DNA of 64,000 nucleotides from contig NZ_CM001436.1 of NCBI RefSeq assembly GCF_000243255.1, positions 310,692 through 374,691 of the forward strand, given 5' to 3'. This stretch comes from Methanoplanus limicola DSM 2279. GTDB taxonomy: Archaea > Halobacteriota > Methanomicrobia > Methanomicrobiales > Methanomicrobiaceae. Of the stretch, positions 1 to 64,000 are shown piece by piece. The position numbers and the translations under genes are program-made. The notes below the pieces were generated by a model. It saw only the letters and a list, made by a program, of their open reading frames with translations. It did not search any database and was not told where the DNA came from. The first letter of the stretch is position 1. Every line of letters starts with the position of its first letter.

Positions 1-2
1 GA

Positions 3-182
3 AACTCAAATATCAGAAATCCGGTTCTGACATCATTTGCTGCGAAAGGGCTTTTACCATACAGGGGTCTTGGCTCCGGAATAAAACGTGCAGTTGAAGA
101 ATGGCCCGACATAGATTTCACTGATGACCGTGAAAACAGCCTCTTTAAAGTGATTATCCACAGGAAGTACAGCCGGGAGTGA
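3..182 (+). CDS. AlbA_2/Schlafen-like transcriptional regulator, C-terminal fragment (cut by window edge)
   Basis: Only the last 59 codons lie in the window. The reading frame enters from the left edge and ends at TGA 180-182. The visible peptide contains NPVLTSFAAKGLLPYRGLGSGIKRA, which resembles the end of the GHKL-like (HATPase_c_4) domain of AlbA_2-type regulators, sometimes labelled RecG-like helicases: a family motif of N-P followed later by a glycine-rich G-x-G-I. Two other members of this family occur in the window at 3659-4885 and 47598-49037. The start and N-terminal DNA-binding domain cannot be seen, so this is a family-level call only. Confidence 0.6.
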   Translation, partial: NSNIRNPVLTSFAAKGLLPYRGLGSGIKRAVEEWPDIDFTDDRENSLFKVIIHRKYSRE

Positions 183-262
183 TAATATCATCTTAATTGC
201 CCAAAACAGGCAGGAAAATTCCGGATAAAACATTTATTACAACATTTGCCGGTGAAACCATC

Positions 263-1075
263 ATGAATATACCACAATATATGATCGACAGAATTAAAGA
301 GGAGCTTTCAGGAAGAAAATTCATATTCTATACTCTTTCCGGTGCACACCTCTACGGCTTTCCATCAAAAGACTCGGATTATGACATCAGGGGCTGCCAT
401 ATCCTAAGCCTAAAAGACATCTGCAGGCTTAAAGAAGAGCGCGATGTTATCGAAAAGATGGACGGTGACTTTGATTTTGTCTCATTTGACATAAAAAAAG
501 AGCTTTTGCTCCTCCTAAAGAACAATTCAAACGTCCTTGAGCACATCTTTGCAAAACCCCTGACAGAAGGGCCTGAATTTAAGGAACTAAGGAGAATTGC
601 GGAAATCTCCTTATCCAAAAAGATATATGAACCCTATCACGGCCTTGCAGTGCACAATTATGAGAAATACATACTCAGAAATTCCGAAGAAAGACAGACA
701 TCTGAAGAACACATTCCAGAGAAGGCAGACAGAAATACAGAAAATGGCAGAAGCCCCACTGTAAAAAAATATCTCTATGTCCTAAGGAGCCAGATGGCCG
801 GAATATATGCCCTTGAAAAGGGAAAAATAGAACCCGACATAACTGTACTAAACTCCTGTCTCAAATTTCCGGTTGTAGACAACCTGATAGCCATAAAAAA
901 ATCCGGCAGTGAAAAAGAACTTCTCTACTCCGCAGAAGAAGCAGAATCCCTAATCTCAAAACTCTGGAAAGAGCTTGACAATGCACTGGAGAATTCACCC
1001 CTCCCAAAAACCCCGCCGGAGGAAGCATACGAAATGGCGGATGAATTCCTGCTTAAATGCCGGGGAGTTATATAG
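263..1075 (+). CDS. Predicted nucleotidyltransferase (COG3541/YcgL-like)
   Basis: Near its N-terminus the protein has the nucleotidyltransferase-fold signature G-A-H-L-Y-G-F followed by S-K-D-S-D-Y-D-I-R-G, with the paired acidic residues expected to bind metal. The rest is helical, as in the COG3541 family, whose substrate is generally unknown. An upstream in-frame TTG at 197 would add 22 residues. I prefer ATG 263 because GGTGA lies about 8-12 bases before it and the conserved region starts soon after. The 5' neighbour is the truncated AlbA_2 regulator and the 3' neighbour is an acylphosphatase-like gene, so no operon partner points to a function. It may be a tRNA- or protein-modifying enzyme or a toxin-antitoxin-like factor; neither is shown. 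Confidence 0.75.
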   Translation: MNIPQYMIDRIKEELSGRKFIFYTLSGAHLYGFPSKDSDYDIRGCHILSLKDICRLKEERDVIEKMDGDFDFVSFDIKKELLLLLKNNSNVLEHIFAKPLTEGPEFKELRRIAEISLSKKIYEPYHGLAVHNYEKYILRNSEERQTSEEHIPEKADRNTENGRSPTVKKYLYVLRSQMAGIYALEKGKIEPDITVLNSCLKFPVVDNLIAIKKSGSEKELLYSAEEAESLISKLWKELDNALENSPLPKTPPEEAYEMADEFLLKCRGVI

Positions 1076-1249
1076 GTTATTGCCGTGTATAATTCCTAAC
1101 TGCCTCAAAACGCCCAAAATTATTCCTAATCTACTCCAAAATATCTCTTCTTCTAATAAGAGGCAGTTTATGTTCCAGTGCATTTACCTGTCATAACAGC
1201 AATCCCTTTCAACGAACAGAATTATCACCCGGAATGCTGATTATCAATT

Positions 1250-1810
1250 ATGAAGAAGGTCACTGCAAAGATAACCGGCAGGGTGTGTGATGTCGGTTAC
1301 AGAAATATCGTGGATGATGCAGCTTACCAAAATAACATACACGGCTATGTAAAATACATTGATTTTCGTCCTGACGGGTGCGTACCTGAAAAAGGTGATC
1401 CGGAATCAGGAATTAAGAAGCAGCCTGAAACCAAGTCTTCACACTATGATGAGAATGCGGAAAATAATCCAGAAAAGCAACATAACAAAATTCCGGCTAA
1501 CAACAGTTACCCACATGCAGTTGAAGTCGTAGCTGAAGGAGAAGAATCAGACCTAAAGAAGTTCTTTGAGGATATAAAAGTCAGAAAAAGACCAGTTTAC
1601 GTTGAAGAAATAACTCAGAAATGGGAGGAATCAGAAGGCGAATACTCATATTTTGAGCTGGTCCGTGAAGATTTCTGTTATGAACTATATGAGGGCTTTA
1701 ACAAAATTGCCATTATGGATGAAAAGATGGACTTCGGGTGGCTTAGGTATAAACGGCTCATTGAAGAAGAATCAGATTTAACATCAGATCAGCCGGACAG
1801 GAGAGCATAA
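1250..1810 (+). CDS. Acylphosphatase-like protein with a large internal insert
   Basis: The first 40 residues match the acylphosphatase fold: K-V-T-A-K-I-T-G-R-V-x-x-V-G-Y-R carries the phosphate-binding loop and catalytic arginine, followed by H-G-Y-V-K. Normal acylphosphatases are about 90 residues long, but this one has 186. A hydrophilic stretch of roughly residues 45-80, rich in E, K, N and P, splits the domain before A-V-E-V-V-A-E-G-E-E-S-D-L-K-K-F, which restores the family pattern. A C-terminal tail follows. The catalytic asparagine usually found in G-W-V-R-N appears replaced by tyrosine, so it may not hydrolyse acyl phosphates. The gene stands alone, with an IS element directly downstream. 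Confidence 0.65.
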   Translation: MKKVTAKITGRVCDVGYRNIVDDAAYQNNIHGYVKYIDFRPDGCVPEKGDPESGIKKQPETKSSHYDENAENNPEKQHNKIPANNSYPHAVEVVAEGEESDLKKFFEDIKVRKRPVYVEEITQKWEESEGEYSYFELVREDFCYELYEGFNKIAIMDEKMDFGWLRYKRLIEEESDLTSDQPDRRA

Positions 1811-1844
1811 AAGAAGATGAATAGTTTTTGCACAACGTATATAT

Positions 1845-3305
1845 TCAGTGTTGTGAAGGATGAATCAAATTAAGCAAATCTTCAATTAAATCTGCACCAT
1901 TGTTCTGACTGGTAAAAAGTACAGATGCAAGTATTTCTAATGTCCGAGAACCTTCTGGTGATCTCGTTCCTCCGGAAATTTTCCTTTTTACAGTCATTGG
2001 CCTAACAGCTCTTTCAGCTTTATTGTTAGTACTCTCTACTTTCGGATTAATCACAAACTGAAATAATTTTTCCTTAACTCTCTTTAAACTCTCCCCAAAT
2101 TTCCTGCATTTTAAATTTTTATAAGGTCGGTCTAATTTATCCTGCAATTCTGAGATTAAATTTTCAACATCCTCCGGGCGGCCTTTTCCCTCGAATGATT
2201 TTGCTTTAGCATGGATGTACTTCATTGTTTCATGGATATGTTTGCCCTCTTCACCATAAAGTTTTGAAAGATCTTTAGAATCTACAAGAAGATGAAACCA
2301 GCAAATCTGTTGTGCTCTGTTTCCGGTTTTTCTTGCCAATGTATTATACGCAGAGAATCGGTCATGAACATCTATTCCTTTTGGGTTTTCTCCAAGAATA
2401 GAAAGTGGTTCCTTGTGACTGCGGGTTTTTGCAATCATGTATAGTGCTACACCTTCCGCAACAAAAACCCACAACCATTTGTTAATTCCACTCTCTCTCC
2501 AGGAAGTTTCATCCATGTATCTGACATCGGCTTCTCTGACCATCTCTTTGAGAACCTCATAATATTCAGAGAATTCCTTTGCAATCAATTCACCCATTTT
2601 TTTGACTTCACCAGTGCTGATTTTTAAACCGGTAAAGTTCTTAAATATTTTAGGTATTCCAACTGCAGTACCTTTCATTACAACATCCATCCAGACCGCA
2701 GTAAGCATAGCCCTTAAACCTATCCTTGCGTTTGGAAGAGCATCTAAAACTTCTCCTTCAACCATTTTTTTACATTTTGAGCAATATCTCCGAGGGATAT
2801 GATACATTGTAACAATTGGTTTAACTATGGGGATATCCTCAACAATTCTTGTCCTTTCTTCCTGCACTTTGCTCAATTTGGTATTGCCGCAGTAAGGGCA
2901 TTCAGCCACATCAATTGTCTTATGTATGTCAACCTTCTCCGGTTTTGGCCTAAAATTACCCTTATGTCCAGGTTGTGCCCCTCTCTTCTTTTTCTTCTCT
3001 GTTTTATTATTATCTGGATCCTTGGAATCTTTAGTTGTGCTTTTTTTTGACTCTTTTTTTATGGCATATGGTTTGCCACCTTTTTCTCCTGTAGTTGGTG
3101 GATGCCTGAATTTGTACTCATTGAATTCTTTTTTCAGCTTTTCATTTTCGTAGAGTAACTCTATGTTGGTGGAATTAGCCTGACTCAATTTTTTATTCAA
3201 CTTCTCGTTTTCGACCTTCAGTTGAATAATATCATGAGATAATTTGGCTATTTCTTTCTTGTACCTGTATGTTTTGTTGTAATTACGGATACTTTCGCAA
3301 TTCAT
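1845..3305 (-). CDS. IS66 family transposase
   Basis: This 486-residue protein catalyses cut-and-paste movement of its element. A leucine-heptad coiled coil covers about residues 15-65. A lysine-rich linker follows with K-K-R-G-A-Q-P-G-H-K-G, a hallmark of IS66 TnpC proteins. A zinc finger has C-P-Y-C and later C-S-K-C. The catalytic acidic residues appear in Y-M-D-E-T-S-W, V-H-D-R-F-S-A-Y and the N-N-K-A-E-R-A-V-R motif near the C-terminus. Length is normal for the family and no frameshift is visible, so it may be active. The upstream DUF2080 gene ends six bases before this start. TnpA/TnpB accessory genes of classical IS66 are absent, as in many archaeal relatives. Confidence 0.93.
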   Translation of the reverse strand: MNCESIRNYNKTYRYKKEIAKLSHDIIQLKVENEKLNKKLSQANSTNIELLYENEKLKKEFNEYKFRHPPTTGEKGGKPYAIKKESKKSTTKDSKDPDNNKTEKKKKRGAQPGHKGNFRPKPEKVDIHKTIDVAECPYCGNTKLSKVQEERTRIVEDIPIVKPIVTMYHIPRRYCSKCKKMVEGEVLDALPNARIGLRAMLTAVWMDVVMKGTAVGIPKIFKNFTGLKISTGEVKKMGELIAKEFSEYYEVLKEMVREADVRYMDETSWRESGINKWLWVFVAEGVALYMIAKTRSHKEPLSILGENPKGIDVHDRFSAYNTLARKTGNRAQQICWFHLLVDSKDLSKLYGEEGKHIHETMKYIHAKAKSFEGKGRPEDVENLISELQDKLDRPYKNLKCRKFGESLKRVKEKLFQFVINPKVESTNNKAERAVRPMTVKRKISGGTRSPEGSRTLEILASVLFTSQNNGADLIEDLLNLIHPSQH

Positions 3306-3311
3306 CTGATA

Positions 3312-3476
3312 TCAGTCTTCAGGCCCTACAATTACAAGATAGACTTTCTTTCCAAGGTGTTCCTTTGGACAATCAACCTTCGCACTTGTTCCAAAGGGTG
3401 TAACTTTTCGAATGTAGAACCCCTCAATGTTTTTGACATTAAGTTCAGTTTCTGCAACAATTGGTACTTTTTTCAC
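3312..3476 (-). CDS. DUF2080 family transposon-associated protein
   Basis: A 54-residue ORF begins with GTG at 3476 and ends with TGA at 3312. It encodes K-K-V-P-I-V-A-E-T-E-L and then F-Y-I-R-K-V-T-P-F-G-T-S-A-K-V, followed by P-K-E-H-L-G-K-K-V-Y-L-V. This is the pattern of DUF2080, a short beta-rich protein that travels with archaeal IS elements. It lies immediately upstream of the transposase in the same orientation and is probably co-transcribed. Its role in transposition is unknown; regulation of transposase or DNA-end binding is speculation. Confidence 0.75.
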   Translation of the reverse strand: MKKVPIVAETELNVKNIEGFYIRKVTPFGTSAKVDCPKEHLGKKVYLVIVGPED

Positions 3477-3658
3477 AGATATCTATTAGATATCTAAAGT
3501 ATATATAACTTACGATTTGAATCAAAATAGCGATATTTCCAGAAAAGTGATTCAAAAAAATGGGAAATTAGGATATTGCTTCAGAAGACTGAACATTTAC
3601 TGCACAACAAAATAAATCCCATAATAATAAGACAACATAACGCCAACAAAAGATAATC

Positions 3659-4885
3659 ATGCTGTCTGGAGAACTTCTGGAGATAATAAAAAACGGAGAA
3701 AATTCCGGAGTGGAATTTAAGCGTGATGATGTAAGGCCGGAATCACTTGCAAAAGAGATAGCAGCCATGGCAAATTTTCAGGGCGGCCATGTAATTCTCG
3801 GAGTTGAGGACGACGGCAGTATTTCCGGGCTTAAAAGAGGAGATACCGAAGAGTGGGTTATGAATGTAATAAGCCATAAGGTCCACCCGGTAATCCTTCC
3901 CTACTACGAGGAAATCACAGTCAATGGCAAAAGAGTGGCAGTCATTACGTTTCCCCCCGGAATTTCAAAGCCTTATGTTGTCCGTGAAGGTGGGAATGAG
4001 AAGATATTCATCCGTGTCGGCTCAACGTCACGTCCTGCAACAAGAGAGCAGCAGATGCGTCTGTTTGAACTCGGAGGAATACTTCATACGGAGACAATGC
4101 CTGTACCCGGCACTGATATGTCCTGCCTTGATCAGGTCCGTATCGTGAACTACCTAAAAGAGATCATCCATGATCCTGATATTCCACAGACAGAAGAAGA
4201 ATGGCATTCAAGACTCCTTGGTCTTGGATTTCTGACCGAAGCATCCGGCAGCATATACTGTACAATTGCAGGCCTTGTTCTATTTGGTAAAACACCAAGA
4301 AAATATCTTAAACAGGCAGGGATTAGGGTCTTTGCCTTTAAAGGGAGAGATAAGGAATATGATGCACTGATGGATGATATTCTTGATGGCCCTCTTGTCG
4401 GCAGGTTTGATTTTGATGACTCCGGAAAAACACTCCTTGACCGTGGACTGATTGAACGGTTTACAGAAGCCATAAAACCATTCATATCAAAAGAAGAACC
4501 CGGAATTGATGAAAATTTCCGGAGGACAAAACAATGGCTCTGGCCATATGATGCTATACGTGAAGTTGTAATTAATGCACTTGCACACCGTGACTGGACA
4601 CGCTTTGTAGAAATTGAGGTTGGGATATATTCAGACAGATTTGAACTGATAAGCCCCGGAAGCCTTCCCAATTCAATGACAATAGAGAAGATGATCGCAG
4701 GTCAGAGGTCCCCGCGAAACACCATAATTGTGGAAGTTTTAAGAGATTACGGCTATGTAGACTACCGTGGTATGGGTATCAGGACAAAGGTAATCCCGCT
4801 TATGAAAAAGATAAACGGAACTAAGCCTCTCTTTGAGAACACTGAGGATTACTTAAAGACAATATTATACAGAAAAGAAGAGTGA
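3659..4885 (+). CDS. AlbA_2 (Schlafen-like) DNA-binding domain regulator
   Basis: The N-terminal region of this 408-residue protein is an AlbA_2 domain (about residues 14-130): G-V-E-F-K-R-D, A-A-M-A-N-F-Q-G-G-H-V-I-L-G-V-E-D-D-G, then F-I-R-V-G-S-T-S-R-P-A. The C-terminal half has the HATPase_c_4-like features E-V-V-I-N-A-L-A-H-R-D-W and S-P-G-S-L-P-N, ending near Y-R-G-M-G-I. Such proteins are often mis-named ATP-dependent helicases. They are predicted nucleic-acid-binding regulators, with no known target here. It is monocistronic and starts just downstream of the IS66 element. The neighbouring minus-strand gene on the right ends convergently. Confidence 0.85.
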   Translation: MLSGELLEIIKNGENSGVEFKRDDVRPESLAKEIAAMANFQGGHVILGVEDDGSISGLKRGDTEEWVMNVISHKVHPVILPYYEEITVNGKRVAVITFPPGISKPYVVREGGNEKIFIRVGSTSRPATREQQMRLFELGGILHTETMPVPGTDMSCLDQVRIVNYLKEIIHDPDIPQTEEEWHSRLLGLGFLTEASGSIYCTIAGLVLFGKTPRKYLKQAGIRVFAFKGRDKEYDALMDDILDGPLVGRFDFDDSGKTLLDRGLIERFTEAIKPFISKEEPGIDENFRRTKQWLWPYDAIREVVINALAHRDWTRFVEIEVGIYSDRFELISPGSLPNSMTIEKMIAGQRSPRNTIIVEVLRDYGYVDYRGMGIRTKVIPLMKKINGTKPLFENTEDYLKTILYRKEE

Positions 4886-4938
4886 AGGAGTAACAGAAAG
4901 GATTTCAAATCCGGAATTATTCGTACTCTGTAAATCCT

Positions 4939-5325
4939 TCACTCATCCGGAATTTCATCTTCTTCAGTATGCTGACTGATTACAGCATCTATCTTTTCAG
5001 CAATATCATCGTCCGGACTACACCATCCAAAGTGGGGGCATCTGATGCAGTCAGGAGATACTCTTTTCGGGCAGCCGTCAGGATATGGTTCAGGCACTGC
5101 ACCAGGGTCATAGTCTTTATTCGGGACTTCCTCAAAAGAATCCAATAGATCATCATCTCCGGAAGAAAAGTTGTCCTTAAGTCTGTACATATGAGGATCC
5201 TTACAGGACGAGTACCGGAGATTGAGCATACAGTAACCCTCCACAACAATATACGACCAGATTTTTACTGAAGGGTAATCGTCATCATCGGAGTTGTCGC
5301 CATTGTTTTCACCCGGAGAATTCAT
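4939..5325 (-). CDS. Hypothetical acidic protein with a cysteine cluster
   Basis: I do not recognise this 128-residue protein. It is strongly acidic, with runs of D and E, and has a C-terminal cluster C-P-K-R-V-S-P-D-C-I-R-C-P-H-F-G-W-C that could bind a metal or an Fe-S cluster. Two further cysteines (Y-C-M-L and S-C-K-D) lie in the first half. The frame overlaps a shorter ORF on the same strand, but composition and the cysteine pattern favour this frame. It sits between two unrelated genes that read toward and away from it. Function unknown. Confidence 0.5.
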   Translation of the reverse strand: MNSPGENNGDNSDDDDYPSVKIWSYIVVEGYCMLNLRYSSCKDPHMYRLKDNFSSGDDDLLDSFEEVPNKDYDPGAVPEPYPDGCPKRVSPDCIRCPHFGWCSPDDDIAEKIDAVISQHTEEDEIPDE

Positions 5326-5448
5326 ATCTTATTTTTATCCGGCAGATTCAATTCCTTTGTGGTTGGGAAATGTGGTCCGGAAATGAGGTAGGGAAATGCA
5401 GCAAATCAGACAATCAGGTCACAATGTTCAGTTGAACCGTTATCTGCA

Positions 5449-6981
5449 TCAGCCATAATTTTCAGTCATTTCAAATATGTCATAAAATAAATATCCTTCA
5501 TCTTCAAGTAATCTCCTGTCAGACACATCCATGCCTTTTGCCACAATTCCGGATATATACCCTCTTTTTATTGCTGCCTCTGAAATTCCGGGAGTGAAAT
5601 CCCCGGAAACTTTCGCAACCAAATCTCCGGAAACGACATTTCCGGACTTTTCCAAAGTGAGAAAATCACCGGCAGAACCAAAGAATTCAGGGATAAGGCT
5701 TATCTTATTGTCAAGCCTTTTAAGGACCGACAGAGCATCTTCTGCTGTCATATCCCTGCTCTTAACTTCAACCGCAACCGGAATCTCAGATCTCCCAATT
5801 GCAATGAAATCAATCTCATCACCTCTTCTGTTCCACCAGCCACCCATTTTCTCATACTGCCCGGAGAAGCGGTTTAAAAGAAGTGTTCCGGCAAGATCTT
5901 CAAACATAAGTCCGGAATAGGGCTGCCATTCCTTATGTACAAGGCTTTCTATGGTGCCTTTATTCCCATCTCTCATAAATATGCTCAGATTGGGATATAT
6001 GAAATATGCATAAAATCTGAAAAAATTATCTTTCAGTACATATCTGCCTTTTTTAGAGCGGTTTGGATCATCAGTAGCCGGAATTCTGTACTCAACAATG
6101 CCTAAGAGATTTATCAGATTATGCAGATATACAGTAAGAGAACCGGGCGCTATATGTGTCATATCAGCAATCTCTTTCTGTGTTGACCTTCCCCTGGCAA
6201 GTGCAGATATAATTTCATAATATGTCGGATGAAGACGGCCGAATTCCTCAACAAGCACATCCTTAACCTCGTTCTTTAATGGTCCGAATTCATCAAATAC
6301 AAGATTTTTAAGTGCTGAATCAAAATCAGTGCAGCCATATTTTTCAGCCAGCCTGTAATAATATATCATCCCGCCAAAGAGAAGATACAGCTTTAACTTC
6401 TCTTCTCTTTTAATTATCCCGATTTCATCAAGATAATTCCAGATCTCTTTTGGAGTAAAAGGCTTAATGGTCAGAATGTTATCTGCACGCTTAAAAAGCG
6501 GTGCACCTCCGTCAATAAATATCTTATTCATCATACCGACTGAAGATCCGGAGGCGATAATATAAAGCCGGGATGATTCTCCCATCATATCCCATTTATT
6601 CTGCAATTGCGTTATAAAAGCAGGATAAATATCATAAAATCTCTGGAACTCATCAAAGACAACAATCAGGTCCTCACCATAGGAAAAAAGAAAATCAAGA
6701 AGATCCTCCGGCGAGTTAATTTTTACATAACCGGGAAGATCAAGAGTATCGCTGATCTGGTGATAAAAATCCTGAATAAGAATATCGATGGTTTTGTTGT
6801 TGTCAACAAAGAAATACAGGGATTTTTTATCTTTAATAAATTCCCTGATTATTGAAGTCTTCCCTACCCGCCTTCTGCCGTTAATGACAACCATGCCGGG
6901 AAGTTTATCATATAATTTCTGCAGAAGTTTCAGCTCTTTTTCTCTGCCGTAAAAAATCACAATGATTATATTTACAATCAT
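5449..6981 (-). CDS. Archaeal P-loop ATPase with C-terminal DUF234 domain
   Basis: This 510-residue protein belongs to the archaeal STAND-like ATPase group. F-Y-G-R-E-K-E-L is followed by the Walker A motif G-R-R-R-V-G-K-T-S (about residues 36-44), the Walker B L-I-V-V-F-D-E-F-Q, and a sensor-like I-I-A-S-G-S-S. A winged-helix region follows near residues 255-300. The C-terminal DUF234 part contains G-D-E-I-D-F-I-A and V-A-V-E-V-K-S, resembling a PD-(D/E)xK nuclease core. The family often lies in mobile or defence regions. An alternative GTG start at 6960 would place M-I-F-Y-G-R-E at the N-terminus, as in relatives. An AATGATT/AATCATT inverted repeat covers the upstream start. Single gene. 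Confidence 0.85.
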   Translation of the reverse strand: MIVNIIIVIFYGREKELKLLQKLYDKLPGMVVINGRRRVGKTSIIREFIKDKKSLYFFVDNNKTIDILIQDFYHQISDTLDLPGYVKINSPEDLLDFLFSYGEDLIVVFDEFQRFYDIYPAFITQLQNKWDMMGESSRLYIIASGSSVGMMNKIFIDGGAPLFKRADNILTIKPFTPKEIWNYLDEIGIIKREEKLKLYLLFGGMIYYYRLAEKYGCTDFDSALKNLVFDEFGPLKNEVKDVLVEEFGRLHPTYYEIISALARGRSTQKEIADMTHIAPGSLTVYLHNLINLLGIVEYRIPATDDPNRSKKGRYVLKDNFFRFYAYFIYPNLSIFMRDGNKGTIESLVHKEWQPYSGLMFEDLAGTLLLNRFSGQYEKMGGWWNRRGDEIDFIAIGRSEIPVAVEVKSRDMTAEDALSVLKRLDNKISLIPEFFGSAGDFLTLEKSGNVVSGDLVAKVSGDFTPGISEAAIKRGYISGIVAKGMDVSDRRLLEDEGYLFYDIFEMTENYG

Positions 6982-6982
6982 T
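6961..6982. promoter_or_regulatory. Inverted repeat over the ATPase start codon
   Basis: AATGATT at 6961-6967 and AATCATT at 6976-6982 form perfect 7-base arms with an 8-base spacer. They overlap the first possible start (ATG 6981) and lie just before the alternative GTG start (6960) of the DUF234-type ATPase. The position suits an operator that would block transcription or translation, but an AT-rich palindrome can also arise by chance. Confidence 0.35.
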
Positions 6983-7174
6983 ATAGATATAATTATTTTT
7001 CTGCATATGATACTCCCAATCCGTCAGTTAAAAATATGAGCGAAAAAATTCCGAATAACACAGTCAGAGATGAACAGGACAAACATCAGTATAAATCGAA
7101 GTGTAAGTTATCATCTGCTTTTAAAGAGGTTACAATATTCTTCATTTGTCATTCCGGCCATTTTGATTATCCTT

Positions 7175-7333
7175 TTAAGTTAACCTTGATCTGAGACAGC
7201 CGATAATCGCCTCATTAAGATTTTCAATGGCTTCATCCGGAGTGTCTCCTTCAGTAATGCAGCCAGGGAGAGTGGGACATTCAGCAATATATCCTCCTTC
7301 TTCATCCTTTTCGATAACAACATTAAATTTCAT
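7175..7333 (-). CDS. HicB-like antitoxin domain protein (orphan)
   Basis: This 52-residue ORF reads M-K-F-N-V-V-I-E-K-D-E-E-G-G-Y-I-A-E-C-P-T-L-P-G-C, then T-P-D-E-A-I-E-N-L-N-E-A-I. This is the RNase H-like HicB fold, with the typical G-Y-x-A-x-C-P-x-L-P-G-C signature. No HicA-like toxin ORF is visible on either side, so it may be an orphan. A TATA-like stretch (ATATGATATA, 7355-7364) lies about 26 bases before the start, suggesting a leaderless transcript. A second short HicB-like gene occurs at 11611-11784. Confidence 0.75.
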   Translation of the reverse strand: MKFNVVIEKDEEGGYIAECPTLPGCITEGDTPDEAIENLNEAIIGCLRSRLT

Positions 7334-7354
7334 CTGAATAGACTATCCTAGTTA

Positions 7355-7364
7355 ATATGATATA
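7355..7364 (-). promoter_or_regulatory. TATA-box-like element for the orphan HicB gene
   Basis: The AT-only stretch centred near 7359 lies about 26 bases upstream of ATG 7333. This fits archaeal TBP placement for a transcript beginning at or very near the start codon. No ribosome binding site is seen between. Confidence 0.4.
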
Positions 7365-7444
7365 TATTTATGTGTGTTACTGGTCGTTGTTTTAGCATAC
7401 CCTAAGCAGAAATAAAGCAATTTCCGGCAAAAAAAAGAAAAAAT

Positions 7445-8563
7445 TCAGTCCTTAAGGCAGATCTCAATAATCCTCTCAGAAGTCCTGCCATCACCGAAAG
7501 GATTCTGCCATAGTTTATTATCCGGACTTTCAGGCTTAGCTGAATCATCCGTCTTCCTATAGTCCATAAAATTAATCATCCTGTCAGCCGCTTTTTGGAT
7601 CTCCGCACTCTCAGTTCCGGCCAGAACATTCCCGCCACACTCAACAGTCTCCGGCCTCTCGGTATTATCCCTGAGTGTCACACACGGCACTCCAAGAATA
7701 CATGACTCCTCCTGAAGACCACCTGAATCAGTCAGAATAAGCCTGGCATGTGCCTCAAGCTGAAGAAAGTCAAGATAACCTGCCGGTTTGATAATCCTGA
7801 TATTACCCGGACTTATCCCAAACTCCTTCATCATCTTCTCAGTTCTTGGGTGCATCGGGAAGATTACAGGCAGGCGATATTTTTCAGATACAGCATTTAT
7901 GCCATTAATAATACCGGACAGCCTGACCCTATCATCCACATTCTCAGCACGGTGTGCAGTTACAAGCAGATATTTTCCAGACTTAAGTCCAAGAGTATTC
8001 ATAATCTCAGACTTCTCATTTGAAATCTCACGGTTCTGGTACACAGCATCAACGACTGTATTTCCGGTGACGAAAACCTTCTCCCCCGGAATTCCTTCTA
8101 AAATAAGGTTCTTCTCAGATTCTCCGGTCGGTGCAAAGAGATAATCCGAGATGTGATCTGCAACCACCCGGTTGATCTCCTCAGGCATCCTCCGGTCAAA
8201 ACTCCGAAGGCCCGCTTCCACATGCCCGACTTTGATATGAAGCTTTGAAGCCGCAAGGGCACCTGCCATGACAGTATTTGTATCTCCCTGAACAAGAACC
8301 ACGTCAGGCTGCTCAGCCATTAAGACATTTTCAATGCCAGTGAGAATCTTTGCAGTCTGCTCCCCCTGCGTCCCCGATCCGACATCAAGGTTATATTCCG
8401 GTTCAGGCAGATTCAGATCATTAAAAAAAGCCCTGTCCATCTCAAATGAGTAGTGCTGACCGGAATGTATGACAAAATAATCAAGTCCCCTCTTCTCACA
8501 CTCCCTAATCAGAGGTGACATCTTAATAATCTCCGGTCTTGTCCCAAGAATAATGCAAATCAT
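7445..8563 (-). CDS. wecB: UDP-N-acetylglucosamine 2-epimerase (non-hydrolysing)
   Basis: This enzyme interconverts UDP-GlcNAc and UDP-ManNAc, feeding N-acetylmannosamine-derived sugars into surface glycans. The 372-residue length is normal. Diagnostic motifs are I-L-G-T-R-P-E-I-I-K at the N-terminus, H-S-G-Q-H-Y, V-Q-G-D-T-N-T-V, H-V-E-A-G-L-R, P-E-E-I-N-R, T-A-H-R-A-E-N-V and T-D-S-G-G-L-Q-E-E. A TATA-like AATATAAA (8584-8591 on the plus strand) is about 25 bases upstream, fitting a leaderless mRNA. No other glycan genes adjoin it. Confidence 0.95.
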   Translation of the reverse strand: MICIILGTRPEIIKMSPLIRECEKRGLDYFVIHSGQHYSFEMDRAFFNDLNLPEPEYNLDVGSGTQGEQTAKILTGIENVLMAEQPDVVLVQGDTNTVMAGALAASKLHIKVGHVEAGLRSFDRRMPEEINRVVADHISDYLFAPTGESEKNLILEGIPGEKVFVTGNTVVDAVYQNREISNEKSEIMNTLGLKSGKYLLVTAHRAENVDDRVRLSGIINGINAVSEKYRLPVIFPMHPRTEKMMKEFGISPGNIRIIKPAGYLDFLQLEAHARLILTDSGGLQEESCILGVPCVTLRDNTERPETVECGGNVLAGTESAEIQKAADRMINFMDYRKTDDSAKPESPDNKLWQNPFGDGRTSERIIEICLKD

Positions 8564-8740
8564 TGATAACTTTTCGACTGAAAAATATAAAAACCCAATC
8601 CGGAATTTTGTCAGGGACAGGATTTAAGCTGAAGTAATTGAGGGATCATAATATTTCTTAGAGCAGGTCATAAATAATAGACCAATGAGATGTTGTGTTA
8701 TTCCTGTCCTTACAAATTCCGGGAGAAAAGGTAGAATAAT

Positions 8741-9001
8741 ATGGAATTGAAGTTTGACAGGGAAAAAAACAGGCAGGAAAGACTTAAATCTGTCAGAGAA
8801 TATGCAGAGTGGGTCAGAAGTGTTCCAAATGAAGTATGGAGCAGCCAACAGGCAGTAATAATTAATTCATTCATGCAAAACGCAGCTAATTATGCACTGA
8901 CACCGGAAAAATATCTCGAAATGAAGTCTAAATCCTCTGCAGAAAGGGAAGAAAAGATAAGACAACTATCTAAGAAAAAACTGGTGCTTAACAGGAAATA
9001 A
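8741..9001 (+). CDS. Hypothetical small basic helical protein
   Basis: This 86-residue protein is not recognised. It is highly charged (many K, R and E) and predicted mostly helical, with a central segment A-V-I-I-N-S-F-M-Q-N-A-A-N-Y and a basic tail ending S-K-K-K-L-V-L-N-R-K. GGGAGAAAAGG lies 8-18 bases before ATG 8741 and provides a ribosome binding site. It lies at the edge of an AT-rich patch with nucleotidyltransferase and HEPN genes, so it may belong to that accessory cluster. Confidence 0.55.
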   Translation: MELKFDREKNRQERLKSVREYAEWVRSVPNEVWSSQQAVIINSFMQNAANYALTPEKYLEMKSKSSAEREEKIRQLSKKKLVLNRK

Positions 9002-9024
9002 TTAAATACAACGCCATATCAGAT

Positions 9025-9040
9025 TAGATTATGTAATCTA
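9025..9040. repeat. Short AT-rich palindrome
   Basis: TAGATTA and TAATCTA are perfect 7-base arms around TG. The site lies in the 78-base gap between the ends of the convergent small ORF at 8741 and the nucleotidyltransferase at 9080. It could act as a weak transcription boundary; nothing stronger can be said. Confidence 0.3.
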
Positions 9041-9079
9041 TAGATTATAATATGTGGAACAGATATAATTTATCGCTAT

Positions 9080-9400
9080 TCAAAGTGATATTGCCTCCCT
9101 TAATACATCATCCCTGATGAACCAGTGAAGACTCTTTTCAGTTACGACATCAACTTTTCTTCCAAGAAGTTCCTCAAGATCATTAATTAACGCAACCTGA
9201 TCAATAAGCGATCTATCCGGTTCAAATTCAACAAGAAAATCAATATCGCTTTCAGGAGTGTCTTCTCCCCGGGCAACCGAGCCGAAAATCCTCGTTTTGC
9301 GCACTCCATGAGATGCTGCTATCTCAAGGATCTCTTCACGCCTTTTCTTTACATCTTCAGACATGCCCATAACATTTACTCTGAAATTATATTCGGCCAT
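9080..9400 (-). CDS. Minimal nucleotidyltransferase (MNT-type antitoxin-like)
   Basis: A compact nucleotidyltransferase domain with I-F-G-S-V-A-R-G-E-D-T-P-E-S-D-I-D-F-L-V-E-F, the GSxARG...DxD signature of MNT proteins. MNT proteins usually pair with a HEPN protein as antitoxin or AMP-transferase. Here the adjacent HEPN gene is paired with a different, HTH-fused nucleotidyltransferase on the other strand, so this copy seems solitary. The first ATG (9400) gives 106 residues; starts at 9370 or 9364 would fit relatives that begin just before D-V-K-K-R-R-E-E-I. It is divergent from the HTH-MNT gene with about 85 bases between. Confidence 0.8.
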   Translation of the reverse strand: MAEYNFRVNVMGMSEDVKKRREEILEIAASHGVRKTRIFGSVARGEDTPESDIDFLVEFEPDRSLIDQVALINDLEELLGRKVDVVTEKSLHWFIRDDVLREAISL

Positions 9401-9474
9401 AAGTTATTAATTTTATTCCATCTTCCAGTTCATGCAGAATTTGTGGACTTCCTGCGGAAAAATCTATTACTGAT

Positions 9475-9500
9475 TGGAACAAATATGTTCCATGTGGAAC
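9475..9500. promoter_or_regulatory. Triple TGGAAC operator-like array across the HTH-MNT start
   Basis: TGGAAC (9475-9480), its reverse complement GTTCCA (9487-9492) and TGGAAC again (9495-9500) alternate in orientation. They make two overlapping palindromes: arms spaced by 6 bases and by 2 bases. ATG 9485 of the HTH-nucleotidyltransferase lies inside. Binding by the encoded HTH protein would give autoregulation, as is common for toxin-antitoxin operons. TGTGGAACAG also recurs at 9053-9062. Function is inferred from layout only. Confidence 0.5.
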
Positions 9501-10039
9501 AGTTTCAGACCAGCCAGATAATATCAGAACTATTAAAATCTCCGGCCTATCCAAGAGAGATGGCAAAAAGGCTTGGAGTATCTCATACAACAATAATCAG
9601 AAGGCTGAAAAATCTACTTGATGAAAATGTCGTTGATTACCGGAATGTTGGTAAAAATAAAGTATATCATCTCAAAAATACTATAGAAAGCCGGATAAAT
9701 ATTTACCAGGCCGAATATTCTAAACTTGAAAGGGTTGTTTTAAATTATCCAATACTAAGGCCGATAATCAATAAAATACAGGATAATGAAGATGTCGAAC
9801 TTGCAATATTGTTTGGAAGTTATGCAAAAGGAACCTGCAATTCAGAAAGCGATATAGATATTTATATTGAAACAGAAGACAGATTAATTAAAAAAGAACT
9901 TGAAAGATTAAATTCTAAATTAAGTATAAAAATTGGCCTTTGGGACGAGAATAATCTCCTGATACAGGAGATTATTAAGGATCATATAATAATTAAGGGT
10001 GTGGAAAAATATTACGAGAGAAGAGGCTTTTTTAAATAA
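9485..10039 (+). CDS. HTH-nucleotidyltransferase fusion (MNT antitoxin-like)
   Basis: The 184-residue protein starts at ATG 9485. Upstream in-frame codons back to 9308 would run antisense through the neighbouring gene and look spurious. Residues 1-70 form a winged helix-turn-helix: P-R-E-M-A-K-R-L-G-V-S-H-T-T-I-I-R-R-L is a clear recognition helix region. Residues 95-125 hold the nucleotidyltransferase motif I-L-F-G-S-Y-A-K-G-T-C-N-S-E-S-D-I-D-I-Y. It overlaps the HEPN gene by 41 bases, strongly suggesting co-translation of an antitoxin and toxin. The DNA is visibly more AT-rich than the surroundings, consistent with recent acquisition. The start codon sits in a palindromic array. Confidence 0.85.
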   Translation: MFHVEQFQTSQIISELLKSPAYPREMAKRLGVSHTTIIRRLKNLLDENVVDYRNVGKNKVYHLKNTIESRINIYQAEYSKLERVVLNYPILRPIINKIQDNEDVELAILFGSYAKGTCNSESDIDIYIETEDRLIKKELERLNSKLSIKIGLWDENNLLIQEIIKDHIIIKGVEKYYERRGFFK

Positions 10040-10487
10040 ATTATTTCATGAAGGCAAAATTCAGATCGTTGAATCAAACGATAATGTATCATTATCATAT
10101 AAAAATAAATCAGAAAGTTATCTGATTTCTGCAAAAATTCTCTTTGAAAACGGAAAACTTGAAGAAACGGTTTCAATGGCATATTACAGTATGTATTACA
10201 TGCTTATGGCACTGCTCTTTAAAACCGGAATAAAATGTGAAAACCATTCAGCATCAATAATATTACTAAACAGAGTATTTCAGATTGATAATTCTAAAAT
10301 TTTCGAGGCAAAAAAAGAGAGAATAGACAAACAATACTACGTGGATTTTACAATAAGTTCACATGATGTCTGCGAAATGATAAAAGATGCTGAATCATTC
10401 AACTCTGATATTTCATGGACAATAGAACGAATGAACACTGAAGAACTAAAAAGATATCAGAGCAGGATCTCAGAATTTCTTAAATAG
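9999..10487 (+). CDS. HEPN domain protein (toxin-like partner)
   Basis: This 162-residue, mostly helical protein has the HEPN pattern S-E-S-Y-L-I-S-A-K-I-L-F-E-N-G-K-L and S-M-A-Y-Y-S-M-Y-Y-M-L-M-A-L-L-F-K-T-G. HEPN proteins paired with MNT genes are usually RNases or the targets of AMPylation. The canonical R-x4-6-H motif is not obvious: an R followed by Y-Y (E-R-I-D-K-Q-Y-Y) is the nearest match, so catalytic competence is uncertain. GTG 9999 is the listed start; it lies within the upstream antitoxin gene in another frame. AT-rich codon use matches its partner. Confidence 0.8.
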   Translation: MWKNITREEAFLNKLFHEGKIQIVESNDNVSLSYKNKSESYLISAKILFENGKLEETVSMAYYSMYYMLMALLFKTGIKCENHSASIILLNRVFQIDNSKIFEAKKERIDKQYYVDFTISSHDVCEMIKDAESFNSDISWTIERMNTEELKRYQSRISEFLK

Positions 10488-10542
10488 CATCTTTAAAGAT
10501 AATCCAGGATCAACCAATTGAAAACTTTACCGGAAAAATACA

Positions 10543-11535
10543 ATGAACGAAGACGAAAGACTTGACAATATAATAACAGCCTTCTCGCCGGATAAAATAT
10601 TCAAAGACATAATTGTCATATTCGTCTGGCTGATACTTGCAGTAATATTCATCTATGTACCAATCCTGAACCAGACACCACTAAGAGTCGTATTTGCACT
10701 TCCGGTAGTCTTATTCATCCCGGGATATGCACTAATAGCAGCCCTTTTTCCGGGCAACAGAGACATAGACGGAATCGAAAGAACAGCACTCTCATTCGGA
10801 CTGTCAATTGCAGTAGTACCGCTCATTGGCCTCGGCCTCAACTACACCCCCTGGGGCATCAGGCTTGACCCGATTGTAACCTCCCTTGTGATCTTTACAA
10901 CCGCAATGCTTCTCATTGCCCAGTACAGAAGATCCATAATTCCAAACGAAGAGCAGTTCCATGTACCCTTAAAGCCGATGATAGAAGAGGCTAAAGGAGA
11001 GCTTTTTCCGGAGGAGAGCACAAAACTGGACAGGATACTCTCAATAGTCCTGATAATATCAATTATAGCCGCAATAGGAACAACAATCTTTGTAATAGTT
11101 GTTCCAAAAGAGGGCGAGAAGTTCACAGAATTCTACATACTCGGAGAAGAAGGCATGGCAGCCGATTACCCGACCAAATTCTACGCCAGTACACCTCAGA
11201 ATATCACAATCGGAGTCGGCAACCACGAATACAGAGATATAAACTACTTTGTTGAACTTTTCGCAGTAAACCAGACATTCAATGAAAAGACAAACACATC
11301 AAAGATAAATACAATGGAACTTCTGGGACGAAAAGAGATAACAGTTGCAGACAACACCACAGAAGAATTCGACTACACCTTCACAGTCAAAGATCCGGAT
11401 GTAAACAAAATACAGTTCCTCCTCTTTGCAGACTCATACCCAAACAGTTCAGTCACAAAATTCGAAAGAATAAACGAGAGCTACAGAGATCTGCACCTCT
11501 GGGTTGATGTAAGAGAACCGATAAAAACCGGATAA
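10543..11535 (+). CDS. DUF1616 family membrane protein
   Basis: This 330-residue protein has about four N-terminal transmembrane segments (around residues 22-42, 48-68, 80-100 and 108-128), another near 165-190, and a soluble extracellular C-terminal domain. The segments V-V-L-F-I-P-G-Y-A-L-I-A-A-L-F-P and E-R-T-A-L-S-F-G-L-S-I-A-V-V-P-L-I-G-L are characteristic of DUF1616. Family members occur near glycosylation or surface-structure genes, but biochemical function is unknown. It stands alone between the HEPN pair and the convergent MoxR operon. Confidence 0.88.
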   Translation: MNEDERLDNIITAFSPDKIFKDIIVIFVWLILAVIFIYVPILNQTPLRVVFALPVVLFIPGYALIAALFPGNRDIDGIERTALSFGLSIAVVPLIGLGLNYTPWGIRLDPIVTSLVIFTTAMLLIAQYRRSIIPNEEQFHVPLKPMIEEAKGELFPEESTKLDRILSIVLIISIIAAIGTTIFVIVVPKEGEKFTEFYILGEEGMAADYPTKFYASTPQNITIGVGNHEYRDINYFVELFAVNQTFNEKTNTSKINTMELLGRKEITVADNTTEEFDYTFTVKDPDVNKIQFLLFADSYPNSSVTKFERINESYRDLHLWVDVREPIKTG

Positions 11536-11610
11536 ATATCTGGAAACACCCTCATTTACAGAAAAAAACTTTCAAGCCTGAAATTTTAAACCCTGTTAGC
11601 ATATGAAGAT

Positions 11611-11784
11611 TCATTCTTCATCAATAATTCCCAGTTCACGGGCATTGATCAGGTACAGATCTATTGCCTCCCTGATATTGTACAGAGCCTCTTTCCGGCT
11701 GTCACCACAACTGGCAATCTCCGGTTTTAAGCATCTGGCAACATATACCCCGTTTTCCTCATAAACTGAGATTTTATAATCCAT
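11611..11784 (-). CDS. HicB-like small protein at the end of the MoxR operon
   Basis: Starting at ATG 11784, it encodes 57 residues: M-D-Y-K-I-S-V-Y-E-E-N-G-V-Y-V-A-R-C-L, then C-G-D-S-R-K-E-A-L-Y-N-I-R-E-A-I-D-L-Y. This is the HicB-type partial RNase H fold. A longer reading from 11826 adds residues without family support. It overlaps the last bases of the upstream gene (11774) and so is probably translated from the operon message. No HicA toxin is seen next to it. Confidence 0.7.
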   Translation of the reverse strand: MDYKISVYEENGVYVARCLKPEIASCGDSRKEALYNIREAIDLYLINARELGIIDEE

Positions 11785-12667
11785 TATTATCACCCGAAAT
11801 ATCTGAACCAACAGCACCCAGAACAACCTTCAGATTATTCTTCTCCAAAGAGACATGCAGAATAACAACAGGTTTTAAAAGGCCCTTACAGAGCACACAT
11901 GCAAAAAGACTGCATACCGGACATGGCGAAGAAGTGCAGCATTTTGGAGACTCTTCACGGATTTTTTTGCAGGCATCCTTCAGCATGAAATCCTCAACAG
12001 TAATCTCATAGTCATCCCCGGCCTTTTTAGCACTAACCTTTCCGGCAACCCTCAGATGATCCACAAAAACATTCCCTAAAATCTCGGAATATACATCAGG
12101 TGTCATCTCATCCGGAACTATAAACCCGTAATCCTCACACAATGCCTCATACAGTGAAGAGCATGCAGGCCGTACTGAAATTCCGGCAGACTCACCAGAA
12201 ACCCTGAAGACATCAGACCCGCCCTCAGGATATCCCTTAAAGGCCGCAACCGGACTGAACTGGACAAATCCATCTTCAGCCGGAATAAAATGTGCATCAC
12301 CATGCACCCTCAGGTCAGCAAAAATTCTGGATAAATTTACCGAAGAGTCCGGATAGAGCATAGCCGCCATACCGGGTTCAACCCCTTCATCTTTAGTAAA
12401 AGTCGCAAAGACAACACCTGAGAGGAACAAAACAACAGAGAGAACAATCATCATTGATGAGGTCATATCGCCACGGTCTGTTAAAAGCCCAAGAACAAGC
12501 ATTACAAGGGATGAAACTACAAGAACAACTGCTGCATAAAAGTATGAATTAAGCTCACCGGAAGACGAAAACCAACCGGAAAGTGAGTCCTTTCTTCTCA
12601 CAGACTTCTTCTTAATATCATCCGCAATACCTGATACAATCCCTGAAACATCACCAAAAATACCCAT
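11774..12667 (-). CDS. Hypothetical membrane protein with C-terminal cysteine cluster
   Basis: A 297-residue protein in the first MoxR operon, not recognised as a named family. Two transmembrane segments lie near residues 40-61 and 70-90. The remaining region is soluble, and near residues 240-265 it carries a dense cluster C-C-T-S-S-P-C-P-V-C-S-L-F-A-C-V-L-C that could bind zinc or an Fe-S cluster. It begins two bases after the upstream membrane gene ends, so translational coupling is likely. The conserved operon position suggests an accessory subunit of the MoxR/DUF58 system. Confidence 0.7.
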   Translation of the reverse strand: MGIFGDVSGIVSGIADDIKKKSVRRKDSLSGWFSSSGELNSYFYAAVVLVVSSLVMLVLGLLTDRGDMTSSMMIVLSVVLFLSGVVFATFTKDEGVEPGMAAMLYPDSSVNLSRIFADLRVHGDAHFIPAEDGFVQFSPVAAFKGYPEGGSDVFRVSGESAGISVRPACSSLYEALCEDYGFIVPDEMTPDVYSEILGNVFVDHLRVAGKVSAKKAGDDYEITVEDFMLKDACKKIREESPKCCTSSPCPVCSLFACVLCKGLLKPVVILHVSLEKNNLKVVLGAVGSDISGDNNGL

Positions 12668-12669
12668 AA

Positions 12670-13149
12670 TTAACTCCTGCCCTTTATATTCTTCCCCGCA
12701 CCATGCTCAATGAAAATTCCGGCTGCAAAAACCGCAGCCAGAATTCCGCCGGCAAACAGCGTAAACAGATAAATATTCAAAAACCCGGCAGGAAGATACC
12801 CAACCGCAAGAAAGACAAAAATTCCGGCTGAAAAAACAGCAATATCCTTCCTCTCCCCGACTACCATGAAGATATAATACAATCCGAGAGCAAATTCCAT
12901 AAAAAAACTGTAAAAAACCCCGGATTCTGCAAGTGAGAATACAAACGGCTGCCCGGCAAGAATCACAAAAAAAGGACTTACAATACCGGAATAATAACCG
13001 CTCCGCATATAAAACAACAGACCGGCAAAAAGGGCCAGCGTCAGCAGAGGATAAATCATATTTCCTGAAAGATATGCAGAAACCGCAAAGATAATTACGG
13101 AAATTCCGACAATCAGATAATCAGCATAATCCTTTGAGATAATATTCAT
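12670..13149 (-). CDS. Small polytopic membrane protein of the MoxR operon
   Basis: The 159-residue protein is almost entirely hydrophobic, with about five predicted transmembrane helices (around residues 10-28, 32-46, 53-70, 78-97 and 105-145). No catalytic motif is visible and I do not recognise the family. Its start overlaps the end of the DUF58 gene by four bases, and its end abuts the cysteine-cluster gene, so all three are likely co-translated. A structural membrane subunit is the natural reading. Confidence 0.7.
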   Translation of the reverse strand: MNIISKDYADYLIVGISVIIFAVSAYLSGNMIYPLLTLALFAGLLFYMRSGYYSGIVSPFFVILAGQPFVFSLAESGVFYSFFMEFALGLYYIFMVVGERKDIAVFSAGIFVFLAVGYLPAGFLNIYLFTLFAGGILAAVFAAGIFIEHGAGKNIKGRS

Positions 13150-14366
13150 AATGCCTCCAGAATATCGAATTTAAACTGCCTGAGAATTTTGAGATTCTCC
13201 TCAAACCCGGCAGATTTCGGAATGCAGCAATGCGTTTTTATGCCTCTTTTGGATGCAGCCTTTGCAATAACCCCGATATGACTCATATCACCACAACCTC
13301 CGGTCATAATCTTAATCCCGCCCGGATTATTCTTCTCAAAGAGTGCAAAGACCTCCTCCTCAAAGGAATATGCCCGCTCATAACCAGAAAATGCAGATTT
13401 AACCTCAGAATATCTCTCAGTCAGATCGCCCCGGATATTGCCGGTTCTGTACCTGTACATATGGACATCCCTGACAGAAGGGCCGATGTCATTTAAGATG
13501 TTCTTAACCGGAACTGCACCCGACCTGATCCTGCGGATGCCCACGAGGTTGCAGCCGGAAATTCTGACCAGTATTTTGTCCCTGTAATCTCCGGATGAGA
13601 GAACCGAACCCACAACACCTTTTAAGGGTTCAATATCCCGGCCAGACTCCTCAACATCAGGGAGGTCCACAATGAACATATCACCCTCACCCTCAATTCC
13701 GGTATATTCCCGGATGAAGAGTTTGCCCTGCTTGGCAGATACCTTCCAGTCAATGCTTCGTATATCGTCGGTGTATGTGTATTCACGATAGTCCCTGATA
13801 CCCGAACCCTTAATTGGACGTATCCTGTCAACCTCCTTCTCACCGAAGAGCCGGGATTTGGCATCCGAAAATTTAAGTGAGGGAAATACCGTGATGTCAT
13901 CAAGACCACTTTCAGGAATTAAAATTCCGGCTGAGAAGAAATATCCATCAAGAATAAGCCTCATCCCTACAGGAGATATACTGCCGTGTGCAAGGCATGT
14001 GACATTATATCTGACAGAACCAGAACCTCTCACAAAGCAGGTGTTACTGCCCGTAAACATCTCAGTTCCCACCGGAATTACATCCTCCGCACTTATGTCA
14101 AAAGGATAATCTCCCGGAACAGTAATATCTGCCGATATTTCTACAACCTCACCCCGGCGGACAAACTTCTTATCCAGACTGCGGCTTATCTCAGCAGCCG
14201 ATGCAGCCCTCTTCAGATTAAAAAGAAGATAGTGATAATTCAGGAGCAGAATTCCGGATATGAAAAATCCGGAAATGGTGTAATTAAAATCCCGGAAGAA
14301 AACACCTGCCGCAGCTAAGATAACTGCCGACAGTACAACAGTCAGTCCGGGATTTTTAATTCTCAA
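13146..14366 (-). CDS. DUF58 domain protein (first MoxR operon)
   Basis: Two transmembrane helices occupy about residues 8-25 and 30-48. The DUF58 signature appears as G-S-G-I-R-D-Y-R-E-Y-T-Y-T-D-D-I-R-S-I-D-W-K-V-S-A (about residues 190-215). DUF58 proteins usually contain a VWA-like fold and act with MoxR ATPases, in some bacteria in stress or envelope functions. The start is TTG 14366, preceded by GAGGTG, two bases after the MoxR stop. The C-terminal third (F-E-K-N-N-P-G-G-I-K-I-M-T-G-G-C-G-D) resembles a degenerate VWA/Rossmann end. It differs substantially from the second DUF58 copy at 30332-31270. Confidence 0.88.
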   Translation of the reverse strand: MRIKNPGLTVVLSAVILAAAGVFFRDFNYTISGFFISGILLLNYHYLLFNLKRAASAAEISRSLDKKFVRRGEVVEISADITVPGDYPFDISAEDVIPVGTEMFTGSNTCFVRGSGSVRYNVTCLAHGSISPVGMRLILDGYFFSAGILIPESGLDDITVFPSLKFSDAKSRLFGEKEVDRIRPIKGSGIRDYREYTYTDDIRSIDWKVSAKQGKLFIREYTGIEGEGDMFIVDLPDVEESGRDIEPLKGVVGSVLSSGDYRDKILVRISGCNLVGIRRIRSGAVPVKNILNDIGPSVRDVHMYRYRTGNIRGDLTERYSEVKSAFSGYERAYSFEEEVFALFEKNNPGGIKIMTGGCGDMSHIGVIAKAASKRGIKTHCCIPKSAGFEENLKILRQFKFDILEAL

Positions 14367-14368
14367 AC

Positions 14369-15343
14369 TCAGGGCACCTCTATAGTTCCAAGGATCTGAT
14401 CAATGACATCAGCCGTGGTTATACTGCTGATCTCAGATTCATACTTAAGAATAACCCTGTGCTGAAGGACACGGTGGGCAACTGCCTTGACATCATCCGG
14501 AGTGACATATGTCCGCCCGTTTATTGCTGCAAGGGCTTTAGAACCTCTCAGAAGTGCAATGGAACCTCTCGAACTTGCACCAAGCCTGACATCGCCATGA
14601 TTCCTGGTGGCAATTATAATATCACGGATATACCCAAGAACAGGAGGTTCAACCGTGATCTCCTTTACAGTTTCAGCGCCCCTGTCTATCTTCTCTGCGG
14701 ACAGCAGCGGCTTTACCTTACCTGAAATAAAGCTCCAGTTAAGAGATCCTTTCTGCTCACGTGAGATAATTTCAAGTTCATCGTCCGCATCAAGATACTT
14801 TGAATTGATTGAGAACATGAACCTGTCCTTCTGCGCTTCAATGAGCGGGAATGTCCCCTCCTGCTCAAAGGGATTTTGTGTAGCAATTGTAAAGAACGGT
14901 TTATTGAGCTTTACACCACGGCCGTCAACAGTGACCTGCCTCTCGCTCATCGCCTCAATAAATGCACTCTGACTCCGTGGCGGAAGACGGTTTATCTCAT
15001 CAATGAGCAGAATATTGGTGAATACAGGCCCTCTCTTAAACTCAAACTCATTCTCCCTCTGGTTCCAGATCCTGATACCGATAATATCTGACGGCTGGGT
15101 ATCGACCGCACACTGAAGCCTTTTGCTCTCACATCCAAGCATTATTGATACCAGTTTTACAATCGTTGTTTTGGCTGTGCCCGGCACACCCTCGATTAAG
15201 ACATGCCCGTCGCTTAAAACTCCGATGAGGATAGTCTCGACAAGGTTCTGGTTGCCTACAATATATGAACCGGTAATTTCACGTACCTGAGCACAGACGG
15301 ATGCGATATCTTTTATTCCTTCTTCTATTGATTCTTTATTCAT
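14369..15343 (-). CDS. MoxR family AAA+ ATPase (first operon)
   Basis: The 324-residue MoxR ATPase probably remodels or activates the DUF58/membrane partners. Walker A is G-V-P-G-T-A-K-T (about residues 52-59), Walker B L-L-I-D-E-I-N-R (about 112-119). Sensor 1 lies near F-F-T-I-A-T-Q-N-P, and the C-terminal lid contains A-V-A-H-R-V-L-Q-H-R-V-I-L. The MoxR-specific P-P-R-S-Q-S-A-F-I-E-A-M-S-E follows Walker B. Its start overlaps the end of the DUF4350-like gene (ATGA type). A paralogue lies at 31313-32299. Confidence 0.95.
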   Translation of the reverse strand: MNKESIEEGIKDIASVCAQVREITGSYIVGNQNLVETILIGVLSDGHVLIEGVPGTAKTTIVKLVSIMLGCESKRLQCAVDTQPSDIIGIRIWNQRENEFEFKRGPVFTNILLIDEINRLPPRSQSAFIEAMSERQVTVDGRGVKLNKPFFTIATQNPFEQEGTFPLIEAQKDRFMFSINSKYLDADDELEIISREQKGSLNWSFISGKVKPLLSAEKIDRGAETVKEITVEPPVLGYIRDIIIATRNHGDVRLGASSRGSIALLRGSKALAAINGRTYVTPDDVKAVAHRVLQHRVILKYESEISSITTADVIDQILGTIEVP

Positions 15344-16200
15344 TTCTCTTTCCTTGCAAGGGCTAATATTGTCAGCAGCGTTACAATAATTATGACTGAT
15401 ATTTTTATAAAATCTGTGCTTTTAAGTGCACCAAGTATTCCGGAGAGGCCGTCAGCAGATGCTGCGGCAGAGTGCCTGTACTCAACAAGCAGATTATCTG
15501 ACAGACCCATAATGTTCTGAATAAATCTGTCATTATCCCTCAGTCTCTTGTACCCGTACATCCGGTTGATAAAAAGACTTGAATCAGATAACAGATAAAC
15601 CTGCCCTGCCTCGTCCCGCACCATAACAGATCTCTTCCCAAGTGGTTCTGTGGCATCTGCCTTACCGTTTCCGTTCGTATCAATCCAGGAGAGAAAAGAA
15701 GACCTCATCAGGCTTATACCGCCTTCTGCAACCGACGGACTGTTCAGTGCCACACTTTCAACTCCGGCTGTGATCCCGTCCTCTTTATATGGGTAGCAGA
15801 TGATGAAACGCTTATTGTTGTACTCCATATCAGCACTGGAAAGATTTCCGGGAGTGACACTCAGCCCGGTTCCAAGGATACCAAGGAGAGTATTGGAATT
15901 TCCTGGTTCATCCGATATAAAGATCTTATTCCCATCCCTTAGAAATCTCATCAGAGCAGTAATCTCAGACGAAGTAAATTTGCCGTCCGGCTCTATCATC
16001 AGGAGGGTGCTGTTCTTTCGCCCATATAGATTTGAATAATCAGTAATGATCTTGGAACCGGCATCGTCATAAAACTGCGATGTCCCGTTCCAGTTGTAGT
16101 TGTAATGGCTGAATTCAGTGTCATTGCCGGAGAAATGTACATCAGCAACAAGAAGGGCTAAAATCAGCAGACCGAAGAATGCAATATGCCATGATCTCAT
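15340..16200 (-). CDS. DUF4350-like membrane-anchored protein
   Basis: The 286-residue protein has an N-terminal hydrophobic helix (residues 7-23) and a C-terminal one (about 262-282), with an extracytoplasmic Rossmann-like domain between. The sequences L-L-M-I-E-P-D-G-K-F-T-S-S-E and F-L-R-D-G-N-K-I-F-I-S-D-E-P fit DUF4350, related to the GldG/ABC-type accessory domain and typical of MoxR-DUF58 operons. It overlaps its neighbours on both sides by four bases. Role presumed structural or sensory in the membrane complex. Confidence 0.8.
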   Translation of the reverse strand: MRSWHIAFFGLLILALLVADVHFSGNDTEFSHYNYNWNGTSQFYDDAGSKIITDYSNLYGRKNSTLLMIEPDGKFTSSEITALMRFLRDGNKIFISDEPGNSNTLLGILGTGLSVTPGNLSSADMEYNNKRFIICYPYKEDGITAGVESVALNSPSVAEGGISLMRSSFLSWIDTNGNGKADATEPLGKRSVMVRDEAGQVYLLSDSSLFINRMYGYKRLRDNDRFIQNIMGLSDNLLVEYRHSAAASADGLSGILGALKSTDFIKISVIIIVTLLTILALARKEK

Positions 16201-18107
16201 GATTCACCCTCAGCATAGAACTCTCTGAAATTTTCACCGGCATCCAGATCATCAGTGATTTTATCAAATATATGATATAATGACAATTCATCACCTTTGT
16301 CATAAACTCCCTGATAAACCAGTTTTTCATAAAGCCTGATGAAGCTTTCAGTATCACTGATTACAGATTCATGAACCTTCACAGAAATTCCGGCCATAAC
16401 TTCCGGAGATGAACCGCCGCTTTCTCTCTCACATATGCCACATAACCTGTGCATAAACTCATTTGCAGTCATTGATTTTTTATAGGAAATATTATATTTT
16501 CCGGCAATCACACCAAAGAGCACTGAAATAAGGAAGTGATATCCTTCAAAATACCCCGATTGTGAAATGACATCCAGATATCGCTTTTTAACGGACTTAT
16601 CTCTCTTTTCCACCAGATGAATTGTTTTCTTTGTTGCAGGAGATTTCTTCAGATCTTCTTCAGTATTATCCTCATCTTCTCTTCCGGAATCTTTTCTGAT
16701 CTTTAGTAAAGACAGTTCAGAAAACTTTGACAGCTTAGGAAGATCTTTTCTGTGATTTAATATATAATATCCGGCATAGCCAAAGAACAATGAGAAGAAG
16801 ACCACAATAACAATGATCTCTATAGAAAACGAACCGGGGATATATATCTGAATCTCCCGGCTCTCTGATTTATCAACCGGATATGCAGGATTATCAAATA
16901 CAGCATTTATAATGTGCAGACCTTCTCTAAGAGAAATATCTGCACTGAAATTACCATCATAACCTGTAACTGCATCTTTAATCTTTTTATTACCGGAGAG
17001 AAGTCCGACAGCTGCACCTGAAACAGGAATGCCATCGGCAGTCAGATTTCCAAAAAGCCGATAAATATTATTGCCTGATTCATCTGTTGCCTCACAATAA
17101 TCAAGACTTAAGAGGCCCGGAAGGCTTTTGACCTCAAATTCAAAAACATCAGAATATGAAATTCCTGTTTTTGAATATACAGTATGCTTTCCGGTCTTAA
17201 TACTCCTGACAGGATATTTGAATATATATCCACCATCCGGTTCAGCACCAGTCTCACCAGCCTTTTTGCTGTCTATGAATATTTCAACTGCCTTTTCATC
17301 ATATACCCACTCAACTGCTCCTGAGATATTAAGAAGATCTCCATAATGAACAACCAAAGGAGATACATCTATAGAAATATCCTCAGGTCTTACATCCTCA
17401 GGTCTTACATCATCAGGTCTTACATCATCAGGTCTTACATCATCAGGTACGAAATCCTCCGGATTCAGTTCATCATCACCGCCAATCTCATGAATGCTTT
17501 TGGAACTCTCCTCAAGATGTGATGTTTCAACTTCATACTTCTTTGAAGACTCAGTCAGATCCCTGGTGCTTTTTTCAAGCCTTGCCGTATCGATGCCCAT
17601 CTTCTTCTTTAAAGCCTCAATCTCATAAGTGACAGAGTAAAACTTATTGGAATCTCCGGACTCACGGTACTGGATCTGGAGCGTCTTTAAATCCTCCAGC
17701 AGTTCAGAATCCTGCACAGTCTCCTTTAAGGCTTCAAGCTGCTCCTTATTATTCCGCCTGAACTCCTCAATCTCAGAGTCATCCATATCCAGGTTTATTA
17801 TAAGATTGTCATATCTTGAGGCCAGGCGTGCATACTCCTCTAAGTCCTCTTTTGCATCATCAAGATTTTTAATCTTAAGATTAATCACAATGGAATCAGA
17901 GAGATCGATGAAATCCTGCATCATGCCAAAGGCATTGGCAGACTCCTCCCTTGAGATCTGCCGCAGTGCATCCGGATTATTATGCATATCCGTTCCGGGG
18001 ATGTCCTTTGGGGTGAAAAGTTCTGCTGAGTCAACAGTACTTAACAGAACAGATATGAAAAAGAGAGCAAGCACAGCAAGAATAAGTGCAGAATGAAACC
18101 TCTTCAT
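16197..18107 (-). CDS. Large secreted/membrane protein with coiled coil, Ig-like repeats and a cytoplasmic DUF4129-like tail
   Basis: 636 residues. A signal peptide or anchor lies at residues 8-27. Charged helical sequence, probably coiled coil, covers about 60-205. A pentapeptide repeat of the D-V-R-P-D type spans about residues 219-243. Ig/CARDB-like beta domains follow (about 245-425), with Y-S-K-T-G-I-S-Y-S-D-V-F-E-F. A transmembrane helix near 432-452 leads to a cytoplasmic domain with helical segments reminiscent of DUF4129. The topology suits a surface-exposed subunit connected to the ATPase side. Start ATG 18107 overlaps the upstream stop. Confidence 0.75.
   Translation of the reverse strand: MKRFHSALILAVLALFFISVLLSTVDSAELFTPKDIPGTDMHNNPDALRQISREESANAFGMMQDFIDLSDSIVINLKIKNLDDAKEDLEEYARLASRYDNLIINLDMDDSEIEEFRRNNKEQLEALKETVQDSELLEDLKTLQIQYRESGDSNKFYSVTYEIEALKKKMGIDTARLEKSTRDLTESSKKYEVETSHLEESSKSIHEIGGDDELNPEDFVPDDVRPDDVRPDDVRPEDVRPEDISIDVSPLVVHYGDLLNISGAVEWVYDEKAVEIFIDSKKAGETGAEPDGGYIFKYPVRSIKTGKHTVYSKTGISYSDVFEFEVKSLPGLLSLDYCEATDESGNNIYRLFGNLTADGIPVSGAAVGLLSGNKKIKDAVTGYDGNFSADISLREGLHIINAVFDNPAYPVDKSESREIQIYIPGSFSIEIIVIVVFFSLFFGYAGYYILNHRKDLPKLSKFSELSLLKIRKDSGREDEDNTEEDLKKSPATKKTIHLVEKRDKSVKKRYLDVISQSGYFEGYHFLISVLFGVIAGKYNISYKKSMTANEFMHRLCGICERESGGSSPEVMAGISVKVHESVISDTESFIRLYEKLVYQGVYDKGDELSLYHIFDKITDDLDAGENFREFYAEGES
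17380..17454 (-). repeat. 15-base in-frame tandem repeat encoding (D/E)DVRP units
   Basis: Five consecutive 15-base units (plus-strand form TCNTCAGGTCTTACA, last unit diverged) code for acidic pentapeptides D-V-R-P-D/E. Length changes would keep the reading frame. The repeat joins the coiled-coil part to the Ig-like part and may act as a spacer. Confidence 0.85.
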
Positions 18108-18370
18108 CTGCTGATAATCTCCAGAACCTTAAATGCAACAATCAGTCCAAACACTCCGACCCCTGCCGAGATAACTACCTTCAGATTCCTGATATATGAC
18201 GTGCTCAGATACGGTGAGTCAATCAGTTCAATTATTACAAGAATGCCTATAAGCCAGAGCACAAAAAGTATCTCAACATTCAGTATATTCGCGAGGGCCA
18301 TAAAAATTACCACTATAGCCAGCCATACAGACAGAACCAAAAGAGTCAGTTTCTTCTTATCGCCCCACAT
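18104..18370 (-). CDS. Small three-helix membrane protein, first gene of the MoxR operon
   Basis: The 88-residue protein has three predicted transmembrane helices (about residues 8-28, 31-50 and 62-84) and a short cytoplasmic start M-W-G-D-K-K-K. The family is unrecognised. It opens an operon of eight genes on the minus strand, with TTTAAA about 29 bases upstream of the ATG, suggesting a leaderless message. It overlaps the following gene by four bases. Confidence 0.7.
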   Translation of the reverse strand: MWGDKKKLTLLVLSVWLAIVVIFMALANILNVEILFVLWLIGILVIIELIDSPYLSTSYIRNLKVVISAGVGVFGLIVAFKVLEIISR

Positions 18371-18396
18371 TAATGAATAATATTGGGATTTGTATG

Positions 18397-18402
18397 TTTA
18401 AA
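18397..18402 (-). promoter_or_regulatory. TATA element for the first MoxR operon
   Basis: CTTTAAACATA on the minus strand centres about 29 bases before ATG 18370. No ribosome binding site lies between, so the message may be leaderless. A second candidate, TTTATATC near 18435-18443, lies further upstream. Confidence 0.4.
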
Positions 18403-18537
18403 GCAATTTTGTCTTGACACTCTGCCGCAATTTGAGAGATATAAAAGGATAATCAGGCAAAAAGGTCAATAAATGAATTCTGGCCGGCAGACACAAAAAA
18501 TGAACAGACTAATCTGCAATGCAACAGTGAGAAGAGA

Positions 18538-18545
18538 TTTATATC
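18538..18545 (+). promoter_or_regulatory. TATA element for the repeat-containing lipoprotein
   Basis: TTTATATC lies about 24 bases before ATG 18565. There is no visible Shine-Dalgarno sequence between them, consistent with a leaderless transcript. Confidence 0.4.
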
Positions 18546-18564
18546 TACGAATTAAAATATATTC

Positions 18565-19296
18565 ATGCAAAAAAGGCATACAATACTTATTCTTATGCTC
18601 CTTTTATCCGCAGCCATAATCATGTGCGCCGGATGCCTGCAGTCACAGGCAATGGAGAACAATGCAGAGCCGACAACCCCGGCAGCAGAAGAGACTGTAA
18701 AACCTGCAAACACTCCGGAATCAACTGCCGCAGCAGAGGAGACTGTAAACCCTGAAAACACTCCGGAATCAACTGCTACAGCAGAGGAGACTGTAAACCC
18801 TGAAAACACTCCGGAATCAACTGCCACAGCAGAAGATGAAACTGAATCAGAAGAAACCAACGATAATTCCGGATTAGAAGAACCTGCCGCAGGAGAATTA
18901 TCCAACTCATCAGAGAGCAACCCCTATCTTCCGGTTGTAGTCTGTGAAAACATAACTCCTGTAGAATACAGACCAATCTGGCCGGCCGGAACAATACTGT
19001 CAGATGCAAAAGGCGAATCGAAAGGAATAATCACAAAAGTTGATCATAAACAGAACAAATACTACTTCAGAAACCTGATCCTTCCACCGGAAAACGGCGA
19101 ACCATACCTCTTAAAAGATAACTCATTTGAACAGATGGGGCCTGTATTTGACTCAAAGTCAATTGAAGAGAAGTACCCCGGATATGAAGGAAAGATGATG
19201 AAGATAACAATCTACGGAAGAGGGGCAATAAAATCTGAGACCGGCTATCTTGAATACGACACAAAAGAGTCAATGAAGCACACTTCAGCTGATTAG
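18565..19296 (+). CDS. Secreted lipoprotein with 16-residue tandem repeats
   Basis: A signal peptide of about 21 residues ends in the lipobox I-M-C-A-G-C, so the protein is probably lipid-anchored on the outer face of the membrane. Residues 41-88 are three near-identical 16-residue units (E-T-V-N-P-E-N-T-P-E-S type), an extended T/P/E-rich spacer. The C-terminal 120 residues form an unrecognised globular domain containing P-I-W-P-A-G-T-I-L and K-Y-Y-F-R-N-L-I-L. It is divergent from the MoxR operon, with 194 bases between the starts. A T7 run follows the stop. Confidence 0.75.
   Translation: MQKRHTILILMLLLSAAIIMCAGCLQSQAMENNAEPTTPAAEETVKPANTPESTAAAEETVNPENTPESTATAEETVNPENTPESTATAEDETESEETNDNSGLEEPAAGELSNSSESNPYLPVVVCENITPVEYRPIWPAGTILSDAKGESKGIITKVDHKQNKYYFRNLILPPENGEPYLLKDNSFEQMGPVFDSKSIEEKYPGYEGKMMKITIYGRGAIKSETGYLEYDTKESMKHTSAD
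18685..18828 (+). repeat. 48-base tandem repeat, three units, inside the lipoprotein gene
   Basis: Units begin at 18685, 18733 and 18781. The second and third differ by one base; the first has diverged further. All stay in frame, so copy-number change would vary the spacer length only. Confidence 0.9.
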
Positions 19297-19310
19297 ATTC
19301 AGATTTCTTC

Positions 19311-19317
19311 TTTTTTT
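19311..19317 (+). terminator. T-rich terminator after the lipoprotein gene
   Basis: The sequence TTTCTTC followed by seven Ts lies 7-20 bases beyond the stop. Oligo-T tracts are the usual archaeal termination signal; no stable hairpin precedes it. Confidence 0.45.
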
Positions 19318-19392
19318 CCGGGAAAATATTCCGGAGAGATTAAGCACAGGCCCTTAAACTTTCAGTCTGTCAGGCAATACTTATCAGACTCA

Positions 19393-19450
19393 TATGAAAC
19401 AGTGCACTGTTTCATTCATTATCTGTGAACCGGCTGGTTCATGAATGACT
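19393..19450 (-). repeat. 58-base dispersed palindromic repeat, copy 1 (inverted)
   Basis: Identical base for base to copy 2 at 27611-27668 when reverse complemented. It holds a perfect palindrome (ATGAAACAGTG joined to CACTGTTTCAT) and an imperfect one (GAACC-AGCC-GGTTC). It lies between the 3' ends of the lipoprotein gene at 18565 and the minus-strand gene at 19503. Confidence 0.9.
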
Positions 19451-19502
19451 GTTATGATTCCGGCATGCACTATAAACCGGATCAAAATTCAAAAAAAGAT
19501 AT

Positions 19503-20021
19503 TCAGACCGTATGGGTTACAGACGGAAGCTTTCCATCCGGATACGGCTTATTATATGTCTCTGTAAATCCGTCAGGGAATGTGATTGTTGTCTTATCAG
19601 GAACAAGTCTGTCGGATTCAGGAATATAGGCGCCAATTACAGCATTATTGCCTGAAAATTTCTTTGTATAACTCTCTACCTTATCATACGGAAGTGAAGG
19701 AGTCTTATATGCAGTCAAATTTCCGGATATTACTTTTGCAAAACCCGGAATCTTAAACGAGACCTCTTTTGAACTCAAATCAAGCACTTCGGCACCATCT
19801 CCGAATGCATCGGTAAGCCCGCCCTTTAAGATACCCTCCTTATTAGGGAATAATGCAAAAGCTATAGATTCACCCCACGAGAGTGAATAATCGTAATTAA
19901 TTACTGCACTGCCGTCCGCCTGAACATCTATATTCAGATCGTGCGAATCAAATGCGCTTGCTCCGGACACTAATAGTGCGGATGCGATTATCAGCATCAG
20001 AAAATTTATTTTTATCTTCAT
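19503..20021 (-). CDS. Hypothetical secreted protein
   Basis: The 172-residue protein has an N-terminal signal peptide (M-K-I-K-I-N-F-L-M-L-I-I-A-S-A-L-L-V-S-G-A-S-A). The mature part is predicted beta-rich, with D-L-N-I-D-V-Q-A-D-G-S-A-V-I-N-Y-D-Y, a pattern seen in methanogen surface proteins that start with an ester-like D-G-S-A motif. No transmembrane anchor follows, so it may be released or bound to other surface proteins. The ORF on the opposite strand (19441-19629) is a shadow. Repeat copy 1 lies 53 bases past its end. Confidence 0.65.
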   Translation of the reverse strand: MKIKINFLMLIIASALLVSGASAFDSHDLNIDVQADGSAVINYDYSLSWGESIAFALFPNKEGILKGGLTDAFGDGAEVLDLSSKEVSFKIPGFAKVISGNLTAYKTPSLPYDKVESYTKKFSGNNAVIGAYIPESDRLVPDKTTITFPDGFTETYNKPYPDGKLPSVTHTV

Positions 20022-20238
20022 CTTATCACCTGCCGTCGATATATTAACAGTATATAATCTGCCGGACTAAAAAATAGTATGGGTGGTTTTCTTCTCGGTT
20101 TTGTATTGATCAGTTATCCCGCCATCTTTTAAGATAGGCTAAAACATTGCCGGAAAAATATACGCCTTCCTGGACATTTCCGGGAGGTACTTTTTGGTTA
20201 TTAGCAAGGTTTTTTATTTATTAAATACAGGAATATGT

Positions 20239-21156
20239 ATGTCTTTTACATACGATATCGAAGTTCCGGCAGATGTGCCGGAGAGCGCAAAAGCGACTTA
20301 TATCAAAAACTATGAGATGATCACCCACGCAAGCGGCAAACTCATGCTCTTTGCAGGCGATCAGAAGGTAGAGCACTTAAACAGCGACTTTTACGGCGAG
20401 GACATTCACGAAGACGATGCTGACCCCGAACACCTCTTCAGGATTGCTTCACAGGGCAAAATCGGAGTCTTTGCAACACAGCTCGGCCTTATCGCAAGGT
20501 ACGGCAGAGATTACAGTGACATACCATATCTGGTAAAACTGAATTCAAAGACAAACCTCGTAAAGACAAAACAGAAGGACCCTTACAGCCCGCAGCTCTA
20601 CACAGTCGGTCAGGTAGCAAAATTCAGGGAAATCTCAGGCCTTGATATCGCAGCAGTAGGCTATACAATCTACCTGGGCAGCGAATATGAGGACAAAATG
20701 CTCGCTGAAGCGGCAAACATCATCTTTGAAGCACACATCCACGGCCTTATCGTTGTTCTCTGGATATACCCAAGAGGAAAAGCAGTTGCAGACGAGAAGG
20801 ACCCGCATCTAATCGCAGGCGCAGCAGGAGTGGCAGCAACAATTGGCGCCGACTTTGTCAAGGTAAACGCTCCCAAAAAGGAAGGATTCAACTCTGCTGA
20901 GATTTTAAAGGAGGCAACTGTCGCAGCCGGAAGAACAAAGGTTGTATGCGCAGGCGGTTCAAGCACCTCAGCCGAAGATTTCCTGAAGCAGTTATACGAC
21001 CAGATCCACACCGGCGGAGCATCCGGAAACGCAACCGGAAGAAACATCCACCAGAAATCACTGGAAGAAGCCGTAAGAATGTGCAATGCCATCTCTGCAA
21101 TAACAATTGACAACGCAGATGTCGAAGCTGCCCTTAAGATCTACAACGGAAACTGA
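20239..21156 (+). CDS. Class I aldolase of the DhnA/FbaB type (probable fructose-bisphosphate aldolase)
   Basis: A 305-residue beta/alpha barrel enzyme. The start is ATG 20239 (M-S-F-T-Y); the earlier GTG at 20194 adds a hydrophobic stretch without family support. Key regions are L-F-A-G-D-Q-K-V-E-H, W-I-Y-P-R-G-K (K181), I-G-A-D-F-V-K-V-N (K208, the likely Schiff-base lysine) and V-V-C-A-G-G-S, with N-A-T-G-R-N-I-H-Q near the end. The family includes archaeal fructose-bisphosphate aldolase and the related 2-amino-3,7-dideoxyheptulosonate synthase; this longer form fits the aldolase side better. Gluconeogenesis or aromatic precursor supply is the expected role. Monocistronic, ending in T8. 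Confidence 0.8.
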   Translation: MSFTYDIEVPADVPESAKATYIKNYEMITHASGKLMLFAGDQKVEHLNSDFYGEDIHEDDADPEHLFRIASQGKIGVFATQLGLIARYGRDYSDIPYLVKLNSKTNLVKTKQKDPYSPQLYTVGQVAKFREISGLDIAAVGYTIYLGSEYEDKMLAEAANIIFEAHIHGLIVVLWIYPRGKAVADEKDPHLIAGAAGVAATIGADFVKVNAPKKEGFNSAEILKEATVAAGRTKVVCAGGSSTSAEDFLKQLYDQIHTGGASGNATGRNIHQKSLEEAVRMCNAISAITIDNADVEAALKIYNGN

Positions 21157-21191
21157 TCATAAACAGAGAACAGAAAAACAACCCAAAAATC

Positions 21192-21199
21192 TTTTTTTT
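21192..21199 (+). terminator. T8 terminator after the aldolase
   Basis: Eight consecutive Ts lie 36 bases beyond the aldolase stop and just before the convergent exonuclease gene. Typical archaeal oligo-T terminator, no hairpin. Confidence 0.5.
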
Positions 21200-21216
21200 C
21201 AGGTCAAAACTCCGGA

Positions 21217-21984
21217 TTACAACTCAATCTCAAGCGTTACAGGACAGTGGTCCGAACCGTAAATATGTGCAAGAATTTCAGCACTTACAGCATGCTCCAA
21301 AAATTTTTTACTGACAAAGAAATAATCTATCCGCCAGCCGACATTCCTCTCCCTTGCACGGCTCTTTAAATCATACCAGGAATAGTAGCCGCCCTCTTTT
21401 GTAAACATCCGGAACGAATCGGCAAAACCGGCATCAAGAAGCTTATCAATCCAGGCCCTCTCCACCGGAAGAAAACCCGAAACATTTTCATTTGCCTTCG
21501 GCCTTGCGAGATCAATCTCCTTATGAGCAGTATTGACATCACCGCAGATGATGACATTTCTGCCGTCAGCAAGAAGCTTCTCTGCCTGGTTCAGGCATTC
21601 ATTATAAAAATCAAGTTTAAAATCAAGCCTTTCAGCAGATGCTTTTCCGTTAGGGAAATATATGTTAAAGAGTGAAAAATCAGGATAATCAGCTATGATT
21701 ATGCGCCCCTCGGTATCAAATCGATCAGAGCCGAATCCGAATCTGACAGATTCCGGTTCATCCTTTGAATAAAGTGCAACCCCGCTGTAGCCCTTCTTTT
21801 CTGCTGAGGAGAAGTAAGAGAAATAACCCTCAGGATGCCTGAGCTCTGAGGGCAGCTGATCCTCATGCGCCTTCGTCTCCTGAATACAGAGTATATCAGG
21901 ACTGTATTCCTTTACAAAATCTAAAAAACCCTTCTTATGCACAGCACGTATTCCATTAACATTCCATGAGACAAGCCTTTTTAT
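21217..21984 (-). CDS. xth: Exodeoxyribonuclease III / AP endonuclease with a non-canonical start
   Basis: This enzyme cleaves DNA at abasic sites in base-excision repair. Motifs: [11 protein letters not shown] at the N-terminus (metal-binding Asn), I-Q-E-T-K (Glu), [23 protein letters not shown], and the C-terminal G-S-D-H-C-P-V. The first ATG/GTG/TTG in frame is GTG 21942, which would delete the essential W-N-V-N motif. Upstream, CTG (21987) or ATA (21984) follows AGGAGG at a good spacing, and the family normally begins M-K-x-L/V-S-W-N. The ATA therefore probably corresponds to Met1. Possible sequencing error or mutation cannot be excluded. Confidence 0.85.
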
Positions 21985-21992
21985 CAGGACAA

Positions 21993-22003
21993 AAACCTCC
22001 TGT
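21993..22003 (-). promoter_or_regulatory. Strong ribosome binding site that fixes the exonuclease III start
   Basis: On the minus strand ACAGGAGG lies 8 bases before CTG 21987 and 11 bases before ATA 21984. No ATG, GTG or TTG in the right frame occurs between it and the conserved W-N-V-N-G-I-R-A codons. Its strength supports initiation there. Confidence 0.6.
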
Positions 22004-22073
22004 AAATAGATAACATAACATTTCAGATAATCTTTATTGGTCAGAATAAATAGTAATTAACAGGAAATATCCA

Positions 22074-22682
22074 ATGAGAGTCAAGATTTGCGGAATTACA
22101 GATAAAAACGATGCGTTATTTGCAGAAACATCAGGCGCGGATGCAGTAGGGGTAGTAATATCAGGGGAATCGAAGAGAAATGTCACAGCCGGTGAGGCAA
22201 AAGAGATCTTTTCAGTACTTGGACCGTTTGTCTCAACCGTGATTGTGACCCATACAGAATCAGAAGATGAGATGAGAGAGATTGCAGAGGTAAACCCGTC
22301 TGCAATACAGGTTTCAACAGATGTCAGGATTCCTGATTCATACCGGGGAAAGATTATCCGCGTTGTATCTGATAAAAAGCATAATCCTGAAGAACTTCCC
22401 AAAAACTGTGATGCCATAATCATAGATTCAAGCAGGGGGGAGGGGAGTTTATTCAGCCGGGATTTTGCAGAAAAAGTCATAAAAAATTCAGATGTTCCGG
22501 TAATACTTGCAGGAGGGCTTAATCCGGAAAATGTAGGTGAGGCGATACGGAAACTCAGCCCCTATGCCGTTGACGTCTGCTCAGGTGTTGAGGAGAGTCC
22601 CGGTATCAAAGACCGCTTTTTAGTCCTCAATTTCCTGAAGGCTGCCGGCAAACTTCCGGTACTGAAAAGAAAAAAGACCTGA
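22074..22682 (+). CDS. trpF: Phosphoribosylanthranilate isomerase
   Basis: This (beta/alpha)8 enzyme converts N-(5-phosphoribosyl)anthranilate to CdRP in tryptophan synthesis. K-I-C-G-I-T contains the catalytic Cys6. D-A-V-G-V-V-I-S and V-I-L-A-G-G-L-N-P-E-N-V-G-E-A form the phosphate-binding part, and A-V-D-V-C-S-G-V-E-E-S-P-G is the C-terminal signature. Length 202 is normal. Other trp genes are not next to it. A 9-bp hairpin follows the stop. The start is about 90-100 bases from that of the divergent exonuclease III gene. Confidence 0.93.
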   Translation: MRVKICGITDKNDALFAETSGADAVGVVISGESKRNVTAGEAKEIFSVLGPFVSTVIVTHTESEDEMREIAEVNPSAIQVSTDVRIPDSYRGKIIRVVSDKKHNPEELPKNCDAIIIDSSRGEGSLFSRDFAEKVIKNSDVPVILAGGLNPENVGEAIRKLSPYAVDVCSGVEESPGIKDRFLVLNFLKAAGKLPVLKRKKT

Positions 22683-22703
22683 TCAGGGAAGAATAAGAAT
22701 CAT

Positions 22704-22728
22704 TCCGCCGGATTATTTCTCCGGCGGA
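22704..22728. terminator. Hairpin between convergent trpF and hypothetical gene
   Basis: TCCGCCGGA and TCCGGCGGA form perfect 9-base arms around TTATTTC. It lies 22 bases after trpF and 43 bases after the end of the minus-strand gene, and could stop transcription from both sides. Confidence 0.6.
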
Positions 22729-22770
22729 TAATTTCAAAGTGAAAAATACCACCTGCAAAATCAGGTCATT

Positions 22771-23208
22771 TTACCGGAACACAGGGCCGGACTGTGGCTC
22801 CACATCAACATCAAATTCATCGAGGAATGGCATGACGCCCTTGATATAATATGAATCGCCGCCCGGACTTTTGACTGCGCCAAAATCAACCACTTTTATC
22901 ATAAGAGGGAATTCCTTCAGCCGCCCTTTGAATGTGGGATCATTCTCCTCCCCAAAATTCAGGAAGAAATCAACCGGAACAAAAGGTCTGCCCTCCACCG
23001 GTTCATCTGCAAAATCAGCGAGATCCTTTCCATAGGATGAATTTACTGCAAGTTCCGGCTCAAAATATAGAACAACCTCAACAGAGAACAATTTCCCCCA
23101 TTTTCTGAGATCAAGAACATCGTAACTTTTACCTTTTATAATGCCCATTGAAGAGAACTTCTCCTCTGTCGTATCGCCGGGCAGGTCTGTAAAATTTTTC
23201 TTAGCCAC
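22771..23208 (-). CDS. Hypothetical protein
   Basis: A 145-residue acidic, predicted cytosolic protein without transmembrane or signal segments. It has V-V-L-Y-F-E-P-E-L, F-V-P-V-D-F-F-L-N-F-G-E-E and a C-terminal D-S-Y-Y-I-K-G-V-M-P-F-L-D-E-F. I do not recognise a family. Coding appearance and an isolated, intact frame between two well-defined genes support it as real. Confidence 0.6.
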   Translation of the reverse strand: MAKKNFTDLPGDTTEEKFSSMGIIKGKSYDVLDLRKWGKLFSVEVVLYFEPELAVNSSYGKDLADFADEPVEGRPFVPVDFFLNFGEENDPTFKGRLKEFPLMIKVVDFGAVKSPGGDSYYIKGVMPFLDEFDVDVEPQSGPVFR

Positions 23209-23343
23209 AATAATCAGGGTAATTTATGATTTTTGGGAATTAAAAAAGTGAGTGATAATGTATACTAAAATCATCCGGAATATTAAAATATAAATAAATT
23301 CAACCAAGAAACGTAATTAAAGATATAAGGAGTTTAAGAAAAT

Positions 23344-23649
23344 ATGCCGGAATTTGGATCACCATTCTCAGGTCTTGCAAACGACAGAAAACTGACAGAT
23401 GAGGAACTAATCAGGGCTGTGCGCTTCATGGTCTCAGCAGAGTATGAGGCAATTCAGCTTTATATGCAGCTTGCAGAGTCAACAGACAATGAACTTGCAA
23501 AAGAAGTATTAAAAGATATTGCAGATGAAGAGAGAGTCCATGCAGGCGAATTCTTAAGACTTCTCCACCACCTCGCACCTGACGAGCAGAAGTTCTATGA
23601 CGAAGGTTACGGGGAAGTTGAAGAAGAGATTGAGAAGATGAAAAAATAA
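23344..23649 (+). CDS. Ferritin-like diiron protein
   Basis: This 101-residue helical protein has two metal-binding half motifs: S-A-E-Y-E-A-I-Q-L-Y and I-A-D-E-E-R-V-H-A-G-E-F. They match the E...E-x-x-H arrangement of the small ferritin/rubrerythrin family, of the type labelled demethoxyubiquinone hydroxylase-like in archaea. It is half the length of a normal ferritin subunit and probably assembles as a dimer. A TATA-like AAAATATAAATAA (about 23284-23296) and RBS AAGGAG precede it. Likely peroxide or iron handling; no encapsulin gene is adjacent. Confidence 0.8.
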   Translation: MPEFGSPFSGLANDRKLTDEELIRAVRFMVSAEYEAIQLYMQLAESTDNELAKEVLKDIADEERVHAGEFLRLLHHLAPDEQKFYDEGYGEVEEEIEKMKK

Positions 23650-23657
23650 ACCAGAAC

Positions 23658-23664
23658 TTTTTTT
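23658..23664 (+). terminator. T7 terminator after the ferritin-like gene
   Basis: Seven Ts begin 9 bases after the stop codon and are followed by an imperfect CCGG-rich sequence. Consistent with archaeal oligo-T termination. Confidence 0.45.
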
Positions 23665-23798
23665 CACCGGATTTTTAGGTCCGGAAATATCTACAAAAAA
23701 CAGAGCATACCGGAAATACATATTACAGACGCATTACTTTTTTTCGTAACGATCGGCATCCTAATCATAATTGATCACCATAGATAAGGATGGTTTTT

Positions 23799-24401
23799 AT
23801 GACAGAATGTGAAAATGTGCAGGACATGATCCGCCTCATGGCATCCAAACTGGAAGAGATGGCAGACTCTCTCTCAGATAAGGAGGTCAAACAGTTTATA
23901 GACGAGATTCTGGGTGCAAGGAGCATCTATGTAATGGGCGCCGGAAGATCAGGCCTTGTTGCAAAATCTTTTGCAATGAGGCTTATGCATCTCGGACTGA
24001 AGTCATATGTGATAGGTGAGACTATAACTCCGGCGATGAAGGACGGAGATACCGTGGTCGCCTTTTCAGGGTCAGGAGAAACAAAGACAATCGCAGAACT
24101 CTGTGAGACCGCAAAGGCACTCAACGGCAGAATATGTCTTGTCACATCAAAGAAGGACTCAAGAATTGGAAAGATTGCCAACTCTACAGTGGTCATCGAG
24201 AGTCACAGGGATCAGGTGGACGATGAATCAGCAGAGTATGAGATCAGGCAGATGATGGGCGATCACAAATCCTTTGCACCGCTTGGCACACTCTTCGAGA
24301 CAGGCTCAATGGTATTTGCAGACTCAATAATCTCCGCAGTTATGGAAATTATCGAATGTGAAGAGTCTGACCTGAAATGCCGGCACGCAAATATCGAATG
24401 A
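23799..24401 (+). CDS. hxlB: 6-phospho-3-hexuloisomerase
   Basis: A SIS-domain protein of 200 residues that interconverts hexulose 6-phosphate and fructose 6-phosphate in the ribulose monophosphate route. Methanogens use this route to make pentoses. Features: I-Y-V-M-G-A-G-R-S-G-L-V-A-K-S-F-A-M-R-L-M-H-L-G, G-D-T-V-V-A-F-S-G-S-G-E-T and T-S-K-K-D-S. The start could be ATG 23790; ATG 23799 has AAGGATGG in a better position. The partner 3-hexulose-6-phosphate synthase is not adjacent. Confidence 0.9.
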   Translation: MTECENVQDMIRLMASKLEEMADSLSDKEVKQFIDEILGARSIYVMGAGRSGLVAKSFAMRLMHLGLKSYVIGETITPAMKDGDTVVAFSGSGETKTIAELCETAKALNGRICLVTSKKDSRIGKIANSTVVIESHRDQVDDESAEYEIRQMMGDHKSFAPLGTLFETGSMVFADSIISAVMEIIECEESDLKCRHANIE

Positions 24402-24605
24402 ATAAATAAATCCAGACTTCCGGGCATAACAGATAAAAAATACCCTTTCTGAAAATTGGAGAAGAGTCAAAATAATATTTTTTCAGGCTCATCTCCGGCA
24501 GCACAGCCCCACTGAATTTATATGACAATTCCCGGAGGTGTAACTTTTTTGGAAAAGATTACTATCATACAGATCAAACCGTAAAATACAGGTAATGGTA
24601 CAAAT

Positions 24606-25706
24606 ATGACAGAATATTCCAGAAGGGTGACCGGAATTGAGATGTCCGGCATAAGAAAATTCTTCCAGAAGGCAAAACCGGATTCGGTCAATCTTGGAAT
24701 CGGACAGCCTGATTTTCCAACCCCAAAACATATAAAAAAAGCCGGCATTGAGGCGATTGAGAATAACCTCACCGGGTACACCTTCAATTACGGTGTACCG
24801 GAGTTAAGAGAGGCACTCTCAAAGAAGTTTAAGAGAGAGAATAACCTCTCATACAGTGCAGATCAGATAATTGTCACCGCAGGCGCTGGTGAAGCTCTGC
24901 ATATTGCAATGCAGACCCTTGTGGATGAGGGAGATAAAGTATTATTCCCTGATCCCGGTTTTGTATCATACCGGGAATGTGCTGTCCTCGCCGGAGGAAT
25001 TCCAGAGCCTTTTGCACTTACAGAAGACCTTGAAATAGATCCTGAAGCTCTAAAGTCGATGATCGATGATGCAAAGGTAATTGTGCTCAATTCACCCGGA
25101 AATCCGACCGGGACAGTTGAAAGCGTTGATACCATCAGAGCAGTGGTCGAATATGCGGATGACAAAGGAGTAACTGTCATATCTGATGAGGTATATGAAC
25201 ATTTCATCTATGACGGGGATAAACATGTCAGTGCCGCAGCATTCGGGGATAATGTCGTAACAATAAATGCTGCAAGCAAGACCTTCTCAATGACAGGGTG
25301 GAGACTTGGGTTCATCGCCGGAAGTGAGGATTTCATCGAGCAGAGTGTCAAGGTGCACCAGTACTGCCAGACCTGCGCAACCTCAATCTCCCAGTATGCC
25401 GCAATTGCAGGGTACACCGGCAGTATGGACTGTGTATGGGAGATGAGGGACGAATATGAAGCCCGGAGAAACCTGCTTTATGACGGACTTACCAATCTCG
25501 GCTTTGACTTTAAGAAACCCGGCGGTGCATTTTATCTGTTTGTCCCGATGAATGAAGAGACGTTCAAAAAGATCATTGATGCAGGAGTTATCGCAATTCC
25601 GGGCGATGCATTCGGTGAAAATTCAAAAAATTATGCAAGGTTCAGCTATGCAGCCTCAGAAGAGAATATAAAAGAGGCACTGCTCAGAATGAAAAATATA
25701 ATCTGA
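24606..25706 (+). CDS. Pyridoxal-phosphate aminotransferase (class I, aspartate/aromatic type)
   Basis: 366 residues with the fold type I pattern. V-N-L-G-I-G-Q-P-D-F is near the N-terminus, V-T-A-G-A-G-E-A-L the cofactor loop. N-S-P-G-N-P-T-G-T and I-S-D-E-V-Y-E-H follow, and A-A-S-K-T-F-S-M-T-G-W-R-L-G-F carries the Schiff-base lysine. The end has F-G-E-N-S-K-N-Y-A-R-F-S-Y-A. Substrate cannot be fixed from sequence: aspartate, tyrosine or another amino acid. It is not in an operon with obvious pathway partners. Confidence 0.92.
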   Translation: MTEYSRRVTGIEMSGIRKFFQKAKPDSVNLGIGQPDFPTPKHIKKAGIEAIENNLTGYTFNYGVPELREALSKKFKRENNLSYSADQIIVTAGAGEALHIAMQTLVDEGDKVLFPDPGFVSYRECAVLAGGIPEPFALTEDLEIDPEALKSMIDDAKVIVLNSPGNPTGTVESVDTIRAVVEYADDKGVTVISDEVYEHFIYDGDKHVSAAAFGDNVVTINAASKTFSMTGWRLGFIAGSEDFIEQSVKVHQYCQTCATSISQYAAIAGYTGSMDCVWEMRDEYEARRNLLYDGLTNLGFDFKKPGGAFYLFVPMNEETFKKIIDAGVIAIPGDAFGENSKNYARFSYAASEENIKEALLRMKNII

Positions 25707-25821
25707 GATTTAAAAAAATCCGGGCTTTAAGTCCGGCATCAGATGATCTGAAATAAAAATCAGATCGATTAAATAACAACCCCATAAAAATAATTCAAAA
25801 ATTTTATCAGAGGAGAATAAT

Positions 25822-26868
25822 ATGGTAAAAGAGCTGTTAAAGAGACTTTCAGATGCACACGGTGTATCAAGCTATGAAGGAAATATCAGGGAGATAATTA
25901 AGAAGGAACTTGCCGGCCATGTCGATGACATCTATACAGACAAGATGGGCAATCTCATTGCTGTAAAATCCGGAGATGACTTTAAATTCATGATAGCATC
26001 CCACATGGATGAAATCGGACTGATGGTCCAGCATATAGACGAGAAGGGTTTTATAAAATTCGTCCATGTCGGAGGGTGGTTCAACCCTGTCCTGTACACA
26101 CAGAGGGTAATAATTCACGGTAAAAAAGGACCGGTTACCGGCGTAACCGGAGCAAAACCTCCCCACAAGATGAGTCCGGAGGACCGGAAAAAAGAGATCA
26201 AAACCGAGGATATGTTCATCGATGCAGGTGCTGTCAGTGAGGAGGAAGTAAAAGAACTCGGTATTGAGATCGGATCCCCGGTTACGATTGACCGTGAATT
26301 TACTGACCTTGCAAACAGCCGCGTCACCGGAAAGGCTATGGACAACAGGGTGGGCGTTGCAGTTCTCATCGAGGCTCTAAAAAAGACAGACTCGCCGCAT
26401 ACTATATATGGTGTCTTTACAGTGCAGGAAGAGCTTGGACTTAAGGGTGCAAAGGTCAGTGCATTTGCACTTGCTCCGGACTGTGCCATTGCAACTGACG
26501 TGACAATACCTGGTGACCACCCCGGCATAACAAAGAAGGACGCAACCGTAGAGATGGGCAAAGGGCCTGTTCTTGTCCTTGCAAGCGCCGCCGGCAGAGG
26601 ACTTATGGCAGACTGGCGGGTATCAGACTGGCTGAGAAAAACCGCTGAGGAGAATGAAATACCATACCAGCTTGAAGTCGGAGAAGGCGGAAACACCGAT
26701 GCAACAATCATCCATCTTGTCAGGGACGGAATTCCAAGCATTCCGCTCTCAGTTCCGGCAAGGTACATCCATTCCCCTGTTGAGGTAGTTGATATGAAAG
26801 ACGTTGAAGCCTCAGTAAAACTTCTTGTAAAGGCTCTCAAGACAAAACCTGATCTCACCTGGGACTGA
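25822..26868 (+). CDS. M42 family metallo-aminopeptidase
   Basis: The protein (348 residues) matches the M42 peptidases (tetrahedral aminopeptidase, glutamyl aminopeptidase or endoglucanase-named homologues). Metal ligands are seen in A-S-H-M-D-E-I-G (H61, D63), K-A-M-D-N-R-V-G, V-Q-E-E-L-G-L-K-G-A, A-T-D-V-T-I-P-G-D-H and Y-I-H-S-P-V-E-V. It probably degrades peptides released by the proteasome. GAGGAG precedes the ATG at good distance. A long antisense frame (26115-26909) is a shadow. T7 follows. Confidence 0.93.
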   Translation: MVKELLKRLSDAHGVSSYEGNIREIIKKELAGHVDDIYTDKMGNLIAVKSGDDFKFMIASHMDEIGLMVQHIDEKGFIKFVHVGGWFNPVLYTQRVIIHGKKGPVTGVTGAKPPHKMSPEDRKKEIKTEDMFIDAGAVSEEEVKELGIEIGSPVTIDREFTDLANSRVTGKAMDNRVGVAVLIEALKKTDSPHTIYGVFTVQEELGLKGAKVSAFALAPDCAIATDVTIPGDHPGITKKDATVEMGKGPVLVLASAAGRGLMADWRVSDWLRKTAEENEIPYQLEVGEGGNTDATIIHLVRDGIPSIPLSVPARYIHSPVEVVDMKDVEASVKLLVKALKTKPDLTWD

Positions 26869-26909
26869 ACAGAGGAAAGAACACGGGGCAAAACCCGCAA
26901 TAAATACAC

Positions 26910-26916
26910 TTTTTTT
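26910..26916 (+). terminator. T7 terminator after the M42 peptidase
   Basis: Seven Ts lie 42 bases past the stop, with no hairpin. Typical archaeal signal. Confidence 0.45.
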
Positions 26917-27030
26917 CACAGACTTTTTATCCGGAGAATTTTTCCCTGATGAAATACTTCCCGGAGCTGTCAGGATTATGTTCATATTGTAAACTACCTC
27001 CGGGCTAAAGACAAAGGGGATTTACGCTAA

Positions 27031-27040
27031 AATATTAAAT
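27031..27040 (+). promoter_or_regulatory. TATA element for the lipoprotein at 27067
   Basis: AATATTAAAT centres about 31 bases before ATG 27067, leaving a leader of only a few bases. Confidence 0.4.
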
Positions 27041-27066
27041 ACCTTCATAGCAATTAACAGAGTATT

Positions 27067-27561
27067 ATGAAAAAATGGACAGCCATTCTGGTTATATTTA
27101 TGGCAACAGCCCTTATACTCTGTGCAGGGTGCACAGGATCAGACAGCAGCAGTACAACCCCGGCAGCAACATCTCAGCCAACCGCAACAGCAACTGCGGC
27201 AGCAGAACCGACAGTCAGCCCTGATCTTATCCCCGGACCTACCAACCAGCCGGAGGGCAAATATCAGGTAGCAGTAGGTGTTGACAAGGACTCGGTATAT
27301 GGCACAATCTCTGTAGAATTCAGGGGTGGCATGGGCCAGAACTTTGTTAACAACATTGTTGTGGACTGTTACTTTGCAGACGGCAGCCACGAGACAAAAG
27401 AACTTAGTGCAGACAAAGTTGGAGATACGGTAACATTTAACGGCGGCCAGAAGACACAGGACAGAATAAAGGTTACAGTAACATATGACGGATCTATTGG
27501 ATCATATGTAATCTACGACAGTCTTATTCCCCATAAAGAGATAATTCCGATGGTCAAGTAA
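27067..27561 (+). CDS. Secreted lipoprotein
   Basis: A signal peptide with lipobox A-L-I-L-C-A-G-C is followed by a serine/threonine/alanine-rich spacer (about residues 24-55). A beta-rich globular domain follows with Y-G-T-I-S-V-E-F-R-G-G-M-G-Q-N and D-R-I-K-V-T-V-T-Y-D-G. 164 residues. It is probably anchored outside the cell. Function unknown. It ends near T8 and repeat copy 2, convergent to the second MoxR operon. Confidence 0.75.
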   Translation: MKKWTAILVIFMATALILCAGCTGSDSSSTTPAATSQPTATATAAAEPTVSPDLIPGPTNQPEGKYQVAVGVDKDSVYGTISVEFRGGMGQNFVNNIVVDCYFADGSHETKELSADKVGDTVTFNGGQKTQDRIKVTVTYDGSIGSYVIYDSLIPHKEIIPMVK

Positions 27562-27586
27562 TCCGGAAATTCCGGCAGATTCAAAC

Positions 27587-27594
27587 TTTTTTTT
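27587..27594 (+). terminator. T8 terminator after the lipoprotein
   Basis: Eight Ts lie 26 bases after the stop and 17 bases before repeat copy 2. Confidence 0.5.
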
Positions 27595-27610
27595 AAACAA
27601 AAATAAAAAT

Positions 27611-27668
27611 AGTCATTCATGAACCAGCCGGTTCACAGATAATGAATGAAACAGTGCACTGTTTCATA
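27611..27668 (+). repeat. 58-base dispersed palindromic repeat, copy 2
   Basis: Identical to copy 1 (reverse orientation) over 58 bases. The perfect palindrome is at 27646-27667. The copy sits between the lipoprotein gene and the 3' end of the second MoxR operon. Copies 2 and 3 also share GGAGAT directly after the repeat. Confidence 0.9.
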
Positions 27669-27704
27669 GGAGATTAGGGAAAAGATATATGTCCGGTGCA
27701 GTGG

Positions 27705-29381
27705 TCACACCTTCTTCTCCGCAATAATATTCCGGATATACCGGACGAAATCATCAAACTGTTCCTTATCGGCACTGCCCTTTGCAAATTCAACCGCCGA
27801 GCAGGCTTCAAGCAGATTTCCAAGATAAAGTTTATCACCGGAATAACTGCCGGTGTGACCTATAATATCCATAAGCTCCTCATTTGTAACCTCACTTCCG
27901 TCATAATAACTGTGCGAGAGATATATCCTCAAAGCCTGCCCGGCCTTTCCATATGCAGAGACATAATCACCTTCTGCAAAAGCTGATTCAGCTTCATCAA
28001 GCAGCCCTAAGGCATATTTCCGGTAATCAAAAGGAACCTTAACCACATCAGCCATAACAGATCCGCCCTCCGCAGTGCCTGAACAGTATTTCTTATAGAC
28101 AAACCATCCAATTACAGCCAGAACTGCAATCAGCAGAACCAACATAAACGGGAAAAGCCACGAATAATCATCAGCACGAATCAGCCTGACCTCATGTACC
28201 ACCTCGAGATCAGCACTTAAATCCGCAGTAATCTTTGGACTGTTATCAGATTCGTCCTCATTCTGAGCACCCGGATCTCCGTAAGAGGGGTTGAAAATCT
28301 GCTCAAATAATGCCCCGTCCTTAGTGTAATTGACCGAGGCAGAAACCGGGGCAAAACCATCATTCTGAAGAGTAACCAGGTAGTTCTGATATGTCTCATT
28401 ATTCAGGAGGCTCTCAGGAATGAGGCTTTCCTGCTCTTCAGGGTTAAAAATCTCTTCTACAGATGAAACCTCACCATCATTCACATTGCCTGAAAGTGTT
28501 ACCAAATCCCCTGCCTGATTCTTATACTCCCTTCTAAAAGAGCCTTCATCCATACTCTCAGGGTTTACTGATTCTGCCGAGAGTTCATAACCTTCCTCTG
28601 AAAGTTTCTCCTCAGCACTGCTAAGCAGTTCATCACCGGAAATCGCCTCAGAGAGGGCTTCCATCTCTCTGCCAATCTCCTCCGTCTTCTCTTCCATCTG
28701 TCTCTTTAAAGACTCTGGATTGTAGGACTGCTGAGAATTCTGCAGTGCCTGCTGAGATGAAACCGGCTGCTGCGCCTGACTGTTCATCATCTGATTGATC
28801 AGGCTCTGCTGTTGCTGCTGCATCTGATTCGCCATCTGCTGAGCGGAAGATGAACTCTGCTGACCTGAGGAAGAAGACTGCGATTCAGTACTGGTCTGAG
28901 GATTCTTTTGGTTCTTACCTGAAGTATCATCAGTGAAGTGTACCGTTATTGTGCCGAGCGTCACAGTCTTTGAAGTGCTGTCGTCTGAATACTGAAATGA
29001 AATATCCACGTCAATGGTCTTTTGGCTCTCAGATACAAGTCCGTTTAAGGTGAACTTCCCGTCTCCGGCAGGGAGTGTCAGCGGAGTACTTTGGGAATTG
29101 GAGGACGAATATGAAAATCCACCGGACTGAACCTTTTCAGTCGTCCTGTAAACCATCTGCCCGGAGACTGCATTTCCAAGACTGTTTTCGTATGCTATCG
29201 GAATCTCTGCCTCACTTCCGGTGCTGAAATAATAATCCTTCTGACCACTCTGAAAGGTAATCTCATCCGCAAGTACGGGCACTGCAAGGAGGGAGATTAA
29301 GAGCAGAAAAAGAATGATGGATTTTTTAGACCCGGAAATCCGACAATTACCGGATGATTCAGCACTTAAATCCGTTTTCAC
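27705..29381 (-). CDS. Secreted/membrane protein with Q/S-rich region, last gene of the second MoxR operon
   Basis: 558 residues. A signal peptide or anchor lies near residues 20-38. A beta-rich domain covers about 40-150. A Q/S/N-rich low-complexity segment spans roughly 155-225. A charged helical region and a repeat-like domain follow (about 225-400, with two S-x-E-E-I-F-N-P and E-Q-I-F-N-P segments). A transmembrane helix lies near 410-432, then a cytoplasmic helical tail resembling DUF4129 with A-G-Q-A-L-R-I-Y-L-S-H-S-Y. Layout parallels the large protein of the first operon. Start overlaps the VWA gene end. Confidence 0.75.
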   Translation of the reverse strand: MKTDLSAESSGNCRISGSKKSIILFLLLISLLAVPVLADEITFQSGQKDYYFSTGSEAEIPIAYENSLGNAVSGQMVYRTTEKVQSGGFSYSSSNSQSTPLTLPAGDGKFTLNGLVSESQKTIDVDISFQYSDDSTSKTVTLGTITVHFTDDTSGKNQKNPQTSTESQSSSSGQQSSSSAQQMANQMQQQQQSLINQMMNSQAQQPVSSQQALQNSQQSYNPESLKRQMEEKTEEIGREMEALSEAISGDELLSSAEEKLSEEGYELSAESVNPESMDEGSFRREYKNQAGDLVTLSGNVNDGEVSSVEEIFNPEEQESLIPESLLNNETYQNYLVTLQNDGFAPVSASVNYTKDGALFEQIFNPSYGDPGAQNEDESDNSPKITADLSADLEVVHEVRLIRADDYSWLFPFMLVLLIAVLAVIGWFVYKKYCSGTAEGGSVMADVVKVPFDYRKYALGLLDEAESAFAEGDYVSAYGKAGQALRIYLSHSYYDGSEVTNEELMDIIGHTGSYSGDKLYLGNLLEACSAVEFAKGSADKEQFDDFVRYIRNIIAEKKV

Positions 29382-30328
29382 TGTATAATACGCCCCCTTC
29401 CATATCTGATGTAAATCTCACCCAGGAGAAGAACTGCCGAGATGATATAAAATACAAAGGCTATGCTTGTATCCTCTTTCTCACGCTTAATCTCAGAATT
29501 CAGGCTCGAATATATATCCGAAAGTGTCCTGTCATCCACCGATTTGAAATATTTTCCGCCTGTAGAGTCCGCAATCTCCTGTAAAGTGGCCTCATCAAGT
29601 TCGGCATACTGCGGGTTGCCAAACCAGTCATATCCAAGCACTACAGGCTGATTAGATCCCATTCCGATAGTGAAGACCTGAATATTGCTCTCCTTTGCAT
29701 AAGCTTCCGCCTCCTGCGGTGAGATGACTCCGGCGTTATTGACACCGTCAGACAAAAGAATTACAACCTTCTTCTGATTTGGAATCGAATCTGCCATATT
29801 TATGCCAAGGGCAAGTCCGTCACCTATAGCAGTGGCGCCGTCCTTTGACATAATGTCATTCAGATTTTCAATAACCCTCTCTTTATCCGGCGTAAGATAA
29901 CTCGCAGTCGAAGCTCCGGATTCAAAGACCACAATTCCGGCATAGTCCTTTGGATCGAGATCCTTAATCAGCTCTTCAGCAGCTCCCTTTGCAGCCTCAA
30001 GACGGTTTGGGGAATAATCGGTCGCCTGCATACTTCCGGAATTGTCCATCACAAGGACAACGCTTACACCCTCCTTAGTCTGCTCAAGCGGGATATGCGG
30101 ATCGGCAAGCCCGATAAATATACATCCTATTGCCGCAAGAATCAGAATAACAAGAATTTTCGGCTTCCTTGACTTAGAGAGATCACCAAGAGTGCTCTTT
30201 AAAAAACTCACCCGGGAAAAAGCCATAGCCTCCTGCTTTCTCTTCCTCGCCGAAATTTCAATATAATACCAGCACACCGGAAGAATCAGAAGGCCGAGTA
30301 ACCATTCCGGGCTGTAAAAACCTGCCAT
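29378..30328 (-). CDS. VWA-domain membrane protein (BatA-like)
   Basis: The 316-residue protein has transmembrane helices near residues 8-20 and 56-72, and one near the C-terminus (about 293-311). The VWA domain between has a full MIDAS: V-M-D-N-S-G-S-M, T-A-I-G-D-G-L and L-L-S-D-G-V-N-N. This is the arrangement of aerotolerance-type BatA proteins acting with MoxR and DUF58. Probably an extracytoplasmic metal-dependent ligand binder. It begins three bases before the DUF58 stop and overlaps the next gene by four bases. Confidence 0.9.
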   Translation of the reverse strand: MAGFYSPEWLLGLLILPVCWYYIEISARKRKQEAMAFSRVSFLKSTLGDLSKSRKPKILVILILAAIGCIFIGLADPHIPLEQTKEGVSVVLVMDNSGSMQATDYSPNRLEAAKGAAEELIKDLDPKDYAGIVVFESGASTASYLTPDKERVIENLNDIMSKDGATAIGDGLALGINMADSIPNQKKVVILLSDGVNNAGVISPQEAEAYAKESNIQVFTIGMGSNQPVVLGYDWFGNPQYAELDEATLQEIADSTGGKYFKSVDDRTLSDIYSSLNSEIKREKEDTSIAFVFYIISAVLLLGEIYIRYGRGRIIQ

Positions 30329-30331
30329 ATA

Positions 30332-31270
30332 TCACACACCTCTCTTAATTTCACCGGAGAAAAATTTCTTTAAAACTATATCATACCTGTCGGTGGTTTT
30401 AAGGTCAACACAGCCGATTCTGCACCTCTTAAAAGAATTAAAAACCTTCTCATCCGCTTCCCTGACAGATTCCTCAAACCGAATTCTTACAGACTCGTCC
30501 GAGGTGTCAATGAGAATCTGTTCACCGGTTTCAGGGTCCTCCAGCTCAATAAGGCCGACATCCGGCAGTTCTGACTCCCTCGGATCAGTAAGCCGGATTG
30601 CAATAACCTCATGCCGTCCTTTCATAATCTTAAGCGGTTTCCGATAGCCTTCGGCATAAAAGTCAGAGATCAGAATGACCGAACTCTTCCTCTTAACAGT
30701 CTTTGAGAGGAAGGAGATGGCCGGTGATATATCAGTACCCTTAGATTCGGGGACAAATTCAGTCATTGTATTAAGTATCTTTATCAGATGCTTTCGCCCC
30801 CGCCCTGCCGGGATGAACTTCTCCACCCTGTCAGTGAATATGCAGAGGCCCACACGGTCATTGTTTTTAATTGCCGCAAATCCAATCGAGGCGCAGATCT
30901 CAATCATACGTTCATATTTCGGAACAACCAAACCAAAACTTCCGGAACCTGAATAGTCCGGCACGAGGTAGAAGGTCTGATCCCTCTCCTCGGTAAACTC
31001 CTTGATATATGGATGGTTGAGCCTCGCAGTGACATTCCAGTCAATAGCCCGGACGTCATCACCAGGCACATACTCCCTTATATCAGTGAACTCAATACCC
31101 TGGCCCTTAAATACAGATCTGTGCTGCCCGGACTGGAGGCCTTCAACATATATTTTTGTATATAACTCCACATCTGAGATCTTCTTTATCAGGTCCCTGA
31201 CATCCCTCCCGGGAGCAGCCACCGTCTCTGAAACAGCCTCTCTTTTAAATCCGGGAATTTTAAATTTCAT
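30332..31270 (-). CDS. DUF58 domain protein (second MoxR operon)
   Basis: 312 residues from ATG 31270, preceded by GGGAGGT; the earlier GTG start at 31288 covers that ribosome binding site. DUF58 features: D-I-R-E-Y-V-P-G-D-D-V-R-A-I-D-W-N-V-T-A near residues 65-85 and Y-L-V-P-D-Y-S-G-S-G-S-F-G, with V-I-L-I-S-D-F-Y-A-E-G-Y in the VWA-like part. No transmembrane segment is visible, so unlike the first copy it is soluble. It is expected to be a partner of the adjacent MoxR. Confidence 0.9.
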   Translation of the reverse strand: MKFKIPGFKREAVSETVAAPGRDVRDLIKKISDVELYTKIYVEGLQSGQHRSVFKGQGIEFTDIREYVPGDDVRAIDWNVTARLNHPYIKEFTEERDQTFYLVPDYSGSGSFGLVVPKYERMIEICASIGFAAIKNNDRVGLCIFTDRVEKFIPAGRGRKHLIKILNTMTEFVPESKGTDISPAISFLSKTVKRKSSVILISDFYAEGYRKPLKIMKGRHEVIAIRLTDPRESELPDVGLIELEDPETGEQILIDTSDESVRIRFEESVREADEKVFNSFKRCRIGCVDLKTTDRYDIVLKKFFSGEIKRGV

Positions 31271-31312
31271 ACATTTCTGACCTCCCACGAAAACGGATAA
31301 TCACAGAGATAT

Positions 31313-32299
31313 TCATGGCACAGGCACTGACTGAAGAATCTTCTCAATCAGGTCGTCAGTTGTGACCTCTTCGGCTTCGGCCTCATATGTCAGCAGGATT
31401 CTGTGCCTGAGCACGTCAGCGGCTATTGACTTTACATCCTGCGGGGTGACATAACCCCTGCCCTTAAGCAGAGCATACGCCTTTGCACCCAGTACAAGAT
31501 AGATTGAGGCCCGCGGGGATGCACCGCATGAGATATAATTTCCGGCATCAAGTCCGTATCTGTCAGGATTCCGGGTGGCATCAACGAGAGCAGCACAGTA
31601 TTTCTTAATCTCAGACTCTGCATATATCTCCTTTACGAATTTCTGGATCTCGATTATCTTCTCAGCCGGAATAACCCTCTCAGGCTTTGAGGCGAAGCCT
31701 TCGGTGAACCTGTCAAGAATTATAACCTCATCTGACAGTGACGGATAGGTCATCATTACCTTAAACATAAACCTGTCAACCTGTGCCTCGGGGAGAGGAT
31801 ATGTCCCCTCGGACTCTATCGGATTTTCGGTTGCGAGAACAAAGAAAGGGCTGTTAAGAGGGAATGTATTGCCCTGAATAGTAACCTGGTACTCCTGCAT
31901 AGCCTCAAGAAGGGCGGACTGCACCTTTGGGGGCGCACGGTTTATCTCATCCGCAAGTATGAAACTTGCAAATACAGGCCCTTTCACAGTGCTGAACTCA
32001 CCGTCATGGTGATTGTAAATTCTTGTACCAACAATGTCTGAGGGCAGGAGGTCAGGTGTGAACTGAATCCTTGAAAAGTCAGCATCAATGCATTCTGAAA
32101 GTGTCTTTATAGTAAGCGTCTTTGCAATGCCGGGGACACCTTCCAAAAGCACATGCCCCCCTGCTGACAGTGCGATTAGAAGTCTGTCAACAACTTCGTC
32201 CTGCCCGACAATGACTCTTTTAACCTCATTTTTGACATTATTGAGAATATCAGAATATTCTGAGGCTCTCCGGTTAAGCTCTTCAATTTCAGCATTCAT
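31313..32299 (-). CDS. MoxR family AAA+ ATPase (second operon)
   Basis: 328 residues. Walker A G-V-P-G-I-A-K-T (about 53-60), Walker B I-L-A-D-E-I-N-R, the MoxR insert P-P-K-V-Q-S-A-L-L-E-A-M-Q-E, sensor L-A-T-E-N-P, and the C-terminal lid A-A-D-V-L-R-H-R-I-L-L-T-Y. AGGAG precedes ATG 32299. It is the first gene of the operon continuing with DUF58, VWA and a large secreted protein. Paralogue of the MoxR at 14369-15343, but from a different subgroup judging by the Walker B context. Confidence 0.95.
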   Translation of the reverse strand: MNAEIEELNRRASEYSDILNNVKNEVKRVIVGQDEVVDRLLIALSAGGHVLLEGVPGIAKTLTIKTLSECIDADFSRIQFTPDLLPSDIVGTRIYNHHDGEFSTVKGPVFASFILADEINRAPPKVQSALLEAMQEYQVTIQGNTFPLNSPFFVLATENPIESEGTYPLPEAQVDRFMFKVMMTYPSLSDEVIILDRFTEGFASKPERVIPAEKIIEIQKFVKEIYAESEIKKYCAALVDATRNPDRYGLDAGNYISCGASPRASIYLVLGAKAYALLKGRGYVTPQDVKSIAADVLRHRILLTYEAEAEEVTTDDLIEKILQSVPVP

Positions 32300-32456
32300 A
32301 CTGGCGTCTCCTAATAATCAGTAATGACTAAAAAGTCAAATCTGTAAATCCAGTTTTTAAAGAAATTTTATATAAATGATCCGGATACCGGTGGTTAAAG
32401 TGAAGAAACAGAGTGGATTCATTCCGGCCGGATGATATTCCGGCGGGAAACAAAAA

Positions 32457-32514
32457 AGTCACTCATGAACCAGCCGGTTCACAGATGATGAATGAAACAG
32501 TGTAATGTTTCATA
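32457..32514 (+). repeat. 58-base dispersed palindromic repeat, copy 3 (diverged)
   Basis: Aligned with copy 2 it has four differences: one near the start, one in the middle, two at the centre of the perfect palindrome. It lies in the 364-base gap between the second MoxR operon start and tRNA-Leu. That gap otherwise shows AT-rich sequence, a short direct repeat (ACAACAGTTAT at about 32589 and 32614) and the tRNA promoter. Confidence 0.85.
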
Positions 32515-32635
32515 GGAGATGCAGTCAGCCACAGATCAGATATGAGAAAATAATTATTCAGGAGATGCGGATTTTTCTGAGATTTTAAACAACAGTTATT
32601 TTAGCTATTATTGACAACAGTTATGGGTATTTTTG

Positions 32636-32645
32636 TGATATAATA
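32636..32645 (+). promoter_or_regulatory. TATA element for tRNA-Leu
   Basis: GTGATATAATA spans the site about 23-26 bases before the tRNA 5' end. This is the expected archaeal promoter spacing for a tRNA gene. Confidence 0.55.
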
Positions 32646-32663
32646 CAGAAGTGCACTTAATCA

Positions 32664-32745
32664 GCGAGAGTTGCCGAGTGGTCAAAGGCGCTGGATTTAG
32701 GGTCCAGTCTTTAGTAGTTCGCAGGTTCGACTCCTGCCTCTCGCA
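32664..32745 (+). tRNA. tRNA-Leu (anticodon UAG)
   Basis: The acceptor stem pairs GCGAGAG with CTCTCGC, with discriminator A at 32745 and no encoded CCA. The anticodon stem is CTGGA/TCCAG around loop TTTAGGG, giving anticodon TAG. The T-arm has GCAGG-TTCGACT-CCTGC, and a long variable arm is present as for class II tRNAs. No intron is seen. It should read CUA and related leucine codons. Confidence 0.95.
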
Positions 32746-32865
32746 TTTTCAGATAAAGAGATTTTAAAATCAATATAACTTCTTTTCAGCCATATAATCC
32801 GGAAAAATAAAATATGACCCGGAATTCCGGATTATAATTATCTGAACATTCTCTGCTCTTTACTC

Positions 32866-33513
32866 TCAATAGAGTTTCCAGACGGGATTACCATATACAT
32901 TGCCAAGATTTACCTGAAGATATGCCCTGTCAGTACGCAGTTCTTCCGGAACCTCGTATATCAGGAATCCTTCACTTTTGGCATATCTGCCCAGTATACC
33001 TCCAACATAATCATCCTCAAGAATCTCAGGCTTTGTAACGCGCTCAACCGCATCCTCTCTCTCTTCAGTGGAGGAGTAGGGGACACCTTCAAACCAGACA
33101 ATGAAGTTTCCTGACGGAGGCGCACCAAGCTCCCTCTTTGTTCCGTTGTGCTCAACCCACAGTTCTATAAAGAGAAACTGATTGCCCTCTTTCGGCTTAA
33201 ACTCCCAGTCGTAGCCGTGTGGCGTAGAATGATACCAGTATGATTCATCGGTGAAAGCATTATAGATGGACATCACCCGGCCGTCCTCCACGCCGCCGTA
33301 GGAATACTTCTCCTTTAACTCCATCGCATCAGGAAACTGCTCAACAGGCTGAGGCACCTCAGTTGCCTGCGGTGTGGGAGTTGCTGTAGGGATGGTAATC
33401 TTTACAGGTGTCGGCGCCTCTGTCGCCGGCGTATTATCATTAACAGTATCCATACTCACGCATCCGGCTGAAAAAAGCAGAACCAGTGCGACCAGAAAGA
33501 CAATAAATCTCAT
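32866..33513 (-). CDS. Secreted lipoprotein with T/P-rich linker
   Basis: The 215-residue protein has a signal peptide with lipobox L-F-S-A-G-C, a threonine/proline-rich linker (about residues 28-60), and a beta-rich C-terminal domain with F-L-F-I-E-L-W-V-E-H-N-G and Y-E-V-P-E-E-L-R-T. The last region resembles DUF4352-like domains of archaeal lipoproteins. Function unknown. An upstream TATA (TATATTTATATTC near 33537-33545) suits a promoter close to the start. Confidence 0.75.
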   Translation of the reverse strand: MRFIVFLVALVLLFSAGCVSMDTVNDNTPATEAPTPVKITIPTATPTPQATEVPQPVEQFPDAMELKEKYSYGGVEDGRVMSIYNAFTDESYWYHSTPHGYDWEFKPKEGNQFLFIELWVEHNGTKRELGAPPSGNFIVWFEGVPYSSTEEREDAVERVTKPEILEDDYVGGILGRYAKSEGFLIYEVPEELRTDRAYLQVNLGNVYGNPVWKLY

Positions 33514-33562
33514 ACTTTTCTTTCGTAACTGACAGAATATAAATATAGCACAAATTCAAATC

Positions 33563-33601
33563 TCTGAGGGCAGTACCCGGAAGAGAAATACTGCCCTCAG
33601 A
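33563..33601. terminator. Strong 13-bp hairpin between AI-2E permease and lipoprotein genes
   Basis: TCTGAGGGCAGTA and its exact complement TACTGCCCTCAGA are separated by a 13-base loop. The hairpin lies 150 bases beyond the AI-2E permease stop and 50 bases before the lipoprotein start on the same strand. It could be a terminator or a 5'-end structure; no long T run follows. Confidence 0.5.
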
Positions 33602-33750
33602 ACCACGTGTGAGCCGTTTGCCCCACAGATACAAATTAAAACAGAAGAATAATCCTTAACCGGAGTATTAAAAGAATATTTGGCAGGAGAATAATTTACA
33701 GAATATTCAGTAAAGAAATTCTTCACAGAACATCCGGCAGAAGGGCACAA

Positions 33751-34791
33751 TCACTCAAATTTCTCCCTGTCTATTCCCATAAGAGTAACTATCCATTTTG
33801 TATCTCTGTTTGCCTCAAGAACTGCAATTAATATGACTGTAAACGGCACTGACAGCAGAAGTCCGATAGGGCCAAGCACCCATGACCACAGAACAAGAGT
33901 CAGAATTACTATTAATCCCGGCATATTGAAACTGTCCGCGGCAAACTTTGAGAATACGAAATTTTCAACGACTGCATTTATGATACATATACCTGCAATG
34001 ACTATCACAACACCCCATAATCCAAGCTGGAGCCATGCGAGAAAAATTGCAGGGATGGCCACAATCATCAACCCGATATATGGGATATAACTTAAAAGGA
34101 CAGTCATCATGCCCCAGAATATTGCAAGATCAATCCCAAGGACGTAGAGCATTCCACCAAAAGAGACACCTAAAACAACATTGGTCTTGGTCTTTACAAC
34201 AAGCCAGGTGATCATATTGTGGATGACACTCTTTACACCCTCTATTTTTCCGGAATTTTCACCATAAATCCGGTTTATTCTTGCAGGCATCTTCGGGACA
34301 TCCAAAAGCCCGAAAGTGGTTATAACAATTATGAAAAAGGCATCCATAGCAAGCTGAGAACCTCCGGATGCAGCCCCCAATATTATTTTAGAGATCATAT
34401 TCCAGTCAGGTCTGAGATATGTTATCACCGAATCGATATCAACACCTAAACTTCCAAGAAGTGTTATAAGTCCGGAGAGCCTTTCCTGGAAGAGATCCTC
34501 ATATTTGGGCATATTTATGAGAAGCATCTCAAAAGACTGGTAAATAAGGAATAAAAAGCCGGCAATAATCAGAAGATATAAGGTGATTATCAGGACAACT
34601 GCCGATATGTCACTAAATCCTCTTCTCTTAAGGGCAAGAAGAAGGGGGACCCCAAGAAGGATGAGGATAAGTGAAATCAGTACCATATTTACAATATATG
34701 CCGCTTCCTTCATGGCAAGAAGGATAATAAAGACAAGTGCCACTGAGAGAAGGGAATATAACAGGGCGGAGTTTTGAGCATTTTCAGACAT
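33751..34791 (-). CDS. AI-2E family transporter (YdiK/PerM-type permease)
   Basis: 346 residues with about eight transmembrane helices: a pair near the N-terminus (residues 8-50), one around 65-85, two near 150-170 and 210-225, and a C-terminal bundle (about 225-330). A family-typical F-W-G-M-M-T-V-L-L-S-Y-I-P-Y-I-G sequence is present, as is the final G-P-I-G-L-L-L-S-V-P-F-T-V. The family exports small molecules or ions; the substrate in archaea is unknown. Single gene with a divergent methyltransferase about 275 bases upstream. Confidence 0.9.
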   Translation of the reverse strand: MSENAQNSALLYSLLSVALVFIILLAMKEAAYIVNMVLISLILILLGVPLLLALKRRGFSDISAVVLIITLYLLIIAGFLFLIYQSFEMLLINMPKYEDLFQERLSGLITLLGSLGVDIDSVITYLRPDWNMISKIILGAASGGSQLAMDAFFIIVITTFGLLDVPKMPARINRIYGENSGKIEGVKSVIHNMITWLVVKTKTNVVLGVSFGGMLYVLGIDLAIFWGMMTVLLSYIPYIGLMIVAIPAIFLAWLQLGLWGVVIVIAGICIINAVVENFVFSKFAADSFNMPGLIVILTLVLWSWVLGPIGLLLSVPFTVILIAVLEANRDTKWIVTLMGIDREKFE

Positions 34792-35066
34792 GATGATATT
34801 TCCGGAGATTTTGCAGAGGTTATGAAATAACTGAACCCCTCGGTGCAGTTTATTTTAATTGTTGGTAACTGCCAATAACCGGAAATTACCAATATCAGAT
34901 TATTCAGTTTATTTAGGTTAAAAACCAGCAACAGAATTGATACTTATTCCGGATTCCGGCAGGTTTGGTTTATACTCTATTTGAGAGAATATATTACTAT
35001 TCCCCTTTCATGCCCGGAGAGATTACCACAGAAAATGGTTATTACAGGGCAGTCAATAACTAAACT

Positions 35067-35681
35067 GTGGACAAAGAGGAGATCATACGGTTTTACGACT
35101 ATGTTGCAGAGAAAGAGTACAGCAACTGGGAATCCGGAGACATACTGCTGCCCGTAACAGAGGAATTTATGAAAATTCTCCCGGATAATCCTGAAATTCT
35201 GGACTTAGGATGCGGACTGGGGCACGAAGCGGCAATGTTTGCCAGATCAGGTGCAAAAGTCACCGGCATTGATTTCAGCCGGAGATCTATTGAAACTGCC
35301 AGGGAGAAAGTTCCGGAATGCAGATTCATTAAAGCTGATTTTACAGACTATCCTGGAATAACAGACAAATATGATGGCATATTCTCATCCGGATCACTTA
35401 TTCACATTCCGCCTGAAGACTTAGAAAGGGTAATCTTTAGACTGGCAGAAAACCTGAAAGAAGGCGGATATTTTCTGATAATCTATCAGGAGGGAGAGGA
35501 GAAGTACACTTCCCATATGGAGATCAAAGGTGAAGAGACGGAGAGGATAGTTTACAGGTACAGACGCAATGTTATCCGTAAGTCATTCGAAGGCGCAGGG
35601 TTTTCATTTGAGAAGGAGATCAGACTTCCGGCAGGGCTGATTATTACCAACTGGTGCGGCCTTATCTTCAGAAAAAGGTGA
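35067..35681 (+). CDS. SAM-dependent methyltransferase
   Basis: The 204-residue class I methyltransferase has the SAM-binding motif I, I-L-D-L-G-C-G-L-G-H-E-A, an acidic motif II (K-V-T-G-I-D-F-S), and motif Y-D-G-I-F-S-S-G-S-L-I-H. The start is GTG 35067. A 17-codon ORF at 35010-35063 ends four bases before it, but no ribosome binding site is obvious for GTG. No substrate clue from neighbours. Confidence 0.85.
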   Translation: MDKEEIIRFYDYVAEKEYSNWESGDILLPVTEEFMKILPDNPEILDLGCGLGHEAAMFARSGAKVTGIDFSRRSIETAREKVPECRFIKADFTDYPGITDKYDGIFSSGSLIHIPPEDLERVIFRLAENLKEGGYFLIIYQEGEEKYTSHMEIKGEETERIVYRYRRNVIRKSFEGAGFSFEKEIRLPAGLIITNWCGLIFRKR

Positions 35682-35764
35682 ACCGGAATTTCGGTCAGGT
35701 ATATCACAATAACCGGAAAATCATAATATCTCCGGGGCAGATATTATTCTGACAATTCATACAC

Positions 35765-36457
35765 ATGCTGATTATATATCATATCTTCTCCGGAATACTG
35801 CTCGGCCTTCTCTTTGCTTTCATTTTCAGAGAGAAAAAAGCAATCATATTCTGCACATTCGGAAGCATACTTCCCGATCTTGTGGATAAGCCGCTTGGCC
35901 ATCTGATATTTGCAGAAAGTATAGGTCACGGCAGGATATTCTTCCATACACTGACCTTCTTCTTCCTGATGCTCATCACAGGGATTGTAATATACAGGAT
36001 TTATTCAGACAGGACTGTTCTTTATATCTCCGCCGGGATGCTGCTTCATCAGCTGACAGACTCAATGTTTTTTAACATTCAGGACTGGTTATGGCCCTTC
36101 CTTGGAGATTTCACAAAGGGAAATTATGAACCGGCAGCATACTTCATACATTCACTTATCAAAGAACTCTCTTCATTTTCCGAATGGACATTCTTTCTCT
36201 TATCAGCAGCCATACTCATCTCGGCGGGATATCTTGAATTTATTGCAGGTGACAGATGCAGATTCCGGCTGAAAACCACCGGATATATCGCCTTTGCAGG
36301 ATCTCTCACCATGGCTATGGTATCAGCTGCCGGATTTGGCAGCATTTTTGTTTATAATCCTGACGGAATATTCTATGCCACCTTTACACTTTTTGCAGCC
36401 GGAATATTCCTTGTACTGGCAGGAGATAATGCAGAGGAAGTTATCCGCAGAGGATAG
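35765..36457 (+). CDS. Polytopic membrane protein, YdjM/DUF457-like
   Basis: The 230-residue protein has about six transmembrane helices. The second contains G-S-I-L-P-D-L-V-D-K-P-L-G-H, and later H-G-R-I-F-F-H-T-L-T and L-L-H-Q-L-T-D-S-M, a pattern of conserved H and D shared with the membrane-bound YdjM/DUF457 (predicted metal-dependent hydrolase) family. It lies after a methyltransferase on the same strand with an 80-base gap. Function unknown. Confidence 0.75.
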   Translation: MLIIYHIFSGILLGLLFAFIFREKKAIIFCTFGSILPDLVDKPLGHLIFAESIGHGRIFFHTLTFFFLMLITGIVIYRIYSDRTVLYISAGMLLHQLTDSMFFNIQDWLWPFLGDFTKGNYEPAAYFIHSLIKELSSFSEWTFFLLSAAILISAGYLEFIAGDRCRFRLKTTGYIAFAGSLTMAMVSAAGFGSIFVYNPDGIFYATFTLFAAGIFLVLAGDNAEEVIRRG

Positions 36458-36665
36458 CCACAGCTAAAATTCCGGCATTCATAAACGAATACAGAGCGGC
36501 CGCATTTGCAGACAGGCACAGAACCGGAAAACTGACTGTGGATGAAAGACCGGGAGAGAACCGCATCTGCAGGCAACAGGAAAAACCAAAAAATAACTTT
36601 GCGTAGAAGAGAAGAAAACCCAAGGTCAGAATTATATTCTCTTACGGCAAATTCCGGAGTATAAA

Positions 36666-37181
36666 ATGTCTGAAAACAGAATACAAAAAAGAAGAGGAGA
36701 TTGCAGAAGGAAAAGTTTCAGCTCATTTCTGCTATTCACAGGGCTGATAATTCTTCTGTTGTCTGCCGGATGTACGGGCAGAGAGGAATCCGGATACGAT
36801 GAAGGATCAATAGAGATCTCTTCGGAAAACCCCTGCTGGTCACCGGTAATTTCATCCATTGTAGGAATTGACATTACACCTCATTATACAGGAGATGCGG
36901 AGGAGATCAGATACCACTGCCACGCTTCCGGAGGGACTTTTCTTATCTGGAATGAACCGGATTACAGAATTATAAATTTCGGAAATGATGCAGTAACCAG
37001 AGAAAGCACATTATGGTGGAGTTACACCGGCACGGAAGAGAATACAACGAATAATAATTCCGGAGATGAAAAGATTACAATATCAATAGAGGCGATATCC
37101 ACAGATTCGGGAACTGTTCTTGCAGAAAAAGAGTACTTAATAGAGAATGTTAATTCAACATACTGCCTAAAAAATACCTGA
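36666..37181 (+). CDS. Secreted lipoprotein
   Basis: The 171-residue protein starts with a basic, rather long N-region (K-R-R-G-D-C-R-R-K), a hydrophobic stretch, and the lipobox L-L-S-A-G-C at about residue 36. The mature domain is predicted beta-rich with two cysteines (P-C-W-S and Y-H-C-H) and a late Y-C. CCGGAG precedes the start. No recognised family. Confidence 0.65.
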   Translation: MSENRIQKRRGDCRRKSFSSFLLFTGLIILLLSAGCTGREESGYDEGSIEISSENPCWSPVISSIVGIDITPHYTGDAEEIRYHCHASGGTFLIWNEPDYRIINFGNDAVTRESTLWWSYTGTEENTTNNNSGDEKITISIEAISTDSGTVLAEKEYLIENVNSTYCLKNT

Positions 37182-37290
37182 CAGCCGATATTTAAATCAT
37201 CAAAGAGGAAAAAAAATCTGTCATCCGGAGATTCCGGATGATAAACAGGAAATTGCCCGTGAAGCAATGCCACTTCCCGTTCATTCACTC

Positions 37291-38397
37291 TCAGGCTGCA
37301 TCAGCAACTATTACACCATACCTGTAAGGCTTTGTTACATCAAGCCACCCGGATGCTGAATCCTGCGGAAGTTCAGCACCAATACTGTCAGAAGTAGCCT
37401 CATTTACTGTAATGGATCTCGTCTTATACGGCATGCCTGAAGCATACACATCACCAAGGGTCCTGGGTATAAATCCGGAACTTACAGAACCTGTATTATA
37501 GGCAAAAAAAGTGGCCCGCAGGATCTGAAGGGATTCACTCTCATCAGGCTTTTCTCCGGGCAAAAATGAAGCTCTGCCGGTAGAATCAACTTCTAAATTT
37601 AACTTCAGTTTCCCGGCAGCCGCATCTTCCGAGGATGTCAGTTCAAATACAAGGTCATCAGTTCCGGATTCCGGCAGGATTACAGTCGCACTACCCTCAT
37701 CTCCGGAAAACATGGCAGTTTCAGCCGGATTTACAGAAGAGTCAGCCACAGTAACCTCCACAGCAGGCATAATTACCGTTGGAACAGGAGTGGATACAGT
37801 TTCAGTTACAACTTCCACCGGAGCAGCAGTACTCTCTTCATATGGGGTTGCAGCGGCTGTCACTGCCTCAGATGCAGAACCTGTACCGCCGGAGGAGCTG
37901 CTGCCGGAACCTGAAACAGGACGGGTTTTGTCAAGATACCAGTAATAGCCGTCTATATCGGTGATTATCTCTCCGTCATTCATAATCTCAAAACTGGCTT
38001 CGTTATCAACCGCCTCCGGTTCAGAATCACCCTCAGTCATGTAGATAATTCCTGACCGGACAAGGTATTTCCCGTAAAAGACTACTTCTTCGCCCTCAAC
38101 CACTTCCCATTTCCCGTCAGGATAAAAGATAATTCCTGCACCAGGACCTGCTTCTCCCAGATAATAATAACCTGAAAATTCAGTATCCCGGGCCTCGCCC
38201 TGCGTAAAGAGAGGAGGCGGGTTGCTTACCATACCAAAGCACCCGGCAGAGATTCCGGATATAAAGAGCATCACTACCAGAAGAAAAGGAAGCGAACTAC
38301 GCCCGGGTTTCGCAGTGATAAATCCCGATATATCTGTTAAAAATTCTTTTAAAGTTCCCGGATTAAATTTCATAATAAAAAAGATGTCCATAGTCAT
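37291..38397 (-). CDS. Secreted lipoprotein with C-terminal globular domain
   Basis: 368 residues. A long N-terminal region ends in the lipobox G-I-S-A-G-C near residue 54. A beta-rich domain (about 70-160) is followed by a S/G/T-rich linker with valine-threonine repeats and then a second domain (about 210-368) containing D-L-V-F-E-L-T-S-S-E. The second copy of the start (ATG 38373) is possible; GGGGTG before ATG 38397 favours the longer form. The gene ends only four bases or so after the upstream zinc-ribbon gene, suggesting they form an operon. Confidence 0.65.
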   Translation of the reverse strand: MTMDIFFIMKFNPGTLKEFLTDISGFITAKPGRSSLPFLLVVMLFISGISAGCFGMVSNPPPLFTQGEARDTEFSGYYYLGEAGPGAGIIFYPDGKWEVVEGEEVVFYGKYLVRSGIIYMTEGDSEPEAVDNEASFEIMNDGEIITDIDGYYWYLDKTRPVSGSGSSSSGGTGSASEAVTAAATPYEESTAAPVEVVTETVSTPVPTVIMPAVEVTVADSSVNPAETAMFSGDEGSATVILPESGTDDLVFELTSSEDAAAGKLKLNLEVDSTGRASFLPGEKPDESESLQILRATFFAYNTGSVSSGFIPRTLGDVYASGMPYKTRSITVNEATSDSIGAELPQDSASGWLDVTKPYRYGVIVADAA

Positions 38398-38406
38398 AAC
38401 ACCCCA

Positions 38407-39111
38407 TTAAAACCGTGGTTGCGATGCCATAGGATCTACGAAATCATAATCCGAATAGGAGTACATCCGGTTGCCATAAAGAACCAGATCAAGAGCGCCC
38501 AGGAGAATTACCAGAACAATCCATAATGCAAAGAATATGGCATAATTCTTAACTGAAGGGGCAGTAAACTCTTTCTCACCGGAATTTACCATCTTAGAGA
38601 GTTTATAGGCGTCATAGGTGGCCCAGAGCATAGGGATTATCATGACAATCCCTAAAAAGTACCCAATGATCAGAGTTCCGGCAATGAAGATAAGGCCTCT
38701 CTTCTGCTCACCTGCATAAGTCTGCCCAAGTCCGGGGAAGAAAAAAGAAGCAACAGCCGCAATAAGCGGATTTCTTAGATCTCCACCAGATGAGGCCTTT
38801 CCGGCCTGCGGAGGAGTGTGAACTACAGGAGGCGCCTCATACACCTTTGGAGTTTCAGCCTCATAACCGGCCTTATGCTCATCGGCATTAACTTTGTTAA
38901 CAGTTACATCAGGAGAACGGGACACAGGCGCTGAAACTTCAGGTTCAGCATGATGAACCGCCGCCTCTTCTCTTTCCGGGGACTGATGAATAACAGCTCC
39001 GGAGTCCTCATTAGTAATACCTGAAGCACCAGATTCAACCTTAGCACCACAATTTTTACAGAATCTGGCGCCTTCACTTATTTTTGCTCCGCACTGTTCA
39101 CAAAATGCCAT
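38407..39111 (-). CDS. Zinc-ribbon membrane protein (TM2/DUF5683-like)
   Basis: The N-terminus has a rubredoxin-type zinc ribbon F-C-E-Q-C-G-A-K-I-S-E-G-A-R-F-C-K-N-C-G-A-K. A disordered linker with V and P follows (about 40-115). The C-terminal part has F-F-F-P-G-L-G-Q-T-Y-A-G-E and hydrophobic helices, a TM2-domain-like arrangement. 234 residues. The start at 39111 is divergent from a histidine kinase. Role unknown; zinc-ribbon/membrane fusions of this type are common in methanogens. Confidence 0.75.
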   Translation of the reverse strand: MAFCEQCGAKISEGARFCKNCGAKVESGASGITNEDSGAVIHQSPEREEAAVHHAEPEVSAPVSRSPDVTVNKVNADEHKAGYEAETPKVYEAPPVVHTPPQAGKASSGGDLRNPLIAAVASFFFPGLGQTYAGEQKRGLIFIAGTLIIGYFLGIVMIIPMLWATYDAYKLSKMVNSGEKEFTAPSVKNYAIFFALWIVLVILLGALDLVLYGNRMYSYSDYDFVDPMASQPRF

Positions 39112-39207
39112 AAGAAATCAACCTTCCCAACCCGTTTAAGGTAAAAATTCCTATGAACACCATTTAATATAATAGTTTGGACAGATTTTTAAAAAAATTC
39201 CCTTCAT

Positions 39208-39254
39208 ATTAACCAGGAATAATAAATCCATCACATTAATCAGGAATAATAAAT
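39208..39254. repeat. 20-base direct repeat in the divergent promoter region of the histidine kinase
   Basis: The sequences ATTAACCAGGAATAATAAAT (39208-39227) and ATTAATCAGGAATAATAAAT (39235-39254) differ at one base and repeat with a 27-base period. They lie between the starts of the zinc-ribbon gene and the kinase, so a regulator could bind here. AT-rich sequence fills the rest of this 280-base gap. Confidence 0.5.
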
Positions 39255-39391
39255 TAAAAATAGCATGTAACGGACAGATAAACAGATCATCATTATTATT
39301 CAGAGGGTTAATAAGTTATTAGATCAGTGAGTTCATTAATAATAACAAAATAATAACAAATAAAAATCTTATAAACCCAGTGGAGAAATAA

Positions 39392-41212
39392 ATGGAATTT
39401 ACAGATGAACCGGATATTTACGGGGAAGGCACTTTTTTTGCAGACAATACAGGAAATATAATCTCAGTCTCCGAATCATTCTGTAATTTAACAGGGTACT
39501 CACATGAAGAACTAGCTGATAAAAATATCTCGGATATCATCACCCGGATTTTAGGGGATGAATATTTTTTTAATTTTAAAACCGGCATTTCTCCGGATAA
39601 AAAGCGATCAGATATTCTTTTACGGAAGAAAGACAGCTCAGAGATCTGGCTCAGAACAAATGCATACAGAATGTCTGAATGCTGTATCAGATATATTACA
39701 ACCGATATCACAGACCTTAAGGAGAAAAAAGAGGAACTGATAAACTCCAAAAATATACTTGAAACAATATTTGACAATATCCCGTGCGGCATGGTCATAA
39801 TAGGTGAGGACTACAGAATCCACAGTGTAAATAAAAAAACCTGCGAAATCACAGGTTACTCTTCTGAAGAACTGACGGGAGAATTCTGCGATATTATATG
39901 CCCCAAGGGAAAAGAATCAAAGGAATGTCCCATATGGGAGAAAAATAAGAAATCCTTTGACGGAATGGAGACTGCTGTAAAATGCAAAGGGGGATACAGA
40001 AATCCGGTTTTAAAAAATGCAGAACTGGTACAGTTAGACAGCAGAAATTATATCCTTGAGATCTTTCAGGATTTATCGGTACTGAAAGAAGCGGAGAACC
40101 GGTTAAGGAGAAGTGAGATCAGGTACAGGGAACTTTTTCAGAACAGCCCTACAGGCATCCTCCTCATTGACAGAGACGGGGAGATCATTGATATGAACCC
40201 TGCTGCTGTAAAGATTTACGGATCACCCTCTCCTGAAGAGACAAGAAGCAGGATAAATGTACTAAATCACCCGCAGCTTAAAAAAACCGCTGAAAAATTC
40301 AGGGAATGCCTCTCAGAAGATAAAATAATTTCATATGAGGAATATTACACTACAATATGGGGCAGGAAACTCTACCTGAGATACGATGCCTCACAAAACC
40401 ACGATGAGTTTAACACCATAAGGGACGTCACAGTTAATGTCCAGGATTTAACTGACAGGAAAAAAGATGAGACAGAACTTGAGGAAAAAAATGAAATCCT
40501 GCGTGAACTGAATGAAAAACTGACACTGACCGAAGAGGAGATGATAGAGCAGCTTTATGAGATAACAGAGATGCAGAAGGCACTGACACTGTCAAACAAA
40601 AAATTAAATATACTCTCGGCAATTACAAGGCACGACATACTAAATCAGATAACAGTGCTCAGGGGTTATCTCGAACTTGCTTCAGAATCAAAAGATTATG
40701 CCAGTTCTAAGATTTTTTTCGATAAAATGGATTCTGCCGCTGAGAGAATTCAGAACCAGATTGAGTTTACCGGGGATTATGAGGAACTGGGCATAAGTGA
40801 ACCGAAATGGCATAAAATATCAGATGTCATCAGAAAACTCCGGAACAAAAAAATAGCTGTAAAAAACAGATGCGGAGAACTCGAAATCTTTGCAGATTCA
40901 ATGCTTGAGAAGGTTTTTTACAATCTGATGGACAATTCCATCCGCTATGCCGGAGAATCAGCAGAGATAACCCTGACCTGTAAAATATGCAGTTCCGGTG
41001 CGAAAGTTTACTGGATGGACAATGGCACAGGAGTGCCAAATGAAGAAAAAGAGAAGATATTCCAGAGAGGTGTCGGGAAGAACACAGGATTTGGACTTTT
41101 TCTAATCCGGGAGATTCTCTCCATAACAGATATTGAAATTCAGGAAACCGGAGTTTACGGCGAAGGGGCCTGTTTTGAGATAACTGTCCCGAAGGATAAA
41201 TACCGCTGGTGA
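39392..41212 (+). CDS. Multi-PAS sensor histidine kinase
   Basis: This 606-residue cytosolic kinase has no transmembrane segment. Three PAS domains occupy about residues 10-110, 120-225 and 238-350. A coiled coil (355-405) leads to an H-box T-R-H-D-I-L-N-Q-I typical of methanogen kinases. The HATPase domain shows N-L-M-D-N-S-I-R-Y-A, Y-W-M-D-N-G-T-G-V-P and G-K-N-T-G-F-G-L-F-L. PAS2 has several cysteines (C-P-K-G-K-E-S-K-E-C-P) that might bind a redox cofactor. No receiver gene is adjacent. A terminator hairpin follows. Confidence 0.92.
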   Translation: MEFTDEPDIYGEGTFFADNTGNIISVSESFCNLTGYSHEELADKNISDIITRILGDEYFFNFKTGISPDKKRSDILLRKKDSSEIWLRTNAYRMSECCIRYITTDITDLKEKKEELINSKNILETIFDNIPCGMVIIGEDYRIHSVNKKTCEITGYSSEELTGEFCDIICPKGKESKECPIWEKNKKSFDGMETAVKCKGGYRNPVLKNAELVQLDSRNYILEIFQDLSVLKEAENRLRRSEIRYRELFQNSPTGILLIDRDGEIIDMNPAAVKIYGSPSPEETRSRINVLNHPQLKKTAEKFRECLSEDKIISYEEYYTTIWGRKLYLRYDASQNHDEFNTIRDVTVNVQDLTDRKKDETELEEKNEILRELNEKLTLTEEEMIEQLYEITEMQKALTLSNKKLNILSAITRHDILNQITVLRGYLELASESKDYASSKIFFDKMDSAAERIQNQIEFTGDYEELGISEPKWHKISDVIRKLRNKKIAVKNRCGELEIFADSMLEKVFYNLMDNSIRYAGESAEITLTCKICSSGAKVYWMDNGTGVPNEEKEKIFQRGVGKNTGFGLFLIREILSITDIEIQETGVYGEGACFEITVPKDKYRW

Positions 41213-41326
41213 ATGCCTATTTTTCCGGGAAACTGTAAAATGTCTGAATGTCAGTACACAAAGATTAAAAACACAGATCGATATCAAATAGAATTATTTT
41301 TCTATTATAAGAATCAATCTTAGATT

Positions 41327-41362
41327 GCAGGTTGATTCCCCCCGCAACCTGCTTTCTTTTTA
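41327..41362 (+). terminator. Hairpin terminator after the histidine kinase
   Basis: GCAGGTTG and CAACCTGC form a perfect 8-bp stem with a ten-base loop, followed by TTTCTTTTTAA. It lies about 115 bases past the kinase stop. Confidence 0.7.
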
Positions 41363-41459
41363 ACAGAGAATATTATTCTGTATCTGCCTGTTTCCGGATA
41401 TATTATTTAAGGATCAATAAACTTACAGGACTTAAGAACTACAGAAAGGTACCTAAAAG

Positions 41460-41741
41460 ATGCAGACTTCAGATTTAAGCAGATACTTACTGCTGATTTA
41501 CATAATAATCAATATAATTTCCTTTTTCCTCTTTGCATATGACAAAAGGAGAGCAAAAAAAGAGGCCTGGAGAATAAAAGAGAGCACTCTCCTGGCATCT
41601 GCCTTTTTCGGACCATTTGGCGCATACTCTGCAATGAAGATATTCAGACACAAAACGCAGAAGAAGAAATTTTACCTTGTACCCACTTTTTTACTGATAC
41701 ATCTCTCACTAATTGCAATGATTATTGCCGGATATCTATGA
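41460..41741 (+). CDS. DUF1294 family small membrane protein
   Basis: The 93-residue protein has three predicted transmembrane helices. Residues F-A-Y-D-K-R-R-A-K-K-E-A-W-R-I-K-E are the DUF1294 core, followed by F-F-G-P-F-G-A-Y-S-A-M. The family is of unknown function and widespread. It is monocistronic. Confidence 0.88.
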   Translation: MQTSDLSRYLLLIYIIINIISFFLFAYDKRRAKKEAWRIKESTLLASAFFGPFGAYSAMKIFRHKTQKKKFYLVPTFLLIHLSLIAMIIAGYL

Positions 41742-41810
41742 TATGCGCAGGACTATACAGATACAATATGGCAGAGAGAACAGGTACATCATATTATGAT
41801 GAATATTCCT

Positions 41811-42041
41811 TTAATCACCGGGGCAATGATCGGGATTACAAAAATCTGTCCGGATAATCTCCCGCCCGTTTACAATCCCGTACCTGTCAGGGTAATTCAG
41901 TAGATCTCCGGCATTAACCTTCATATCAATAATTCTTTCATAACTAAACATCCCGGATACATTTTCATTTCCGGAAAGCCAGATTATACTTATGCCACCG
42001 GCACTCTCCTTAGCGGAAATTATTGGATCATAAGATACCAT
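41811..42041 (-). CDS. Hypothetical protein
   Basis: A 76-residue ORF without recognised motifs. Composition is plausible for a soluble protein, with C-N-P-D-H-C-P near the end. It is convergent with DUF1294, and the MITE-like element lies about 120 bases beyond its start. Only the frame itself supports it, so it may be spurious. Confidence 0.4.
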   Translation of the reverse strand: MVSYDPIISAKESAGGISIIWLSGNENVSGMFSYERIIDMKVNAGDLLNYPDRYGIVNGREIIRTDFCNPDHCPGD

Positions 42042-42160
42042 GGACTTCTATAAACATTCATAGAATAAATATTTTATTCCGGGAAAAAGACAATGGGAGA
42101 GAAAAATCAGTTTAAAGAATGTATAATTGACAGAAAATATGAGTCAAAAACTGTAAATCG

Positions 42161-42265
42161 GGCTGTGACACAATGCCTGCTCGTTACGAAAAAAAGTCCA
42201 ATATACTCCCCAATCAGAGGTGTGCTTAAATAACAGGACTTCGTCATTGTAGTTCTGTCACAGCC
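42161..42265. mobile_element. MITE-like element with GGCTGTGACA termini
   Basis: GGCTGTGACA at 42161-42170 and TGTCACAGCC at 42256-42265 are perfect inverted repeats at the ends of a 105-base segment with no ORF. AAAT lies two bases outside each end and may be a short target duplication. This could be a non-autonomous relic of an IS5-like element; no source transposase is in the window. Confidence 0.6.
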
Positions 42266-42340
42266 TGAAATATACGGAATGCCACGCCCAAAACTCAGAC
42301 TTCAGACCATTTTATACATATAAATGCCAAATTATATTCA

Positions 42341-43153
42341 ATGCCGGAGATCGGAGTAATAGGTACCGGAAGCATGGGGAAGATGCTAATCCGAAGTTTT
42401 ATTAAAAGCAGAGTCCTGAAACCAGGAGAGATAACCGCGTCAAACAGAACAGAAGAAAAACTTCTGATGATTGCAGAAGAGACAGGTATCAAAAAGGCAT
42501 CATCAAACAGAGCAGCGGTCAGAGATTCTGATATAATATTCCTCTGCGTTGTCCCGGATAAGGCAGAAGAAGTAATCTCTGAGATCAGAGATTGTCTGAC
42601 GGAAGGAAAAATCCTCGTCTCGGCAGTCACAGATCTCTCTACCGGAAAGATGACCGAATGGATTGGAAGAACCACCCCGGTAGCAAGGGTTATTCCGTCA
42701 GTCACATCAAACAGACTTTCCGGTGTATCAGTGCTGTCATTTGACGGTATTTTAGATGACAGTAAAAAAGAGGAGATAACAAAGCTTTTCAGCGCAATTT
42801 CAAAGCCGGTAACTGTCCCGGAGTCAGAGATCTCCGCCTACTCCGATATCGCAAGTTCATCTCCTGCATTCATTGCCGGAATTATGAAGGAATTTTCCGC
42901 TGCTGCCGTAAGATATTACGGCCTCGAACAGGATACTGCGGATATGGCTGTAAGAGAAGCATTTACCGGGACTGCAAAACTTATTGAATATGATTACAGC
43001 ACATTTGACAGCCTTATTGCAGATGTTGCAACAGAAGGCGGCATTACCGGAGAAGGGATAAGAATTATCAGAGAAAATGCCGGAGAACTCTTCTCTGCCA
43101 TGTTAAAAGAGACAGATAAAAAACATAAACTGATCTCAGAGAAATTCCGCTGA
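42341..43153 (+). CDS. ProC-like NADP-dependent pyrroline-5-carboxylate reductase family protein
   Basis: A 270-residue protein with N-terminal Rossmann fold I-G-V-I-G-T-G-S-M-G-K-M-L, A-S-N-R-T-E-E-K and F-L-C-V-V-P-D-K. The C-terminal helical domain has A-S-S-S-P-A-F-I-A-G-I-M and A-F-T-G-T-A-K-L-I. This resembles ProC, which reduces pyrroline-5-carboxylate to proline. The C-terminal family signature normally containing a G-x-T-x-A-G motif is weak (T-E-G-G-I-T-G-E-G), so a related reductase with another substrate is possible. It is not in an operon with proline genes. Confidence 0.7.
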   Translation: MPEIGVIGTGSMGKMLIRSFIKSRVLKPGEITASNRTEEKLLMIAEETGIKKASSNRAAVRDSDIIFLCVVPDKAEEVISEIRDCLTEGKILVSAVTDLSTGKMTEWIGRTTPVARVIPSVTSNRLSGVSVLSFDGILDDSKKEEITKLFSAISKPVTVPESEISAYSDIASSSPAFIAGIMKEFSAAAVRYYGLEQDTADMAVREAFTGTAKLIEYDYSTFDSLIADVATEGGITGEGIRIIRENAGELFSAMLKETDKKHKLISEKFR

Positions 43154-43314
43154 AAACAAATTTTCCGGCAGGCAGGATTAACTTTTGCTAATCTGCCGGC
43201 AGATAAAAAAAGACCGGAATTTCTTCACCACACGATTGTTGTTTTTTTCGCAACAAACCATATATCTGTCATTAAAATAAGATGTTTAGAGAATAAATTG
43301 CAGGTGAAACGCAT

Positions 43315-45546
43315 TTGAAATCACCCTTTAAAATATTAGCAGACTTCATAATAGCACGGCCAAAGATAGTCGCCATTGCAGTCATAATCTGGTTTTTAAT
43401 TGCGGCATACGGCATGTCGCTTATTTATATGAAAACCGGCGATGACACTTACATCGATAAGGACACACCAAGAGGTGTAACCCTTGAAAATTACAAGGAG
43501 ATGTTCAGTTCATCGGCAATAATGCTCATCTATGAATCAGATGACGTCCTTGATCCCAAAAACCTGGAGTATATGGAAGAACTCCAGGATCAGACGGCAA
43601 AGGAGGACGGAGCAAGGAGCGTTGCCGGCATAACCGATATGATAAAGTCGGTCAATAACGGTGAAATGCCCACTTCAACAGCAGAAATTGACCGGATAAA
43701 GGATATGCTCCCGGCTGAGCTTCTTGAGAAGTATCTCCCCTCAAATACAATGACAATTGCCGTTGTAAATCTCGATACCGGAATTTCGGATGAAAAAGAA
43801 GAGGCGCTCCTGGACAATCTCAAAAGCCTTATAAAAATATCAGGGATGCCGCCCGACATGACAGTCACAGTCAGCGGAAATCCGGCATTCAGCCAGCAGA
43901 TGGGTGAGGAGATGGGCAAGTCAACCGGAACTCTGATCTTTGCGGCTATGCTTCTGATGGTCGTCGCTGTCGGCATTTTATTTGCTCATGTCAGCTACAG
44001 GTTCCTTCCGGTAGGTGTGGTATTTACAGGACTGATAAGTACATTCGGTGTGATGGGACTGACCAACATCCCTATCAGTATGGTGGTGATAGCCGCATTT
44101 CCGGTGCTGATAGGAATTGGTATTGACTATGCGATTCAGTTCCACTCGCGACTTGATGATGAGGTAAAAAACGGACTGGATGTTGAAGGAAGTGTCAGAA
44201 AGACCATAGAATATTCAGGTCCGTCCATACTCTATGCAATGATTGCAACATCACTTGGATTTATAGCGATGTATGTCTCCCCAATCCCAATGGTTGTTGA
44301 CTTCGGACTGACCTGCCTTATCGGAGTTATATGCTGTTATCTGGCTGCACTTGTAATGGTGCCGACATTCGGCCTCCTTGTTGGGTATAAAGCCAAAGAA
44401 GCCAGGAACAGTTCAGCAGAGAAAAAGATGGAGCAGTATGACAGTTTCCTTGGAAACCTCTCACATAAAATTGCCAAAAGTCCGCTCTATATCCTTCTTA
44501 TTCTCGGATTCATAGCAATTATCGGCATCCAGCTTGACAATGAAGTTCCGATAAGCTTTGACGAACAGACCTTTGTACCTCCGGATATGCCGGCAGTCGT
44601 TGACATGAAGAAAGTCACAAGGACGATGGGATCAACCGATACCCTGACTGTAATGGTCAGAGGTGACGATGTATTAAATCCTGATGTTATTGAATGGATA
44701 GATAATTTCGGGGAGTATGAGATCAGTTCAAGAAATGAGATCACCGGAGTCACGAGCATTGCAACCCTTATTAAGAATTCAAACGGGGGCATAATTCCGT
44801 CAAGTGAGGCTGAAATTACTGAAATAGTCAGTTCAATTCCTGAATCTGAAAAAAGCCCGTATATCAATGGCCGGATGACAACAGTATTACAGTTCAGCAT
44901 GCTGGACCTCGAAGCAGATCCTGCCGAATCACTGATCAATAATGTCAGACGGGATCTAACATGGAACTATCCTCCGCCCGGCATTGACGCTGTACTCACA
45001 GGTTCTTCGGAGATGGGCGTATCTCTCATAAAATCGATCAATGACGGAAAGGCACAGATGACATATCTCGGATTTTTACTGATATTTGTCTGGCTGATAT
45101 TCATATACCGCAGAGTAACGGCAGTAACTCCAATCATTCCGATAATTATGATTGTCGGGTGGAATGGTGCAATCATGTACGGGCTTGGCATTGACTACAC
45201 TCCGATGACGGCAGTTTTAGGTTCAATGACGATAGGGGTTGCATCTGAATATACCATTCTCATTATGGAGAGGTATATGGAAGAGAGAAAGAACGGGAAA
45301 GATAAACTTGAAGCCATACGCATAGGGGTTCAGAAGATTGGTACTGCGATTACAGTATCCGGAATGACGACAGTCTTTGGATTCTCTGCACTTCTGCTCT
45401 CAGGCTTTAATATTATCAAGAATTTCGGAATGGTGACTGTAATTACGGTTGGGTTCTCCCTTATCGGGGCAATTGTAGTTATGCCTGCTGTCCTTTCAAT
45501 AATGGGCAAATTTGAGAAGCCGTACAGGGACGATGAAATGCTGTGA
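43315..45546 (+). CDS. MMPL/RND family exporter (HAE3-like)
   Basis: 743 residues with 12 predicted transmembrane helices in two halves. Each half begins with a transmembrane helix and a large extracytoplasmic loop, then five helices. The halves carry I-G-I-G-I-D-Y-A-I-Q-F and I-G-V-A-S-E-Y-T-I-L-I, the repeated family signature. The start is TTG 43315 with AGGTGA eight bases upstream. Archaeal hydrophobe/amphiphile efflux-3 transporters have this size. Its substrate, perhaps a lipid or hopanoid-like compound, is unknown. Confidence 0.9.
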   Translation: MKSPFKILADFIIARPKIVAIAVIIWFLIAAYGMSLIYMKTGDDTYIDKDTPRGVTLENYKEMFSSSAIMLIYESDDVLDPKNLEYMEELQDQTAKEDGARSVAGITDMIKSVNNGEMPTSTAEIDRIKDMLPAELLEKYLPSNTMTIAVVNLDTGISDEKEEALLDNLKSLIKISGMPPDMTVTVSGNPAFSQQMGEEMGKSTGTLIFAAMLLMVVAVGILFAHVSYRFLPVGVVFTGLISTFGVMGLTNIPISMVVIAAFPVLIGIGIDYAIQFHSRLDDEVKNGLDVEGSVRKTIEYSGPSILYAMIATSLGFIAMYVSPIPMVVDFGLTCLIGVICCYLAALVMVPTFGLLVGYKAKEARNSSAEKKMEQYDSFLGNLSHKIAKSPLYILLILGFIAIIGIQLDNEVPISFDEQTFVPPDMPAVVDMKKVTRTMGSTDTLTVMVRGDDVLNPDVIEWIDNFGEYEISSRNEITGVTSIATLIKNSNGGIIPSSEAEITEIVSSIPESEKSPYINGRMTTVLQFSMLDLEADPAESLINNVRRDLTWNYPPPGIDAVLTGSSEMGVSLIKSINDGKAQMTYLGFLLIFVWLIFIYRRVTAVTPIIPIIMIVGWNGAIMYGLGIDYTPMTAVLGSMTIGVASEYTILIMERYMEERKNGKDKLEAIRIGVQKIGTAITVSGMTTVFGFSALLLSGFNIIKNFGMVTVITVGFSLIGAIVVMPAVLSIMGKFEKPYRDDEML

Positions 45547-45713
45547 GGTGCTCACACAAACACCTGCTATTTTTCCGGAAGAAAAAAACAGAATGATAAC
45601 AGAATGATTTTTCAGTCCATAAAGAGATATTCAGTCTGAGAAGAAATATTGCCAAAAAACCAATGATAAATTTTTCTTCTTTTAAATTTAAAATGATAAT
45701 ATAGGTGGATGTT

Positions 45714-46745
45714 TTGGACTATCAGGACTATGGCAGGCGTGAGGTAACCCTTGTCCAGGCAGCAGGTGCACTGAACTCAAGGCTGTACCAGGTCAGCGTC
45801 ACAAATATGAGAATAGCTTTTGTGCCACAGGATTCAACCGGAGTTTCTCCCTTTTCATATTATCCGGACAATATTCTGGACTATAAATTATATGAGGACC
45901 CTTACGGCCATCCGGGAGTTGAGCTTGAAATTCTCTTTTCAAACGGCATATCCGATATAGTGCATATCTCATTTATGGAGAAATCTGAGAGGGATGAGAT
46001 ATTTTATGCAGTCAAGGCCACACTTGAAGGAATGCCGGATAAATTTGTGGAGATTATGCACAATGCTCAGAAAAAGGCAGAGAAGAAGGAGAATAAAAAG
46101 GCAGTCACAGGAAAATATTCAGACGAAATTTATGACAATAAAAAACCTGAAGATATAAATTCTGAATACAGGCATAATGCAGTGATGTCATTTCCGGAGA
46201 AGATAAAGGGATTTCTCCTGAATCCGGCTGACACATTTTACAGAGCATCAGCAGATTCATTCAGTGACGCCTTCATCTTTGCACTTGTGATGCTGGGGCT
46301 GTCTGCTGTGATTAACATAATTGTGCTCATATTCATCGGACCGGGAATTGCACCTGACGGTTCGGTTTATGCCACCTTAAAAAACATGCCCGCCGGAGAT
46401 AATGTCCTGTTAATCATTGAATTTTTCGTCCTTATGCTCCTCCTGCTGCTGATATACGGCCTTTTGGTATTTGTATTCTCTAAAATACTTGGTACTGATT
46501 TAATGGCTGATGAGTCATATGTGACGACATTTTATTCAGCAGCGCCACTTGGGACAGTTGGCTTAATACCAGTCTTCGGTCTGCTGATAGCGCCCATATG
46601 GATGATTTTCCTGCAGTTTACAGGATACAGTGAAGGGCACGGATGTGAAACTGCAAAATCAGCAGTCTGTGCAGTCATTCCTGCGGTGATAATGGCCCTG
46701 ATAATATATTATGTAATATTCTCCGGTGAGGTGGCATTCATATGA
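45714..46745 (+). CDS. Yip1-domain membrane protein with PH-like N-terminus
   Basis: The N-terminal 120 residues resemble a PH-type domain (R-I-A-F-V-P-Q-D and I-L-F-S-N-G-I-S-D). A charged linker follows, then a Yip1-like membrane domain of five helices with L-N-P-A-D-T-F-Y and a central P-I-F-G-L-L. A GTG at 45705 adds three residues, but AGGTGG sits five bases before TTG 45714, which I prefer. It overlaps the next gene by four bases. Confidence 0.75.
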   Translation: MDYQDYGRREVTLVQAAGALNSRLYQVSVTNMRIAFVPQDSTGVSPFSYYPDNILDYKLYEDPYGHPGVELEILFSNGISDIVHISFMEKSERDEIFYAVKATLEGMPDKFVEIMHNAQKKAEKKENKKAVTGKYSDEIYDNKKPEDINSEYRHNAVMSFPEKIKGFLLNPADTFYRASADSFSDAFIFALVMLGLSAVINIIVLIFIGPGIAPDGSVYATLKNMPAGDNVLLIIEFFVLMLLLLLIYGLLVFVFSKILGTDLMADESYVTTFYSAAPLGTVGLIPVFGLLIAPIWMIFLQFTGYSEGHGCETAKSAVCAVIPAVIMALIIYYVIFSGEVAFI

Positions 46746-47389
46746 GATATAAAAGAATATCATTAATCTTCTTCCTGACAGCACTGATGCTGCTGACCAT
46801 TGCTGCTCCGGCAAGTGCTGAGGCAGATCCTGAATTTGACTGGGATATATACAGGGTGGACACCTCAAAGTGGCAGGATTATCCGGATTATGCAAAGTAC
46901 AGCGGAATAGTCTATGAAGTCCGATTCTATGATATGAGTTCCGGAGCAATCATAGCCTACAACTGGGAATTCGGAGAGGACGACTGGTGGGGATCAAATG
47001 AGGAAAATCCTGTAAAAGTATTCACTGAAGAGGAGGTGCAGGATGATGCTTATTCAATAGAGGTAAAGCTCACTGTGACAGACAGTTCAGGTGTTCCTTA
47101 TTTTATCACCAAGCAGGTTTACCTGGAGGAAGGAGGGTTTAACCTTAAGGAGATATACGAACTTACACCGGAACCAACACAGGCTCCGACACCGGTGCCG
47201 ACAGCTGCCACGCCAACTCCTGTTCCAACACAAATTCCGACACCAACACCTGAACCTACACCGGCAGCGTCCCACGTGATCGGGCTGCCCGGAATTTCAG
47301 GCGAACTGAATAAACTTCAGACCTGCTCTACAGATTATATCGGGCTTATAAAAGAGATATTCAGAAAAATAGGGATTGTGAAGGATTAA
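46742..47389 (+). CDS. Secreted PKD-like domain protein with T/P-rich linker
   Basis: The 215-residue protein has a signal peptide ending near A-S-A, a PKD-like beta domain (about 30-130) with D-T-S-K-W-Q-D and Y-N-W-E-F-G-E-D-D-W-W-G, and then a linker of repeated T-P-x-P-T elements (about 140-175). The final 40 residues lack a clear hydrophobic anchor. It overlaps the Yip1 gene (ATGA) and so likely forms a two-gene operon. Probably a surface protein. Confidence 0.7.
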   Translation: MRYKRISLIFFLTALMLLTIAAPASAEADPEFDWDIYRVDTSKWQDYPDYAKYSGIVYEVRFYDMSSGAIIAYNWEFGEDDWWGSNEENPVKVFTEEEVQDDAYSIEVKLTVTDSSGVPYFITKQVYLEEGGFNLKEIYELTPEPTQAPTPVPTAATPTPVPTQIPTPTPEPTPAASHVIGLPGISGELNKLQTCSTDYIGLIKEIFRKIGIVKD

Positions 47390-47597
47390 TCCCATACGCC
47401 GGACAGGAGGATTTTCCAGGAGAACAGAAAGATTATTTCAGAGGGACAAATAGAGAGGAGCCGTGAAGGGAAATTCTCAGTTGCCGGCCGGAGATTTACA
47501 AAAAAATTTCCAGCCTTCAGAATCCAGCCTCAAAAAGATGAAAACTCTTCATGAAATATACTGACTCTGAAAAACCCACATAATAAAGAGATTAGTG

Positions 47598-49037
47598 ATG
47601 AATAGCATAAATCAAATGAGGGAATCCCGGCTAAAGGATCTGATCTCCCTTGGTGAAGGGTTCACAACAGAATTCAAGAGAGCCAGTACATCAAACCTTG
47701 GCCGGGAAATTTGTGCATTTGCCAATGCTACAGGAGGGGTTATTCTTATTGGTGTATCGGATTCCGGTGATATTATCGGGGTACCCGATCATAACCGGCT
47801 CAAATCAGAAGTCCAGACAACTGCACGTTCCGCAGAACCACCAATCGCTGTTGAAATTGAAAGTCTCGGAGACGTTCTTTCTGTGACAGTGCCTGCACAG
47901 CATAGCAAACCATACTCTTTTGCCGGGAGATTCTATATTCGCGAAGGGGCAAGCTCACAGCAGATGTCCCGGAATGAAATTCGTGAATTCTTCTACAGCG
48001 AAGGCCTGATCCACTTTGATGAGACACCCTGCGATCGCTTTGATATTAACAGCGATCTTAACATGGCAGTATGGGACCGTTTTGTCAGAAGGGCAAAGCT
48101 TCCCGAAGAGATTGATATGTACTCCACTCTTCAAAACCTCCACCTGATCAGGAATAACCGGATGACTCATGCCGGTGCATGGCTTCTCGCCGAAGACATA
48201 ACCTCCATAAATATAAGTGCAACAGTTACATGCGCACTCTTTCGTGGTTCAGACAAAGTCCATATTCTTGACCGCAAGGAGTATAAAGGCGATCTTTATT
48301 CTATTTACGAAGACTGCATGGCATATTTCCAGTCAAAACTTAACACAGAACTTATCCCGACTGCAACAGGGCGTGATGAAAAACCTGAGCTTCCGGTCGA
48401 GGCGCTAAGAGAGGCACTTGTAAATGCTATAGTACACAGGGATTACAGATCAACTGCAAATATCCAGATATATATCTTTCAGGACAGGGTTGAGATCGTC
48501 ACACCCGGAGGCCTCCCCGCCGGAATGCGTGAGGAAGATCTTGGTTTTAAAAGTGTACCCAGAAATCCGCTTTTGTTTGGAATCTTCCAGCGGATGAACC
48601 TTGTAGAGCAGATAGGAAGCGGAATCCGCAGAATTCGCAGGATGTGCAGAGATTATGGAATTGCGGAGCCCGATATTGAAGTATCCGAATCCTGGGTAAC
48701 TGTTACATTCAGACGTCCGGTTCTCTCAGGTGAACAAAAATCTGAGGCAGAGTCAGGGGCAGAGTCAGGGGCAGAGTCAGGGGCAGAGTCAGGGGCAGAG
48801 TCAATGGGATACCATATACTCAGAATGCTTTATGATAAACCAATCTCTAAATCAGCTATATCAAAAAGACTGGGACAGAAAACAGTAACGGGCCGTCTCA
48901 ACAGGGTTATCCGCCAGTTGCTGGCCGATGAATATATAGAATATACAGTGCCTGAAAAACCAAAAAGCAGAATTCAGCAGTACAGGCTTACAGAAAAGGG
49001 AAAAGAAAAGCTGGGCAGAGAGAATCAGAACAGATAA
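47598..49037 (+). CDS. AlbA_2 (Schlafen-like) regulator with AESG repeat
   Basis: 479 residues from ATG 47598; the GTG three bases earlier is an alternative. The AlbA_2 domain (about 15-120) has F-T-T-E-F-K-R-A, F-A-N-A-T-G-G-V-I-L-I-G-V and Y-I-R-E-G-A-S-S-Q-Q-M. The middle holds a GHKL-like region with E-A-L-R-E-A-L-V-N-A-I-V-H-R-D-Y-R and G-S-G-I-R-R-I. A short A-E-S-G tandem repeat follows, then a winged-helix end (I-S-K-S-A-I-S-K-R-L-G). The third family member in the window. Confidence 0.85.
   Translation: MNSINQMRESRLKDLISLGEGFTTEFKRASTSNLGREICAFANATGGVILIGVSDSGDIIGVPDHNRLKSEVQTTARSAEPPIAVEIESLGDVLSVTVPAQHSKPYSFAGRFYIREGASSQQMSRNEIREFFYSEGLIHFDETPCDRFDINSDLNMAVWDRFVRRAKLPEEIDMYSTLQNLHLIRNNRMTHAGAWLLAEDITSINISATVTCALFRGSDKVHILDRKEYKGDLYSIYEDCMAYFQSKLNTELIPTATGRDEKPELPVEALREALVNAIVHRDYRSTANIQIYIFQDRVEIVTPGGLPAGMREEDLGFKSVPRNPLLFGIFQRMNLVEQIGSGIRRIRRMCRDYGIAEPDIEVSESWVTVTFRRPVLSGEQKSEAESGAESGAESGAESGAESMGYHILRMLYDKPISKSAISKRLGQKTVTGRLNRVIRQLLADEYIEYTVPEKPKSRIQQYRLTEKGKEKLGRENQNR
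48747..48806 (+). repeat. 12-base tandem repeat (AESG) in the AlbA_2 gene
   Basis: Four perfect copies of GCAGAGTCAGGG plus a fifth partial copy, in frame. It forms a flexible spacer between the GHKL-like domain and the winged helix. Slippage would change the length by whole tetrapeptides. Confidence 0.9.
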
Positions 49038-49130
49038 CAGACATGATAAGGCTGTACCTCAGACTATACTGACGCAGATTCCGGTATTCACTCCAAAACA
49101 ATTTTAATCAGATAAACCAGATAATATTTA

Positions 49131-50369
49131 ATGTCTCTCTATAACCGGGAAACCGGAGCATTACTCTCAGAGGTTGAAAGAGAGCTTATATTCAGTGACA
49201 GGTATGCAGACACCGGTTATGTCAGCTACCTGAAAAAAGGCGGCAGTTATTTTGAATTAAGACCGTCACCGTTCCTTGAAAATAAAAAAACCTCAATATA
49301 CTGCTCCGGAGACGCAGCACCACCGCCGGAGAAAATATTCATATCAGCAGATGTCATAGCTGAGGATAAGATCAGTTCATCATCAGACAGTCCTGTCAGA
49401 TCAATAAAGACAATTGGCGGCTGGAAACCATTCGATCCGACACCACTTGCAGAGAAGAGAAAAATAATGGACCATGAGGAGATCCTGTATTACTTCTCAG
49501 AAATATTCAGAGGCGAAGAGGAGCTTGTAAATGAGATAGCCACCTGTTCCATATTGTATTCCTTCTCCTCACCAAAACAGTCAGATCTCTACGGCGGAGT
49601 CAGTACAGCAGTTCTCGGAAGGAAATACCAGTGGGAGAATTTTAAATTTCCTCTAAGAGTAATTCCGGCTGAGATGAAGCGTATGGACTCTTATTACTAC
49701 TACTATATCTCAGAGAGAGAAAAGAAAATCAGCAGAGTTAAAGGAGGAGAGAGAAGCTTTGCCATACTAAAGCCTGAAAAATCAGTCTCTGATCTTCCCG
49801 TTGTTCTGGATGAGACCGAAGGGGCGGACTTCCGGAAGGACTACAGGGAAAGACTGAACGAATCTGCTGAAATAATCACCCCGTACATCCTCGATTCCCT
49901 CTTACTAAAACCAAAATCAACAAAAAAAGTGCAGAAAGAGATTGCCGAACTTGTATATGAACTGAGCGAGGACTATAAGAAAGCAGGACGTGTTGCATAC
50001 AGACAGAACCTTGGCGATGCACTTCCCAGACTGTCATCAGCATATGCCAGATTCAGGCATAACTCAAAAGTCATCGGAGATGATGCAAAAACAGTATTCG
50101 GCCTCTGGCTTGATATGCATCACAGGGCCACAAAATACTACAGGACACCATTAAAAATTGCTGAAATCTACGAACTGAGTGGAGATGCAAGAAAGCTGTA
50201 CATTGACTTAAATGAGATATATGGTGCAGATTACAATATCCCTATAGAAGAGACATTTGAACTGACAACCCTTAACTATGAGGATTTCATGCTTTCAGTT
50301 GATACACTCTGCCAGAAGGGATTCTGCATCAGGGGCCGGGATTTTATCAGGCTTGTTGAGCAGTATTAA
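49131..50369 (+). CDS. Hypothetical protein with C-terminal winged-helix-like region
   Basis: 412 residues, soluble, no signal peptide, family not recognised. The central region is rich in tyrosine (M-D-S-Y-Y-Y-Y-Y-I-S). The C-terminal third is helical (E-I-A-E-L-V-Y-E-L-S-E-D-Y-K-K) and includes P-L-K-I-A-E-I-Y-E-L-S-G-D-A and G-F-C-I-R-G-R-D-F-I-R-L, which looks like a winged helix. A DNA-binding or DNA-processing role would be a guess. Monocistronic. Confidence 0.55.
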   Translation: MSLYNRETGALLSEVERELIFSDRYADTGYVSYLKKGGSYFELRPSPFLENKKTSIYCSGDAAPPPEKIFISADVIAEDKISSSSDSPVRSIKTIGGWKPFDPTPLAEKRKIMDHEEILYYFSEIFRGEEELVNEIATCSILYSFSSPKQSDLYGGVSTAVLGRKYQWENFKFPLRVIPAEMKRMDSYYYYYISEREKKISRVKGGERSFAILKPEKSVSDLPVVLDETEGADFRKDYRERLNESAEIITPYILDSLLLKPKSTKKVQKEIAELVYELSEDYKKAGRVAYRQNLGDALPRLSSAYARFRHNSKVIGDDAKTVFGLWLDMHHRATKYYRTPLKIAEIYELSGDARKLYIDLNEIYGADYNIPIEETFELTTLNYEDFMLSVDTLCQKGFCIRGRDFIRLVEQY

Positions 50370-50591
50370 CCGGAAATATAACCGGATTTCTGTTACATCA
50401 GGAAGAATGTAACTGCGTTTGGCAATATCAGAAGAGATGGTTAAATAACCATGCCCTGAAATTGCCTCATGAAGCACCTGTATCAGGCATCATCATTTTC
50501 ATCCATCATCTGCATGCAGACAGAATTGCCGGCAGATGGATGACTATTCAGGATAAAAGAAGAATCACACACAGACAGTAACAACCACAGA

Positions 50592-51863
50592 TCAGATATA
50601 ATATACACCAATTCTTACCTTTTTAAAGACTGTACTCCCAAGAACGTGCATAACATCCAAAACCTCGCCCTCATCAAACGCAGTCGAAATTCTTCTCTCA
50701 GGGTCAGGATTATCATCCCATGAGAGACCACTGAAGACAACCCCGTGAATATTCCTGAATACATTACCGCCATACCCGCCAGGTATAATTCTCTCAATCA
50801 GATCACTTTCTGCCGCACCCGATGAGACAATGTCCCTCTTAGCCAGCACACCAAATGCGAGCATAGTCTTGCCCCTGTACTCAGGCACATCTCCGGCAAA
50901 GAACCATTCCTTCCGGTTATCAGGATGATCAACACGCAGGCGGTTTTCAGGCTCATTGCCCTTAAGTGGACTCTTCTTAATTCTCCTGCCCGAAAATTCG
51001 CTCAAAATACCCCAGATTACAACACAGGCAATCCCGCTGAAATGCTTACCTCTCTCTTCTGCAAGGGCAAATATCTCCTCTGAAACTCCCTCAGCGGTGA
51101 TGCCCCTTACAGGATCGTCCGGAGTAATAGTAACAATCTCATTAAAACGCCCCCTGACACCTGCACTGTAACCGGAATAATAGCACACACCCGGACTGCT
51201 GCTCATCACGGTAAAATAGTCAGGCAGACCGCTCTCATCAGTCGGGAACCAGGCAATGGTATTTTTCAGGGTGACAAACTCCCCCATCCGAACCATCGCA
51301 TCCTCCTTACAGTCACCCATTGCACCAAGACCGAGTGAGTAATCGGCCCCCATAATATCCCGGGTGACGACATCAGATTCACAAATACGTGAATTCAGCA
51401 GATCCATAATACTGCCGGAGACGTGCATCTCCGGTTTTTTAGCGGAGATATGCTCAATCGTAAGGCTGTAACCCGGCCTCTTCTTCTGCCGGAGTGCCAT
51501 GTCCTCAATGATATTTAACCCGGAATTACACCTGAAATATTTTAGGGCAGAATACCGGTCATCAAAGATCCTGAAGACACCGTCAAGCCCGGATGTCTCT
51601 AAGACCTTCACCGGAAATTCAGAGACGGAATAGAGAACAAGATCACCACCTCTCTTCTTCATCTGCTTTTTTACAGAGAGAATTATCCTTATGCCACCGC
51701 TTGAGAGATAAGGCACACCAGCCATGCCAACCGCAATATTGCAGTCATCATCCTCCAGAACACTGCGGATATATTCACCAAAAACGCCTGCACCTTCACC
51801 GTCAAACCGTCCATGCGGAAGTACAGTCAGAATCCCCTCTTCCCTCTCAGAAATAATATCCAT
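50592..51863 (-). CDS. STAS-domain protein with an unassigned C-terminal domain
   Basis: 423 residues. Residues 1-110 form a STAS domain: G-R-F-D-G-E-G-A-G-V-F-G-E-Y and V-P-Y-L-S-S-G-G-I-R-I-I-L. The conserved serine after L-S would be the phosphorylation site in anti-sigma antagonist relatives. The remaining 300 residues are not recognised; they contain G-L-G-A-M-G-D-C and a late G-G-N-V-F-R-N-I-H-G-V-V-F. No kinase or phosphatase partner gene adjoins it. A STAS module fused to a large domain suggests a signalling role. Confidence 0.7.
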   Translation of the reverse strand: MDIISEREEGILTVLPHGRFDGEGAGVFGEYIRSVLEDDDCNIAVGMAGVPYLSSGGIRIILSVKKQMKKRGGDLVLYSVSEFPVKVLETSGLDGVFRIFDDRYSALKYFRCNSGLNIIEDMALRQKKRPGYSLTIEHISAKKPEMHVSGSIMDLLNSRICESDVVTRDIMGADYSLGLGAMGDCKEDAMVRMGEFVTLKNTIAWFPTDESGLPDYFTVMSSSPGVCYYSGYSAGVRGRFNEIVTITPDDPVRGITAEGVSEEIFALAEERGKHFSGIACVVIWGILSEFSGRRIKKSPLKGNEPENRLRVDHPDNRKEWFFAGDVPEYRGKTMLAFGVLAKRDIVSSGAAESDLIERIIPGGYGGNVFRNIHGVVFSGLSWDDNPDPERRISTAFDEGEVLDVMHVLGSTVFKKVRIGVYYI

Positions 51864-51974
51864 GAATTTCTCCTTAAAGAATAATTTGGAAGGATTTGTA
51901 TATATTCAGTCCGGTTACAGGAGGAGACAAAACATAACCATTAACCCGGAAAAATCAGAGAAGGGGGAAAAAAT

Positions 51975-53069
51975 CTACTTTACCGGAAGGGTGCATCTGC
52001 ACCTCCCGATTAACAGGGACATCAGCAGGGACAGGAACCCGACAATTACAAAGGATGTAAAATAACTGTATTCGGCTATAACTCCGGCGAAAAACGGCAT
52101 AAAAGTCATCCCTGCATACGAGGATACCGTCAGTAAACCAATAACCGTCCCCTGTCTGTAACCAGTCTCTGCAAGAAATCCCATCTGCCCAACCATAATA
52201 AACCCGGCAATCAGACCAATCATTGAAAAGACAGAAAATATTGCTATGAGAGAAATTCCGGGCACGAAATATCCGGCAATAACCAGAAGACCCATCATCA
52301 CCGAGCCGACTCTAATCACAGGCACAGGCTTTAGATCAAGTTTTGGCGCAATCACCGATGATACCATAGTTGAAAAATTCATAATCCCTATCTGAAGACT
52401 GAGCATCAGGGGCGCCTCATCCGTAAACTCCGGATAAAGAGCTGTAACAACACCAGTCGCACCGACAAGAACCACAGCCGATACATACAGCCATTTGTAA
52501 TCCGCAAGAATGGCCATGATGTCCGCAGGCGGGGCAGTGCTCTCAGTCACATCCTCCCTGGCATAAAGATGGATCAGCAGAGGAATGAAAGTCAGTACAG
52601 TAAACACCGTCACACCTCCTGTGGCACCAAAGTATGGATCAAGTGCACCGCCGGCGACAAGACCTGTAAGAAGACCGAGATTCAGCGCCGCAATGATATA
52701 TCCGGCAAGTTTTTTGTGGTCCTCCTGCTCATTGACCCATGACATGGCACAGACGACAAACATACCGGCACCGATACCTTCAATAAGACGGAATATAACC
52801 ACAGGAAGAGCCACCGGAAAAAGATAAATTAAGAGACCTGAAATTATCGTCATAATAAGACCGGCCCTTATCAGCGGAATTTTGCCAATCCTGTCAGATA
52901 AAGTTCCGGCAGGAAAAACTGTCAGAAATGCCCCAAAGAAATAGGCAGAAAATATAGCACCCTGAACGCCGGGTGATTCATAAGCAAAGAACGGAAGTAC
53001 AGGCACAACAGCATTTGAAAGTGCCATAACAGCGACCATTCCCAGAAGTATTGATATTCTCTCCTTCAT
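51975..53069 (-). CDS. Major facilitator superfamily transporter
   Basis: 364 residues with about 12 transmembrane helices. The helix 2-3 loop has G-T-L-S-D-R-I-G-K-I-P-L-I-R-A, the MFS signature. The start ATG 53069 (M-K-E-R-I) is preferred: the upstream GTG adds a cysteine-containing stretch, and GGTG lies 8 bases before 53069. Substrate unknown; relatives include drug exporters. Confidence 0.88.
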   Translation of the reverse strand: MKERISILLGMVAVMALSNAVVPVLPFFAYESPGVQGAIFSAYFFGAFLTVFPAGTLSDRIGKIPLIRAGLIMTIISGLLIYLFPVALPVVIFRLIEGIGAGMFVVCAMSWVNEQEDHKKLAGYIIAALNLGLLTGLVAGGALDPYFGATGGVTVFTVLTFIPLLIHLYAREDVTESTAPPADIMAILADYKWLYVSAVVLVGATGVVTALYPEFTDEAPLMLSLQIGIMNFSTMVSSVIAPKLDLKPVPVIRVGSVMMGLLVIAGYFVPGISLIAIFSVFSMIGLIAGFIMVGQMGFLAETGYRQGTVIGLLTVSSYAGMTFMPFFAGVIAEYSYFTSFVIVGFLSLLMSLLIGRCRCTLPVK

Positions 53070-53210
53070 AAACAGAACACCAGATTCCTGCTCCGGAAAA
53101 ATACAGAAATACAATTATTCCGGACACGGGTTAACAGTAAATTATTGCCCGGATTGATAATTAAATCCACCCATACAGATATTACAGCCTGAACTAAAAA
53201 TAACCGCACC

Positions 53211-53254
53211 AAAAAAAGTATAATTCCGGGTGGGAACACCTGACATCAGTCAGG
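53211..53254 (-). terminator. Hairpin plus T7 terminator after the aCPSF1 gene
   Basis: CCTGAC and GTCAGG pair around ATCA, and the minus strand reads T7 about 20 bases later. It lies between the aCPSF1 stop and the end of the MFS region. Confidence 0.55.
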
Positions 53255-53275
53255 AAAAGCTGTTATCAGATTACC

Positions 53276-55168
53276 TCAGACCATCCTGTAGGTTTCAAGG
53301 TTTCTCGGTGCATGAGTCTCTATTTTATACCGTTTGTAAATAGAGCTTGCAAGATCAATTGCACTCTTCTCATCACCATGTATGGTAAATATCTTCTCTG
53401 GCCGCGGATTTAAGTGATTCACATAGGCCATCAGCTGCTTCCTGTCCGAATGACCGGAGAAACCGTCAACCGTTTTTATTTCAAGATTGATATTGATAGT
53501 CTCACGCCTTCCGAGCGGAATCTCCTTCCAGCCCTTCTGAATTCTCCGTCCGGTAGTGCCGTCTGCCTGATATCCGACAAAGATGAGCATATTTTTCTCA
53601 TCCTGTGCAAGGCCGTAGAGGTACTCCATAACAGGCCCTCCGTTTAACATACCACTTGTCGTTATGATAACACAGGGGTCACCGCTTCCGATTATATCGC
53701 CACGCTTTGAGGACGAATCCACCTGTTCAAAGCAGTCTGCAAGGAACGGATTCATGCCGTCCTGAAAGATCAGTTTCCGCAGGTCAGGATTGAGGTACTC
53801 CGGATAGGTCGTATGAATCGCAGTAGCCTCCTTGATCATTCCGTCAAGATATACCTTCACTTTAGGAATCTTCTCAAGCCTCATACCCTCCTCAAGTGCA
53901 AGCATAACCTCCTGTGATCTGCCTACTGCAAAGGCCGGAATAATGATCTTTCCGCCGCGGTTGACAGTATCATTGACGGCCTCATAGAGCTTCTCCTCAG
54001 CATCCTTCCTTGATGGCTGCATATCATTGGAACCGCCGTATGTGCTCTCCATGAAAACAGCTTCAAGACGCGGGAACTGTGAGGTTGCCGGGCCGAAAAG
54101 CCTGCTTTTTGCATAATTGAAATCACCGGTAAAGGCAATATTATACAGCCCGTCACCGACATGGAAATGTGCAATCGCAGAACCCAGGATATGCCCTGCA
54201 TTATGATAGGTCAGCTTCACATCAGGCGCAATATCAGTTACACTCCCGTAATTGAGTGTAATTGAGTGCTTCAGGTACTGCTGAACCTCCTTTGAAGAGT
54301 ATGGAACCTTGCTGGTCTCATTTGCCACGACGTCAAGATAGTCAAGCTGAAGCATAACCGAAAGATCCCTTGTCGCAGGAGTGCTGTACACAGGCCCTTC
54401 ATATCCATATTTGTAAAGAAGGGGGACAAGTGCACAGTGGTCAAGATGTGCATGTGTTATTACAACCGCATCAAGAGAATTGAGAGGGTAAATCTCCGGG
54501 ACATACAGATAAGGATAACCGTCATTGTTGCCCGGTTTCTCACCGCAGTCGATTAAAATCTTGCTCTCCGGAGTTGACATCAGAAATGCCGCTCTTCCAA
54601 CCTCACGGCAGCATCCAAGTGTTGTCACACGGAGCCACTTGTCCTTGCTTGTTATATCCCTGTGAATTCTGCGGCCGATTGTCCTTAAAAATTCTTTCCT
54701 CTCGTCCTTTACAGCACGCAGATACTGCCTTGTCTGTTTAACCGTGCTGCTCTCAATCGGCGGCGTCCTGACAACCTTTGGTGTCCATCCGATCTCCTTT
54801 GTAATGTCCCTTAAGGTAGTGCCGTTCTTTCCAATCACTACCCCCGGTTTTTCAGCCTCTATTAAAACCTCTCCGGTATCCGGATCAAAAAAGAGATCAG
54901 TTATTCCGGCATCTTCGGGCACAACATTATTTACTTTATCCGCCGCAATTTCAGGGTCTTCCAGAATATTCGGCCTGACAACAATCCTCTTTCGGAGTTC
55001 ACGTGCCAGTATTTTTATGAGATCCGCTTCATCAGCGAACTTTTTTGGATCATCAGTATAGATAACAAGTTCAGGTCCCTCAAACTCTACCTCCGAAACC
55101 TTAATTCCGGCAGGGACCTTTGCATCTATTTTAGCCTTAAGATCCTTTAATCTGTCCTCTATTAACAT
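53276..55168 (-). CDS. Archaeal beta-CASP ribonuclease aCPSF1
   Basis: A 630-residue RNase homologous to eukaryotic CPSF73. It terminates archaeal transcription by cleaving 3' ends at U-rich tracts. Two N-terminal KH domains come first (about residues 1-140, with V-V-I-G-K-N-G-T-T-L), followed by the metallo-beta-lactamase motif T-H-A-H-L-D-H (about 238-245), and the beta-CASP motifs near G-F-S-G-H-S-D and I-H-G-D-E-K. Full-length and intact. It lies just downstream of the proteasome beta gene in the same direction. Confidence 0.95.
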   Translation of the reverse strand: MLIEDRLKDLKAKIDAKVPAGIKVSEVEFEGPELVIYTDDPKKFADEADLIKILARELRKRIVVRPNILEDPEIAADKVNNVVPEDAGITDLFFDPDTGEVLIEAEKPGVVIGKNGTTLRDITKEIGWTPKVVRTPPIESSTVKQTRQYLRAVKDERKEFLRTIGRRIHRDITSKDKWLRVTTLGCCREVGRAAFLMSTPESKILIDCGEKPGNNDGYPYLYVPEIYPLNSLDAVVITHAHLDHCALVPLLYKYGYEGPVYSTPATRDLSVMLQLDYLDVVANETSKVPYSSKEVQQYLKHSITLNYGSVTDIAPDVKLTYHNAGHILGSAIAHFHVGDGLYNIAFTGDFNYAKSRLFGPATSQFPRLEAVFMESTYGGSNDMQPSRKDAEEKLYEAVNDTVNRGGKIIIPAFAVGRSQEVMLALEEGMRLEKIPKVKVYLDGMIKEATAIHTTYPEYLNPDLRKLIFQDGMNPFLADCFEQVDSSSKRGDIIGSGDPCVIITTSGMLNGGPVMEYLYGLAQDEKNMLIFVGYQADGTTGRRIQKGWKEIPLGRRETININLEIKTVDGFSGHSDRKQLMAYVNHLNPRPEKIFTIHGDEKSAIDLASSIYKRYKIETHAPRNLETYRMV

Positions 55169-55214
55169 TAAATACGTCCTAAAAAAAAGAAAAAATCTGG
55201 TTATTATTCAAATA

Positions 55215-55835
55215 TTACCCTTTAATACCCGATTCCATTAATTCTTCATATTTGTCTTTGGTAATAACAACTATACTGATATCCTCTCCGGAGGCTGAAT
55301 CCCTTTTCATTGCCGATCTAAGGGCACGTATAGCCAGATCAAGACATTCCTTCTCTGACATACCTTCTTCAAACCTGTCCTCAAGGACACCATATGCAAA
55401 CGGAGAGCCTGACCCTGTAGCAACAATCCTGTCTTCAGGAGATGCTCCGCCAAGGGCGTCAACCGAATAAATGGACGGCCCGTATCTGTCAATACCGCCA
55501 ACGAGCAGCTGGACATAATATGGAAACATCCTGTTCTGATTTAAGACATTGCTCAGGAGTGTGGCGGCCGCGCCAACGGCTATAGGCCTGCCTCTCCTGA
55601 TATTGAAGAGGCTGCACTCAACCTGCATAAGACGTGCAAGCTGCTGGGCATCGCCTACACCGCCGGCTATAGTCATACCAATACGATCTGCAATCTGATA
55701 GACCTTCTTGGCCTTCTTACTTGCGATCATATTGCCCATCGTGGCTCTTCTTTCCGTTGCCAAAACTACACCGCCATCGAATAATAACCCAACAGTGGTA
55801 GTTCCTTTCATAATTTCCTGGGAGACTTCCTGCAC
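55215..55835 (-). CDS. psmB: Proteasome beta subunit
   Basis: 206 residues. A short propeptide ends at M-K-G before T-T-T-V-G, where self-cleavage leaves catalytic Thr12. The signatures [26 protein letters not shown], and D-A-L-G-G-A-S-P follow. The start is GTG 55835 with GGAGTGG before it. The alpha subunit is not nearby. It lies 47 bases upstream of aCPSF1, so the two may be co-transcribed. Confidence 0.96.
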
Positions 55836-55883
55836 TAAAACCCACTCCGTAATTTATAATATTGAAGGATTTGAAACCTGAAC

Positions 55884-55908
55884 AAAAACGCTTCAGATAT
55901 AGAAGCGT
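55884..55908 (-). terminator. Hairpin with T5 after the CBS-domain gene
   Basis: Minus strand: ACGCTTC and GAAGCGT pair with a 7-base loop, then TTTTTG. It lies 107 bases past the CBS gene stop and shortly upstream of the proteasome beta promoter. Confidence 0.55.
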
Positions 55909-56014
55909 CCTTATTATCCTTAAATGTTGTTGTAATATCCCTTATAAAGAGATTGACCGGAAATTTTTTTTGCCGGAACTATTCCGGATTTCCGGCGAAG
56001 ATAACTTAAAAAAT

Positions 56015-56836
56015 TTATTTCTCAAGCAGTGCCCGGATAACATCCCTGTCAAAGAGCATAGAGACCATCTTCTTGTCTCCGTTTGTCACCGGAAGCTGAT
56101 CAACCCTTGACCTCTTCATCTTCAGAGCACAGTCGCTGAGCTCTGCATTCTGAGGCACTGCCACAACTTCCTTAATCATAGCCTCTTTAACGGGCTTTAA
56201 CGGAAGCTGCACTTTGGATATGCCAAAAGAAATTGTATGCATATCTCTTATACTTTCCCATGTCCACTCATCGTCATCAGTTCCGTTAGAGAGATCTGAA
56301 ACCTCCACACTGTCTTCAATGAGTGCCTGCTTGATAAGATCCCTCTCAGATATAATTCCGGTGAGCATCGAATCCTGATTAAGAATTGGCACGGCATCAT
56401 AGCCGGAGATCTCCATAATCCTGCCTACAAGCGGCAGGGGTGTATCCTCCCACAATGCAAATGTCGGTCTTGTGTATCTCAGGCGAATTTCTTCGGAATT
56501 TTTAGTCTGTGAGACAGCACCTACAAGGTCAGCAACACTTAAAATTCCAAGAAGTTTACCATTCTCAACAACAGGAAGCCTCCTGAAATTACGTTTGATC
56601 ATAATTTCAGCCGCTTCCTCAATTGTTGTGTCCGGCGGAACTGTCAGTGGATCTGACGTCATCAGAAGGCTGAGCTGTGTCTCGTCAGCCTTTCTGAGGA
56701 GATCCTTTCTTGTGATAATCCCGACAAGTCTGCCTTCTTTGGTAACAGGAACGCCGCTTATTCCGGTTCTCTTCAGAATCCTTAAGACATCGTCCCTGTT
56801 GCCGGGTGTTTCAACTGAGACTACATCCTCAGTCAT
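56015..56836 (-). CDS. Protein with four CBS domains
   Basis: 273 residues make two Bateman modules. Repeats are visible as M-T-E-D-V-V-S-V, L-L-M-T-S-D-P-L-T-V, L-V-G-R-I-M-E-I and M-I-K-E-V-V-A-V. Each continues with P-V-x-x-x-x-x-L-V-G-I-I-T. It probably senses adenosine nucleotides. ATG 56836 is the first ATG, but the preceding in-frame codons read Y-V-K-D-Y-M, the usual first residues of CBS proteins, without a classic start codon. The upstream UspA gene ends 24 bases away. Confidence 0.9.
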   Translation of the reverse strand: MTEDVVSVETPGNRDDVLRILKRTGISGVPVTKEGRLVGIITRKDLLRKADETQLSLLMTSDPLTVPPDTTIEEAAEIMIKRNFRRLPVVENGKLLGILSVADLVGAVSQTKNSEEIRLRYTRPTFALWEDTPLPLVGRIMEISGYDAVPILNQDSMLTGIISERDLIKQALIEDSVEVSDLSNGTDDDEWTWESIRDMHTISFGISKVQLPLKPVKEAMIKEVVAVPQNAELSDCALKMKRSRVDQLPVTNGDKKMVSMLFDRDVIRALLEK

Positions 56837-56859
56837 GTAGTCTTTTACATACCTCGGTT

Positions 56860-57288
56860 CTATAATCTCACCACCATAGTAGAGACATTGCTGTGCTTAA
56901 TCACATAGTCAGTTACACTTCCGAGAAGCAGGCGCTCGACCTCACTCTTGCCATGGGAACCCATGACAATAAGATCTGCACCGATCTCATCAGCGTACTT
57001 CAATATCTCTTCACCGGCATGACCCTGGGAAGTTTTGGTAGTCAACTCTAATCCATACTCTTCAGCCAGTTTTGCCCCATCTTTCAGCGCTTTCTGACCT
57101 TCGGATTCCATACGGCTGTAGATAATCTCCATTGTGCTGTCTGTCGGAATGGATGAAAACCCCCCGGTCTCAACTACATATATGGCATGTAATCCGGCCT
57201 TTCTTATTTTTGCCTCTTCAATAGCCGCCTGAAGGGATTTGGTACCCACCTCAGAGCCATCAACGGCAGTAAGAATAGTCTTAAACAT
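56860..57288 (-). CDS. Universal stress protein, UspA family
   Basis: 142 residues. T-A-V-D-G-S-E is near the N-terminus, and the ATP-binding signature G-S-H-G-K-S-E-V-E-R-L-L-L-G-S-V lies near the C-terminus (G-2x-G-9x-G-S). It probably binds ATP in stress responses. It lies between the amidohydrolase (37 bases upstream) and the CBS gene, suggesting one operon. Confidence 0.95.
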   Translation of the reverse strand: MFKTILTAVDGSEVGTKSLQAAIEEAKIRKAGLHAIYVVETGGFSSIPTDSTMEIIYSRMESEGQKALKDGAKLAEEYGLELTTKTSQGHAGEEILKYADEIGADLIVMGSHGKSEVERLLLGSVTDYVIKHSNVSTMVVRL

Positions 57289-57325
57289 ATTCTGGCCTCT
57301 GATAATTAATCTTTAAAAAACCAGA

Positions 57326-58354
57326 TTAATAGTCTTTATCCAGATGTGATGAATTTATCCTTGTTACAACTGTTTTCAGAGGATTTTTTGAAAATCCGGT
57401 GTTAAAACGCGCAGAATCTACAGCATAAAACTTTGCCGGAGCACCTTCCCGGATATAGTACGGCTCCCCAAAAAGGAATGAACAGTCAACTGCCATTCTG
57501 TAGATATCAGCGGCATCCACCCCATATACATAGGATAAAAATGACATCTCGGAGAATATGTCAGGCTGGACAAACATCACATTATCTGTACCTAAAAGAA
57601 CTTTGCAGCCAAAATCAAGCATCTTTTTTATAGGAGGGTTATTCTTTCCGGATGCGACACCAAGCCGCCAGTTTGATCTTGGGCAGACTGCAATTGATAT
57701 GCCTTCATCAGCACATCTTTTAAGCTGGGAGTCAGTTGCATGTGTGCAGTGGACAAGGAGATCGGGATCCATATCAATAGCGCCGTCAACATCAAGAGAA
57801 TCCTTCTCACCGGCATGAAAGGCAACAAATTTTCCTTCTTCTTTTATGCTCTCAACAGTTTCAAAAGCAGCCCGCCCCTCCTTAATGCTGGAGACCCCTA
57901 TACCATCAGCTATATCCTCACCGCCATTCCGGCCCAGAATTCTGCCGTCAATATTTTCACCGCGAATAGCGGTATTAAGCAGTTCCACACCGGAAGTTCC
58001 CCCTTCCCTGAAGTCAAGAAAGCCGGCCGTCGCCGATGATTTCATATAGCCAATCGTTGCCTTCATTGCAGAGATGATATACTCAGGATCAGACTCTGAT
58101 AAAATCCTGTGTTTGATACCGTCTGGAGGTGCAACAAGTTCTGAGAGGCTGCCGGATACCGGATAGTCCATCGCAACTGTATCGGCGATATGTGTATGGG
58201 CATTGAAGAAGGACGGCAGAATCCACCTGTTATCAACATGCTTTTTCTCTTCTATTGAAGCTATAACCCCATATTCAACAACTATCTCAGCCTTTAACGG
58301 TTCAAAATCATCTCCGGCAAAGACAACCCCTGAAACTGTATAATCATCTTCCAT
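57326..58354 (-). CDS. Amidohydrolase family protein (COG0402-like)
   Basis: 342 residues. Metal-binding motifs: F-F-N-A-H-T-H-I-A-D, F-H-A-G-E-K, L-V-H-C-T-H-A-T-D-S and L-L-G-T-D-N-V-M-F. The family includes cytosine, guanine and S-adenosylhomocysteine deaminases; the substrate cannot be assigned. It heads the amidohydrolase-UspA-CBS run. A divergent Sec61-beta gene starts 54 bases away. Confidence 0.88.
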   Translation of the reverse strand: MEDDYTVSGVVFAGDDFEPLKAEIVVEYGVIASIEEKKHVDNRWILPSFFNAHTHIADTVAMDYPVSGSLSELVAPPDGIKHRILSESDPEYIISAMKATIGYMKSSATAGFLDFREGGTSGVELLNTAIRGENIDGRILGRNGGEDIADGIGVSSIKEGRAAFETVESIKEEGKFVAFHAGEKDSLDVDGAIDMDPDLLVHCTHATDSQLKRCADEGISIAVCPRSNWRLGVASGKNNPPIKKMLDFGCKVLLGTDNVMFVQPDIFSEMSFLSYVYGVDAADIYRMAVDCSFLFGEPYYIREGAPAKFYAVDSARFNTGFSKNPLKTVVTRINSSHLDKDY

Positions 58355-58375
58355 AAATTCACTTCTGCCTTTACT

Positions 58376-58383
58376 TTATATAT
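58376..58383 (+). promoter_or_regulatory. TATA element for the Sec61-beta gene
   Basis: TTTATATATC lies about 26 bases before ATG 58408, so transcription should begin almost at the start codon. Confidence 0.5.
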
Positions 58384-58407
58384 CCGGAATTACAGAATAA
58401 TAATGAT

Positions 58408-58569
58408 ATGGCAGCAAAGAAAAAAGGCGGCAACCTGATATCATCCGCAGGTCTTGTCACATATTATGACAGTGAGGACAGAAGGGCAATTCATATTCCT
58501 CCAAAAGCAGTTCTTATTTCAGCAGCAGCAATAGGAATTATAATTGCAGTGCTGAACCACCTGTTTTAA
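58408..58569 (+). CDS. Preprotein translocase subunit Sec61-beta (SecG-like)
   Basis: The small ORF of 53 residues was found by reading between the annotated-size frames. It has a lysine-rich cytoplasmic N-terminus, M-A-A-K-K-K-G-G-N-L, then S-S-A-G-L-V-T-Y-Y-D and I-P-P-K-A-V, the archaeal Sec61-beta signature, and a single transmembrane helix (about residues 34-51). It completes the SecYE translocation channel. A TATA box about 26 bases upstream, with no ribosome binding site between, suggests a leaderless message. A hairpin terminator follows at 58661. Confidence 0.9.
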   Translation: MAAKKKGGNLISSAGLVTYYDSEDRRAIHIPPKAVLISAAAIGIIIAVLNHLF

Positions 58570-58582
58570 GCAGTTGAAAATT

Positions 58583-58610
58583 AATTTCCGGCAATTTAAA
58601 ACCGGAAATT
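58583..58610. repeat. AATTTCCGG/CCGGAAATT hairpin after Sec61-beta
   Basis: Perfect 9-base arms around a 10-base loop begin 13 bases past the stop. It may support termination together with the GC-rich hairpin further downstream. Confidence 0.4.
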
Positions 58611-58660
58611 TAACAGCACAATATTTTTTACCAGGCGGAGAGGGAATAGAAGAGAGAACA

Positions 58661-58701
58661 TCCGGGCAGGGGTTGCCCGGAAACTAAGAATAATATTTTT
58701 T
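58661..58701 (+). terminator. GC-rich hairpin terminator
   Basis: TCCGGGCA and TGCCCGGA pair exactly around GGGGT. The sequence then becomes AAGAATAATATTTTTT, ending in six Ts. It ends the Sec61-beta transcript; the minus-strand cofE gene converges from the other side. Confidence 0.65.
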
Positions 58702-58797
58702 CCCAAAAAAATTCTGGTCTTATTTTTCCCGGAATCATTATCTCTTTATCCCAAAGATTCTGATCTGTTACCGGCCACTATCACTTGACTGCCCGCT

Positions 58798-59559
58798 TCA
58801 AAGGTCGTCTCCAGCCATATAGCATCTCTTCAGTGCCTTCCTGGTGATGTCCTCTTCAGGTCTGAAGTACAGTTCATCATGACCCTTCCATGACCCGCAG
58901 TTCCGGAACACAACAGCAGGAACACCCCTGTCAGACTCTCCCATTATGAAGTTTGCAAAGGCGGCAATCTCATCGACAACGGCCTCTTCCGTAATCTCCA
59001 AAACCCTGCCAAAGAGGTCACAGTCGCCCCGGAAGTCCTGAATGGCTGTCATGCCCGCCCATCCGATTGCAACGCCGGTCTGCCCGCGGCGAAATGACCG
59101 CCCACAGGTATCTGTAATTATTACCCTGACGTCCTTACCTGTGATCTCCTTAAACCTCTCCCTCATCTCCTCTGCCGACTCCATCGGTTCCGGCGGGAGG
59201 TATATGATAGTCCCGTCCTCAACATTGCTGTTGTCAACGCCGGCCCTGACACCGACATGACCGCATTTAAGCTGTGAGAGAACAAAAGGCCGGTCAAGTA
59301 TGAGGTCTTCTGTGGTATCTAAAACTGCCTGGATGAAACGTGGGTCCTCGCCGCATATGCCGGCTATCTCAGCTGCTTTCTCACCCGGAACTATCTCATC
59401 AAGCTGGCGGATGCAGCCTTTTGTCTTTGAATATACAGATGACGCTATACAGATGATGTCACCATCAGAGAACTCAAACCCTGACGCAATGCTTTCGGCG
59501 AGATCATCACCTTTATGAAATATCGGGAGGTTTTCAACCGGAATTACTTCAATACTCAT
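58798..59559 (-). CDS. cofE: Coenzyme F420-0:L-glutamate ligase
   Basis: 253 residues with the CofE pattern: I-I-C-I-A-S-S-V-Y-S-K-T-K-G, Q-L-K-C-G-H-V-G-V-R-A-G-V-D-N-S-N-V, I-T-D-T-C-G-R-S-F-R-R-G-Q-T-G-V-A-I-G and the late E-E-D-I-T-R-K-A-L. The enzyme adds gamma-linked glutamates to F420-0 with GTP, making the hydride carrier for methanogenesis. Single gene, next to a DUF1922 gene in the opposite direction. Confidence 0.95.
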   Translation of the reverse strand: MSIEVIPVENLPIFHKGDDLAESIASGFEFSDGDIICIASSVYSKTKGCIRQLDEIVPGEKAAEIAGICGEDPRFIQAVLDTTEDLILDRPFVLSQLKCGHVGVRAGVDNSNVEDGTIIYLPPEPMESAEEMRERFKEITGKDVRVIITDTCGRSFRRGQTGVAIGWAGMTAIQDFRGDCDLFGRVLEITEEAVVDEIAAFANFIMGESDRGVPAVVFRNCGSWKGHDELYFRPEEDITRKALKRCYMAGDDL

Positions 59560-59751
59560 ATCAAATCAGCAATATCTCATTTAAACTCCAGTCAGATAAT
59601 TTTTGCCAAATTCACGGGGCATGGCAGAACAACCGGCAGAGAATTTCCGGCAGTCAGCAGATATTCCGGCCGGCAACCATACCCGGATGATGAGCCGGGT
59701 GCAGCATCCGGAGGATAAGTTTAATCTCCCATCACGGTGAATTCAGGTATA

Positions 59752-60021
59752 ATGTACCTGATTATCAGGTGCCCCGGATGCCAGGCTTTTTCATACGCGG
59801 ACCGCTACCAGAAGTACAAGCTATGCCCGGATTGCGGATATACTATGAACATAAAGTCCTGCCCTGTTTATCTTGACGTTAAAACATTCCCGCAGGCCGA
59901 GGCAATAGTGAAAGAGCTTGAAGCTTATCTGCACAAAAGAAATAAAAAGGAGCTGACTCCGGATGAGATTTTGACCCTGAGGGAAGATTATACCGAATGG
60001 ATAAGGTCTAACCCGCCGTGA
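59752..60021 (+). CDS. DUF1922 zinc-ribbon protein
   Basis: The 89-residue protein starts M-Y-L-I-I-R-C-P-G-C-Q-A-F and has a second knuckle C-P-D-C-G-Y, followed by a helical tail. This fits DUF1922, small archaeal zinc-ribbon proteins of unknown function. ATG 59752 agrees with the family start better than GTG 59737. Another tiny zinc-ribbon gene ends convergently 60 bases away. Confidence 0.8.
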   Translation: MYLIIRCPGCQAFSYADRYQKYKLCPDCGYTMNIKSCPVYLDVKTFPQAEAIVKELEAYLHKRNKKELTPDEILTLREDYTEWIRSNPP

Positions 60022-60080
60022 TTTCCCGCAGGCGCTGCTATCCGGCAGTACCACAGGAGAAACATAAAGTAAAAATCAGT

Positions 60081-60233
60081 CTAAAGCCATGGTCTTCCGC
60101 ATCCGGGGCAGATAATCGTGGCCTGTCTTCCGCAATATGGACAGTGAAGGGAACCTTTACCGTTATCCTCCAGAAATCTGCCGCATTTTTTACAGCGTAT
60201 CTTCTCATCAAACCCGCACTTATGTTTAGGCAT
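60081..60233 (-). CDS. 50-residue double zinc-ribbon protein
   Basis: This short ORF contains C-K-K-C-G, C-P-Y-C-G and C-P-G-C-G plus an early K-C-G-F; it is almost entirely zinc knuckle and basic residues (M-P-K-H-K-C-G). Such double zinc-ribbon mini-proteins occur in methanogens, probably as nucleic-acid or protein adaptors. ATG 60233 and TAG 60081 bound it. No similar frame overlaps on the other strand. Confidence 0.75.
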   Translation of the reverse strand: MPKHKCGFDEKIRCKKCGRFLEDNGKGSLHCPYCGRQATIICPGCGRPWL

Positions 60234-60314
60234 AAGAATCTATAGAACATCAAAAGAGTATAAGGATATTGGCAGAGATTACTGCCGGGAAATAATCCAC
60301 ATCTGCATAAAAAT

Positions 60315-60923
60315 CTAATCCTGAATTCCTTCAACCACTCTTGCAACTTTGAAGGAATCATTCGGGCACGTCTCTTCACAGGTCTTGCATCCGGTGCATT
60401 TTTCCGGGTGAAGAATTGTAAGTTTTCCATCCTTAACCCTCATAATCACCTCATCTGAACCGAGACTTGCACCAAATGCAAGGGAGGGATCAATGACCTT
60501 GTTCACCGGACAGGCAACCGAGCAGTTGCCGCAGCGCATGCATTTTGAGTCATCAACAGAGAGATGAAAATCTGCAAGAAACATGGTCTTCTCCTTCTCC
60601 TGCCTCTCAAGTATATCCCCGGATGCAAGAACTTTATCAGGGCAGGCCTCCACACAGAGGCCGCACCTGAGGCAGTGCCCTTTGTAAATTACCGGCTCCC
60701 ACTTACCCTCACTGTTCTTCAGCACCTCAATTGCACCGGGAGACGGGCAGATCATCATGCACCTCAGTTCATGTGAGCATTCATTACCTGTAAGAACCGG
60801 ATAATCCCTGAAATGAGCAGGTGTTACGAGTGGTGCAGTTTTTACGGTGAAGAATTTTTTAATCCATTCGGCCCTTAAAAACTCCTTTAGATACCATATA
60901 ACAGATGAAGACATAACATTCAC
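60315..60923 (-). CDS. Eha-type hydrogenase polyferredoxin subunit
   Basis: A 202-residue 4Fe-4S protein that would carry electrons from the hydrogenase. Clear clusters: C-L-R-C-G-L-C-V-E-A-C-P, C-M-R-C-G-N-C-S-V-A-C-P and C-T-G-C-K-T-C-E-E-T-C-P. A first motif is incomplete (C-S-H-E-L-R-C-M-M-I-C-P). Its start overlaps the large-subunit stop (ATGA type), so it is the next gene of the Eha operon. It corresponds in position to EhaP/EhaQ. Confidence 0.85.
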   Translation of the reverse strand: MNVMSSSVIWYLKEFLRAEWIKKFFTVKTAPLVTPAHFRDYPVLTGNECSHELRCMMICPSPGAIEVLKNSEGKWEPVIYKGHCLRCGLCVEACPDKVLASGDILERQEKEKTMFLADFHLSVDDSKCMRCGNCSVACPVNKVIDPSLAFGASLGSDEVIMRVKDGKLTILHPEKCTGCKTCEETCPNDSFKVARVVEGIQD

Positions 60924-62005
60924 CTCTCATTGCAGGCTATGCAGGGATCTGAACTGATGTACGTTGAGGTTACGTCAGACGCTGAACTGACACCCTTAAG
61001 CATGTAATGGATACATGCCTCAATATTCATAATGGAGGGGGTTCGTATGCCGATATCCACAATCCTGCCGAATTCATCAGTCTCGATATTATACGTAAGC
61101 TCACCTCTCGGCGCCTCACCTGCCCACGAACCTTTTCCGGCTTTGACAACCCCGCCGCCGCGTATCTTTCCATCAGGCATATCATCCAGGCATTTCCTGA
61201 TAATACCGATGCTCTGAAAGACCTCCTGGAAGCGGACCTTCACCCGTGCATAATTGTCGCACTCATACCTGATAACCGGTTCAAAGCCAAGTTTTTGGTA
61301 TGTCGGATGGTTCATCCTCTCATCAAGGACAATGCCGCTTGCACGTGCAGTCGGGCCGACTGCATGGGATATTCTCCCCTCCTCTTCAGACATAAGCCCA
61401 ATCTGCCGGCTCCTCAGACCTATCAGGCTTCCGCCCTCAAACATACCGTCAAACCTTGTCAGATCCTTCTCAAGCTTATCAAGACCAACCCTTAAAGCAG
61501 CCATCTTCTCATCATCAAGGTCATACCTGACACCACCGGGAATCATATAGGCACAGGTAATCCTTGCTCCGGTGATAAGCTCTATAAGGTCCATTGCAGT
61601 CTCCCTCAGGTTTAAGAGGTACATTGCAAGTGTCTCATGCTCAATGGTATAACAGTACGAATAATTGGCAAGAATATGTGACTGAATCCGGTCAAGCTCA
61701 TTTACAATGACCCTAAGGTACAAAGCCCTCTCAGGGACATCAATATCGCTTATCTTCTCAACCGTTTCTATAAATACCATATTATGAATAACCGAGCAGA
61801 TCCCGCAGATTCTTTCGGCTAAAAACATGACCTCCTGCCAGGGCCGTCCTTTCATAATATTCTCAATGCCTTTTTTGACATAGCCGAGATCGATCTCGGC
61901 AGAGAGAACCTTCTCACCTGCGGTCTCGCACCGGATTCTTGCCGGCTCCTTAAATATAGGATGAACAGGCCCTATGGGGAGTGATACATCAACCTTCTTT
62001 CTCAT
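60920..62005 (-). CDS. [NiFe] hydrogenase large subunit, Eha type (EhaO-like)
   Basis: 361 residues. The nickel-binding cysteines are in E-R-I-C-G-I-C-S-V (N-terminal) and D-P-C-I-A-C-N-E-R (C-terminal). No C-terminal extension follows the last pair, so protease maturation may not be required, as in Eha/Ech enzymes. It oxidises H2 and passes electrons to ferredoxin, driven by the ion gradient. Directly downstream of the small subunit, three bases apart. Confidence 0.93.
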   Translation of the reverse strand: MRKKVDVSLPIGPVHPIFKEPARIRCETAGEKVLSAEIDLGYVKKGIENIMKGRPWQEVMFLAERICGICSVIHNMVFIETVEKISDIDVPERALYLRVIVNELDRIQSHILANYSYCYTIEHETLAMYLLNLRETAMDLIELITGARITCAYMIPGGVRYDLDDEKMAALRVGLDKLEKDLTRFDGMFEGGSLIGLRSRQIGLMSEEEGRISHAVGPTARASGIVLDERMNHPTYQKLGFEPVIRYECDNYARVKVRFQEVFQSIGIIRKCLDDMPDGKIRGGGVVKAGKGSWAGEAPRGELTYNIETDEFGRIVDIGIRTPSIMNIEACIHYMLKGVSSASDVTSTYISSDPCIACNER

Positions 62006-62007
62006 TT

Positions 62008-62460
62008 TTATTCCCTCTCCTCATAATCCTTAAAGATAAGCGGGGCCACACTCAGAATAGTACTGATAATCTCTGTTGGTCTTGGCGGACATCCGGGAAT
62101 AGATGCAGTGACAGGGATGTGCTTCGATACCGGAGGATTGACATAACTGCCCTTTCTGTTAAAGACGCAGCCTGATACAGGGCAGTTCCCTATAGTTACA
62201 GCAACCTTGGGGTCAGGTATCTTCTCCCAGAGGTTTAAGAGTTTGTCATCCCACTGCTCGACAAATGCACCTGTAATCAGCAGTACATCTGCTTCCCTTG
62301 GGTTGTTGTGGACATAGATACCATACTGCTCAATATCATAACGTGGTGCAAGGCAGGCTAAAATCTCAATATCACAGCCATTGCATGAACCAACATTTAC
62401 AAAACTTACATGAATGGATCTCGACCGCACATTATTCTTTAAATTCTGAATAATACTCAT
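62008..62460 (-). CDS. [NiFe] hydrogenase small subunit, Eha type (EhaN-like)
   Basis: 150 residues homologous to the NuoB/small subunit. Cysteines at [15 protein letters not shown] and P-G-C-P-P-R-P bind the proximal 4Fe-4S cluster. It pairs with the adjacent large subunit. It overlaps the DUF1959 gene by four bases. Confidence 0.92.
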
Positions 62461-62843
62461 TTAAGGATCAGCTCCCTGATCTTTTCACGGCCGTATATTA
62501 CCGCCTCTTCCTCGCTCATCCCGCCTGAAATTTTACCGGATATATCAGTGATTAAAAGCTCCATCTCCTCTTCCTTAACTATCGGCATATATTTTGTCAG
62601 AAATCCTCTGAAGAGCAGACGATCCGGAAACTCCGGCATCTCATCACCTTTCCAGACATCATACCTTGTGGGCATGTTTTCAAGGTATGACATATCAAAG
62701 TTCTCAATAAGCATTGCCCTGAAATTCTGGATATTCATGCCAAGTCCGTCAGAAATCTCTCTCACAGTATTATTCTGAAGAGGTGCCGTTACAATCCGGT
62801 ATTTCATATTGCGAAGGCTCTTCTCATATACATATCCGGTCAT
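62457..62843 (-). CDS. DUF1959 family protein, EhaM-like
   Basis: The 128-residue soluble protein has [12 protein letters not shown] and [12 protein letters not shown], which fit DUF1959, the EhaM subunit of the energy-converting hydrogenase of hydrogenotrophic methanogens. Function is unknown, but the position between the membrane genes and the small subunit is conserved. Overlaps both neighbours by four bases. Confidence 0.82.
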
Positions 62844-63088
62844 AACATACCACCCGCCTTTAAGACGCCATATCCTGCAAAGACAAATATCAAAAGCCAG
62901 AGTGCCGCCATCTCACCTCTCTTCAGGAGGTCCTTACTTCCGAAAAATAAAAGGGCCGGAATTATCAGGAGCACTATAACTAAAATTCCGGCCTGAAGAG
63001 CAACTGAAGGATTCAGGTATGCCTGATATGCAGCAATCAGTGCAAAGACTATACATACGGATGTGATTCCTGCTTTGATTAAACTCAT
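62840..63088 (-). CDS. Small Eha membrane subunit (EhaL-like)
   Basis: An 82-residue protein with three hydrophobic segments (residues 5-22, 30-50 and 60-78). It lies between the NuoH-like subunit and DUF1959, the place of EhaK/EhaL in other Eha operons. Sequence identity alone would not be enough to name it. Confidence 0.7.
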   Translation of the reverse strand: MSLIKAGITSVCIVFALIAAYQAYLNPSVALQAGILVIVLLIIPALLFFGSKDLLKRGEMAALWLLIFVFAGYGVLKAGGML

Positions 63089-63927
63089 AACAATACCCCC
63101 AGAACGACTGCAAAAACAGCCATAAAGACAATTATCAGTATCTGAACGGTGACACAGTCATAGGGTGACAGAAGCGGTGTTGTCGCACATACAAATGAAA
63201 GCGAGAACAGTATAATCAGCATCACCACAAGAGTCAGCAGAACGGGCAGCTGCCCTATAAAGATTACAACAAACGCAAACAGCAGGACAAATGTCTTAAG
63301 GCCCTCACCAACATCAAGTGCCGCCCTCCATACACCAAAGTGCTCAGTCTTATAACCGCTTACAATCTCTTTTCCCTGGACTATAGAGAAAGGCCCGTAA
63401 GGCATCTTGGAGAGAATTACAACATACAGGCCAATTGCCGCCGGAGGTACTATCAGAAGAAGAGGGCCGTTTTCCGCCTGAAATGCAATAAGGTCAGATA
63501 TCATCAGAGATCCGGTGAAGAAGTAGATCATCGCAACCGCACCAAAAAGCGGGATCTCGGATGACGCAGATATGACTGACCTGACACCGCCGAATTTAGA
63601 ATATGGTGAACCGGGCGAGAGACCCACACCGTGCTCAACCATCTTGTGAACCATGTATATGCCGAATAAGAGCAGAATGCTCTGACCTGCAATCACTACA
63701 AACAGTGCTGCGGTCCAGATACCAATAGCTACGAGCACAATTCCGGTGAACAACAGTTCACTGCCGGTCTTTGGTATCCAGGTCTCCTTAAATGAAAATT
63801 TGAGAGTATGCAGAATCTCCTGCCATACAGGAGGGCCGGGGCGTCCCTGCACCCTTGCAATCACCTTACGGTGTATTCCAAGAAACAGAAGACCAAGTAT
63901 TGTTGCTAATATCAGATATTCCAGCAT
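63085..63927 (-). CDS. NuoH-like membrane subunit of Eha hydrogenase (EhaJ-like)
   Basis: 280 residues with about eight transmembrane helices. The cytoplasmic loop A-R-V-Q-G-R-P-G-P and later Y-K-T-E-H-F-G are NuoH features. It joins the hydrogenase module to the ion-translocating arm. Start overlaps the next gene's region (upstream stop at 63931), and its end overlaps the small membrane gene by four bases. Confidence 0.9.
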   Translation of the reverse strand: MLEYLILATILGLLFLGIHRKVIARVQGRPGPPVWQEILHTLKFSFKETWIPKTGSELLFTGIVLVAIGIWTAALFVVIAGQSILLLFGIYMVHKMVEHGVGLSPGSPYSKFGGVRSVISASSEIPLFGAVAMIYFFTGSLMISDLIAFQAENGPLLLIVPPAAIGLYVVILSKMPYGPFSIVQGKEIVSGYKTEHFGVWRAALDVGEGLKTFVLLFAFVVIFIGQLPVLLTLVVMLIILFSLSFVCATTPLLSPYDCVTVQILIIVFMAVFAVVLGVLL

Positions 63928-63930
63928 AAT

Positions 63931-63999
63931 TCAGTACCCAATAAAAGGAATGTCTCCTTCTCCCTCCCCCGCTTTCCACCAGAGTCCTGTAAAGAGCAC
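63931..63999 (-). CDS. Eha membrane subunit, C-terminal fragment (cut by window edge)
   Basis: Only the last 22 codons are seen, ending G-E-G-D-I-P-F-I-G-Y-stop. It is upstream of EhaJ, where EhaH or EhaI normally lies. The fragment L-F-T-G-L-W-W-K-A-G is hydrophobic. Its identity cannot be decided from this piece. Confidence 0.45.
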   Translation of the reverse strand: MLFTGLWWKAGEGEGDIPFIGY

Positions 64000-64000
64000 A

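Follow-up and report, generated by a model that had tools for sequence, protein, structure and literature searches.

REP systems are known from bacteria. Their enzyme, TnpA_REP, cleaves REP substrates at CT (PMC8266576). In the archaeon Haloquadratum walsbyi, PATEs are related to IS605, lack terminal inverted repeats (TIRs) and target duplications, carry palindromes near their termini and have been reported in a 52-bp 'terminal only' form (PMC3119063). A survey of 172 genomes of Archaea recovered, among Y1 proteins, the IS200-like subclass only, and no TnpA_REP (PMC6006769).

We analyzed a repeat of Methanoplanus limicola DSM 2279 within a 64,000-nt stretch of DNA (hereafter the window; G000:C1:310692-374691), which belongs to a single 3.2-Mb contig. 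Window positions 19393-19450 hold the 58-nt sequence TATGAAACAGTGCACTGTTTCATTCATTATCTGTGAACCGGCTGGTTCATGAATGACT (copy 1). The sequence confirmed what the first-pass annotation had claimed: copy 2 (minus strand, inside 27607-27672) is inverted and identical to copy 1 over 58 nt, copy 3 (minus strand, inside 32453-32518) differs from copy 1 at exactly four of 58 positions, and copy 1 contains a perfect 22-nt palindrome, ATGAAACAGTGCACTGTTTCAT. Two of the four differences in copy 3 alter the centre of the palindrome (AGTGCACT to ATTACACT). The 58-base identity stands, but the extent of the repeat had to be redrawn: the unit starts 4 nt further to the left (CTCCT; CTCAT in copy 1), and beside the palindrome, which is hairpin 1, it contains a second hairpin that the first-pass annotation had left undescribed. 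As noted earlier, the copies are intergenic (three of three in the window), with convergent genes flanking copies 1 and 2 and two same-strand genes flanking copy 3. The features are as follows.

19389-19448, plus strand: mobile unit of copy 1, CTCAT...GAATGA (sequence, family search, absence from the sister region)
19394-19415, plus strand: hairpin 1 of copy 1, the perfect 22-nt palindrome (sequence, fold)
19425-19442, plus strand: hairpin 2 of copy 1, GTGAACC-GGCT-GGTTCAT (sequence, fold)
19449-19454, plus strand: 3' CT and T-rich target tract of copy 1, CTGTTA (probable target origin, judged from the empty sites of other copies)
27613-27672, minus strand: mobile unit of copy 2 (sequence, family search, empty orthologous site in the sister species)
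27646-27667, minus strand: hairpin 1 of copy 2 (sequence)
27619-27636, minus strand: hairpin 2 of copy 2 (sequence)
27607-27612, minus strand: 3' CT and T-tract target of copy 2, CTATTT (T-tract present in the empty site of the sister species)
32459-32518, minus strand: mobile unit of copy 3, with the variant apex ATTACACT (sequence, family search, absence from the sister species)
32492-32513, minus strand: hairpin 1 of copy 3 (genome search)
32465-32482, minus strand: hairpin 2 of copy 3 (genome search)
32453-32458, minus strand: 3' CT and T-tract of copy 3, CTTTTT (family alignment, flank profile)

The three copies lie around two similar gene clusters (window 14369-18370 and 29378-32299), which we take to encode MoxR-type ATPase, DUF58-like and membrane proteins. 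The window also contains in-frame tandem 15-bp units coding for VRPDD-like repeats (17364-17483) and, in a predicted lipoprotein gene, in-frame tandem 48-bp units (18674-18836).

The three copies counted at first are those of the window, whereas the genome holds many more. BLAST found 44 full or near-full copies in the source genome (G000), with E-values down to 3e-25 for the other copies, which excludes chance. With a covariance model built from 28 copies, we found ~64 copies in this genome and ~38 in its sister species (G001), which rules out the absence of other copies that the first-pass annotation had named as a refutation. The copies of the sister species carry other apices on the same stems, ATGAAACA-TT-TGTTTCAT and ATGAAAAACTTCGATTTTTCAT. 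Other members of the order Methanomicrobiales carry copies as well. A complete genome of another genus (G013) has one clear copy like those of G000, and a LacPavin Methanomicrobiales MAG of another family (G191, 78% complete) has at least 22 copies of a cousin unit, CCTGAT-ATGAAACAC-TTCG-TGTTTCAT-AGCCTTC-TATGAACC-CTCT-GTTCATCG-NTGACTTTTT. This second family-level lineage keeps the pattern CT...ATGAAA..TTTCAT..TGAACC..GTTCAT..TGACTTTTT. Elsewhere in the order, the family occurs here and there as single copies or small sets. A broader model had matches in 18 of the 232 class genomes; these span several families, and most have few copies. Occurrence is sporadic, and a few genomes show bursts. The earlier statement that no known family is recognized was upheld: Rfam 15 gave no match over the element at six loci, PLSDB plasmids gave no match to the repeat, and no description of it was found in the literature searched. 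Two pattern matches in viral contigs were attributed to chance, since no left half of the unit lies 5' of the hairpin; matches of a degenerate pattern in Stappia, Sulfurospirillum and Saprospiraceae are probably chance as well, as the pattern fixes only 20 bases. In two other genomes (G071 and G175; L219-L234), we observed a related ~86-nt two-hairpin module, CTGGTATGAAAAA...TTTTTCATGCTCATCTATGAGCC..GGCTCATGGCAC (for example L231 1518-1603, minus strand). Almost every copy of this module is joined to a TIR element that starts with GCTTTGTTGAAAC and ends with GTTTCAACAAAGC; the L230 copy is without the fusion.

The unit of ~60 bp reads CTCCT-[ATGAAA...TTTCAT]-YCATYATCT-[GTGAACC...GGTTCAT]-GARTGA. 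Its left end is CTCCTATG and its right end GARTGACT, without TIRs, and the palindromes near both ends are the two hairpins, which are non-identical and keep the same order and orientation in every unit. Both hairpins fold strongly (MFE z-score -3.8). On 100 distinct copies, 87.7% of cells were paired (at most 48% with slid partners), the covariation score was 0.128, with slid controls reaching at most 0.044, and double-change cells numbered 41 against 18.5 in shuffles; because the model had guided the alignment and the copies, being related, are non-independent, these figures are supportive and not exact. Among the covarying changes is C-G to A-U in hairpin 1. Independently of the fit, hairpin 2 shows the compensatory variants GAACC/GGTTC, GAGCC..GCTC (also GAGC/GCTC) and GTGTGC..GCACAT. 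The stems are kept through such changes, and the apices differ between subfamilies. The foot pair of hairpin 2 is a near-fixed G.T in G000 and G001 and A-T in G191; this pair would favor the written strand as the folded one, while other pairs in the wobble counts point the opposite way. A 39-nt derivative (G000:C1:1655775-1655813; L133 5069-5107) retains hairpin 1 and a GAATGACTTTTT end, has lost hairpin 2 and adjoins a T-tract.

We located orthologous regions between G000 and G001 through flanking proteins. The comparison ran in both directions and covered ~40 orthologous sites, of which only two were occupied in both species (G000 594366 = G001 2518978; G000 826056 = G001 1266953). Purifying selection on the copy at the former site was considered and withdrawn, because the surrounding proteins are mostly 97-99% identical, as expected after recent exchange. 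Along G000 ~591-599 kb and G001 ~2515-2522 kb (L123, L115), proteins show this same identity, whereas elsewhere they differ by 5-25%, pointing to a stretch probably exchanged recently between the two species. At the latter site, the units come from different subfamilies and the sequences directly beside them fail to align, so that it may represent two insertions at one gene end. Further, window positions 18.0-34.0 kb are collinear end to end with G001, every block having the same relative orientation, and the three units are missing there. The intervals measure 164 versus ~2 bp (the latter in L158) for copy 1 (window gap 19327-19490), 77 versus 16 bp for copy 2, a clean 61-bp extra, and 129 versus 64 bp for copy 3. 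This collinearity speaks against the earlier suggestion that the 8 kb separating copies 1 and 2 could have been inverted. Near-identical copies at non-orthologous sites indicate that each species had its own burst. Gain rather than loss was read from the empty sites, in this two-species comparison. The earlier view of a dispersed family that spread recently was borne out.

In the cleanest cases, the empty site reads flank^CT followed by T-rich sequence; when occupied, it reads flank-CTCCTATG...GARTGA-CT followed by T-rich sequence. Insertion had occurred directly 5' of a pre-existing CT and T-tract at the following clean empty sites, although single junction bases are uncertain where flanks have diverged.

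G001 1540878: AATCTGT^CTTTTTATC
G000 2075661: AAAATCT^CTCTTTTTATT
G000 1823578: AT^CTATCTAACAAGC
G000 568002 (array): CCTAAT^CTATTTTATCC
G001 781457: GCATTAT^CTTCTTC...
Window copy 2: T-tract in the sister sequence

Target duplication at empty sites is at most 2 bp (CT). The insert of ~60 bp with CT at both edges could reflect either a 2-bp duplication or a CT target combined with cuts that follow CT at each end. In the tandem arrays 96090/96150/96210 and 568002/568060, units are joined end to start by ...TGA-CT-CCTATG... or a close variant, with no T-tract between them. Over 77 copies, the right flank reads CT-[T/A]-TTTT and is random thereafter, and the left flank prefers AT; the T frequency is 0.71-0.95 at the five positions after GACT and then 0.32. 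At least four T occur in these five bases in 70 of 85 copies, compared with 15 of 139 TGACT sites in the window. An intrinsic terminator as part of the element was rejected, because the T-tract, being pre-existing and absent between tandem units, belongs to the target.

Genes around the copies were called with a simple codon-usage caller made for this analysis. The downstream side of a same-strand gene was favored (62 versus 35, p 0.008), which agrees with the 3'-end location first reported, as were convergent over divergent gaps (32 versus 14, p 0.011), and the median distance to the upstream stop codon was 91 bp. These biases, together with a conserved RNA-type fold followed by a U-tract, would suit a cis-acting RNA element, in which hairpins and U-tract serve as a terminator or 3'-end stabilizer that is selected and spread by recombination or gene conversion. 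However, between tandem genes 30 copies had the same orientation and 21 the opposite one (p 0.26), so that a third or more of the copies are wrongly oriented to terminate the upstream gene. The U-tract is already present in empty sites and missing between tandem units, almost no site is conserved between the species, and the bursts of near-identical copies are species-specific and at non-orthologous sites. We therefore consider a cis-acting RNA element unlikely. Orientation is segregated along the chromosome of G001 (permutation p 0.03; 21 of 25 copies at 0.15-2.26 Mb on the minus strand versus 3 of 13 in the rest), and this is absent from G000 (p 0.34). Such segregation would be expected from insertion with a preference for one replication strand, and here it is suggestive at most; in the replication-strand check, GC-skew followed gene strand.

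An associated TnpA_REP-like transposase, as the first-pass annotation had envisaged, was looked for and not found. In searches with Pfam models, in one representative genome per species, Y1_Tnp (PF01797) matched only four copies of one IS605 plus a fragment of it in G000, that is, the IS605 TnpA and no RAYT (TnpA_REP) gene, and matched nothing in G013 or G191. This resident IS605, the only insertion sequence with which the unit was compared for a match to IS termini, has different, unrelated ends (CCCACGACTTTAGTCGTGGG) and the target TTTAC. By eye, no obvious transposase was seen among predicted genes at the copy clusters at 1998-2007 kb and 2312-2324 kb or beside the copies in G071 and G175. 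The unit consensus shows no GTAG or CGTC tag at a hairpin foot, and on the strand that would be cut at CT, neither hairpin has a visible GTAG-like guide on its 5' side. Another reading makes the unit a non-autonomous donor for a bridge-RNA (DEDD) recombinase of the IS110 type, which would exchange a CT core; insertion would leave CT at either edge and duplicate nothing else, a footprint like that of IS621 (CT core: PMC11208160). However, IS110 transposases are absent from G000, G013 and G191 (G001 has one), double-stranded donors do not explain hairpins with compensatory changes, and the CT has only a T-tract as its context, without the more extended guide matches to the left and right of the target by which IS621 sites are defined; such a donor is very unlikely. 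Marginally less likely still is that the unit is an end, or what remains of one, of a conventional IS or MITE moved by a DDE transposase, the parent having been lost. The compound spread of the ~86-nt module with the TIR element beginning GCTTTGTTGAAAC in G071 and G175 recalls such an origin, but the window-type unit has no TIRs and its empty sites show no multi-base target duplication. Further, a hidden long parent was rejected, because all exact matches to the left end (34 in G000 and 21 in G001) and right end (27 and 16) belonged to complete units, apart from those in a single deletion derivative. Finally, mobility might depend, possibly through RNA, on an enzyme that is neither Y1 HUH nor IS110 and of a kind so far not associated with hairpin elements. 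Neither known CT-cutting class accompanies the family, the CT-T5 target is well defined and structure is strongly conserved; yet the negatives come from the Pfam models and representative genomes described above, and a past or intermittent transposase would leave the same pattern. Such an enzyme is a doubtful but real possibility.

We favor the reading that the repeat is a minimal non-autonomous mobile element of ~60 bp, moved in trans by an enzyme that would recognize hairpins on a single strand and insert at CT-T5 targets (probability about 0.6). That it is a mobile, non-autonomous element, of PATE/REP-like form, follows from the dispersed copies, their presence and absence, the empty sites and the tandem joins, and we hold this with high confidence. 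Its mobile two-hairpin nature and its CT-T5 target are well supported. Single-strand movement of the HUH type, given a little less than an even chance, is the best analogy, though unproven and without its enzyme. An enzyme acting in trans would recognize the two hairpins folded in single-stranded DNA, cutting and joining at CT, like the HUH (Y1) transposases of IS200/IS605 and of the TnpA_REP kind. The donor ends would be flank-CT/CCTATG... and ...TGACT/, and the target CT/WTTTT (cuts at the slashes). Against this mechanism, neither TnpA_REP nor IS605 is known to need a 3' T-tract. Archaeal T-tract terminators sit at gene 3' ends; with the T-tract as a target preference, copies would accumulate there, which would explain the gene-end bias without a function in cis. 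Insertion at a gene 3' end would be harmless and would add two hairpins to the 3' UTR. More speculatively, and probably not the case, the repeat could belong to an order-wide archaeal family of ~60-nt two-hairpin elements moving as single strands (DNA or RNA) into terminator-like CT-T5 tracts by an enzyme not yet recognized as a transposase. This clearly mobile REP-like methanogen family, with defined edges and target, datable empty sites and no RAYT, offers a handle on spread without the known enzyme and shows a route by which structured hairpins enter the 3' UTRs of genes in methanogens.

Of the two likenesses proposed at first, REP and MITE, the general character holds but the classical MITE does not. 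The unit shares with MITEs short, non-autonomous, multicopy insertions, but lacks TIRs and any target duplication beyond a possible CT. It resembles IS621/IS110 in having CT at both insertion edges, but there is no recombinase in G000, 60 bp have no capacity for a bridge RNA and the hairpins are conserved. Like REPs and BIMEs, the unit is short, intergenic and hairpin-forming and has dozens of copies biased to gene 3' ends; the CT at both of its edges would be consistent with cleavage at CT, the dinucleotide cut by TnpA_REP. Unlike REPs and BIMEs, it has neither a GTAG/CGTC tag nor a tnpA_REP gene, and its two hairpins are non-identical and fixed in order and orientation. The likeness to PATEs lies in the archaeal host, the lack of TIRs and of target duplication beyond at most CT, the palindromes near the ends, the many copies and a length (~60 bp) too short for a transposase. 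In contrast, PATE palindromes match IS605-type transposons, whereas the resident IS605 is unrelated here, and the present unit is little more than two hairpins and adjoins CT-T5 tracts. Given the absence of IS605-like ends on the one hand and of a GTAG tag and RAYT on the other, we concluded that the repeat is PATE-like and REP-like, and a member of neither group.
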